Shown: piece by piece, positions 1 through 36,752 of the stretch
How the letters are laid out: every line of letters starts with the position of its first letter
Position numbering within the stretch: the first letter of the stretch is position 1
Assembly (NCBI GenBank): GCA_021846285.1
Contig: JAJZCB010000032.1
Coordinates: forward strand, 1 to 36,752
DNA from: Bacillota bacterium
GTDB taxonomy: Bacteria > Bacillota > Bacilli > Alicyclobacillales > SLC66
Length of the DNA: 36,752 nucleotides
Direction: 5' to 3'
The notes under the pieces: model-generated
What the model was told of the DNA's origin: nothing
Databases searched by the model: none
The model's input: only the letters and a program-made list of their open reading frames with translations
Program-made: the position numbers and the translations under genes

Positions 1-76
1 ACAAGCCGAAGCCCTGCTTGCATCTTACCTCATTACAGGCAATTTACAGATTCGCAACCAATTCCACAAAGTATGA

Positions 77-85
77 TGATATAAT
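77..85 (+). promoter_or_regulatory. Extended -10 promoter for the phosphoester operon
   Basis: The sequence TGATATAAT holds a perfect -10 hexamer (80-85) with the TGn extension one base upstream. No good -35 hexamer is seen at 16-18 bp, which is common for extended -10 promoters. Transcription would start near position 92 and leave a leader of about 120 nt before the first gene at 211. I see no riboswitch or terminator in that leader. Confidence 0.55.
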
Positions 86-210
86 CGTCACATAGGACAA
101 GAAATCCACTTTATTGCATTGAATTCAACAAACCGCATCCGAACAACGACGCGGTTGGGCGATGTGTTCCTGCTTCTATGGGAACTTCAGGTGGAGAGGA
201 GGGGATTTCG

Positions 211-1059
211 TTGAGTGAAGGCGGGCGAAAGTTGATCGTTGTGCTTGTGGACGGCATGCGCGACGATACAGCCAGAGAGAGGCTTGGTTTCGTTGAAGGC
301 TTGGTGTACCAGGGGCGTGGACTGCGAGCCCGCGCGCAGAGCATATTGCCCAGCCTGTCTCGGCCGTGCTACGAAGCGATTTTTACGGGAACCCAACCCG
401 TAGCAAACGGTGTGGTGAGCAACGATACAGTGCGTCTGTCGACACAGACAAGCATCTTCGACGTGCTTCATAACCACGGCCTCGTATCGGCGGTGGCAGG
501 CTATCACTGGTTGAGTGAACTCTATTGTCGCGCCCCGTTCGACTATGTGTTGGATCGTGAGCGCACCGATCCCGATGGTCGCATCCCCTTCGGTCGTTTT
601 TACTTCGAAGACAGCTATCCCGACTCGCACGTGTTTGCGGACGCTGAGGCGCTGCGGGTACGTAATCGACCTGACCTTCTGCTGATTCACCCAATGGGAG
701 TCGATGACGCAGGACATCACTTCGGCGCAGCATCGAAACAATACGCGAGTCAGGTGTTGCGGATTGACATGATATTGGCGCGGGTGCTTCCAGGGTGGCT
801 GGAAGAAGGATGCGACGTGATCGTGACCGCTGATCATGGAATGGATGAATTTGGCCTTCACGGTGGACCGGACGATGGCGTGCGTACGGTGCCTTTGTAT
901 TTCTTTAGCACCCTGCTCACAAAGGTTGGAATTTACGCAGAGCATACTCTTGCACAAACAGCGATGGCCGCCCTGTTCTGTCGCATATTGGGGCTTCCTC
1001 CGGCGGAAACTATGGAGCCGGTCCCTACAGACGTTGAACGGGACTGGTTTTCCAAATAA
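211..1059 (+). CDS. Alkaline-phosphatase-superfamily phosphodiesterase/phosphatase
   Basis: This 282-residue cytoplasmic protein has the layout of the nucleotide pyrophosphatase/phosphodiesterase branch of the alkaline phosphatase superfamily. The metal-binding Asp is in LVDGM (about residue 14), the likely nucleophile is Ser50 in PSLSRP, and further metal ligands are in GVDDAGHH (164-170), TADHGMDE (207-213) and His217. No signal peptide is visible, so it should act on an imported substrate. The TTG start at 211 was chosen because a strong SD (GGAGAGGAGGGG) sits just upstream; an ATG at 178 lacks one. It opens an operon with an ABC importer, a DeoR regulator and a PHP phosphatase, which suggests release of phosphate or an alcohol from an imported phosphoester or phosphonate. 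The substrate is not determined by the sequence. Phosphonoacetate hydrolase and phosphopentomutase-like enzymes share this fold and remain alternatives. Confidence 0.8.
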   Translation: MSEGGRKLIVVLVDGMRDDTARERLGFVEGLVYQGRGLRARAQSILPSLSRPCYEAIFTGTQPVANGVVSNDTVRLSTQTSIFDVLHNHGLVSAVAGYHWLSELYCRAPFDYVLDRERTDPDGRIPFGRFYFEDSYPDSHVFADAEALRVRNRPDLLLIHPMGVDDAGHHFGAASKQYASQVLRIDMILARVLPGWLEEGCDVIVTADHGMDEFGLHGGPDDGVRTVPLYFFSTLLTKVGIYAEHTLAQTAMAALFCRILGLPPAETMEPVPTDVERDWFSK

Positions 1060-1092
1060 AAATCAAACGGTGAGAAAGAAGGATGTATACTA

Positions 1093-2235
1093 ATGAAACA
1101 GAAGAAACGGTCGGCACTGTTTGTAGCGCTCAGTCTGTGCAGCGTCAGTGTCATCGCTGGCTGTGGAACCAACGCGGCCGCGTCAAATCCTGCGCCCGCG
1201 AATACTCCGAGTCCATCCAGCACTCCTTCCACTTCAGCTATTCCGGTTACCGTTTCGTTGACCACTCTTATTGCGAAGGCCAAAGCGGAGGGAACTGTAC
1301 ACGGTTTCGGCATGCCGGCCAACTGGGCCAACCTCGGCAACATGTGGGCGAGTTTTCAAAAGAAGTATGGCGTCAAGACCGTGTATCAGGCGGAAGGGAA
1401 CATGTCGTCTGGACAGGAACTGCAAGCATTTCAGAGCGAGAAGAACCACCCCATCGGCGATGTCGGCGACATTGGCATTTCGTTTGGCCCTACGGCGGTG
1501 CAGATGGGCGTTGCCGCACCTTTTAAAAACAAATACTGGAGTCAGATCCCCAACAATCTGAAAGATCCTGGCGGTCACTGGGCAGCAGCCTATTACGGCG
1601 TGACAGCTTTCGAAGTGAACACGAACAAGGTTAAGGATGTTCCCACCACTTGGGCCGATCTGCTAAAACCAGAGTACAAAGGCATGATAGGTTTCGCGGA
1701 TCCCAGACAGGCGGCTGTCAGCCTTGACGCCGTGATCGCGGCTGCGTACGCGAATGGCGGAAGCATTAACAACATCGAGCCCGGGCTCAAATTCTTCGCA
1801 AAACTAAAGAAGATCGGCAACTGGACCGGGGCGAATTATAGCACAGCGGCCATGCAGACCGGCCAGATTGCAATTGGAATTACCTGGAACTACCTCGCTG
1901 AGGCCGACCAGCAGCAATTCGCCGGCAAGCCGCCCATCAGTGTGGTTGTGCCATCGGACGGCGCCGTTGCCGGGCCTTATGTGGAGGTGGTAAACAAATA
2001 CGCTCCTCATCCGTATGCGGCGCGTTTGCTGAATACCTATCTGTTCTCTGACGCGGGGCAGATCTCATACGCGGAAGGCGGGGCGTATCCGGTTCGTCTC
2101 CCGTACCTGAAGTTGCCGGCGAGCGTGAAGTTGCCGCCTCTCAATCCGAGCAGCGTGCACTTTTTGTCAGGCAATCTCAGTAAGGCGCAAAGCGCGATAG
2201 TGACCGGTTGGGGTCCGCAAGTGCTGGGCCAATAG
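1093..2235 (+). CDS. ABC transporter substrate-binding lipoprotein (type 2 PBP, PotD/FbpA/PhnS-like)
   Basis: This 380-residue protein begins with a positively charged lipoprotein signal peptide ending in the lipobox VIAG-Cys (Cys at about residue 24), followed by a Ser/Pro/Thr-rich linker (about 30-50). The mature part reads like the extracellular solute-binding family used for polyamines, ferric iron, thiamine and 2-aminoethylphosphonate. An AYYGVTAFEVNTNKV stretch (about 168-182) is typical of the strand region that lines the ligand cleft in this family. It lies 33 bp after the phosphoesterase and 23 bp before the first permease, clearly the same operon. Of four binding proteins in the window, it is the only one with a lipobox. 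The ligand is inferred from the neighbours to be a phosphorylated or phosphonate compound. Confidence 0.85.
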   Translation: MKQKKRSALFVALSLCSVSVIAGCGTNAAASNPAPANTPSPSSTPSTSAIPVTVSLTTLIAKAKAEGTVHGFGMPANWANLGNMWASFQKKYGVKTVYQAEGNMSSGQELQAFQSEKNHPIGDVGDIGISFGPTAVQMGVAAPFKNKYWSQIPNNLKDPGGHWAAAYYGVTAFEVNTNKVKDVPTTWADLLKPEYKGMIGFADPRQAAVSLDAVIAAAYANGGSINNIEPGLKFFAKLKKIGNWTGANYSTAAMQTGQIAIGITWNYLAEADQQQFAGKPPISVVVPSDGAVAGPYVEVVNKYAPHPYAARLLNTYLFSDAGQISYAEGGAYPVRLPYLKLPASVKLPPLNPSSVHFLSGNLSKAQSAIVTGWGPQVLGQ

Positions 2236-2258
2236 CGCGGGAAAGGAATTGTCACAAC

Positions 2259-3122
2259 GTGCGTAAAACGAGTCTGATCTTTGTTTACGGACCGCTGTTG
2301 GTGTTTCTTGCACTTTTCGCGCTGGTTCCGATCATCGGTGTCATCTCGTCGAGTGTCTGGGTGCGCGGAATCACGAGCGAATTTTATGCGCAGAGTCTAT
2401 CCGGTCAGTATTTGAACGCCTTTGTGACGACAATAAAAGTTGCATTCTGGAGCGGTCTTGTGGGGCTGATCGGTGGCGGGCTGGCAGCCCTTTCGCTCTG
2501 GCGCACCAGATGGCGGTGGCTCACCACGGCCATTTCCGCCCTTGCGGGTGTCCTCGCAAACTTTGCCGGTTTGCCCCTCGCCGTGGCATTCATGGTGACA
2601 CTGGGCGCGTCGGGGCTTGTAACCAACGCGCTTCAGGCTCTTTTGCACATCAATCTCTCGCAAATGGGGTTCAACTTATCCTCTTCGGGCGGATTGATTC
2701 TGGTGTACTCAGCTTTTCAGGTTCCGCTCGCTTTGCTTGTATCGCTGCCGGCGTTCAGTTCTATTCCGGATGATCTTGAAGCGGCGGCGCTGTCTCTCGG
2801 TTGTGGCGTGCCGGGGTATCTATGGCGGGTATTGTTGCCCATTCTCGCGCCGTCTTTACTCGGTACGTTCGCGCTGTTGTTTGCCAACGCATTTTCGGCT
2901 TATGTAACGGCGTACGCCATCGCAGGCGGATCGATCAACCTCGTTCCGATCCAGATCGGATATTTGATCGATGGCAATGTATCGCTGAACGTCGGTCTTG
3001 GGAATGCGCTGGCGGTTGAAGAAATGGTTGTGCTGGGCGCGTCTTTGTGGGTGTTTGCGCTGTCCGTTCGCCTTCGCGCTAAACGCCGCGCGAAAGTGAA
3101 GGGGGCGATGACGATTGTTTGA
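2259..3122 (+). CDS. ABC transporter permease, subunit 1
   Basis: This 287-residue integral membrane protein has several strongly hydrophobic helices, beginning with LIFVYGPLLVFLALFALVP (about 6-24). The conserved coupling-loop region of binding-protein-dependent permeases is present as EAAALSLGCGVPGYLWRVLLP (about 185-205, the EAA motif). The start chosen is GTG at 2259, with GGAAAGGA upstream; the open frame extends to 2208 but that would overlap the binding protein. The gene overlaps the next permease by 8 bp, indicating translational coupling. The PotB/CysT/PhnU-type permease family fits the ATPase and binding protein beside it. Confidence 0.85.
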   Translation: MRKTSLIFVYGPLLVFLALFALVPIIGVISSSVWVRGITSEFYAQSLSGQYLNAFVTTIKVAFWSGLVGLIGGGLAALSLWRTRWRWLTTAISALAGVLANFAGLPLAVAFMVTLGASGLVTNALQALLHINLSQMGFNLSSSGGLILVYSAFQVPLALLVSLPAFSSIPDDLEAAALSLGCGVPGYLWRVLLPILAPSLLGTFALLFANAFSAYVTAYAIAGGSINLVPIQIGYLIDGNVSLNVGLGNALAVEEMVVLGASLWVFALSVRLRAKRRAKVKGAMTIV

Positions 3123-3915
3123 GAAGTGGCTCTATCGCGTCCTCATTGGACTGTTTCTCCTTCAAGTGCTGCTGCCATTTGCGGGTCTTATCCAATTTAC
3201 GCTCGTTGGCGGCAGCGGCGCGCTGTCATTCGCCAGTTTTGCAACACTGTTTTCCGATCCGTCGTTTGCCTCCAGTCTACTGAATTCACTGTGGCTCGCG
3301 GCGTCCGCTGTGCTGCTCTCCATAGTGATTTTCACTCCGCCAGTCTGGCATGCCTATCTGTATGCGCCGAGACTGCTGCGCGTTATCGAAGCCGTGAGTT
3401 TTGTGCCTTTTGTCGTTCCGGCAGTGGTATTGGCACTGGCTTACGTGCAGTTTTTCTCTTCTGGTCCACTGGATCTTGTCGGCACACCTTATCTGTTGCC
3501 GTTTGCGTTTGCGCTTCTAGGCATGCCATTCTATATACAGGTGTTTTTGAATCGACTGCGTCACGCTGACGCGCGCGCTATCCACGAAGCAGCCCAGACG
3601 CTTGGCGCAAGCGATTTTCAGGCATTCGTCAGGATACAGCTGCCGTTGTTGCGCTCCGGGATCATCAACGGCAGCCTGCTGGTGTTCACCATCTCCATCG
3701 GAGAGTTCACAATCACCCAATTGACCACCGGCGGATCATATAGCACGTTGCCGCTTTACCTGCTGATCACTTTCACCAATAACCCGCTCGAGGGATCGGC
3801 GATGGCTGTGGTCACGCTGTTTCTGGCAGTGGCGGGCGTCGTCGCGGCGCTGTCCGCAGCCTCGAGCAGGCGTCGACGAATACATGCCGTTACCGCAAGC
3901 GAGGAGGCGTCATGA
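3115..3915 (+). CDS. ABC transporter permease, subunit 2
   Basis: This 266-residue integral membrane protein is the second pore subunit, PotC/PhnV-like. It starts with a hydrophobic helix (VLIGLFLLQVLLPFAGLI, about 9-26). The EAA coupling motif is IHEAAQTLGASDFQAFVRIQLP (about 156-177). The start is TTG at 3115, inside the end of the preceding gene, with an SD-like GAAGGGGG just upstream. The last codons overlap the ATG of the ATPase gene by four bases. A short Arg-rich tail faces the cytoplasm. Confidence 0.83.
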   Translation: MFEKWLYRVLIGLFLLQVLLPFAGLIQFTLVGGSGALSFASFATLFSDPSFASSLLNSLWLAASAVLLSIVIFTPPVWHAYLYAPRLLRVIEAVSFVPFVVPAVVLALAYVQFFSSGPLDLVGTPYLLPFAFALLGMPFYIQVFLNRLRHADARAIHEAAQTLGASDFQAFVRIQLPLLRSGIINGSLLVFTISIGEFTITQLTTGGSYSTLPLYLLITFTNNPLEGSAMAVVTLFLAVAGVVAALSAASSRRRRIHAVTASEEAS

Positions 3916-4985
3916 TGTTATCCGTCCGCAATTTGACGAAGCAGTTTCGCGATCATACCGCAGTAGAAGATTTTTCTGCTGAAGTGGCCGCGGGCGAATT
4001 CATCGCCCTGCTTGGCCCGAGCGGTTCCGGTAAAACGACGGTGCTGCGAATGGTCGCCGGTTTGCTCCAGCCGACTTCGGGGGCCGTGTATCTTGGGGAT
4101 CGGAATGTGACGAAGACGAGGCCGAAGGATCGGCAGATCGGCGTGGTGTTCCAGTCCTATGCGCTCTTTCCGCATCTGACGGCGGGCGACAATATCGCCT
4201 TCTCGCTGAAGGTTCGACGGTGGAGCAAGCAGGATACCGCGCGTCGGGTCGATGAATTGCTGGAGATCACACAGTTAAGCCACCGCAAAGACTACTATCC
4301 GGAACAGATGAGTGGCGGCGAGCGGCAGCGCGTGGCGTTGGCTCGCGCCCTTGCGTTTAACCCGCCATTGCTGCTGTTGGATGAACCACTTTCTGCGCTT
4401 GACGCGAAGGTTCGGATCAGTTTGCGCGAAATGCTGAAAGATGTGCAGCGCAGACTGCATGTGACGGCCGTGATGGTAACCCACGATCAGGAAGAAGCGT
4501 TGTCTCTCGCTGATCGGGTGATCGTTATGCAATCCGGGCAGATTGAACAGATCGGCACGCCTGAAGAAGTGTATCACTCTCCACAGACTGCCTTTGTCTC
4601 GACGTTCGTCGGTGTGGCCACGCCCATTCCAGTCACAGCGGCAGGCGATGGATCGCATGACGTTCGTTGGGGTGATTACGCGTTTCCCTGGATGCTTACG
4701 ATCGCTCAGAAGCGAGAGCTTGCTGATGGAGGCACGCATATCTATATTCGTCCAGAAGCTGTCAAGTTGTTGTCAGCGCCGACAGCAGGTCATGAGCCAA
4801 CGGGAGAAGTGCTGTTCAGCATGTTTCTTGGCAATGCTGTGCGGGTTCGTGTACGCATGTCTGACGAAATAGTCCTGACTGCGGATGTCATGGGCGGGAA
4901 GGCGATGTATCGTCCAGGGCAGAGCGTCTTTGTGCAACTCTGTGACGATCGAGTAGACCCGAAAGATGACCCGCAAGATCGATAA
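3912..4985 (+). CDS. ABC transporter ATP-binding protein with TOBE-like C-terminus
   Basis: This 357-residue ATPase energises the importer formed by the two upstream permeases. Walker A is GPSGSGKT (about 35-42), the Q-loop is VVFQSYALFPHLT (about 79-91), the signature is MSGGERQRVALARAL (about 133-147), Walker B/D-loop is LLLLDEPLSALDAK (about 152-165), and the switch His is in VMVTHDQEE. About 120 residues follow the nucleotide-binding domain and match the TOBE/MOP-type regulatory region of PotA/UgpC/FbpC proteins. An SD of GAGGAGG precedes the overlapping ATG start. Together with the binding protein and permeases this forms a complete importer. Confidence 0.9.
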   Translation: MMLSVRNLTKQFRDHTAVEDFSAEVAAGEFIALLGPSGSGKTTVLRMVAGLLQPTSGAVYLGDRNVTKTRPKDRQIGVVFQSYALFPHLTAGDNIAFSLKVRRWSKQDTARRVDELLEITQLSHRKDYYPEQMSGGERQRVALARALAFNPPLLLLDEPLSALDAKVRISLREMLKDVQRRLHVTAVMVTHDQEEALSLADRVIVMQSGQIEQIGTPEEVYHSPQTAFVSTFVGVATPIPVTAAGDGSHDVRWGDYAFPWMLTIAQKRELADGGTHIYIRPEAVKLLSAPTAGHEPTGEVLFSMFLGNAVRVRVRMSDEIVLTADVMGGKAMYRPGQSVFVQLCDDRVDPKDDPQDR

Positions 4986-5048
4986 AAGCCAATCCTGCGG
5001 CAGTGTGGGTGGCCAAGTGGAATGTTTTGACCCGGGATGTGATGCGGC

Positions 5049-5828
5049 GTGTTGGCCATTGAAAGACAAAGGATGATTCTTGATAGAGTGGTGACAGAGT
5101 CATCGATCCGCGTGGTGGACTTGGCCGATAGTCTGCACGTGTCAGGAGAGACGATTCGGCGGGACCTCCTGGCGCTGGAACAACAGGGACTGGTCCGTCG
5201 CGTGCATGGCGGTGCGGTCGATGCGCGTCAGGATGCTGGCGACCGATTATTTCAAGAGCGAGAAACAATTCGTATAGAAGAAAAGCGCGCCATCGGACTG
5301 CGCGCTGCAGAACTCGTGCAAGACGGGGACATCATTGCAGTCGACGTTGGCACGACCGCACTGGTGTTTTGCGAGGCGTTGCGCAGCAAACGCCGCCTGA
5401 CCGTGATCACGCCGTCCATCAAAGCGGCGCTGCTGCTCAGACAGACGAGTGACGCCCGGGTGATTGTCACTGGAGGGGAACTGCAGGAAGACGAACCGTA
5501 TCTCGCGGGGTATTTGGCTGAAGCGGCTTTGCGCCAGTTTCATGTCACACGCGCGTTCATTTCCGCCGGCGGCATCGCCCTTGATACGGGGATTACGGAT
5601 TATCACGACGGTGAAGTGCAGATGCGCAAGGTCATGCTGCAATGTGCGAGCCAAGTGACGGTCCTGGCAGATTCGAGCAAGATGGGTGTGCGGGCGTTCG
5701 CGGTGGTCGGACCTCTGCGCCTCATGGACACGCTCATCACCGACGCGGGATTGCATTCGTCCATGCAGCAAAAATTGGAGCAGCTTGGCATCGAAGTGCT
5801 TGTTGCCGAAGCGCCAGTCAGGAAGTGA
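5049..5828 (+). CDS. DeoR/GlpR-family transcriptional regulator
   Basis: This 259-residue protein has an N-terminal winged helix-turn-helix (about 2-55, including VVDLADSLHVSGETIRRDLL and the typical RRVHGGAV end). It is followed by the DeoR C-terminal sensor fold, with DIIAVDVGTTAL, ITPSIKAALLL and the late ADSSKMG motif (about 208-214). DeoR proteins usually repress their own operon and are released by a phosphorylated sugar or polyol. Its place between the importer genes and the PHP phosphatase suggests it controls this operon. The start is GTG at 5049, with only a modest SD; the TTG directly after it is an alternative. Confidence 0.87.
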   Translation: MLAIERQRMILDRVVTESSIRVVDLADSLHVSGETIRRDLLALEQQGLVRRVHGGAVDARQDAGDRLFQERETIRIEEKRAIGLRAAELVQDGDIIAVDVGTTALVFCEALRSKRRLTVITPSIKAALLLRQTSDARVIVTGGELQEDEPYLAGYLAEAALRQFHVTRAFISAGGIALDTGITDYHDGEVQMRKVMLQCASQVTVLADSSKMGVRAFAVVGPLRLMDTLITDAGLHSSMQQKLEQLGIEVLVAEAPVRK

Positions 5829-5832
5829 TGGA

Positions 5833-6711
5833 TTGAAAGGAGAACAAACAGGCGGGTTTCTGAAGTGGGATGGGCATACGCATGGGCCGTACTGTCACCA
5901 TGGGAGCGACGCGGCCATGGCGGATTATATCGTTCGAGCGATAGACCAGGGTTTTCATCGGATCACTTTGACGGAACACCCGCCGCTGCCTGATGGTTGG
6001 CTGGACGACCAGGCGGTTCAACGCACGCTGGCCATGCCCCGCGAGGATCTGGCGCAATATCTGAGGGATGCGTGGACGGCCAAGGAGCGTTTTGCGGACC
6101 GCATCGATGTGCGTGTGGGGCTGGAGGTTGACTTTCTCCATGACAACGAGCCGTTTACCTGGAGCTTGTTTGAGCAGGCCCAGTCACTCATAGAGGAAGT
6201 GATCATCTCCGTGCACTTTCTGCCGGGAATCGGCGGGGTGCGCTGCATCGATCTGACGTCGCATGACGTTGCGACAGGCTTGCTCGCTTATTATGGGTCG
6301 ATGGAACGGCTGGTCGAGATCTATTTTGAGCATCAGGAACAGGCGATTCAGTTGGCGAAGACGTTTCCTGTTCCGGCGCGGCTTGGCCATGCAACACTGA
6401 TTGACAAGTTCCGCCGGGATCTGCCAACGTATGATCCGCAATGGCGTCGGCAACACCTGCAGCGTATTTTTTCCCTCCTTCTTGAAAACGGGATAGCTCT
6501 TGACGCCAACACAGCGGGATTGACGCTGCCCACCTGCGCCTCCATGTATCCGCCGGTGGAAGACGTGGCCAGTGCCTGGGCGATGGGCGTGTCGTGCGTG
6601 TTCGGTTCCGATGCGCACGCGCCGGACGCCATCGGCAGGCACTATGAAACTTACGAACAATTGCAATCATGCGCGCCGCCGTCAGGGGAAACTTCTCATA
6701 AGACCCGGTAA
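5833..6711 (+). CDS. PHP-domain phosphoesterase (HisJ-like)
   Basis: This 292-residue protein belongs to the PHP family that includes HisJ-type histidinol-phosphatase. Metal ligands are visible in order: HTH near residue 16, Glu-His in TLTEHPP, Glu in GLEVDF, His in SVHFLPG, His in RLGHATL and Asp-His in FGSDAHAP. It should hydrolyse a small phosphomonoester in the cytoplasm. The start chosen is TTG at 5833, seven bases after an AGGAAG SD that overlaps the end of the regulator gene; no ATG is available without entering that gene. No other his gene is nearby, so a role in the phosphoester operon is more likely than histidine synthesis. That is an inference. Confidence 0.8.
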   Translation: MKGEQTGGFLKWDGHTHGPYCHHGSDAAMADYIVRAIDQGFHRITLTEHPPLPDGWLDDQAVQRTLAMPREDLAQYLRDAWTAKERFADRIDVRVGLEVDFLHDNEPFTWSLFEQAQSLIEEVIISVHFLPGIGGVRCIDLTSHDVATGLLAYYGSMERLVEIYFEHQEQAIQLAKTFPVPARLGHATLIDKFRRDLPTYDPQWRRQHLQRIFSLLLENGIALDANTAGLTLPTCASMYPPVEDVASAWAMGVSCVFGSDAHAPDAIGRHYETYEQLQSCAPPSGETSHKTR

Positions 6712-6800
6712 AAAACCTTCGCAAAATACAGGACTTACCCTGTTTCTTGCGACCGCCGCGGGAATATGCTAAAGTCATTCGTAACTTAAACCCAGACACC

Positions 6801-6911
6801 GGACTCTGATCGAGACTGGAGCAAGCACTGGGGCCATGAAGTCCGGCAACCATCGATCCAGTGTCGGTTGGCGCACATTCCGGAAAGACACTTGTCTCTC
6901 GAGATGAGAGG
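6801..6911 (+). promoter_or_regulatory. S-box (SAM-I) riboswitch aptamer
   Basis: The leader of the PLP-enzyme gene carries the conserved S-box segments in order. These are the CTCT...GATCGAGA helix P1/kink-turn part (6804-6815), GGCCATGAAGTCCGGCAACC (6832-6851), the J3/4-P4 segment GGCGCACATTCCGG (6870-6883), and the closing GAGATGAGAG (6901-6910) that pairs with the 5' CTCT. Known S-box elements bind S-adenosylmethionine and, with a following terminator as here, turn expression off when SAM is plentiful. Confidence 0.9.
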
Positions 6912-6927
6912 GACGTGGGTACTTGCC

Positions 6928-6950
6928 ACCTCCCTGCTGGAGGTTTTTTT
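6928..6950 (+). terminator. Riboswitch-controlled intrinsic terminator
   Basis: ACCTCC (6928-6933) pairs with GGAGGT (6939-6944) and runs into seven T residues (6944-6950). It lies between the S-box aptamer and the SD of the next gene, so it is the expression platform of the switch. Confidence 0.82.
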
Positions 6951-6976
6951 CGTTTACGCTAAGGGAGGATGCTCGA

Positions 6977-8191
6977 TTGAACGATGAACCGCTTGACAGT
7001 GACCTTGACGTACAGACACTCTTGGTGCATGCGGGAAATGCGCGCAGGAACCTGCGTTCTACCGCGCTCAGCATATATCCAAGCACAAGTTTCATAGCAG
7101 ATTCTCCTGAACAGTTGGACGATATAATGGCTGAACGCGTTCACGGGTACTCCTATGCGAGACATTCCAACCCTACTGTGGACGGGTTAACGGACGCCGT
7201 GAAGCGGCTGGAACAAGCCGAGACTGTAATTGCCACAGGATCGGGCATGGCGGCCATCGATGCGGCGCTGTTCGCTACAGGTCTCCGGATGGGGGACACC
7301 GTTCTTCTCAGTCGGGATCTGTATGGCGCGTCTCTCAATCTTGTCGGGAAAGTATGGTCGCAGTATGGGATTGAATTCGTCGTCGTCGATCTCACGGATC
7401 TGCAAACAGTGGAAACTACGCTTAAACAACTTCGCCCCAAGGTGATGCTGTTTGAGACGGTGTCCAATCCGCTGCTCAAGGTCGTCGATGCGCCTGCCCT
7501 CGTGAAGATGGCGCATGAAGTGTCCTGCCAGGTGATTGTCGACAGTACTTTTACCACACCGCTCATGACGCGGCCGTTGACGTTCGGTGCGGATTTGGTG
7601 GTGCACAGCGCCACGAAGTATCTGGGCGGACACGGAGACGCGATGGGCGGCATTGTGGCGGCGGGCAATGCGAAATATCATGACGCTCTTCATCAATATC
7701 TCAAATTGCGCGGCGGAGTTCTGGGGCCGTTTGAAGCGTGGTTGATTCACCGGGGCTTGCAAACGCTCGCGGTTCGTTTCGAACGACAGTGTGCAAACGC
7801 ATGGGAACTGGCAACGCGTTTGGAGGAGACCGGCCGACTGCGTGCTGTCTATCACCCGTTTCTGGCGAGCCATCCCACAGTAGAAACGGCGAAACGGCTG
7901 TTGCCGAAAAATCTTGGCGGGGCGGTTGTAACACTTGAACTTGACGGGGGTCGCCGTGAAGCTTATCAGTTCCTCAAAGCACTGAAAGTGGTCAGACCAG
8001 CTACGACTGTTGGCGATGTTTATACATTGTGCCTGTACCCGCTGGTCGCGTCGCACAGAAATCAGACGGAAGAAGAGCGCCTGAGTATGGGGATTACGGA
8101 GGGAACAGTACGACTTGCCGTCGGCCTGGAACATCCGGACGACATTTACGCAGATATTGTCCAGGCAGTCGAAGCCGCCGTTCGGGTCTGA
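6977..8191 (+). CDS. Cys/Met-metabolism PLP-dependent enzyme (MetB/MetC/MetI/methionine gamma-lyase type)
   Basis: This 404-residue enzyme belongs to the transsulfuration family (PLP fold type I). The cofactor lysine lies in VHSATKYLGGHGD, and the family substrate and cofactor residues appear in YARHSNPT and TGSGMAAIDAAL near the N-terminus. The reaction may be gamma-synthase, beta-lyase or gamma-lyase chemistry on a sulfur amino acid; sequence alone does not choose between them. The TTG start at 6977 is preceded by AAGGGAGG eight bases upstream. Upstream in-frame codons fall in the terminator hairpin and cannot be used. The SAM riboswitch shows that it serves methionine or cysteine metabolism. 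Confidence 0.88.
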   Translation: MNDEPLDSDLDVQTLLVHAGNARRNLRSTALSIYPSTSFIADSPEQLDDIMAERVHGYSYARHSNPTVDGLTDAVKRLEQAETVIATGSGMAAIDAALFATGLRMGDTVLLSRDLYGASLNLVGKVWSQYGIEFVVVDLTDLQTVETTLKQLRPKVMLFETVSNPLLKVVDAPALVKMAHEVSCQVIVDSTFTTPLMTRPLTFGADLVVHSATKYLGGHGDAMGGIVAAGNAKYHDALHQYLKLRGGVLGPFEAWLIHRGLQTLAVRFERQCANAWELATRLEETGRLRAVYHPFLASHPTVETAKRLLPKNLGGAVVTLELDGGRREAYQFLKALKVVRPATTVGDVYTLCLYPLVASHRNQTEEERLSMGITEGTVRLAVGLEHPDDIYADIVQAVEAAVRV

Positions 8192-8295
8192 GAGAGCGAC
8201 GGTGCACCGAACAAATATATGACATAACAATGTTATATTATAGAACTAAACCGGGTGGTTCTTGCGGCTGTATGTAATGAAACCTGACACGAATG

Positions 8296-8325
8296 TTGAC
8301 TGCAGGGTTGTCTTTGGTGTATCCT
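8296..8325 (+). promoter_or_regulatory. Sigma-A promoter for the small unknown gene
   Basis: TTGACT (8296-8301) and TATCCT (8320-8325) are separated by 18 bp. The start site would be near 8332, about 35 nt before the small coding region at 8367. The 104 bases between the PLP-enzyme gene and this promoter show no clear terminator. Confidence 0.5.
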
Positions 8326-8366
8326 GATTTCAATGTAAGGTTATTTGACGTGTAGGGGTGATTGGC

Positions 8367-8555
8367 GTGTCATCGACAGGCGATTTTGAAACGTATGTCT
8401 TGTCCCGCGCGGATCTCCCGGAGTGGCCATCCGTGTTGCGCCAATTTCGCAGTCGTGTCGAGTCATCAGAAATCAAAATTGTCGATATTAGGCGATATCA
8501 CGATGAACTGATCATTACCTTTCGTAATTTGCAATCGCGACGGAACTGCAAATGA
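8367..8555 (+). CDS. Small protein of unknown function (62 aa)
   Basis: I do not recognise this protein. It is about 62 residues, soluble, with mixed charge and a predicted alpha-beta pattern (a Trp-containing helix followed by IKIVDIRRYHDELIITF). The GTG at 8367 was chosen because AGGGGTG ends seven bases before it; a GTG at 8358 lies inside that SD. A good promoter directly upstream supports real expression. It precedes the sigma-factor operon on the same strand but a separate -10-like element lies between them. Confidence 0.45.
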   Translation: MSSTGDFETYVLSRADLPEWPSVLRQFRSRVESSEIKIVDIRRYHDELIITFRNLQSRRNCK

Positions 8556-8683
8556 GCATCAGCGAGTTACGAAAGCCAGTCAGGAATGGATGCATGTCGT
8601 GCGCCCCCGACCATGATAGGACCGGAAAACCATTTCGTCTCCTTATACGTTATCTAAGATATAATACGGGCAACATCCACTGA
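8552..8683 (+). CDS. Possible overlapping 43-aa ORF with a CxxC motif
   Basis: An ATGA overlap joins this short frame to the previous small gene. The 43-residue product would contain CMSC and a basic C-terminal half. It has no SD of its own beyond coupling, and the -10-like element at 8660-8665 lies inside it. This is a weak candidate and may be non-coding. Confidence 0.2.
   Translation: MSISELRKPVRNGCMSCAPDHDRTGKPFRLLIRYLRYNTGNIH
8660..8665 (+). promoter_or_regulatory. Possible -10 element for the sigma/anti-sigma pair
   Basis: A perfect TATAAT stands 73 bp before the sigma-factor start. I see no convincing -35 hexamer at 16-18 bp and no clear ECF-type AAC/CGTC pair. The call therefore rests on the hexamer alone. 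Confidence 0.3.
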
Positions 8684-8738
8684 TCAGGGGCCCTCGGCGA
8701 GTTGTTGGGGTCAGGCTTGACGCAAAGGGGAAAGCCAC

Positions 8739-9290
8739 TTGTCCGATGAGGAATTGTACGCGCGCAGTAAGCTGGGCGAGGCGTACGCTTTGAGCCAGCT
8801 TTATGATCGGTATGGCAGTCGGGTTGCCGCTATAGCGCGGCGATTTGTCAGTGACCGACAGGGCGTCGAAGAGATTGTGCAGGATGTATTCATGCGCATT
8901 TGGACCACGAATGCCTATCATCCAGGCCGCGGACTTTTTTCGCACTGGATTTGCATCGTGGCGCGCCGCATAGCGATTGACCATGCGCGCAAACGCGGTT
9001 CTCGAGTCGAAATGGTGGGATACGAACGCGATCAGGGTGGCGACGGGACCGTTGGTCAGGAACTGGCCTTTGACAGCAGACTACTGCATACGGATCTGAT
9101 TCGGGCCATGTCGGATCTGCGACTGGAAGAACGAATCGTATTGAATCTTGCGTATTTTGAAGGTAAGACACTCAGTGAAATCGCTCAGGATCTGAATGTA
9201 CCATTGGGTACTGTGAAGACACGACTTCACACGGGGCTTAAACATATGCGGCTCCGACTGGCGGATTGGCGACCGGAGGTGCAGGGATGA
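8739..9290 (+). CDS. ECF-family RNA polymerase sigma factor
   Basis: This 183-residue protein has sigma region 2 (about 15-80, including YDRYGSRVAAIARRFVSDRQGVEEIVQDVFMRIW) and region 4 (about 120-175, with ERIVLNLAYFEGKTLSEIAQDLNVPLGTVKTRLHTGLKHMR as the -35-binding helix-turn-helix). There is no region 1 or 3, as expected for group 4 (ECF) sigma factors. The start is TTG at 8739 with AAAGGGGAAAG upstream. It overlaps the anti-sigma gene by four bases (ATGA), so the two are made together. The signal sensed is unknown. Confidence 0.92.
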   Translation: MSDEELYARSKLGEAYALSQLYDRYGSRVAAIARRFVSDRQGVEEIVQDVFMRIWTTNAYHPGRGLFSHWICIVARRIAIDHARKRGSRVEMVGYERDQGGDGTVGQELAFDSRLLHTDLIRAMSDLRLEERIVLNLAYFEGKTLSEIAQDLNVPLGTVKTRLHTGLKHMRLRLADWRPEVQG

Positions 9291-10096
9291 ACACCCAGGA
9301 CAATTCTCTTTGTGCTTCTCTGGAATCCTATATGTTGGGCGAATTGGATGAGGCGGAGATGTTCTCGTTTGAACGTCATATGAGTGGCTGTTCTGTCTGT
9401 CAGACAAATGTTGACCTGCTGTGGCCGACCCACGATATCCTGGCGTATGAAGAACCTGGGGAGACGGACAGAGAATGGGCTGCCGCCATGAAGGACAGAG
9501 TGCTTGCGGCGGTGCTGGGAACGCGACCGATCCGAGCGGAGAACAGCGTTTTCGATCAGACGACGAGCGTGAATGGCCTGAGTATCGACCATCCCGATGT
9601 ACGTAAATCCGTTGTGCGTCAAAGACGAACGCCATTGCGATTATCTATCTACACTGTCTCTGCGGCGATGTTGTTGATTGGGATCGCCGTGGGTTCCTAC
9701 CTCAGCGGCGGGTGGAGGCCAATGGGAAACAGAGCCGCAGTGGGGGCGACTCAGGTTTTGACTGATGTGTCTATGAAACCGACCGTCGCAGCGCCTCTTG
9801 CGTACGGCACCGTTATGTTGCTTGGCACGGAGAGAGGCAAGGAGGTCATCGTCACAGTGCATGGATTGCGACCGTTGCCTAGCAGCGAGTGCTACAATGT
9901 CTGGTTTGTCGCTGGAGCGGACAAACGGATTCTTGTTGGTATGCTAACGGTCAATGGCAGTGGTACAGGCGCCTTATCCGCCATGGTGCCGACGGATCTG
10001 GCATTTCATTACGTTGGGATAACGCGAGAGCCCCATCTGAATGATGCCGTGCCAAAAGGTCCCAAGGTCCTGGGTGCTCTCCTGACCACTACCTGA
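9287..10096 (+). CDS. Membrane anti-sigma factor (zinc-finger N-terminus, RskA-like C-terminus)
   Basis: This 269-residue protein has an N-terminal anti-sigma domain with the H-x3-C-x2-C zinc motif in HMSGCSVC (about residues 38-45). A single membrane helix (LSIYTVSAAMLLIGIAVGSYL, about 120-140) leads to an external domain of the anti-sigma-K (RskA) type, with LRPLPSSECYNVWFVAG and a C-terminal ITREP...VPKGPKVLGAL segment. It should hold the partner sigma factor at the membrane and release it after regulated proteolysis. Translational overlap with the sigma gene supports the pairing. Confidence 0.88.
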   Translation: MNTQDNSLCASLESYMLGELDEAEMFSFERHMSGCSVCQTNVDLLWPTHDILAYEEPGETDREWAAAMKDRVLAAVLGTRPIRAENSVFDQTTSVNGLSIDHPDVRKSVVRQRRTPLRLSIYTVSAAMLLIGIAVGSYLSGGWRPMGNRAAVGATQVLTDVSMKPTVAAPLAYGTVMLLGTERGKEVIVTVHGLRPLPSSECYNVWFVAGADKRILVGMLTVNGSGTGALSAMVPTDLAFHYVGITREPHLNDAVPKGPKVLGALLTTT

Positions 10097-10138
10097 GCGG
10101 GAAAGTCTACGGATGACAGGTGACAGTCGCTGAACAGT

Positions 10139-10174
10139 GGTCGGTCTGCATCCGCTTGCGGAGTCTGACCGACC
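10139..10174 (+). terminator. Hairpin after the sigma/anti-sigma operon
   Basis: GGTCGGTC (10139-10146) and TCCGC (10151-10155) pair with GCGGA (10158-10162) and GACCGACC (10167-10174), with an internal 4-nt mismatch. The following sequence is only moderately T-rich, so termination is likely but not certain. Confidence 0.5.
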
Positions 10175-10207
10175 CAACTGTGTGTTCCCTCTTTGGCGTA
10201 TGGTGTA

Positions 10208-10235
10208 TAGTGATTAGTGACTAGTCACTAGTGTG
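10208..10235 (+). promoter_or_regulatory. Palindrome in a 7-bp-period repeat, likely LysR operator
   Basis: A perfect 16-bp palindrome, TAGTGACTAGTCACTA (10215-10230), lies 33 bp before the LysR-type gene. It sits inside four near-repeats of seven bases (TAGTGAT, TAGTGAC, TAGTCAC, TAGTGTG). A TATAGT hexamer at 10206-10211 overlaps its left end, as expected for an autoregulated promoter, but no good -35 is seen. Binding by the LysR protein is an inference. Confidence 0.5.
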
Positions 10236-10262
10236 AGGTTACAGCGGTGGGGGAACGAAAGT

Positions 10263-11153
10263 ATGCACCTGGAGAGTTACGAGGTATTTCGGGTTGTCGT
10301 CGAACACGGAAGCGCTACCAAGGCAGCACAGGTGCTGCACATGACACAGTCGACCGTGAGTCGCCACCTGCAGGCGCTTGAAGAGGAGTTTGGAGGGCTG
10401 CTATTCGATCGAAGCTCGTCTGGGCTCACATTGACCGATCTTGGGCAGGCATTATATCCGTATACCTGCGATTTGCTTGGCTGTCACGCGCGCGCAAAAG
10501 AAGAATTACTGCGACTTCGCAGCCGTAGCGGTGGATTGAGTGTGGGAGCCACGCTCTCCATAGGCGAATATGTTTTGCCAAGAATACTCGGCAAATTCAG
10601 GAAACACAATCCTCTTGCTGAAATCCGAATGCGCATCTCAAACACGACGGAGGTCATCGACGACTTGCTGCGTCATCGGATCGACATCGGACTGGTGGAA
10701 GGAATGATTGAACCGTCGGCAGATCTCACAGTGACTCAGTGGGCTACGGATGAACTCGTTCTTTTATGCTCTCCCGAGCATCCATTTTCCAAAAAGGGGT
10801 ATATTAAGATCACTGAGCTGATGGAGGAATCGCTCTTATGTCGCGAAGAAGGATCAGGAACCAGGCAGATGACTGAACGCGCACTGGAACAGATTGGTGT
10901 GTTGCCGTCACTGGCGTTTGTTATGGAGTTGGGAAGTATCCAGGCCATTAAGTCCGCGATTCAGGCGGGGCTGGGCCTTGCGTTTCTGTCCCGGTTGGCT
11001 GTACTCGAAGAGTGTCAGTCAGGGAGGCTGGTTGAGGTTCCGATTGAACAGTTTGAGATCGTTCGTCCGCTGCAGATTGTCAAGAGGGCGGAACGCTATC
11101 CCAAGTTTGCTGTCAAAGAGTTCCTCGATCTGGTCATGGCGCATCGAAATTGA
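10263..11153 (+). CDS. LysR-family transcriptional regulator
   Basis: This 296-residue protein has the LysR winged helix-turn-helix at its N-terminus (about 3-60, with SATKAAQVLHMTQSTVSRHLQALEEEFGGLLFDR). The rest is a two-lobed periplasmic-binding-protein-like effector domain (about 88-290). The ATG at 10263 was chosen over an upstream GTG because the conserved domain starts immediately after it and GGGGGAAC lies before it. It is single, ahead of the reactive-sulfur operon, which has its own promoter. LysR relatives of the CysL/CbbR type regulate sulfur or carbon assimilation, but the target here is not shown. Confidence 0.88.
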   Translation: MHLESYEVFRVVVEHGSATKAAQVLHMTQSTVSRHLQALEEEFGGLLFDRSSSGLTLTDLGQALYPYTCDLLGCHARAKEELLRLRSRSGGLSVGATLSIGEYVLPRILGKFRKHNPLAEIRMRISNTTEVIDDLLRHRIDIGLVEGMIEPSADLTVTQWATDELVLLCSPEHPFSKKGYIKITELMEESLLCREEGSGTRQMTERALEQIGVLPSLAFVMELGSIQAIKSAIQAGLGLAFLSRLAVLEECQSGRLVEVPIEQFEIVRPLQIVKRAERYPKFAVKEFLDLVMAHRN

Positions 11154-11172
11154 ATGAATGTAGGGTTTCCGC

Positions 11173-11210
11173 TTGACTTGTGCAGCCAATCTATATACCA
11201 TACAGGGTAT
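11173..11210 (+). promoter_or_regulatory. Promoter overlapped by a CsoR/CstR-type operator
   Basis: TTGACT (11173-11178) and TACCAT (11196-11201) are spaced 17 bp. The 16-bp sequence ATACCATACAGGGTAT (11195-11210) covers the -10 and start region. It matches the ATACCC-N4-GGGTAT pattern known for CsoR/CstR repressors with one mismatch. The CstR-type gene 1.6 kb downstream is the obvious ligand. Repression that is relieved by persulfide is inferred from the family. Confidence 0.65.
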
Positions 11211-11234
11211 CGTATATGTCTTGTCAAGGAGCGT

Positions 11235-11348
11235 ATGACGATCAAGCGGATATGGAACTCCCTATGACCTTCTCAGAAATTGCTGCTCCTGGGAGGAGTG
11301 GTTTTTCTCATAGTGTCAGGAACTCAGAAGCTTATGCAACTGGGTTAG
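11235..11348 (+). pseudogene. Interrupted short membrane-peptide frame
   Basis: A frame starting at ATG 11235 reads ten codons to a TGA (11265-11267), then continues as a hydrophobic segment (KLLLLGGVVFLIVSGTQKLMQLG) to TAG at 11346-11348. It could be a small membrane gene broken by a nonsense codon, or chance. The rest of 11154-11440 holds the operator and the SD of the exporter gene, and nothing else that I recognise. Confidence 0.2.
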
Positions 11349-11440
11349 GAACACAATCTCTGTGTGAGGGGGCACGCTGACTGTTTCTTTCTTTTACGAA
11401 GACGACAGGCGCGGAATTGGCTTTTGGAGGCTGACAATAA

Positions 11441-12235
11441 GTGGGCGTGCATCTTACGGAGTTGCAAATCATTCTGTCTGTCGTATCGGGTGGAATCGTT
11501 GGTTTCACACTTGGGTTGATTGGCGGCGGAGGCTCTATCCTGGCGGTGCCCCTCTTATTGTATCTGGTGGGCATTCGGGATCCGCACGTTGTCATCGGGA
11601 GTACAGCGCTGGCCGTATCGGCGAACGCATTTGTCAATATGATCCCGCATTGGCGAACTGGTCACGTAAAATGGAGGGCGGCGATCTGGTTTGCCGTTCC
11701 CGGGGCTATCGGAGCCTATGTTGGGTCGATTTTTGGGAAGATGGTCAACGACAAAGAAATCCTGTTTCTCTTTGCCGTTCTCATGCTGGTGATTGCGGTT
11801 GTCATGCTGCGGCGGGGTAAGACCAATCTTGCCAGCGCGGGCGACCTGCGTGTGAAACTGGCGCGCGTTATTCCTTCGGGGCTGTTGACAGGTCTGATTT
11901 CCGGTTTCTTTGGCATTGGCGGTGGATTTCTGATCGTTCCTGGCCTGGTCTTTTCGACTGGAATGGCGATGATCGACGCCATTGGAACATCTCTCTTTTC
12001 GGTGGGGGCGTTTGGACTTACTACGGCCGTTTCCTATGCGCTGTCCGGTCTCGTTGACTGGCTCATCGTAATCCTCTATGTCGCAGGTGGGATTGCGGGC
12101 GGAATTGTAGGGGCGGCCATATCCAACAGACTGGCCCGGCAACGCCGCGCCCTGCAAATTGTGTTTTCCGGGATTATTGTGATCGTCGCTTTTTATATGA
12201 TATACGTGAACCTGTCGGCGTTGCGTCTATTCTGA
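11441..12235 (+). CDS. TauE/SafE-family sulfite/organosulfur exporter
   Basis: This 264-residue integral membrane protein has about eight hydrophobic segments arranged as two related halves. Each half opens with a glycine-rich motif: GFTLGLIGGGGSILAVPLLLY near residues 21-41 and GLISGFFGIGGGFLIVPGLVF near 153-173. This duplicated GxxGGGG/GxGGG pattern is characteristic of TauE/SafE (DUF81) permeases, several of which export sulfite or sulfonates. GTG at 11441 follows TGGAGG by ten bases. First gene after the CstR-type operator, it probably removes sulfite or a related product of sulfane-sulfur oxidation. Confidence 0.87.
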   Translation: MGVHLTELQIILSVVSGGIVGFTLGLIGGGGSILAVPLLLYLVGIRDPHVVIGSTALAVSANAFVNMIPHWRTGHVKWRAAIWFAVPGAIGAYVGSIFGKMVNDKEILFLFAVLMLVIAVVMLRRGKTNLASAGDLRVKLARVIPSGLLTGLISGFFGIGGGFLIVPGLVFSTGMAMIDAIGTSLFSVGAFGLTTAVSYALSGLVDWLIVILYVAGGIAGGIVGAAISNRLARQRRALQIVFSGIIVIVAFYMIYVNLSALRLF

Positions 12236-12257
12236 AAAACGCCGCAGGCGCTTTTTC
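12234..12257 (+). terminator. Weak terminator between exporter and rhodanese genes
   Basis: CGCC (12240-12243) and GGCG (12247-12250) form a short stem flanked by A5 and T5 runs. The element begins at the exporter stop codon and could act in either direction. Partial read-through would lower expression of the downstream genes relative to the exporter. Confidence 0.45.
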
Positions 12258-12329
12258 ATCCCGGTTGTTGGCGCCGCGCAAGCGGTGAGAGTCTATTCTA
12301 AAATGGGTGGTTCGAAGGGAGTGGCTGGA

Positions 12330-12716
12330 ATGGGAAACACGATCGTGCCGGTGCTGTTGGTGGTGATTTTGGTATACTTGGTGTATCGAATGCTTCCTGC
12401 AAAAGGAGTTACATCGATCAAAACACCTGAATTGCAAGAGAAGATGGCAGCCAAAAAAACGGATGGAATCCAGTTTATCGATGTCAGGGAGCCTGGGGAA
12501 TATAAAAGCGGACACGTTCCCGGTTTTCGCAACGTTCCCTTGGGTCAGATCCAAAACAGACTGGGCGAACTTCCCAAGGATGCGGAAGTTGTGCTGATGT
12601 GCCGTAGTGGCTCAAGGAGCATGATGGCCGCAAAGCTGTTGAAGAAGAATGGGTATCAGAAGATCGTAAACGTGTCGGGCGGTATCAGCCAGTGGACAGG
12701 AAAACAGGTAAAATAG
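12330..12716 (+). CDS. Membrane-anchored rhodanese (sulfurtransferase)
   Basis: This 128-residue protein has one N-terminal membrane helix (about 4-22, IVPVLLVVILVYLVYRML) followed by a single rhodanese domain. IDVREPGEY (about 50-58) and GHVPGFRNVP are typical, and the active-site loop is CRSGSR with the catalytic Cys at about 91. It should carry a persulfide on that Cys and move sulfane sulfur between donors and acceptors. ATG 12330 follows GAAGGGAG by eight bases; the longer frame lacks an SD. It sits between the exporter and the CstR-type repressor, a grouping known from persulfide-detoxification operons. Confidence 0.9.
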   Translation: MGNTIVPVLLVVILVYLVYRMLPAKGVTSIKTPELQEKMAAKKTDGIQFIDVREPGEYKSGHVPGFRNVPLGQIQNRLGELPKDAEVVLMCRSGSRSMMAAKLLKKNGYQKIVNVSGGISQWTGKQVK

Positions 12717-12779
12717 TTTCAGAGTGGGTATTGAGAGTGATCCGCTTGAGAGGCACATTGGGGAGGGAGGCCGCTGCGA

Positions 12780-13055
12780 ATGAACCGGGATGGGATCGAG
12801 TACAATGATCAGGTAAAGAACCGGTTGCGCAGAATTGAAGGACAGGTTCGGGGCGTACTGGGCATGATGGACCAGGAGAAGGCATGCAAGGATGTGGTGA
12901 ATCAGCTGTCGGCGATCAGGGCCGCGGTTGATCGTGTGATCATGTATGTCGTCGGAGAGAATATGGAGCGTTGCATTCGCGATGAACTGTCGACGGGGCA
13001 GTCTGCGGACAAGATGTTGCAGGAAGCGATTGATTTATTGATGAAGAGCCGTTGA
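12780..13055 (+). CDS. cstR: CsoR/RcnR-family repressor, CstR (persulfide-sensing) type
   Basis: This 91-residue all-helical protein carries the family signature NRLRRIEGQVRGVLGMM (about 14-30). Cys36 (EKACKDVV) and Cys65 (MERCIRD) are present, but the histidine that completes the copper site of CsoR, four residues before the second Cys, is Asn61. CstR of Staphylococcus aureus also has Asn there and senses persulfides by linking its two cysteines. The sequence therefore favours sulfur sensing over copper sensing. ATG 12780 follows GGGAGGGAGG. It lies in an operon with rhodanese and TauE genes, and a matching operator covers the promoter at 11195-11210. Confidence 0.85.
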   Translation: MNRDGIEYNDQVKNRLRRIEGQVRGVLGMMDQEKACKDVVNQLSAIRAAVDRVIMYVVGENMERCIRDELSTGQSADKMLQEAIDLLMKSR

Positions 13056-13087
13056 CGACAGGGAAATTCACGAGGAGGACACACGCG

Positions 13088-13525
13088 ATGATTGCGGAAG
13101 CAGCGGACTATTTCGCACTGTTGAAGTCGATCCACCAGAGTATTGATGACATGACGGCCCCTTTGACCGAGGAGCAATGGCTTCGCCGCCCCCAGGAGAA
13201 CTTCAACAATGTTGCTTCGATTATCGATCACGTGACGCGTGTGGAGAAGCGTTTTATGGCGGCCATTGCGGGCGAGACCATGGATACTGACGCGGGAGCC
13301 CCCTTCAGGGCGACTGCGTGGAACGTGGCGGAGATTCGCCAGGCGTGGCGCGATGTGCTCCTGTACAGTGAGACGGCGCTCGACAAGCTCACAGATGCTG
13401 ATCTCGTCAAACCGGGGTTGACGTTGCGGATTGGCGAGCTTAACTGCCGCCAGTTGATCGTTTATACCATTGCGCACACAACCCATCATCGCGGGCAGAT
13501 TCCGCTCGTGATCAAGCAGTTCTGA
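13088..13525 (+). CDS. DinB/YfiT-like metal-dependent protein
   Basis: This 145-residue four-helix-bundle protein has the three-histidine metal site of the DinB superfamily: His48 in IIDHVTRVEK, and His130 with His134 in AHTTHHRGQI. Some Bacillota members of this family are bacillithiol-dependent S-transferases, while many have no known role. It starts at ATG 13088, nine bases after GAGGAGG, and 32 bp after the CstR-type gene, so it is probably the last gene of the reactive-sulfur operon. A thiol-transfer role with bacillithiol persulfide is plausible from this context but unproven. Confidence 0.82.
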   Translation: MIAEAADYFALLKSIHQSIDDMTAPLTEEQWLRRPQENFNNVASIIDHVTRVEKRFMAAIAGETMDTDAGAPFRATAWNVAEIRQAWRDVLLYSETALDKLTDADLVKPGLTLRIGELNCRQLIVYTIAHTTHHRGQIPLVIKQF

Positions 13526-13573
13526 GGCGGGCGAATCCACGGACTGCGCTGCGTTTCATCTCGGATGGAAGAG

Positions 13574-13620
13574 GGGCGCCGAACCTCATGCGCGCGTGCA
13601 TGGGCCCGGCGCCCTTCTTT
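13574..13620 (+). terminator. Strong intrinsic terminator between convergent operons
   Basis: GGGCGCCG (13574-13581) pairs with CGGCGCCC (13607-13614), enclosing a second stem (CATGC/GCATG), and is followed by TTCTTTCT. It ends the sulfur operon on the plus strand. It could also slow transcription arriving from the LacI gene on the minus strand. Confidence 0.75.
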
Positions 13621-13633
13621 CTCCCCTGCCTTG

Positions 13634-14656
13634 TCACTGCGGGAACACTAACGGTCTGGTGCTCTGGCGCACGACAAGATCGGTTGGCAACACGTAATGC
13701 ATCGGCGTATTGTGGTCTTCACTGTTTATGAGTTCAAGCATGATCTGCGCCGCTTTGCGGCCCATCTCTTCTTTATTTTGCCGAATGGTGGTCAGTTGCG
13801 GATAGACGTACGATGCGGCGTCGATATCGTCGAACCCGACTACACTGATCTCATCGGGCACAGATACGCCGGCGCGGTGAAAGGACTGCATCACGCCAAT
13901 CGCGGAGATATCCGCCGCGCAAATTAAAACGTCCGGCCGCTCGCTACACTTTAGGATGGTGTCGCCGGCCTCTTGACCGCCCTCCATGGTGAAGGTGCCA
14001 TCCACAATCCAGTCCGTAATGGGAGTGATCCCAACCGCTGTCAGACCCCCATAAAATCCCTGAAGCCGTTCCATGGCCACCGGCAGTTCCAGCGGTCCAT
14101 GTGCAAATCCGAAGCGGCGATAGCCACTGTCATAGAGCACCTTGACGAGATCGTATACGGCTCTCCGATTGTCTGACGTGATCGAACCGCAACGCGTTCC
14201 CTGCGCCGGATGATCGACGCCGACCAAGGGCACGCTGGCTTCCGCCAACTGATTGATAGGCTCGTCTGGCGTGCCCAGCAGCAGGACGCCATCAACGTCC
14301 CGGTACTTGACCCGGTCGAAGAAACTGAAGCGATCGAATGGCGCCTGGGTATTGCCGAATATCAATAAATCGTATCCCTGTTCTCCAACCCAAGTTCTGA
14401 ATTCATTGAGAATATGACCAATAAATGGTTGTTTCAGGCCTGTGCCATCGAGATTCGGATAGAAAACGCCGATCGTGTTAGACTTGTTGGTGACGAGATG
14501 GCGCGCGGATGCCTTTGGATAGTAGTGAAGTTCCTCTATGACTTTTAAAATGCGCGATTTCGTTTCTGCACTGATGTCTGGATAGTTGTTCAGCGCTCGA
14601 GACACGGCAGTTACAGACACGCCCGCCCGTTTCGCGACGTCCTTGATGTTTGCCAA
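13634..14656 (-). CDS. LacI-family transcriptional regulator
   Basis: This 340-residue protein has the LacI helix-turn-helix and hinge helix at its N-terminus (about 3-58, IKDVAKRAGVSVTAVSRALNN). A two-lobed periplasmic-binding-protein-like effector domain follows (about 60-335), with VGFDDIDAASYVYPQLTTIRQ near the C-terminus, typical of sugar-responsive members. The start is TTG at 14656, with AGGAAGGGAGAG upstream. It is the last gene of a six-gene importer operon, 51 bp after an ATPase gene. Palindromes of the expected LacI type (CGAAAA-NN-TTTTCG) flank the operon promoter region. LacI control argues for a carbohydrate substrate. Confidence 0.9.
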   Translation of the reverse strand: MANIKDVAKRAGVSVTAVSRALNNYPDISAETKSRILKVIEELHYYPKASARHLVTNKSNTIGVFYPNLDGTGLKQPFIGHILNEFRTWVGEQGYDLLIFGNTQAPFDRFSFFDRVKYRDVDGVLLLGTPDEPINQLAEASVPLVGVDHPAQGTRCGSITSDNRRAVYDLVKVLYDSGYRRFGFAHGPLELPVAMERLQGFYGGLTAVGITPITDWIVDGTFTMEGGQEAGDTILKCSERPDVLICAADISAIGVMQSFHRAGVSVPDEISVVGFDDIDAASYVYPQLTTIRQNKEEMGRKAAQIMLELINSEDHNTPMHYVLPTDLVVRQSTRPLVFPQ

Positions 14657-14707
14657 TCGCCGCTCTCTCCCTTCCTGTGTCGAACATGCTGTCTGTGACT
14701 CCTGCGA

Positions 14708-15676
14708 CTAAACGATGGGGTGATGACAAGCGACAGAGTGCGCGGCGTCGACGCTCAGCAGTTGCGGCGCCGTCTCGCGGCAGATCTCAGTGACAAAAGG
14801 ACAGCGGTCCGCAAATGGGCAGCCCTTACGCCCCTCCAGCAGATCGGGGGCGGCGTTGCTCGTTTCTGGCAGCGCCTGGCGCACCGGGTTGCCCGGCGTT
14901 GCCGCCAACAGCAGGCGAGTGTACGGATGCGCAGGCTTACGGACCAATTCGCTTGATTTGGCCGTCTCCATGATCTGGCCGCCATACATGACCATAATGC
15001 GATCTCCAAAGTAACGCGCGGAAGCCAGATCGTGAGTGATATACAGATACGATAGGTTGTAGTCTGCCTTAAGGTCGTTCATCAGGCGTAAAATTCCAGC
15101 GCGTATGGATACATCGAGCATGGAAATCGGTTCGTCTGCGACCAGGAACTTGGGGTTTACAGCGAGGGCCCGCGCAATGGCCACTCGTTGTCGCTGACCG
15201 CCTGACAGTTCATGGGGGTTCTTGATGCGTATTTCCGCTACAGGCGTCAACCCGACCCGTTCCAGCAGGTTATCAAGCGCTTCTTGCAGAGCGGCGTCCT
15301 TAAGATTGCGGTGTTTGCGCAACGGAAACATCACGTGCTGTTCCACAGTGCGCACCGGATTGAGAGAGCCAAAGGGGTCCTGGAAAATCATCTGTACGTC
15401 GCGGCGATACTCGATCAGGGCATTACCCCGTATATGCGTCACGTCACGCTGTGCGACAGTAATCGTGCCGGATGTGGGTTCCAGAATACGCATCAATGCC
15501 TTTCCGATCGTCGTCTTGCCGCTTCCCGATTCACCCACCAACGATAACACTTCACCGCGTTCGATCGCAAAACTGACGTGGTCTACCGGAGTGATATAGG
15601 CCTTCTTCCCCTTACTATGAATCGGAAACCGAACGTATAGATCAGAGACTGCAACGAGGCTGGGGGACTCAGACAT
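14708..15676 (-). CDS. Opp/Dpp-type ABC ATPase, OppF-like
   Basis: This 322-residue ATPase has Walker A GESGSGKTT (about 48-56), signature ELSGGQRQRVAIARAL (about 163-178) and Walker B FLVADEPISMLD. The C-terminal region carries the Cys-rich OppD/F motif (GCPFADRCPFVTEIC, about 288-302) that binds an iron-sulfur cluster in some relatives. The inner ATG at 15676 was chosen because AAGGAGGTG lies directly before it. It overlaps the OppD-like gene by eight bases. It pairs with that protein to power one importer. Confidence 0.9.
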   Translation of the reverse strand: MSESPSLVAVSDLYVRFPIHSKGKKAYITPVDHVSFAIERGEVLSLVGESGSGKTTIGKALMRILEPTSGTITVAQRDVTHIRGNALIEYRRDVQMIFQDPFGSLNPVRTVEQHVMFPLRKHRNLKDAALQEALDNLLERVGLTPVAEIRIKNPHELSGGQRQRVAIARALAVNPKFLVADEPISMLDVSIRAGILRLMNDLKADYNLSYLYITHDLASARYFGDRIMVMYGGQIMETAKSSELVRKPAHPYTRLLLAATPGNPVRQALPETSNAAPDLLEGRKGCPFADRCPFVTEICRETAPQLLSVDAAHSVACHHPIV

Positions 15677-16661
15677 AATGCACCTCCTTGGCTCCCTTGA
15701 AGAGATGGCATTCGACCAGTCCATCTTCCATCTGATAAAGTTCTGGTCGATCTATCATGCAGTCCGCGAAAACATTGGGGCAGCGCGGATGAAAGGCGCA
15801 ACCTGTGGGCAGATCGACCAAGTCGGGCGGATACCCGGGGATGCCTTCAATCGTAACTTCATCGGCCGTCAGTTTGGGGATGGCCCGCAGAAGCCCCTCC
15901 GTGTACGGGTGATGGTTTCCGAGCAGTTGCAATCGTTCGCTCTTCGTGACCTCAACCAGCCGCCCAGCGTACATGATCGCCACTCTGGACGCCAGTTCCG
16001 CGACGAGACTGAAGTCATGGCTGATAAATAAAATCGCGAAATGCACATATCGCTGAATCTCCTGAATCTGATCCAGAATGGACCGCTGCACCACCACATC
16101 GAGCGCTGTGGTCGGTTCATCCATGATGACAAAGGCGGGATCGAGCGCGATGGCAATCGCAATCACGACCCGTTGCCGCATTCCCCCCGATAACTGATGA
16201 GGAAAACTGCGCAGGTGCTTGAGGTCGATGCTGACCAGATGCAGCAGTTCTTCCGCCCGTTTCCGCGCCTGAGACAACGACATGTCGCGACGGTGGGTGC
16301 GCAGTGTGTCGATAATCTGTTCCTCCACAGTCATGACCGGATTGAGGGCGCTCATGGCGCTTTGAAATACCATGGCCATCTGGCTCCAGCGAAACTGCCG
16401 CAATTCTTTTTTGCTTAGAGAGTATACATCCTGCCCCATGACCCTGATCGTACCTTCCGCCAGATAAGCGGATCCTTTAAGCAGTCGCATGATCGCATAA
16501 GCCAACGTCGATTTGCCTGATCCGGACTCACCCACGAGTCCGACGATTTCTTCTGGATACAGCGTGAGGTTGACGCGGTTAACCGCTTGCACAGGTCCTT
16601 TGTCTGAGTCGTAGGCGACAGACACATTTTCGAGTTCAAGCACTGGGCGTTGCTGTGACAT
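15669..16661 (-). CDS. Opp/Dpp-type ABC ATPase, OppD-like
   Basis: This 330-residue ATPase has Walker A GESGSGKST (about 41-49), signature QLSGGMRQRVVIAIAIAL (about 157-174), Walker B FVIMDEPTTALD (about 180-191) and the switch His in LFISHDFSLV. A CAFHPRCPNVFADC motif near the C-terminus is the Cys-rich segment of the OppD/F subfamily. An AAGGAGGAAG SD precedes the ATG. It overlaps the OppC-like gene by 26 bp and forms a heterodimer with the OppF-like product by analogy with known systems. Confidence 0.9.
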   Translation of the reverse strand: MSQQRPVLELENVSVAYDSDKGPVQAVNRVNLTLYPEEIVGLVGESGSGKSTLAYAIMRLLKGSAYLAEGTIRVMGQDVYSLSKKELRQFRWSQMAMVFQSAMSALNPVMTVEEQIIDTLRTHRRDMSLSQARKRAEELLHLVSIDLKHLRSFPHQLSGGMRQRVVIAIAIALDPAFVIMDEPTTALDVVVQRSILDQIQEIQRYVHFAILFISHDFSLVAELASRVAIMYAGRLVEVTKSERLQLLGNHHPYTEGLLRAIPKLTADEVTIEGIPGYPPDLVDLPTGCAFHPRCPNVFADCMIDRPELYQMEDGLVECHLFKGAKEVHYV

Positions 16662-17580
16662 GACGCTTCCTCCTTCGTTTCCCGGATTTCAGCCTGGGGT
16701 TCGTGATCTGGTCAATCGCGAAATTCATCAGAGCGAAACTCATGCCAACCAGGGCGATGGCGATGCCGGGAGGAACAAACCACCACCACGCGCCCGTAAG
16801 CATCGCGTTTCCACCGGATGCCCAGTACAGGATGGTGCCCCAACTGTTGGCATTCACATTTTCGTAACCCAGATACGCCAGACCTGCTTCAGCAAGGATG
16901 GAGCCAAGGCACGAATACATGAGATTGGAGGCGAGGATGGAGTAGGTGTTGGGCAGGATTTCTGTAAACATGATCCGCAGATCGGATTGACCGGAAAGCT
17001 TGGCCGCTACGACGAAATCACGTCCCACCAAGGACATCGTTTGCACGCGAAACACGCGGGCGCCCCAGGCCCAGCCGGTCAGACCGATGATGAGTCCATT
17101 GATCAAAGGCGTGGTGTTGCGGATGTACGATTCGATGACAATGAGCAAGGCGAGTGTTGGCAGCACCAGAAAGATATTGGTGATCACGTTCAGGATGGCA
17201 TCGACCGCTCCGCCTTTATAACCGGCATACATACCAATCGTGACGCCGAGGACGGTCATGATGAGACCGCCGCCGATTCCCACCATCATCGTTGCCTGTG
17301 TGCCCCAGACGAACTGGGAGAACAGGTCTTGGCCGGTGTTCGTGGTGCCAAACCAATGAGCGGCCGATGGCGGTTGCATGGGGAGGAATACAGACGCCTG
17401 CGGATTGTAGCGTGTGATCAGAGGCGCAAAAATCGCAATCCCGGCAAAGAGACCCAGGATCATCATACCAGCAATCGCCCGCGGATTCTTGACAAATGCC
17501 CGCAACGTACGGAATCTTTTACGTTTTACAGGATTTCCGCGCACAACGGGTCTTTTTTCAGTGGCCGCCCCGGTTGTCAT
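16636..17580 (-). CDS. Opp/Dpp-type ABC permease, OppC-like
   Basis: This 314-residue membrane protein has the OppC layout: a basic N-terminal tail (about 1-32), a first helix (AGMMILGLFAGIAIFAPLI), then the GTTNTGQDLFSQFVWGTQ segment (about 92-109) that marks this family. A cluster of helices follows with a coupling loop FVVAAKLSGQSDLRIMFTEILPN (about 189-211). CTGGAGGTG precedes its ATG. Its first codon overlaps the end of the OppB-like gene, so the two permeases are coupled. Confidence 0.88.
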   Translation of the reverse strand: MTTGAATEKRPVVRGNPVKRKRFRTLRAFVKNPRAIAGMMILGLFAGIAIFAPLITRYNPQASVFLPMQPPSAAHWFGTTNTGQDLFSQFVWGTQATMMVGIGGGLIMTVLGVTIGMYAGYKGGAVDAILNVITNIFLVLPTLALLIVIESYIRNTTPLINGLIIGLTGWAWGARVFRVQTMSLVGRDFVVAAKLSGQSDLRIMFTEILPNTYSILASNLMYSCLGSILAEAGLAYLGYENVNANSWGTILYWASGGNAMLTGAWWWFVPPGIAIALVGMSFALMNFAIDQITNPRLKSGKRRRKRHVTATPSA

Positions 17581-18566
17581 GATGACGCACCTCCAGTTCT
17601 GACCCGTGGATCAAGGCGAACATACAGCATATCCACGATAAAATTGGCGACGAGGACGGACAGAGCGATAATTAAAAACATCCCTTGAATCATCGGATAG
17701 TCTTCATTCGATACGGCCGTATTGAGTTGAAACCCGATCCCTGGGTACGAGAACACCTGCTCCATCAGGATCGACCCGCTGACGATCGAACTCAGTGCGA
17801 TGGCAAGGCCGGTGACCTGAGGAAGGAGAGCATTGCGGGCTGCGTAGGAGAACATCAAACGCCCCCCCGAGATGCCTTTCGCTTCTGCAAACACCACATA
17901 GTCTTCGCCCAGTGTATTGATCATGTTGTTGCGCATTCCAACGATCCAGCCGCTGACGCCGCTGATGAAGATGGTGACGACCGGCAACACCCCATGGTAC
18001 AGGACGCTGGAGAGGAACGGACCGTTGAATCCCGGGTTGACGCTCGAACTGTAACCATGGTACATCGGCAACCAGTTGAGAGTAAATCCGAACACAAAGA
18101 GCAGCATGAAGGCGCTCCAGTTATAAGGGATGGATTGGAAAAACATCGTGATGATGGGGATCGTGCGATCGAGGGCGCCATCGCGCCGCCAGGCGATCAG
18201 GATGCCGACAAACGTACCGACGAGTATGGAAATGAGCGTGGCCAGGCCGACGGCGCCCACTGTCCAGGGCAGACTGTTCTCGATGATGCTGGCGACCGTC
18301 GTTGGGTAGTAGGTGTATGACAGACCGAAATGGCCGGTCAGGATATTACCTAGATACTGGAAGTATTGGACGATCATTGGCTGATGGCTGAATCCAAATT
18401 GGAGTTCAAGCGCCTTTAGAGCCTGTGGTTGCATATGACCCTGAAACTTGGCGAAAATGATCTCCGCCGGATTGCCGGGCATCATTCTTGGCAGGATAAA
18501 GTTCAGTGTGATGGCCGCCCAGATGGAAATCAGAAGAAAGCCCAGCCGATTCAGAAAATAGCGCAT
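17577..18566 (-). CDS. Opp/Dpp-type ABC permease, OppB-like
   Basis: This 329-residue membrane protein starts with MRYFLNRLGFLLISIWAAITLNFILPRMMPGNP, the standard OppB/DppB opening with a first membrane helix and the PGNP turn. The coupling loop is VFAEAKGISGGRLMFSYAARNALLP (about 219-243), and the end EDYPMIQGMFLIIALSVLVANFIVDMLYVRLDPRVR is also typical. The open frame extends 69 codons further, but that part crosses a terminator, so the ATG at 18566 after GGGGGAGT is used. It follows the binding-protein gene across an intrinsic terminator. Confidence 0.9.
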   Translation of the reverse strand: MRYFLNRLGFLLISIWAAITLNFILPRMMPGNPAEIIFAKFQGHMQPQALKALELQFGFSHQPMIVQYFQYLGNILTGHFGLSYTYYPTTVASIIENSLPWTVGAVGLATLISILVGTFVGILIAWRRDGALDRTIPIITMFFQSIPYNWSAFMLLFVFGFTLNWLPMYHGYSSSVNPGFNGPFLSSVLYHGVLPVVTIFISGVSGWIVGMRNNMINTLGEDYVVFAEAKGISGGRLMFSYAARNALLPQVTGLAIALSSIVSGSILMEQVFSYPGIGFQLNTAVSNEDYPMIQGMFLIIALSVLVANFIVDMLYVRLDPRVRTGGASS

Positions 18567-18582
18567 GGTTACTCCCCCTGTC

Positions 18583-18624
18583 AAAAAAAGTGGCGGGGAG
18601 ACAGAGAGGACTCTCTGTCTCCCC
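18583..18624 (-). terminator. Intercistronic terminator between binding-protein and permease genes
   Basis: On the minus strand a perfect 14-bp stem (GGGGAGACAGAGAG at 18624-18611 pairing with 18608-18595) and a 2-base turn lead, after five bases, into seven T residues (18589-18583). Partial read-through would give far more binding protein than permease, a common design in ABC import operons. The stem may also stabilise the upstream mRNA. Confidence 0.85.
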
Positions 18625-18646
18625 GGGGTTGCGGGTCTTGCGCAGA

Positions 18647-20314
18647 TTATGAGCGAGGGCGCAGATGTGTCAGAACAATCCCGTTGGATATGGGATTCCA
18701 AGGGGCCGCGTTGATGTACGGATTGCTGGCGCTCGGCCAGCCTGTATAGTTGGCGTCGTTGTACTCGTACCACGTGGCGCCAAACACGAGCGGGATGCTG
18801 GGCAACTGTTGCGCCATGTATTTCTCCAGGGTGTAAATGTCCTTATGTTGAACGGTCGGGCTCGAAGTTGCCGAGAATGAATTGAGCGTTTGGTTGATCA
18901 TCGGATTGTTCAGTTGCTCAACATTGAAACCGCCTTGGGAATTAAGCATGTTTTGATACAGGAAGTACGGCGAAGGGCCTGTGTTGGTCCAGGAAATCGC
19001 CAACTGATAGTTTTTCTTCGGGCTGTTGATGTTGCTGAAGTACGAGCCAAACTGTTCTTCCTGCACAGTGACCTGAATACCGATGTTCTTGAGATCCTGT
19101 TCGATCAGGGAACAGTCGGTGTCCCAGTCCGTCCAGCCGGAGACGACCTGCAGGGTGAAGGACAGTGGTTTGCCGTTCTTTTCAAAAATGCCGTTTGCGT
19201 TCTTCTTAAAGCCTGCTTTTTCGAGAATTTTAATGGCTTGCGAAGGATTGAAGCTAAAGCTTTTGTCCGCCGCAGGGAGCGATGGATCAAGCCATGATTT
19301 GTCGGCCGGGAGCACAAGTCCGGTTGGGCTGGCGACAGGTTCGTATCCATACTCGCCTTCCATGTACAGTTGCTGACGGTTGATGGCGAGGCTCATGGCC
19401 TGACGGACCGGCAACTGAGCGAGCAGAGGATCTTTCAGATTGGTGTACAGCATCACGACGTTTGAAGGGGGAAACCAGTATTTGTTGTGCGGGCTTTGCG
19501 AGGCGTAAACACTTTGAATGCTCGGAATGAAGAGGCCCGACCAGTCAATCTGTCCCTTCGCCAAAGCCAGGTCGGCGCTCGGGTTGCCGGAGTAGGCGGG
19601 GAAGTTGACGTGACGAACAGCCGGCGCGCCGCCCCAATACTGCAGATTCGAGAAGAACTTGTAGTCTTGTGTATTGAACGATTGGAGAACGTAGGGACCC
19701 GTACCAACAGGGGTCGCCATGTTGACCTTCGTGGGGTCGCCAAGGCCCGCCCATCTGTGCTGTGGAACGATAAACGCTCCAAGCACATACGACGCAAAGG
19801 GAACGTTGGCAACTTTGAAGTTGAATACGACTTCGTAGGAACCTTTCGCCTGCACGGAGCTCAGTTGGCTCCAGACACCGTTGGTGTCAGCCGCAGGGTA
19901 CTGTTTTAACAGGTTGAATGTGAACAGCACGTCACTGGATGTAAACGCTTTGCCGTCCGACCACTTCACGCCGTGGCGCAACTGCACCGTCAGTGTCTTG
20001 TTCTGGTTGCTCCACGCATACTTTGTGCCAAGCAGCGGAAAGACGTGCGGGCTGACATTGTCAAAATAGAAAAGCGGCTGATAGATCAGACCGACAGTTC
20101 CATAGTTGGCGCTGGTTAGAAAGGGATTGAAATTGTCCTGAAAATTACCGTTTGGAGCTGGAACAATCGTCAGCGGTTGCTGCGGCGCCGACGTTTTTTG
20201 CGCCGGACGGGCGGCGCTATGGACAGCGGCCGCAGCGTATTGGGAGGCGCCTGTAAGCGCTAACAACACCGCTGCAGAGGCGCCGAGTAAGCCTAATGTA
20301 CGTTTCGTTGCCAA
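18647..20314 (-). CDS. Family 5 extracellular solute-binding protein (Opp/Dpp type)
   Basis: This 555-residue protein has a Sec signal peptide (about 1-30, basic start then LGLLGASAAVLLALTGA) but no lipobox Cys, so it is not an obvious lipoprotein. The mature part shows the SBP_bac_5 pattern: YDNVSPHVFPLLGTKYAWSNQNKTLTVQLRHGVKWSDGKAFTSSDVLFTFNLL (about 76-130) and RQAMSLAINRQQLY in the middle. The start is TTG at 20314, with AAAAAGGGGG seven bases upstream. As the first gene of the LacI-linked operon, it may bind an oligosaccharide rather than a peptide; sugar-binding members of this family are known in thermophiles. Confidence 0.87.
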   Translation of the reverse strand: MATKRTLGLLGASAAVLLALTGASQYAAAAVHSAARPAQKTSAPQQPLTIVPAPNGNFQDNFNPFLTSANYGTVGLIYQPLFYFDNVSPHVFPLLGTKYAWSNQNKTLTVQLRHGVKWSDGKAFTSSDVLFTFNLLKQYPAADTNGVWSQLSSVQAKGSYEVVFNFKVANVPFASYVLGAFIVPQHRWAGLGDPTKVNMATPVGTGPYVLQSFNTQDYKFFSNLQYWGGAPAVRHVNFPAYSGNPSADLALAKGQIDWSGLFIPSIQSVYASQSPHNKYWFPPSNVVMLYTNLKDPLLAQLPVRQAMSLAINRQQLYMEGEYGYEPVASPTGLVLPADKSWLDPSLPAADKSFSFNPSQAIKILEKAGFKKNANGIFEKNGKPLSFTLQVVSGWTDWDTDCSLIEQDLKNIGIQVTVQEEQFGSYFSNINSPKKNYQLAISWTNTGPSPYFLYQNMLNSQGGFNVEQLNNPMINQTLNSFSATSSPTVQHKDIYTLEKYMAQQLPSIPLVFGATWYEYNDANYTGWPSASNPYINAAPWNPISNGIVLTHLRPRS

Positions 20315-20353
20315 CTGAAATCCCCCTTTTTGGTCTTTGAATGTGGTTTGTTG

Positions 20354-20367
20354 CGAAAACCTTTTCG
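20354..20367. promoter_or_regulatory. LacI-type operator 1 (CGAAAA-CC-TTTTCG)
   Basis: A palindrome with 6-bp perfect arms lies 40 bp before the TTG start of the binding-protein gene, placing it at or downstream of that gene's transcription start. It shares both arms with the site at 20526-20539. The form matches the usual CG-centred LacI-family operators in length and composition, though the centre here is CC. Confidence 0.65.
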
Positions 20368-20480
20368 GAAACAACGGCAATTTATCTCGACATCACCGTT
20401 CGAATCTACAGAACGTTTACGATGTCGTTACAAAACTGCTTGCTTTCGTCTTGCCACCATCATATTACGACTCTTTTGAT

Positions 20481-20510
20481 TTGACAATAGCGCTTTCATT
20501 ATTTTATATT
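20481..20510 (+). promoter_or_regulatory. Sigma-A promoter for the isomerase gene
   Basis: TTGACA (20481-20486) and TATATT (20505-20510) are separated by 18 bp. The start would be near 20517, directly before the second LacI-type operator, leaving a leader of about 250 nt to the GTG at 20771. Confidence 0.65.
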
Positions 20511-20525
20511 GCCATTATTCTAGGG

Positions 20526-20539
20526 CGAAAATGTTTTCG
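20526..20539. promoter_or_regulatory. LacI-type operator 2 (CGAAAA-TG-TTTTCG)
   Basis: A second palindrome with the same 6-bp arms lies about 9-22 bases after the predicted plus-strand start site, a position where bound repressor blocks transcription. The two sites are 172 bp apart centre to centre, which would also allow DNA looping across the divergent region. Confidence 0.65.
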
Positions 20540-20770
20540 GTAAATCACCGGGGGAAGAGATCCAGGAAATAACAACGGGAGGTGTCGTGCGAGGGTGACA
20601 GAGGCATTCGGCCGAAATGTGGGCTGCTTGAATTCTTGGCATCGAAAATATGCTGGAAACGTCAATTCACGCAGGATTTGTACGTTGCGTGTTGAGTTTG
20701 AATAGTCGCATCATGGAATCGTTTTCGACAGGTGCTGAACGCGGTATTCGCACGACAGGAGGTCGTTCAT

Positions 20771-21535
20771 GTGGAAAAACGCATCGGATTACAACTGTAT
20801 ACTCTGCGCGAATCGATGGAGTCGGACTTTACGGGTTCGTTGCAACGAGTGGCCCAGCTTGGTTTTCAGGGGGTGGAATTCGCCGGATACGGGGGATTTG
20901 CGGCCGGAGCGCTTCGCGAACTGATCATCGAACTCGGACTAGAGCCTGTATCGAGCCACGTTTCCCTTGCCGAACTGACGCATCACACGGATGCGGCGCT
21001 CGAGTACGCGCTTGAACTTGGTCTGGCCTATGTTGTATGTCCGTGGCTGCCGGAGGACATGCGGAAAACCATCGATGACTATCGGCGGCTCGCACAAACT
21101 CTCGACACGGTTGGTGAACAGTTCGGGAAACATGGAATCACGCTGTGTTATCACAATCATGCGTTCGAGCTGGCGGTTACAACGGAGGACGGGAGATACG
21201 CTCTGGACGAACTCTATGCGTGCTCCTCTCCCGAATTCGTGCAGGCGGAACTTGATGTATACTGGATTGAACGCGCAGGGCTGGACGCGGCGCGTTATCT
21301 CGAACGGTATGCAGGGCGTTGCCCTCTGGTTCATTTGAAGGATATGTCGCACGGCGAAGACCGGACGTTCGCAGAAGTTGGCGAGGGGCGGTTGGATTTG
21401 CGAAAACTCATCGAAACGGCCGCGAAAAACGGAACAAAATGGATGTTTGTGGAACAGGATCAGTGCTCCGGTAATCCATTTGACAGCGTAGCGACGAGTA
21501 TTCACCGTCTTCGCGAGTGGGGATACGTACAATAA
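20771..21535 (+). CDS. Sugar phosphate isomerase/epimerase-like TIM-barrel protein
   Basis: This 254-residue protein belongs to the xylose-isomerase-like/AP-endonuclease-2 TIM-barrel family (IolE, IolH, hydroxypyruvate isomerase relatives). Motifs in order are IGLQLYTLRE at the start, LGFQGVEFAGYGG, YHNHAFEL (about 132-139), QAELDVYWIERAG (about 165-177), PLVHLKDM and GEGRLDL. Glu, Asp and His residues in these positions bind the divalent metal in the family. GTG 20771 follows AGGAGGT by seven bases. Transcribed divergently from the LacI-linked importer and carrying the same operator type, it probably acts on the imported sugar or its derivative. The exact reaction is not determined. Confidence 0.82.
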   Translation: MEKRIGLQLYTLRESMESDFTGSLQRVAQLGFQGVEFAGYGGFAAGALRELIIELGLEPVSSHVSLAELTHHTDAALEYALELGLAYVVCPWLPEDMRKTIDDYRRLAQTLDTVGEQFGKHGITLCYHNHAFELAVTTEDGRYALDELYACSSPEFVQAELDVYWIERAGLDAARYLERYAGRCPLVHLKDMSHGEDRTFAEVGEGRLDLRKLIETAAKNGTKWMFVEQDQCSGNPFDSVATSIHRLREWGYVQ

Positions 21536-21597
21536 ATGATTGCGTCTCGCTCGAGCAAGTGACAAAGTCGTAGAATCGCCTGAGGGGGGTGCACAGT

Positions 21598-22110
21598 GTG
21601 GAAGAGAGTTCGTTAGAGGTGGTGGCCTATGAGCTTCATTCCGCGACCCTGCAACAGGCTGTTGATATCTACGCTGCCACGTGGGGGCGAGACAGAGCGG
21701 ATTGTGAGCTGTTTTTCACGCGTTACGCAACTCATCCTGAGTTTCGCGGCTACGTGGCGTTTGTCGGTGATCGCGCCGTTGGCATGGGGTTTGGCCATCG
21801 CGGCTTTACAGGCAATTGGTGGTATGATTGGGTCGTGGGAGAGTTGGGTGAGGACGAACGCCTCTTGGATGCCTGGATATTGGTGGAGCTTGCTGTCTTG
21901 CCGGAGTATCGAGGAACAGGTGTCGGTTCGCGGCTGCACGACGCCCTTCTTGAATCAACTGGATGCAGGAGGGCGCTGCTTTCCACTGAGACGAACAACG
22001 CTCGCGCCCGGCGAATGTACGAAAATCGTGGCTGGACTTATCTCCATCACGGTCTGTTGTTTGCGGGCGTCGAGTCTCCGTTTGTGGTGATGGTGAAAGA
22101 TCTGGTATAG
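21598..22110 (+). CDS. GNAT-family N-acetyltransferase
   Basis: This 170-residue protein has the GNAT fold. The acetyl-CoA loop is in LAVLPEYRGTGVGSRLHDALLE (about 99-120, R-G-T-G-V-G), followed by the strand and helix ALLSTETNNARARRMYENRGWTYL near the C-terminus. The GTG at 21598 was chosen because TGAGGGGGGT lies just before it; the frame opens nine bases earlier inside that SD. It follows the isomerase gene by 62 bp on the same strand, so co-transcription is possible. The acceptor substrate is unknown. Confidence 0.85.
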   Translation: MEESSLEVVAYELHSATLQQAVDIYAATWGRDRADCELFFTRYATHPEFRGYVAFVGDRAVGMGFGHRGFTGNWWYDWVVGELGEDERLLDAWILVELAVLPEYRGTGVGSRLHDALLESTGCRRALLSTETNNARARRMYENRGWTYLHHGLLFAGVESPFVVMVKDLV

Positions 22111-22133
22111 GCAAGCGCGTCTTTCCATCGCGT

Positions 22134-22925
22134 TTAGCGGAGGACTTGCAGGATATCGGGCTGAAGAATGTCGCAGCGTAAATGGTCAACGGATGCGGCA
22201 CAGCACACAGCGCCCGCAAACCTTACAGAGAAGTCCTTGACGCGAATGTCCAGGTCTCGCAAGACAAAATCCGTCGGCTCTCCTGAAGTGCGCAACACGC
22301 GAATGGACTGTTCCACGGCGAAGAGCGTTTGGTCGGAATCGCTGCTGCGCTCTGCCGAACGGATCGGTGAGCCGCCTTCCGGTGTCTCGTCATCCTGCAG
22401 CATCTCGAAACCACCGAGCGCACTTGACAGTCCTGTTCCGACGGCCTTGGCGTATGCTTCCTTGCGTACCCAAAGCGCGTGGAATCGGTGGGTCGCATCG
22501 TCGTCTGGTGTGGCGCAAAACAGAAACCTCTGCTCGGCGGGAGTAAACAGCCTTCGGGCAACGGAACCAACCGATCGTCGTGACCGGATCTGTTCAATGT
22601 CCACGCCGACCGGGCTGTCATCGGACAATGCGTACAGCGCACAACCAGCAGAATGAGACATGTTGAATTGCAACTGCTCGTTCTGAGCAGAGACAAGCTT
22701 CGGTTTCCCGTATGGCGTGTAATCGATGGGAACACGATGTGCGGCGATATTGAGTTCGCGCGCCAAAAGCAATCGTAAAAGGCCGCGTGCAGTGATGAAC
22801 TCCAAGCGGCGCTGAGGGATCCGTTGCCTTTTTGTGCGTTCCCATTCGGTCGCTGACAGTAGATCCTTCAGGCGGTCCGACTCGGCGAAGAAGTCAGTCA
22901 GATTGACGAACCAGAGACGAATCAT
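22134..22925 (-). CDS. 4'-phosphopantetheinyl transferase, Sfp type
   Basis: This 263-residue enzyme transfers the phosphopantetheine arm of CoA to a carrier-protein serine. The family motifs are NMSHS (about 88-92), GVDIE with the Mg-binding Asp and Glu (about 107-111) and WVRKEAYAKAVGTGL (about 152-166). It is longer than Bacillus Sfp (about 224 residues) because of a C-terminal part with an acidic insert near 175-200. No polyketide or peptide synthase gene is nearby, so its carrier-protein partner lies elsewhere. ATG follows ACGGAGGT. It converges on the acetyltransferase gene with 23 bp between the stops. Confidence 0.9.
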   Translation of the reverse strand: MIRLWFVNLTDFFAESDRLKDLLSATEWERTKRQRIPQRRLEFITARGLLRLLLARELNIAAHRVPIDYTPYGKPKLVSAQNEQLQFNMSHSAGCALYALSDDSPVGVDIEQIRSRRSVGSVARRLFTPAEQRFLFCATPDDDATHRFHALWVRKEAYAKAVGTGLSSALGGFEMLQDDETPEGGSPIRSAERSSDSDQTLFAVEQSIRVLRTSGEPTDFVLRDLDIRVKDFSVRFAGAVCCAASVDHLRCDILQPDILQVLR

Positions 22926-22955
22926 GACAGACCTCCGTTAGAATGTCTTACTCTC

Positions 22956-22986
22956 AGTATAAGCTCGAATACTCAGTGTAGGTCAA
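22956..22986 (-). promoter_or_regulatory. Promoter for the phosphopantetheinyl transferase gene
   Basis: On the minus strand TTGACC (22986-22981) and TATACT (22961-22956) are spaced 19 bp, slightly long. The start site would be near 22949, about 25 nt before the ATG. AGTAT/ATACT arms around the -10 form a loose inverted repeat. Confidence 0.42.
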
Positions 22987-23039
22987 TCCGGAAGGGGTCA
23001 TGCTTACGGCAGTTCTGTTCTCATTAGGAGGCTTGTGGG

Positions 23040-23630
23040 GTGACAATCCGTTGCGCATGGACAACATCGGATCCGCTTTACATAGACTATCATGACCATG
23101 AGTGGGGCGTGCCCGTTTTTGACGACCGTACGCTGTTTGCATTTCTCATCCTGGAAGGCGCGCAGGCGGGTCTGAGTTGGTACACTATCCTGAAGAAACG
23201 TGAGCATTACCACCGTGTCTACGCGGACTTCGATCCAAACGTGGTTGCAGCGTACGACGCGAAGCAGATCGATGCGCTGTTGCAAGATCCGGGCATCGTC
23301 CGCAACCGACTGAAAATTCTCGCCAGCGTCGACAATGCCAAGGCCTTCCTGGAACTTCAGGCGAGACATGGAACATTCGCCCAATACCTATGGTCGTTCG
23401 CAAATGGTCAGCCGATCATAAACCACTTTCGCAGCGTGGGCGAGGTGCCCGTCAATACGCCTTTGTCCGATGCCATAAGCAAAGAATTGAAGCGTCAGGG
23501 TTTTCGCTTTGTGGGCACGACGATATGCTATTCGTATATGCAGGCCATAGGTATGGTGATGGATCACACAACGGACTGTTTCAGGCATGCGGAACTGGCT
23601 GCTCCGCATCGTGAGCCTTTGCGGCCATAA
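23040..23630 (+). CDS. tag: DNA-3-methyladenine glycosylase I
   Basis: This 196-residue protein is a full-length Tag enzyme, which removes 3-methyladenine from alkylated DNA in base-excision repair. The zinc site Cys5, His18, His176 and Cys180 is complete, and the conserved Glu is in LILEGAQAGLSW (Glu39). DYHDHEWGVP and GFRFVGTTICYSYMQAIGMVMDH are hallmark segments. GTG 23040 follows AGGAGG by eight bases. Its last 50 bases overlap, on the opposite strand, the end of the racemase gene. Confidence 0.95.
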   Translation: MTIRCAWTTSDPLYIDYHDHEWGVPVFDDRTLFAFLILEGAQAGLSWYTILKKREHYHRVYADFDPNVVAAYDAKQIDALLQDPGIVRNRLKILASVDNAKAFLELQARHGTFAQYLWSFANGQPIINHFRSVGEVPVNTPLSDAISKELKRQGFRFVGTTICYSYMQAIGMVMDHTTDCFRHAELAAPHREPLRP

Positions 23631-24315
23631 TCACGGACGATGCCAGTATATCGGTAGCGTTGAATAACCTGGGCGTCGCACCCCTGTTTGAGAGCCATGT
23701 TTCTGTTGGGAAAATGATGGGGATCTCCGTGCAAGCCAGCAGAAGCCCGTCTATTTCCTGACTCCATGGTCTGCAGGCCACCTCATAAAGCTGTTCACTC
23801 AGGGATAACTGCGGGCGCTCCACTGGTGTGCCAGAAGTTCCCCCTTTAACGCGGGAGATGATATCCATGATTTCGCTTTGCGACGCAGCGTCCGGATAGA
23901 CAGCTCTGAGCCCCGCCTGCGCAAACGACCTGTCGTATATCCCGTAGGTTTTCGTAGGTGTTGTGCCCAGTATACCTATGGTTTTGCAGCGAGTTTTCGC
24001 TATGCCCTCAGTGACTTCTTTGATCAGTGAAATGAAAGGAACATCGATTGCAGCTGTGAGGTCGGGTAAAAAAATGTTGGTGGTGCTCGACGGAATAACG
24101 ATGAAATCCGACTTCGCAGCAACGAGTTTTCGTATCACTTCCACTAACATGGGAACCGGGGACTCTCCCGCACCTTCTAGATAATGGATGCGACTCGGAA
24201 TGGACGGTTCCGAGATGAGTACAACCGGAATGTGCTCCTGATCGTCGGATCCAGGGGTCAGTTCAACAATCCGTTTGTAAAAATGCGCTCCAGCCAAAGG
24301 ACCCAGGCCCGCCAA
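23581..24315 (-). CDS. Aspartate/glutamate racemase-family protein
   Basis: This protein of about 244 residues is of the Asp/Glu racemase family. A first-strand motif AGLGPLAGAHFYKRIVE opens it, PSSTTNIF is the first active-site segment with Thr in place of the usual Cys (SSTTN versus family CNT/CNS), and LLACTEIPIIF carries the second active-site Cys. The start is uncertain. TTG 24315 lacks an SD and would drop part of the first beta strand. In-frame sequence upstream encodes I-KTVGI from an ATA codon (24333-24331) with a well-placed AAGGTG. An AUA start or a one-base frameshift is possible. It follows the YheO-like regulator by 180 bp. Lacking one active-site Cys, it may be a relative rather than a true racemase. 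Confidence 0.75.
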   Translation of the reverse strand: MAGLGPLAGAHFYKRIVELTPGSDDQEHIPVVLISEPSIPSRIHYLEGAGESPVPMLVEVIRKLVAAKSDFIVIPSSTTNIFLPDLTAAIDVPFISLIKEVTEGIAKTRCKTIGILGTTPTKTYGIYDRSFAQAGLRAVYPDAASQSEIMDIISRVKGGTSGTPVERPQLSLSEQLYEVACRPWSQEIDGLLLACTEIPIIFPTETWLSNRGATPRLFNATDILASSVIMAAKAHDAEQPVPHA

Positions 24316-24495
24316 GATGCCAACTGTCTTTATATCCGTTCACCTTCTCCCCGCCTACACCCGTAATGCCAAACCACGTCAGGACTGTCGCGACATAGGC
24401 GACTCCGGGTCTTGGGGATCGCGCGATGACGACTTGTTCGCCGCCCGCCCCCGCCAGTTCTGGCGTAAAGAACCAGCGATAGACGATCACACTGA

Positions 24496-25182
24496 TCAGG
24501 TTGAACGAAAGGCACTCTCGGATCGGATGCGTTGCAAATAGCTGTATAACGTGTATTTGGATATGCCCAGGGTGCTCGCAACGAAATCCACGGCTCCTTT
24601 GATTAAAAATACACCTTTTTTTTCCAACGCCGCGACGCATGACAACTTCTCATCAACAGTCATTGCGGTGGACGACACACCAATCTCTGCGGTGGCGCGC
24701 AACACCATTTCCTCCACCATCTCCTGGACTGTAGTGGGAAATGACTCCTCCTCGTGATCTTGTGAATCGTTGAAAGACAGGAAATTGCCAATGATCGTGT
24801 GCATATACCGCAAGTCATTAATCTGCAGGTTTATACACATTGCGCCAATAATGCGATGGTTGATGTCGCGCAGGTCGCGCAGAAAGATCGTCGAAGACTT
24901 CATCTCGACACCCGACTTGGTGGTCGTCCGGTAGTTAACCAGGTCATGGACGACGGAATGGTCAGGAGACTGATTAATAACATTCAACACCAGATCTGTA
25001 ATGGGCGCCCCGATCTCCCGGTTGGTCAAGCACCCGGCAAGGTGGATGAGCGAATGGTCAAGGTTCCGAAAGTCATGGACGGCAACCTCGCAATGCCGTC
25101 CGAACATGTTCGTCAGTACGTCCGCCGTGCGTATCGCGTGATCAAACAGGCAGTCCAGATAGTTTGTCCCAAATTCACTCAT
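24496..25182 (-). CDS. YheO-like PAS/helix-turn-helix regulator
   Basis: This 228-residue protein has an N-terminal YheO-like PAS domain (about 15-130, including HCEVAVHDFRNLDHSLIHLAG and RTTTKSGVEMKSSTIFLRDLRD...IGAMCINLQIND). The C-terminal helix-turn-helix of the same family is at about 170-225, with KKGVFLIKGAVDFVASTLGISKYTLYSYLQRIRS. Such regulators often sit beside amino-acid or dipeptide metabolism genes. It is transcribed divergently from the peptide-uptake operon and upstream of the racemase gene, so it is the likely regulator of both. The ATG has AGGAG about eleven bases upstream. Confidence 0.87.
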   Translation of the reverse strand: MSEFGTNYLDCLFDHAIRTADVLTNMFGRHCEVAVHDFRNLDHSLIHLAGCLTNREIGAPITDLVLNVINQSPDHSVVHDLVNYRTTTKSGVEMKSSTIFLRDLRDINHRIIGAMCINLQINDLRYMHTIIGNFLSFNDSQDHEEESFPTTVQEMVEEMVLRATAEIGVSSTAMTVDEKLSCVAALEKKGVFLIKGAVDFVASTLGISKYTLYSYLQRIRSESAFRST

Positions 25183-25350
25183 AAATCGCGTCTCCTGGTG
25201 GCACCTTCAAGACACATAAGTGTTCCCTTATAGCGGGCAAAGCGTTACTGTTCACCACTTCCCACAAGATGGGATATATGTTTACACCACGGTGCTATTA
25301 GTCACTCAATTGCGCACATTTAGTATATATACAATTTTGCTTGGATTGCA

Positions 25351-25381
25351 ACAAAAAAATGTGGCGCAGCAATTTTTTTGT
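25351..25381. repeat. Inverted repeat with A/T-tract arms
   Basis: ACAAAAAAAT (25351-25360) is the exact complement of ATTTTTTTGT (25372-25381), separated by 11 bases. The low-GC stem argues against an efficient terminator. A bent-DNA or operator role is possible. Confidence 0.5.
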
Positions 25382-25466
25382 GCTGTATTTCACTAACTCT
25401 ACCGACAGGGAACGGAAGTTAGGATAAATGGAAAAATATACTTCTTCGTGTTCCGAAAAAAATATC

Positions 25467-25494
25467 TTGACAGAGAGTTCAGGCTGTTTATAGT
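25467..25494 (+). promoter_or_regulatory. Sigma-A promoter of the peptide-uptake operon
   Basis: A perfect TTGACA (25467-25472) and TATAGT (25489-25494) are spaced 16 bp. The start would be near 25501, leaving a leader of about 95 nt that carries two inverted repeats before the ATG at 25596. Confidence 0.65.
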
Positions 25495-25503
25495 TTGGGT
25501 ATG

Positions 25504-25522
25504 TTCGAATTTGTAATTCGAA
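25504..25522. promoter_or_regulatory. Inverted repeat TTCGAATT-TGT-AATTCGAA at the start site
   Basis: Perfect 8-bp arms with a 3-base centre lie immediately after the -10 element, covering the predicted start site. Position and symmetry suggest a repressor operator. The YheO-like protein is the nearest candidate binder. Confidence 0.55.
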
Positions 25523-25539
25523 TTGGGCAGGTCATATAA

Positions 25540-25558
25540 CCTTACAAGCATTGTAAGG
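25540..25558. promoter_or_regulatory. Inverted repeat CCTTACAA-GCA-TTGTAAGG in the leader
   Basis: A second perfect inverted repeat has 8-bp arms and a 3-base centre, 36 bp centre-to-centre from the first, but its arm sequence is different. It could be a second operator or a leader-RNA hairpin just before the SD. Confidence 0.5.
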
Positions 25559-25595
25559 ACGACCGGGACCAAAACATTTATCGAGGGGGCTCATC

Positions 25596-27374
25596 ATGGT
25601 TCATCTTAATGACAGGCACTTGGTGACCGAGCGCCGTAACGATGCGCATTCGGTTGCTGCACCCGTGCGGGCGCTGCGTCGCACTGGAAGATTATTGGCA
25701 ATCATCGCCGCGTCCGCCGCCCTCCTTGCGAGTCAGGGCGCCGCACCCAGTTTCGCCGCTGCAGCGCCGAGTGTTCATCGCGGGGGCACCATCGTTGACG
25801 CTCTTCCGCCGCTGGTCGATATCAACTGGTACATGCCGCTGCGCCCCGTCGCGTATAACAGCCTTTACGACGCTTGGGCCGCATCGCTCATGTATAAAGG
25901 GCTATTTCACATCGATCCGAACGGCCAGATCAACTACAAGCGCAGCGTCGCCAGTTCGGTGCGCTGGAACTCCCAGGGCACCGTGTACACCGTGACATTG
26001 AATCCGAAGTGGCATTGGTCGAACGGCAGTCCTGTGACAGCGTCGGACGTCGCCTTCACATGGAAACTCATTCAGGCTGCGTCCGCCCCGAACGCGCCCG
26101 CCCCATGGCCGTACGCTGGCGCCGATACCGGCGGGGTGCCGACGGACATCAAATCCTTTACAGTGTTGAACCCGCATGCGTTTCAGGTGGTGCTAAACGC
26201 GCCGGTCAACCAAATGTGGTTTGAGTACAACGGTCTGGCCGATTTTATGCCGCTGCCTGAAAAAGCCTGGAACAAATATCCGCAAAACGTCGATCAGGAA
26301 CTCGCCTATTTGGCCTCGAACGGGAATAACCCCGCATTTTTCAATGTCATCGACGGTCCGTTCCGGCTCGTTTCGGCCGTGCAAAACCAAACCTGGACGT
26401 TCGTTCCGAACTATCGCTATGACGGGCACAAGCCCAACATTAACCAGTTTGTGTTCATGGGTGAGACATCCGACGCCGCTGAGGTTAGCGCCCTGAAAAC
26501 GGGAACCGTGCAAGTCGGCTATCTGCCCTCGTATATGTACAGCAGTCGGGGTCAGTTGACGAACGACCGCTTGTTCACGAGCTATAGTTTCACCATCGAC
26601 CGCTCGATTCTTAATTTCAAGAGCCCGACAGTCGGCGCCATCCTGCGCCAGCTTCCTGTACGTGAGGCTTTGGAAATGGGAGTCGATCAGAACGGCATCA
26701 TCAAAGACCTGTACAACGGGCTGGGCGTTCCGGGAACAGGGCCGGTGCCGCTGCATCCTTCCACGTTTCTCGCGCCCAGTCTCAAAACTCCACTTTACCC
26801 GTTCAATCCAACCGCAGGAAAGCAGTTGCTTGAGAAGAACGGCTGGCATGAAGTGAACGGGGTGATGGTCAACAGTCAAGGGCAATCCCTGAGCTTCAAT
26901 GTCCAATATCCAGCGGGCAACACTACGACTCAGGCCATGGTGCAACTTCTGCAGCAAGACTGGGCAAGTGAAGGCATTCAGGTCAAACTGTCACCGGTTC
27001 CGTTTGCGACGATGCTCCAATACCATCATCAGCCGACGAAATGGGACATTCAAACCGGCCTGGGCTGGAGTTACGGCGGCAGTTATCCGACTGGCGGCGG
27101 CATGTACAGTTCGACTGGCGGCTATAACTTCTACGGTTACAAAAACGCTACGATGGACAAGTTGATCGCGGCTACGCATGAGCCGCACGCGACGGCGGCA
27201 CAGTCGCAGCAAGCCTTGAATGCGTACGAGCTCTTTACGGCCAAGCAGTTGCCCAACCTCTGGATGCCTGTTCCGATGGGGCTTGGAGAAGTGGCGAACA
27301 ACGTGCACGGCGTGGTGAGAAGCGCTAATCCGTTTACGAACGCGCTGTCGCCGCAGTACTGGTGGATCGGTTGA
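25596..27374 (+). CDS. Family 5 peptide-type solute-binding protein
   Basis: This 592-residue protein has an unusually long basic N-region (about 1-33) before a signal-peptide core (LLAIIAASAALLASQGAA, about 33-50). There is an Ala-rich cleavage zone and no lipobox Cys. The mature part follows the SBP_bac_5 pattern: GGTIVDALPPLVDINWYMP, then RSVASSVRWNSQGTVYTVTLNPKWHWSNGSPVTASDVAFTWKLI (about 114-158) and LRQLPVREALEMGVDQNGIIKDLYNG in the middle. GAGGGGG precedes the ATG. It heads an operon with peptidases and Dpp-type permeases, so peptides are the likely ligand. Confidence 0.88.
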   Translation: MVHLNDRHLVTERRNDAHSVAAPVRALRRTGRLLAIIAASAALLASQGAAPSFAAAAPSVHRGGTIVDALPPLVDINWYMPLRPVAYNSLYDAWAASLMYKGLFHIDPNGQINYKRSVASSVRWNSQGTVYTVTLNPKWHWSNGSPVTASDVAFTWKLIQAASAPNAPAPWPYAGADTGGVPTDIKSFTVLNPHAFQVVLNAPVNQMWFEYNGLADFMPLPEKAWNKYPQNVDQELAYLASNGNNPAFFNVIDGPFRLVSAVQNQTWTFVPNYRYDGHKPNINQFVFMGETSDAAEVSALKTGTVQVGYLPSYMYSSRGQLTNDRLFTSYSFTIDRSILNFKSPTVGAILRQLPVREALEMGVDQNGIIKDLYNGLGVPGTGPVPLHPSTFLAPSLKTPLYPFNPTAGKQLLEKNGWHEVNGVMVNSQGQSLSFNVQYPAGNTTTQAMVQLLQQDWASEGIQVKLSPVPFATMLQYHHQPTKWDIQTGLGWSYGGSYPTGGGMYSSTGGYNFYGYKNATMDKLIAATHEPHATAAQSQQALNAYELFTAKQLPNLWMPVPMGLGEVANNVHGVVRSANPFTNALSPQYWWIG

Positions 27375-27408
27375 TATTGTTGCCGTTGGTGGCTGAGGGA
27401 GGAGATCG

Positions 27409-29364
27409 ATGGTGACCAGGAGACCGATTGAGATCGAGGATCTGTACAGGCTCTTTAGCCTGACGGATGTGACGGTTGATCCCGCGGGGCGTCGCGTGGC
27501 CTTTACCGCCGCTCGTCCAGTCGCCGAAGCGGATGACTACGAATCCCGCATCTGGGTGTACGACCGGGAAACGGGAACGACCAGACCGTGGACCCGGGAA
27601 GATGTTCGTTCCTCTTCTCCCCGGTGGTCGCCGGACGGTCGACATTTGGCGTTTTTGCGCCGCAGTCAGGGTGGACCCGCGCAACTCTGTGTGATGTCCG
27701 CGGATGGCGGAGAATCGCGCGAGCTTACGAACTATCAACACGGGGTCAGCGAGTATGAGTGGTCGCCAGATAGTGTGCGTTTTGTACTGACGGCCGCGAC
27801 TGTCGAGGAGTGGTCGCCCGACGGTCGCGGCGCAAAGACAGAGCCTGTCCGCGTGATCGAGACCTTGCGGTACAAATTTAACGGGCGTGGCTTCATCTTC
27901 GACAAGAATCGCCACGTGTACGTCCTGGATCTGGAGGGCGGGCAGCCTCTGCTTGTGAGCGGCTCGGACTGGGACGACACGAATCCCGCCTGGTCCCACG
28001 ATGGCGCGCGGATTGCGTTTGCGTCCGCGCGGCACGCGGAGCGGGAATTCGATCTTGCCGCCGATATTTTTGTCGTGACGCTGGCCTCTGGGGAAACGAC
28101 GCAGATCACGGAAACTTTGGGCGCCGCCGAGTCCCCCTGTTTTTCACCGGATGATCAGGTTGTTGCCTACATCGGAGCGGATCGACGCACCAGTATGCCG
28201 AGTCATCGCAAAGTGTGGGTGACACAGTCCACTGGAGGAAGACAGCGCCCCCTTGGCGCAGATTTTGATCGCACGGTTGCCGGTGTGGATAGACTGACTT
28301 GGTCGCCGCATGGAGATCGCGTCTACGCACTCTATGAGGATGAGGGGCGCATAGCGCTTTTGGCGGTAGACACTGTGACAGGGGAACGGGTGCAGGGAGA
28401 TCGCACCCTGCCCCGCCAAATTCACTCGTATGCCTGTCTCGCAGGCGAAGGGTCCGCTGTCATTGCCGCATCTTCGTCGCAAAGACCGCCAGAGCTTTAT
28501 CTGCATGATCTGGAAGGACGCAGCGACGATGTTTGTCTCACAGAATTTCACAATGCCTGGATGGACACTGTGCAACTGACGGACATGGAGGCGTACTGGG
28601 GAGAGAGCGCCGACGGAACTTCCGTGCCGTGTTGGATCATGCGGCCGCCGGGACTCGATCCTGAGGGCAAAGTTCCGGGAGTTCTCAAGATCCACGGCGG
28701 CCCATACGCCCAGTTTGGCTACAATTTCAACCACGAACTCCAACTCTACTGCGCGCGCGGTTATGCTCTGTTTTTCTGCAATCCGCGCGGCAGTTCCGGT
28801 TATGACGAAGAGTGGGCCCGTTCCTTGGGGCGGCACCGCGGAATTCTGGATTACCAGGATGTGATGGCGTGCGCGGACGGCGCCATCGCGCAGTTCCCGT
28901 TTGTCGACGAGACGCGTCTGGCGGTCACGGGCGGCAGTTATGGAGGCTATATGACCAGCTGGATCGTCGGGCACACGAAGCGGTTTGCTGTGGCCTGTTC
29001 CGAGGCGGCGCCCAATAATCTGTACTCGATGAGCGGCAGCAGCGACCTTGCAGGCAGCAATCACCGCCTCGTCTATGGGTTCACCGCTCAGGAAAACCCG
29101 GAGTTCTACATGGAGCGCTCTCCAATCTCATACGCGCAAGCCATCGACACGCCGCTTCTCATCATTCACAGCGAAAACGATTTGCGCGTGTCCATCGAGC
29201 AGGGGGAACAGTTGTTTGTCGCCTTGCGCCTGCAACGAAAGCCTGTGCGATTTCTCCGGTTTCCCGGGGAGAACCACAACCTGCCGCGCACGGGTAGGCC
29301 AACGCATCGTGTACAGCGGCTAAGCCATATCCTGACATGGTTCGCGGATTTCTTGAGTACCTAA
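27409..29364 (+). CDS. S9-family prolyl-oligopeptidase-type serine peptidase
   Basis: This 651-residue cytoplasmic protein pairs an N-terminal beta-propeller (WSPDGRHLAFLRR, WSPDSVRFVLTA, WSHDGARIAFAS, FSPDDQVVAYIG repeats, about 60-300) with a C-terminal alpha/beta-hydrolase domain. The triad is visible as Ser510 in GGSYGGYMTSW, Asp591 in IIHSENDLRVS and His623 in GENHNLP. The layout is that of acylaminoacyl-peptidase/dipeptidyl-peptidase S9C enzymes, which release N-terminal residues or dipeptides. There is no signal peptide, so it would cleave imported peptides. ATG 27409 follows GAGGGAGGAG. It is second in the operon, after the binding protein. Confidence 0.93.
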   Translation: MVTRRPIEIEDLYRLFSLTDVTVDPAGRRVAFTAARPVAEADDYESRIWVYDRETGTTRPWTREDVRSSSPRWSPDGRHLAFLRRSQGGPAQLCVMSADGGESRELTNYQHGVSEYEWSPDSVRFVLTAATVEEWSPDGRGAKTEPVRVIETLRYKFNGRGFIFDKNRHVYVLDLEGGQPLLVSGSDWDDTNPAWSHDGARIAFASARHAEREFDLAADIFVVTLASGETTQITETLGAAESPCFSPDDQVVAYIGADRRTSMPSHRKVWVTQSTGGRQRPLGADFDRTVAGVDRLTWSPHGDRVYALYEDEGRIALLAVDTVTGERVQGDRTLPRQIHSYACLAGEGSAVIAASSSQRPPELYLHDLEGRSDDVCLTEFHNAWMDTVQLTDMEAYWGESADGTSVPCWIMRPPGLDPEGKVPGVLKIHGGPYAQFGYNFNHELQLYCARGYALFFCNPRGSSGYDEEWARSLGRHRGILDYQDVMACADGAIAQFPFVDETRLAVTGGSYGGYMTSWIVGHTKRFAVACSEAAPNNLYSMSGSSDLAGSNHRLVYGFTAQENPEFYMERSPISYAQAIDTPLLIIHSENDLRVSIEQGEQLFVALRLQRKPVRFLRFPGENHNLPRTGRPTHRVQRLSHILTWFADFLST

Positions 29365-29389
29365 CCTTTTCCAGAAAGGAAGAGTGCGC

Positions 29390-30304
29390 GTGTCAATGCC
29401 GATTGAAGTGCCTGAGTCGCCCGCGCACACCTCTTCAACGAGAGTTCAGGCGAGCCAGAGATCCCGGCAGGGAACACTGGCCGCCTTTTGGCGGCAGCCG
29501 CTCGGTAGAGCGGGGATCATCGTATTGCTGTTCCTGCTCCTCTTTTGCTTTGGCGGTCCGCTCGTGTATCGACACAGTCCGGACACCATGCATTTGACGG
29601 CGCTGTTGCAGGCCCCGAGCGCTGCGTTTCCGCTTGGAACTAACAACCTGGGCCGCAATATGCTGGTGCGTTTGATGGTGGGTGGGCAGACATCGCTTGA
29701 GGTCGGTTTCTCGGCGGCGCTCGCTTCGATGGTGATCGGAGTGGTGTACGGGGCTGTCTCAGGGTTCGTCGGCGGGTGGGTGGATGCGGCGATGATGCGG
29801 GTTGTTGACGTGTTGCGCGCGATCCCTGGTCTGTTCCTGCTCGTGTTTCTCGACTCTGTCGTACGCCCTAGCGCCGGACTTCTGGTGTTGCTCATTGCGT
29901 TTATCTCGTGGCACGGTGTCAGCCGTTTGGTGCGCGGTGAGATCCTGGCCCTGAAAAATACCGTCTACGCGGAGGCGGCCCGAACGATCGGCGCGACGAA
30001 CAGGCAGATTCTTTTCAAGCATTTGCTGCCCAATGCGCTGGGCACGATCGTTGTGGCGACAACCTTCATGGTGGGCGATGCGGTGCTGGCTATCGCGGGG
30101 TTGAGTTTTCTTGGTATGGGGCTCCCCCCTCCCGCGCCGAATTGGGGGGCGATGCTCTCCGACGCAATGCCGTACCTTTCGCAGAACTCGTGGTGGCTGA
30201 TATATCCTCCCGGAGTGGCCGTTCTGCTTACAGTCTTGGGTATAAACTTTGTCGGGGACGCCTTGCGCACCGCGTTTGATGCGCGTCTTTCCGTTCCGCG
30301 CTAG
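29390..30304 (+). CDS. Dpp/Opp-type ABC permease, DppC-like
   Basis: This 304-residue membrane protein has the DppC layout: a polar N-terminal tail (about 1-35), a first helix (AGIIVLLFLLLFCFGGPLVY), FPLGTNNLGRNMLVRLMVGGQTSL (about 78-101), the coupling loop YAEAARTIGATNRQILFKHLLPN (about 191-213) and the late GLSFLGMGLPPPAPNWGAMLSD motif. GTG 29390 was chosen because AAAGGA lies nine bases upstream; the frame opens at 29384, too close to the SD. The gene follows the S9 peptidase by 25 bp. No ATPase gene accompanies it. Confidence 0.88.
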   Translation: MSMPIEVPESPAHTSSTRVQASQRSRQGTLAAFWRQPLGRAGIIVLLFLLLFCFGGPLVYRHSPDTMHLTALLQAPSAAFPLGTNNLGRNMLVRLMVGGQTSLEVGFSAALASMVIGVVYGAVSGFVGGWVDAAMMRVVDVLRAIPGLFLLVFLDSVVRPSAGLLVLLIAFISWHGVSRLVRGEILALKNTVYAEAARTIGATNRQILFKHLLPNALGTIVVATTFMVGDAVLAIAGLSFLGMGLPPPAPNWGAMLSDAMPYLSQNSWWLIYPPGVAVLLTVLGINFVGDALRTAFDARLSVPR

Positions 30305-30317
30305 GAGGCGTAAATCG

Positions 30318-31271
30318 GTGTTGCGTTATGTGCTGAACCGCGTGCTGCAGGCCGTGCCGACCTTGATCGGGATCACTGTCATCAGTTTCTTGCTGATGCA
30401 CATTGTGCCTGGAGGACCCGCTGTCGTCATGTTGGGCGACCGCGCGACGCCGCAGTTAATCGCGCAGATCAATCGGTCCCTGGGGCTGGACAAGCCCCTG
30501 TACGTGCAATATGGGCTGTGGATATGGAACCTCTTGCACGGCAATCTGGGATACGCGTACTCGTATCACCAGACTGTGATGAGTCTCATCGCGCTGAATC
30601 TTCCGCGCACGCTCCTTCTTGTCGTGACGGCCATTACGATCTCGCATCTCCTTTCGATCGCGCTCGGTGTGTTTCAGGCGGTGCGACGCGGGCAGGCCGG
30701 AGATCATGTCGTGACGGCCGTTGTGTATTTTCTGTACGCGATGCCCACCTTCTGGCTGGGGATGGTCCTGGTGTCGGTGTTCGCGGTTTGGTTGAACTGG
30801 CTTCCAACTGGAGGAATAGCCAATCCACTCGAGTTGCATCCGCCGGCGATCAGTTACATTCGCCACATGGTGCTGCCGTCCGCGGTGTTGATTCTGGGCA
30901 CGATTCCGGGATGGAGTCGCTACGTTCGGTCATCCATGACCGAAACGCTGGTGCAGGACTATATCCGGACGGCGCGTGCAAAAGGCTTGTCCGAGTGGTG
31001 GGTGCTTATTCGCCATGCGCTCAAGAATTCGCTCTTGCCGTTGATCACGTTGGCGGGCATGTCGCTGCCCGCGCTTTTTAGCGGGGCGCTGATTGTGGAA
31101 ATGATTTTCAATTATCCCGGGATGGGACTTCTGTTCTGGAATGCCGCGCAAAATCGCGACTACCCAGTGTTGCTCGGAATCGTGACACTCGTCGGCGTGC
31201 TCACGATACTGGGGAACCTTTTGGCGGACCTTTTGTACGGGGTAGTGGATCCGCGCATCAAGTACGAGTGA
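30318..31271 (+). CDS. Dpp/Opp-type ABC permease, DppB-like
   Basis: This 317-residue membrane protein opens with LRYVLNRVLQAVPTLIGITVISFLLMHIVPGGP, the classic DppB start. The coupling loop is YIRTARAKGLSEWWVLIRHALKNSLLP (about 215-241), and NRDYPVLLGIVTLVGVLTILGNLLADLLYGVVDPRIKYE forms the typical C-terminus. GTG 30318 follows AGGAGG by nine bases, 13 bp after the DppC-like gene. The permeases come after the peptidase, and the order C then B is the reverse of the usual B then C. Confidence 0.9.
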   Translation: MLRYVLNRVLQAVPTLIGITVISFLLMHIVPGGPAVVMLGDRATPQLIAQINRSLGLDKPLYVQYGLWIWNLLHGNLGYAYSYHQTVMSLIALNLPRTLLLVVTAITISHLLSIALGVFQAVRRGQAGDHVVTAVVYFLYAMPTFWLGMVLVSVFAVWLNWLPTGGIANPLELHPPAISYIRHMVLPSAVLILGTIPGWSRYVRSSMTETLVQDYIRTARAKGLSEWWVLIRHALKNSLLPLITLAGMSLPALFSGALIVEMIFNYPGMGLLFWNAAQNRDYPVLLGIVTLVGVLTILGNLLADLLYGVVDPRIKYE

Positions 31272-31373
31272 GATCGTCTCAGGCGCGAGTGGGACTGGCT
31301 CAGATCACGGAGAGATCTCCTCAGAATATGAGTGAGACTAAATGCGTTTGCGCACAAGACGGAGGGATGTTTG

Positions 31374-32774
31374 TTGCCAAGCAACATTGCGTGGGAAACA
31401 GGGAGTGGAGCGCGGTCTGAAGCTGCGGTGTGGATCACAGACGTGCGACATGTGCCGGGGATGCTCATGGCCTGGAGCGAGTCTGCCTTTGCTATGCCAG
31501 ACTCCGAGACGCCCGTGGTGGTGCGGCTGAGCGATGGCGTTCAACTCATCGGCATCCGCCCTGGAGCATCCCGGGGGAAAGCGCAGAAAGCGTGGGCCGA
31601 TGCGGCCCGCCTCGCTGGGCGAAATGGATTTGACGGCGTAGGCCTATGGCTGCACGGGCTTAGCGCGGATGAAGCGGCGGACGCAGTTCTCGGGCTGGAA
31701 GCGGGGCTGTATCGATACACGCTAAAGAGTGGCGACCAGGCGGAGAAGTCCATGCGGGTTGTCGTCGCGGCAGGCGATCAAGTTGCGGGTCGGATGTCGT
31801 TTTGGCAGGAGATCGGGCGTGGGCGTTCACTCGCGCGCGATTGGGTGAATCGACCGTCAAACTTGAAGCCTCCGCTGGCGCTGGCCGCCCAGTTTCGCGA
31901 GGGGGCGCCGGCGACAATAAAGTGGGAGCAGATCGACCTGGAGCAACTCAGGGCGATGGAGGCGGGCGGCATGCTCGCGGTCGGCAGCGGCAGCAGTCAT
32001 CCGCCCTGCGTGTTGATCGGACGTTACCAGGGCGCCGGCGATGCGCCATTTCTTGCCTTGGTCGGAAAGGGGATCACGTTTGACAGCGGCGGGCTGTCCA
32101 TCAAGCCGGCCCAGGGAATGGGCAACATGAAGGCCGACATGGGTGGATCGGCGGCTGTTGCCGCCGCCTTGCGCACGGTCGCTGAACTGGAAATCGCGGC
32201 CAACGTGATGGCCGTATTGCCGCTGGCAGAAAACCTGCCGGATGGCGAAGCTTTTCGACCGGGCGACGTGATCACGATGCTTGATGGAACGACCGTGGAG
32301 ATTGTGTCGACCGATGCGGAAGGACGCCTGGTGCTCGGGGATGGCCTTACGCTCGCGAGAGAGCGCGGCGCAGCCCGGATCGTCGACGTCGCGACCCTGA
32401 CAGGGGCGAACACGGTCGTGCTCGGCGGAGTCAAAGCCAGTGTGGTGTCGCATCACGAGGAGTTTGCCGCAGCGGTCAAAGAGGCGGGCGGGCGCGTCGG
32501 CGAGGGGCTGTGGCTGTTGCCGGACGATGACGACTTTATGGACATGAACAGAAGTGCGGTCGCTGATCTGAAAAACAGCGCTGGACGACCTGCCGGAACC
32601 ATTACGGCCGGACTCTTCGTCTGTCATTTTGCGAGAGAGACGCCGCATGCGCACATTGACATCGCGGGACTGGCCTACGTGGAGAAACCGAGCGCATCGG
32701 GGGTTGGCGCGACCGGGTTTGGTGTGGCGACTCTGGTTTCGTTGTGCGAATGGTGGGCTGACGCCGCCGTGTGA
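31374..32774 (+). CDS. pepA: M17-family leucyl aminopeptidase
   Basis: This 466-residue protein is a cytosolic leucyl aminopeptidase. The two-metal active site is in GKGITFDSGGLSIKP (about 231-245), MKADMGGSAAV (about 252-262) and STDAEGRLVLGD (about 315-326), containing the catalytic Lys and Arg and the metal Asp/Glu residues. An N-terminal macro-like domain precedes it. The start is TTG at 31374, seven bases after GGAGGG; the frame opens at GTG 31332 without an SD. It is the last gene of the peptide-uptake operon, about 100 bp after the permease, and would finish breakdown of peptides trimmed by the S9 enzyme. Confidence 0.92.
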   Translation: MPSNIAWETGSGARSEAAVWITDVRHVPGMLMAWSESAFAMPDSETPVVVRLSDGVQLIGIRPGASRGKAQKAWADAARLAGRNGFDGVGLWLHGLSADEAADAVLGLEAGLYRYTLKSGDQAEKSMRVVVAAGDQVAGRMSFWQEIGRGRSLARDWVNRPSNLKPPLALAAQFREGAPATIKWEQIDLEQLRAMEAGGMLAVGSGSSHPPCVLIGRYQGAGDAPFLALVGKGITFDSGGLSIKPAQGMGNMKADMGGSAAVAAALRTVAELEIAANVMAVLPLAENLPDGEAFRPGDVITMLDGTTVEIVSTDAEGRLVLGDGLTLARERGAARIVDVATLTGANTVVLGGVKASVVSHHEEFAAAVKEAGGRVGEGLWLLPDDDDFMDMNRSAVADLKNSAGRPAGTITAGLFVCHFARETPHAHIDIAGLAYVEKPSASGVGATGFGVATLVSLCEWWADAAV

Positions 32775-32778
32775 GCGA

Positions 32779-33060
32779 TTACTGCGCGTTTTGCACCGGG
32801 TCGCGCGCGCCAAACTCCCGTTCGTATCGTTTTTTGGTCGCTTCACCGCCTCTAATGTGCCGTACAGCCTTATGCTCTACCAGAATAGCCTGCGCCTGCC
32901 TGGCCAGTTGGAAGTCGATGTCGGGCAGGCGCTCTTTGACGTCGCGAAAAACCGTGTTCTTTGACACGCCAAAATGGCGGCCTGTTTCTCGTATCGTAGC
33001 GCCCGATGACACTATGTATTCGCCAATCAAAATGGCGCGTTCACGGAGATGATCGTGCAA
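32779..33060 (-). CDS. spoIIID: Sporulation transcription factor SpoIIID
   Basis: This 93-residue protein matches SpoIIID in length and layout. HDHLRERAILIGEYIVSSGATIRETGRHFGVSKNTVFRDVKERLP (about 2-46) is the helix-turn-helix, and the basic C-terminal helix contains HIRGGEATKKRYE (about 68-80). SpoIIID acts in the mother cell under sigma-E to repress and activate sporulation genes. The TTG start has AGGGGG upstream. The gene is convergent with the aminopeptidase gene, four bases apart. Its neighbours are not the spoIIQ or mbl genes seen beside it in many relatives. I could not identify a sigma-E promoter. Confidence 0.95.
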   Translation of the reverse strand: MHDHLRERAILIGEYIVSSGATIRETGRHFGVSKNTVFRDVKERLPDIDFQLARQAQAILVEHKAVRHIRGGEATKKRYEREFGARDPVQNAQ

Positions 33061-33229
33061 CGCTCTTGCCCCCTGGCTTAGTCTTGAAAATTACGACATG
33101 ATGATTGCAGGACTGTGCTGGGCCAAGTCTTCGGCTACGCGGTAGATGTTCACCAAGAGTTCTTTACAATGTATGAGGTCAATGGCCCAATATTCTGCCG
33201 GGGGAGAAACAGAGTGCAGCGGCGCAGTG

Positions 33230-33379
33230 GGGATAGACATCCATGCTGCTTCGCAGCACCATCAATTGATGAAAAACCCGCTTGGCTGGGATCGTATACT
33301 GTGCCGAGGCGAGTTCGGCGCAGCCGTGTTTGAGCAGCGGCACAGTATACGATCCCGGCGGGCAGGGAAGGTATTTTCC
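33230..33379. repeat. Tandem structured repeat, unit 1 (150 bp)
   Basis: The unit starts with GGGATAGAC, then a hairpin TGCTGC-TTC-GCAGCA (33244-33258), CCATCA, a CATC/GATG pair and GATGAAAA. A perfect 19-bp stem follows, 33288-33306 pairing with 33338-33356, enclosing a 31-nt loop. It ends with GGCAGGG and TATTTTC. Two more G-C pairs and a wobble extend the long stem outward. The next unit begins exactly 150 bp later with the same GGGATAGAC. Confidence 0.85.
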
Positions 33380-33570
33380 GGGATAGACGACCATGCCGCG
33401 CGCGGCACCATCAGCAGGATGAAAAGGCGCCGCGAGTTTTTCACTGGTGCGAAGCCCGCTCCGGGAGGAGTCATATATTGTGCCCGTCGCGAGTTTAGCG
33501 ACAGCGGTGTCTGAGCAGGGGCACAATATATGACTCCGACCAGCAGGGGCCATCATTATTTTCGGGGTAG
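33380..33570. repeat. Tandem structured repeat, unit 2 (about 190 bp)
   Basis: The same order of parts is present: GGGATAGAC, hairpin TGCCGC-GC-GCGGCA (33394-33407), CCATCA, CATC/GATG and GATGAAAA. An insertion of about 28 bp follows, then a perfect 19-bp stem (33467-33485 with 33519-33537) around a 33-nt loop, GCAGGGG and TATTTTCGGGGTAG. The loop shares GCGAGTT, CAGC, GTGT and TGAGCAG with unit 1. Stem bases differ from unit 1 at five pairs, all compensated. Confidence 0.85.
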
Positions 33571-33604
33571 CGGGGATATCTCCTTCAGTGTCCGGAAAAC
33601 GATC

Positions 33605-34876
33605 TTAAACACCGTCGATCGTGGATGCGCCCGCTATGACGGTGTTCACTGCCCGTTTATGGCGTACCTGCTGCGCGCCGTTGATCATGAACAGCACAGT
33701 CGCCAGCACGGTTGTTATAGATGTAATTCCCAGGATAGGCGTTAGACCCCATACATCAAATATATTGCCGAATAAAACAGGGCCCACCAGACGGCCAAGG
33801 CTTCCAAAACCTCCGACGACCCCCAGGTAGAATGGCGCGGAACTGCCCGTGGTGCGCGTGATCAGCGCCGGAACGGTGGGGTTGATCAGCATTTCGCCAA
33901 ATGTGCCCAGCACCATGCCGATCACGAAATACACGTAAGAACCGTGAAAGGCAAACATGTAGGTAAAACACGCCGCGTACAGCAGGCCGCTTGCAATCAG
34001 TCTCGCGTTCAGGCTTTTGGTGATGAAGCGGTTTAGCACTGTCGTGACTGGCTGGCCGACAAGGATGATCAGGCCGTTGATCGTCCAAAGAAAACTGTAG
34101 CTGGTCAGACTCATGCCTTTCTGGTTCAGATAGGGCGCCACACTCGAAGTCCAGGCAGACGTGGAAAACCAGATCATCATCAATCCGAGCGCTACAAACA
34201 GGTAGAGATGATACTGCGTCAGCAGCTTCCTGGTGCTGAGTTCCTCACTATGCGGAGACAGACTCACCTGCAGGGCATCCGCGTCGCCAATATCCGTGCG
34301 ACTGAGAAACACATAGAAAAAACCGCCAAACAGAATCGTGGACAGACCGTTAAGGGCAAATGTGAGATTGAAAGAAATCGCGGCCAATAACCCCGCCAGA
34401 GACGTTCCAAGTGCGACCCCGATGTTGTTGGCTACATAGACGACATTAAACAGACGCACCTGCTGCTCACGCCAACGAAAGCCAATGAACGCGTTGACAG
34501 CGGGCATCGTGATCGACATAAGAAAACCGACGACAGTCATGGCGCATATGTAGGGAATCCACGACTTGGCGACAATCAGGCATAACAGGGCCAGGCCTGT
34601 GAGCAGCAATGAGCCGACGATCAGACGTTTGGCCCCCAGTCGATGGAACAGCGCTCCCCCAGCCAGTTGACCAAGAATGCCCGCAGATGACTGAAACAGC
34701 AGAACCAGGCCAGCCTCGCCATAGGATCGGTGCAATATGTTGTGGACGTAGATTGTTGTGAGCGGCCACATTAAAGCGCTCCCGGTGGAGTTTACGAGAC
34801 TGGCCAGAATAAACACGTATGACTCTCGTGGATAAGAGCGGATAGAGGGCAAGACCGGACTTAGCAGGCGTTTCAT
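33605..34876 (-). CDS. MFS transporter
   Basis: This 423-residue membrane protein has about twelve hydrophobic segments in two halves with a loop near the middle (DIGDADALQVSLSPHSEELSTRKLL, about 190-215). The loop 2-3 motif of major facilitator proteins is visible as GGALFHRLGAKRLIVGS (about 73-89). It looks like a drug-efflux or sugar-exporter type 12-helix carrier; the substrate is not evident. The ATG at 34876 was chosen with GGGAG upstream, over a GTG four codons earlier that overlaps the SD. It is single, with an inverted repeat about 70 bp upstream and the structured repeats just after its stop. Confidence 0.85.
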   Translation of the reverse strand: MKRLLSPVLPSIRSYPRESYVFILASLVNSTGSALMWPLTTIYVHNILHRSYGEAGLVLLFQSSAGILGQLAGGALFHRLGAKRLIVGSLLLTGLALLCLIVAKSWIPYICAMTVVGFLMSITMPAVNAFIGFRWREQQVRLFNVVYVANNIGVALGTSLAGLLAAISFNLTFALNGLSTILFGGFFYVFLSRTDIGDADALQVSLSPHSEELSTRKLLTQYHLYLFVALGLMMIWFSTSAWTSSVAPYLNQKGMSLTSYSFLWTINGLIILVGQPVTTVLNRFITKSLNARLIASGLLYAACFTYMFAFHGSYVYFVIGMVLGTFGEMLINPTVPALITRTTGSSAPFYLGVVGGFGSLGRLVGPVLFGNIFDVWGLTPILGITSITTVLATVLFMINGAQQVRHKRAVNTVIAGASTIDGV

Positions 34877-34948
34877 GAAGCAGGGCACTCCCAGTGAGAT
34901 CAGACTTGCAGGCTGCGCGGCGGAGCATCAACAGTATCGCATATAAAG

Positions 34949-34966
34949 AGGGTATTCGGATACCCT
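34949..34966. promoter_or_regulatory. Inverted repeat AGGGTAT-TCGG-ATACCCT upstream of the MFS gene
   Basis: Perfect 7-bp arms with a 4-base centre lie about 73-90 bp before the MFS start codon, where an operator for that gene would be expected. The half-sites have the opposite polarity to the CstR-type site at 11195, so a different regulator is likely. Confidence 0.45.
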
Positions 34967-35047
34967 GTGAAATTCTGTCCGACAGGGGGCTGGTCGACGC
35001 AATCACTGCAAGGATCCCCATGATTCTTTGTGCATGGCGCCGCCACG

Positions 35048-35075
35048 GATCTTTACGTGGTATTTACGAAGATCC
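35048..35075. repeat. Inverted repeat GGATCTT/AAGATCC
   Basis: Seven-base perfect arms flank a 14-base centre. It may be a weak hairpin or an operator. No T-run follows on either strand, so it is not an obvious terminator. Confidence 0.3.
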
Positions 35076-35177
35076 AACATAGTCTGTCTGGAACCCACCG
35101 CAAAGATCGACTATAAATGACAGTGTAAGGTGACGTAGAAAGGATTCCTCGAACTCGTGTTGAATTGAACATGTGAG

Positions 35178-35327
35178 CACTTTTTCGGGAGCCAGTCCAG
35201 GAGCAACCTGCAATGGAATCTCATGATGGCGGCAGACCTATTTACGATCATTCCCGTGGTTTTGATCTTTATCTTTGGACAGCGGTTCATCGTTAGAGGA
35301 ATCGCCAGTTCGGCGGTGAAAGGCTAG
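35178..35327 (+). pseudogene. 3' remnant of a MalG-type sugar ABC permease
   Basis: An uninterrupted frame of about 49 codons encodes the C-terminus of a CUT1 carbohydrate permease. QWNLMMAADLFTIIPVVLIF is the last membrane helix, followed by FGQRFIVRGIASSAVKG and a TAG stop. The ending Q-R-(Y/F)-x-V-x-G-...-A-V-K-G is the standard terminus of this family. In-frame sequence is lost before about 35175, with a TGA at 35166, so roughly 80% of the gene is missing. The remnant ends 55 bp before an intact CUT1-type binding protein, in the position a partner permease would occupy. It is probably a deletion relic. Confidence 0.75.
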
Positions 35328-35382
35328 GGTCGGGATGGCTGATTGACATTGGCACGATGAGAATTTGGGGAGGTCATACGGG

Positions 35383-36699
35383 ATGTTTGCAAAGAGAGTA
35401 ACGAAATTCAGCGCTGTGGTGCTGGCGTTGACAACATTGATGGCCGTGGACGGCGCCGTTCAGTTGCCCAGCGCAGCGGCTATGCAAAAGTCTTCCAAGG
35501 CACCGGTGCAAGTTTCCTTCTGGTATGGATTGGGCGGGCAACTGGGGAACGACGTGCAACTGATGGTGTCGCGGTTCAACGCCGCTCATCCTGGCATTCA
35601 CGTCACGGCGACATACCAGGGGAGTTATTCCGGGGGCGGTCCTGAGCAGCAGAAATTGCTGGCGGCGATTCGCGCAGGCGATGCGCCGGATGTGGCGCAG
35701 ATGGAAGTCCACTCGATGCCCGTGTTTGCAGCGGCCGGCCGACTGCTGCCGCTGACGCATCTGATGATGGCGAGCAAGTCGGACAAGCCGGGGGATTTCC
35801 TGACGGGGATGCTGGTGAGCACACAGTATAAGGGCGTGTACTACGGGGTTCCCTTCAACCGCAGCGTACCGGTGATGTTCTACAATAAGACGATGTTCGC
35901 CAAGGCGCACATTGCGACGCCTCCGGCCACCTGGGCGCAGGTGATGGTGGACGCGAAGAAACTCACACACGGATCGGGCCATAGTAAAGTGTATGGGTTT
36001 GAACCTCTCGTCGACTGGTGGCCATGGGAGGCGTCGGTGTGGTCCGGCGGGGGCCACATTTTGTCCAAGAATCTTACTCAGGCCCAGTTTGCGACTCCAG
36101 CGGCCACACGCGTGATCAGCATGGAGCAAACGCTGCTCAAACAGGGCTATGCCGAAGTGCAGACAGGACCTCAGTACTGGACAGAAACGACCCAGGCGTT
36201 CATTCACGGCCAGGTGGCCATGGACATCGATTCCATCGGGGATTCGGGCGAGGTGGCCAAAGGGGTCGGCAACAGCTTCCAGTGGGGCACCGCCATGTTC
36301 CCGGCCAATGCGATGCGCGCAGTGCCTCCAGGAGGCGGGGATGCGGTGATTCTTGCCGGCACGCCGGCTGCCCAACAGGCGGCGGCGTGGACATTTATCC
36401 AGTGGTGGACGGCGGCGGCGCAGACCATACAGTGGTCGGAAATGACGGGCTATGTGCCGGTGCAAAAGAGCGTGCTGAACATTCCATCGTATAAGGCGTA
36501 TCTGAAGTCTCACCCGCAGTTTGCCACTGCGCTCACCGAGTTGAAATATCAACATGCGGCGCCGGCGTCGCCACAGTATCTGAGTATTCTGCAGTATGTG
36601 CAAAATGCGTTGCAGGGCGTCTTCGACCTTCGTCAACCAGTCGCCAGCACGATGCAAAATGCAGTGAAGCAAGCGGACAGTCAATTGAGCGGGAACTAA
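35383..36699 (+). CDS. CUT1-type sugar/glycerol-phosphate solute-binding protein
   Basis: This 438-residue protein is an extracellular binding protein of the MalE/UgpB class. A signal peptide (about 1-33, FSAVVLALTTLMAVDGAV) has no lipobox Cys. The mature part has VSFWYGLGGQLGNDVQLMVSRFNAAHPGIHVTATYQGSY (about 44-82), KLLAAIRAGDAPDVAQMEVHSMPVFAAAGRLLPL and YGVPFNRSVPVMFYNKTMF (about 152-170), all typical. UgpB-like proteins bind sn-glycerol-3-phosphate or its diesters, and related ones bind oligosaccharides, so the ligand is open. ATG 35383 follows GGGGAGGT by eight bases. Upstream lies only a permease fragment and downstream a terminator, so it is currently an orphan in this window. Confidence 0.88.
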   Translation: MFAKRVTKFSAVVLALTTLMAVDGAVQLPSAAAMQKSSKAPVQVSFWYGLGGQLGNDVQLMVSRFNAAHPGIHVTATYQGSYSGGGPEQQKLLAAIRAGDAPDVAQMEVHSMPVFAAAGRLLPLTHLMMASKSDKPGDFLTGMLVSTQYKGVYYGVPFNRSVPVMFYNKTMFAKAHIATPPATWAQVMVDAKKLTHGSGHSKVYGFEPLVDWWPWEASVWSGGGHILSKNLTQAQFATPAATRVISMEQTLLKQGYAEVQTGPQYWTETTQAFIHGQVAMDIDSIGDSGEVAKGVGNSFQWGTAMFPANAMRAVPPGGGDAVILAGTPAAQQAAAWTFIQWWTAAAQTIQWSEMTGYVPVQKSVLNIPSYKAYLKSHPQFATALTELKYQHAAPASPQYLSILQYVQNALQGVFDLRQPVASTMQNAVKQADSQLSGN

Positions 36700-36710
36700 A
36701 CGGACAGTGC

Positions 36711-36746
36711 GGGGGCCTCACCCATTGTTTCCGTGGGCGGGGCCCC
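36711..36746 (+). terminator. Intrinsic terminator after the binding-protein gene
   Basis: A GC-rich hairpin pairs GGGGCCTCACCCA with TGGGCGGGGCCCC, with small mismatches, around a 10-base loop. The window ends six bases later, so the T-run is not visible in full. Confidence 0.7.
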
Positions 36747-36752
36747 TTCCAT

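Follow-up and report, generated by a model that had tools for sequence, protein, structure and literature searches.

A dispersed, gene-less mobile element with covarying hairpins and a proposed IS200/IS605-like working in an uncultured Bacillota family

What maintains two neighbouring DNA units, the hairpin stems of which are perfect and at the same time different in sequence? This question is raised by positions 33230-33570 of a 36,752-nt stretch of a Bacillota bacterium (contig JAJZCB010000032.1; the whole stretch is termed the window). Initially, a conserved covarying structure arranged as a local repeat was proposed. The covarying structure held, but the local repeat did not, since the unit is a dispersed, insertion-polymorphic mobile element.

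Direct reading of the sequence gave two adjoining units (Table 1). The two perfect 19-bp stems were confirmed base for base, together with their differences at pairs 3, 4, 7, 12 and 19 (counted from outside), all of which are compensated, and one additional covarying pair, T-A or C-G, distinguishes the small hairpins of the two units. The loop and end motifs that both units had been said to share are present as well. The order of parts in the proposed unit layout was also correct, but the boundary falls 3′ of GGGATAG and unit 2 contains an insert of about 30 nt. Inserts of this kind are found in other copies of the element, and unit 2 looks composite, as its insert resembles the right-end hairpin of the short form of the element described below. 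Folding of both units is unusually stable (z -7.9 for unit 1 and -5.0 for unit 2), with 0 of 200 shuffles being as stable in each case.

Table 1. Features of the tandem pair and its neighbourhood (positions in the window).
Feature	Position	Strand	Basis
SpoIIID-like gene	32779-33060	-	profile score just below curated cut-off
GGGATAG motif of the target type, immediately 5′ of unit 1	33230-33236	+	sequence
Unit 1, full-length element of the long form (150 nt), ACATCCATG to ...TATTTTCCGGGATAG	33237-33386	+	parsed elements; filled/empty orthologous sites elsewhere
Unit 1 left-end small hairpin, GCTGC-TTC-GCAGC	33245-33257	+	sequence, folding
Unit 1 long right-end hairpin, 31-nt conserved apical loop	33288-33356	+	folding; covariation in homologues
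Unit 1 stem arms, GGGATCGTATACTGTGCCG / CGGCACAGTATACGATCCC	33288-33306 / 33338-33356	+	
GGGATAG, closing unit 1 on its 3′ side; unit 2 starts behind it	33380-33386	+	sequence, parsed elements
Unit 2, full-length element of the long form (184 nt) with an extra insert, terminating in TTTTCGGGGTAG	33387-33570	+	parsed elements
Unit 2 left-end small hairpin, GCCGC-GC-GCGGC	33395-33406	+	sequence
Unit 2 extra insert of ~30 nt (GGCGCCGCGAGTTTTTC...), inside right end, limits approximate	33422-33451	+	alignment with unit 1
Unit 2 long right-end hairpin, 33-nt apical loop	33467-33537	+	folding; covariance model matches
Unit 2 stem arms, GGAGTCATATATTGTGCCC / GGGCACAATATATGACTCC	33467-33485 / 33519-33537	+	
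MFS-type transporter gene, neighbour of the tandem	33605-34888	-	

Both searches that the original prediction had proposed, for dispersed copies and with a covariance model, were positive. As a DNA query, unit 1 matched its own genome 62 times, in some cases with 99% identity over about 146 nt, and R1, a covariance model built on the long hairpin, gave 139 rows, which after dropping reverse-strand echoes correspond to about 120 distinct long-form places in the 3.9-Mb genome. At least 43 further matches represent the short form, which is devoid of the long hairpin. Two congeners, one of them deposited as GenBank JAJZEE01 ('Bacillota bacterium isolate JA6.bin5'), hold at least 99 and 92 covariance-model matches, and genomes of two other genera of the family hold 12 (G005) and 34 (G010). 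A broader model (R2) was positive in 5 of 59 genomes of the order and, in a sample of 398 genomes of the phylum, recovered the own genome and two single weak matches. A match in genome G322 looks like chance. No relative was found in IMG/VR with the loop/core pattern or among phage and plasmid records with the window DNA. As had been anticipated, no RNA family is recognised: Rfam gave 0 matches at gathering score, and permissive thresholds yielded only sub-threshold matches, mostly to miRNA families. The copies are predominantly intergenic (90 of 98). Since the two-copy pattern recurs in more than 100 copies with strong covariation, it does not result from chance.

The ends of the element were established by comparing about 1.0 Mb of the own genome with 0.7 Mb of genome G001, the syntenic blocks of which are about 95% identical. 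Several orthologous sites are filled in one genome and empty in the other, with precise ends, as judged from these two genomes alone. At L109:5287 the own genome contains a 93-nt element, TTTGTATAG/ACTTCCATG...CCGGGATAG/AGCG, where G001 has the empty site TTTGTATAG/GGCG (slashes mark the borders). Further sites filled in the own genome and empty in G001 are L085:9815 (155 nt) and L098:2104, and L173 is the mirror case, filled in G001 and empty in the own genome. The element extends from A[CT]NNCCATG to TTTT[TC]CGGGATAG, its consensus form being A[CT]NNCCATG...TTTTCGGGATAG, and it lies immediately 3′ of an ATAG/ACAG-type site that existed beforehand, the motif in which it also terminates. In 43 parsed copies the final AG of the left motif is nearly invariant and A[TC]AG is usual, located 8-9 nt from the left hairpin; the G010 copies that were read have GTAG instead. 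Both units and the parsed copies have a hairpin near either end, a small one on the left and another on the right. In the short form, which is 67-70 nt long, the small left hairpin is combined with GAAAAAT-ACGCCTGCGGCG-ATTTTTC, while in the long form this inner hairpin is replaced by the hairpin with a 19-bp stem, the ends being common to both forms. Head-to-tail arrays occur.

Could these ends belong to a MITE of the conventional kind, for which a DDE transposase would duplicate a short and strongly preferred target (ATAG/ACAG)? The 4-mer is indeed present at both ends, and in L085 and L094 the rarer C is common to the left and right motifs. However, of 8 copies with the rarer C at the left site, 5 have T at the end of the element itself (ATAG), and such mostly unmatched motifs at variable positions argue for a preferred site rather than a target duplication. 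The element also lacks terminal inverted repeats and its motif is the same everywhere, so that a conventional MITE is very unlikely.

The covarying stem that had been proposed on two sequences was also found in the wider set of copies. Among 34 diverse copies from five genomes, two-sided changes occur at 16 of the 19 stem pairs, 87.3% of the cells in the stem and the inner mini-helix are paired, and covariation scores 0.553 versus 0.207 (sd 0.014) for shuffled and at most 0.136 for slid alignments. When 174 distinct long hairpins of three congeners were aligned by sequence, 96.4% of stem positions paired as compared to 86.4% with right arms swapped; for 87 distinct stems the values were 95.2% and, with right arms swapped between copies, 83.7%. 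The apical loop is more conserved than the stem, with invariant letters within GCGAGTT...GCG...TGAGCAG, and the G010 copies combine a largely different stem (e.g., CGCCCGTGTCCCTTTGCTC) with the same loop class. Of the outcomes named beforehand as contrary to a conserved structure, none was seen: further copies exist, homologues stay paired and Rfam gives no match at gathering score. This is also a warning that textbook covariation can stem from a mobile DNA element and not from an RNA gene.

How stem perfection is maintained is a separate matter. It may be neutral, if within a mobile element a polymerase switches template inside the hairpin and, together with conversion, copies one arm onto the other. 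Template switching can yield and keep perfect stems along with multi-base compensatory changes (PMC8794818), and the orthologues L089 and L142 show an apparent double change AT>CG with one other substitution. Only 3 of 45 orthologous pairs are identical (some pairings inside arrays may be wrong), and in several others the entire hairpin subtype is different; such wholesale swaps fit neutral copying and, because orthologous sites carry different subtypes, they point to exchange or conversion between copies, indicating that this also acts. At L122:9800-10350 of the own genome and L172:9500-10050 of G001, three long hairpins are chained without left ends between them and the orthologous site has different subtypes, suggesting exchange among copies. 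The unrelated-looking genome G087 likewise has arrays in which perfect hairpins combine variable stems with a conserved loop. On the other hand, 15 of 19 one-sided stem changes between low-divergence orthologues keep pairing through G-T, against a random expectation of 0.17-0.33 (changes unpolarised, classes copied by hand from the orthologue comparison); the G-T states suggest stepwise change, and the inner mini-helix and the loop are conserved too. These one-sided changes favour structure-preserving change, though template switching can do likewise, and template-switch repair may help to keep the stems perfect. Wholly neutral stems are possible, if rather doubtful, and the caveat on hairpin-templated repair attached to the original prediction stands, as selection is not separated from template-switch maintenance. 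Strongly covarying stems in genomes that are about 95% identical make a rare natural set in which selection and template-switch copying of perfect hairpins can be set against each other.

The orientation of the copies is strongly biased. The element lies on the G-rich strand in 69 of 79 clusters of the own genome and in 44 of 52 of G001, as would be expected from use of the hairpin strand on the lagging-strand template. A first reading, in which orientation follows replication, was weakened by a larger test of gene context. Where genes run with the G-rich strand the elements divide 81:6, and within co-directional gene pairs the long element is sense in 49 cases and antisense in 8. Convergent and divergent gaps, however, give 19:16 on the G-rich strand, co-directional genes on the C-rich strand have 5 elements in the same and 6 in the opposite direction, and these contexts pooled give about 25:21. 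Neither pure transcription nor pure replication explains the orientation, as the bias follows neither cleanly.

The sense preference leads to the question whether the element acts at the level of RNA, i.e., whether it is a domesticated or selfish sequence, the transcribed hairpins of which are terminators, mRNA stabilisers or small RNAs, so that both structure and orientation are kept. In agreement with this, the right end of the short form resembles an intrinsic terminator (CGCCTGCGGCG-ATTTTTC) and G-T pairs are tolerated. Pure transcription, however, predicts a sense preference also for co-directional genes of the C-rich strand, where it is gone. Moreover, precise presence or absence at conserved genes shows that the element is dispensable there, and Rfam gave no match. 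Maintenance at the RNA level thus appears unlikely.

The explanation to which we lean, with modest confidence, is a non-autonomous, gene-less mobile element working like IS200/IS605-type single-strand transposition, the window containing two adjacent copies. The element would move as single-stranded DNA, a Y1 (HUH) transposase provided in trans would recognise the folded hairpins and cut 3′ of ATAG at each end, and the excised strand would be pasted 3′ of another ATAG. Since the element's own end recreates the target motif, later copies may land behind earlier ones, which would give head-to-tail tandems such as 33237-33570. The right-end hairpin is exchangeable between a small terminator-like stem (67-70-nt form) and a 19-bp stem (long form), and the stem letters are free provided that they pair. 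The loop is conserved, probably for being read by the transposition protein or by some other factor that binds it.

In IS200/IS605 elements, guide tetranucleotides located 5′ of the hairpin feet interact with the cleavage sites. The ends of these elements are described as having a hairpin close to either terminus, with a conserved tetranucleotide beside the left end and a fixed one as the last bases of the right end (PMC6006769). The element shares with this group and its non-autonomous derivatives, exemplified by IS608 and ISDra2 (PMC6006769), the two hairpins close to the termini, the insertion 3′ of a conserved tetranucleotide with no duplication, a fixed tetranucleotide as its last bases and, overall though mixed between gene contexts, a strand-biased orientation. 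It differs in the stem of at least 19 bp and the conserved loop of 31-38 nt, whereas IS200/IS605 hairpins typically have 20-25 nt, and in the exchangeable types of its right-end hairpin. REPs measure 20-40 bp (21-65 nt), have stems of 5-13 bp, at the foot of which GTAG/CGTC is located, and are mostly arranged as inverted dimers (PMC3733652, PMC6006769). Like REP, BIME and REPIN sequences with their RAYT, the element is high-copy, intergenic and hairpin-forming, has complementary stem changes and is possibly moved by Y1 in trans, but it is about 70-190 nt long with a 19-bp stem, occurs in head-to-tail arrays and has the motif A[TC]AG at a distance from the left hairpin instead of GTAG/GTGG or CGTC at its foot. 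No RAYT gene flanked by repeats was found; the nearest case is a decayed IS605-type tnpA directly 3′ of an array ending GGATAG (G002, L217:1132-1866), which was considered and rejected as an autonomous copy.

A further dispersed repeat, bcr1 of Bacillus cereus, has a target duplication. As far as it can be compared by description, bcr1 is like the element a dispersed intergenic Bacillota repeat of about 150 nt with a conserved fold and mobile character, and unlike the element it is described as specific to the B. cereus group (PMC2267715).

Which protein drives the element? A linked IS200/IS605 or REP-associated transposase had been suggested, but among the PF01797 matches of five element-bearing genomes, which are incomplete drafts with some copies cut by contig ends, no Y1 transposase with the element's ends was found. 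These matches are ordinary IS200/IS605 copies or fragments, and those with readable ends have other left ends and the targets TTAC/TCAC; G010 has only two PF01797 fragments beside its 34 element matches. An intact IS200/IS605 TnpA at C5 and the other Y1 copies were rejected as drivers, since their ends and neighbours mismatch. A Y2 (IS91-type) driver was rejected as well, the Y2 family (PF04986) being present in only 2 of the 5 element-bearing genomes and absent from G001, G005 and G010. Long pairs of left and right ends, considered as transposase carriers, hold a dienelactone-hydrolase-like gene or ordinary genes only, and no transposase-bearing copy was seen in 1.7 Mb inspected. The driver may lie in unread sequence, have been lost or be of an unrecognised type. 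At L167:1-413 of G001 (minus strand), a left end runs into the beginning of an IS607-like MerR/serine-recombinase gene, where the contig ends; this is probably an IS607 insertion into a copy of the element.

The element is thus a real, recently mobile, non-autonomous, hairpin-ended one with a probable IS200/IS605-like working. It is not assigned to IS200/IS605, since the genomes surveyed gave no transposase that shares its ends and the strand-bias result is mixed. What is unusual about it is that the right-end hairpin can be exchanged, that a large conserved loop sits on a stem of free sequence and that the driver is missing. An undescribed class of single-strand mobile elements, recognised through a conserved large apical loop on such a stem, interchangeable right-end cassettes and a protein outside the Y1/Y2 families, is of low probability. 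A high-copy, recently active, gene-less mobile family is added in an uncultured Bacillota family, and with exact ends, target and empty sites given, the driver can be looked for.

Other hairpin-bearing sequences were encountered during this work. A distant match in G087, a genome of another Bacillota family, was followed as a possible relative and proved to be a separate hairpin-array family: its loci (L294 and L302-L321) have many long hairpins with GTTTGACAAGCCTGTCTAAG as conserved loop, on stems that vary but are nearly perfect. They are arranged in tandem, and a single inverted copy often forms the border of the array. An insert of about 155 nt with inverted ends (GAGGTTGTTCAAAAAGGGGTCAG-like), present or absent between the own genome (L084:4746-4909) and G001 (L148:4472-4628), looks like a MITE. 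Two other small hairpin inserts at CTAG, at L149:1048-1106 of G001 and L105:9508-9610 of the own genome, are each present in one genome only.
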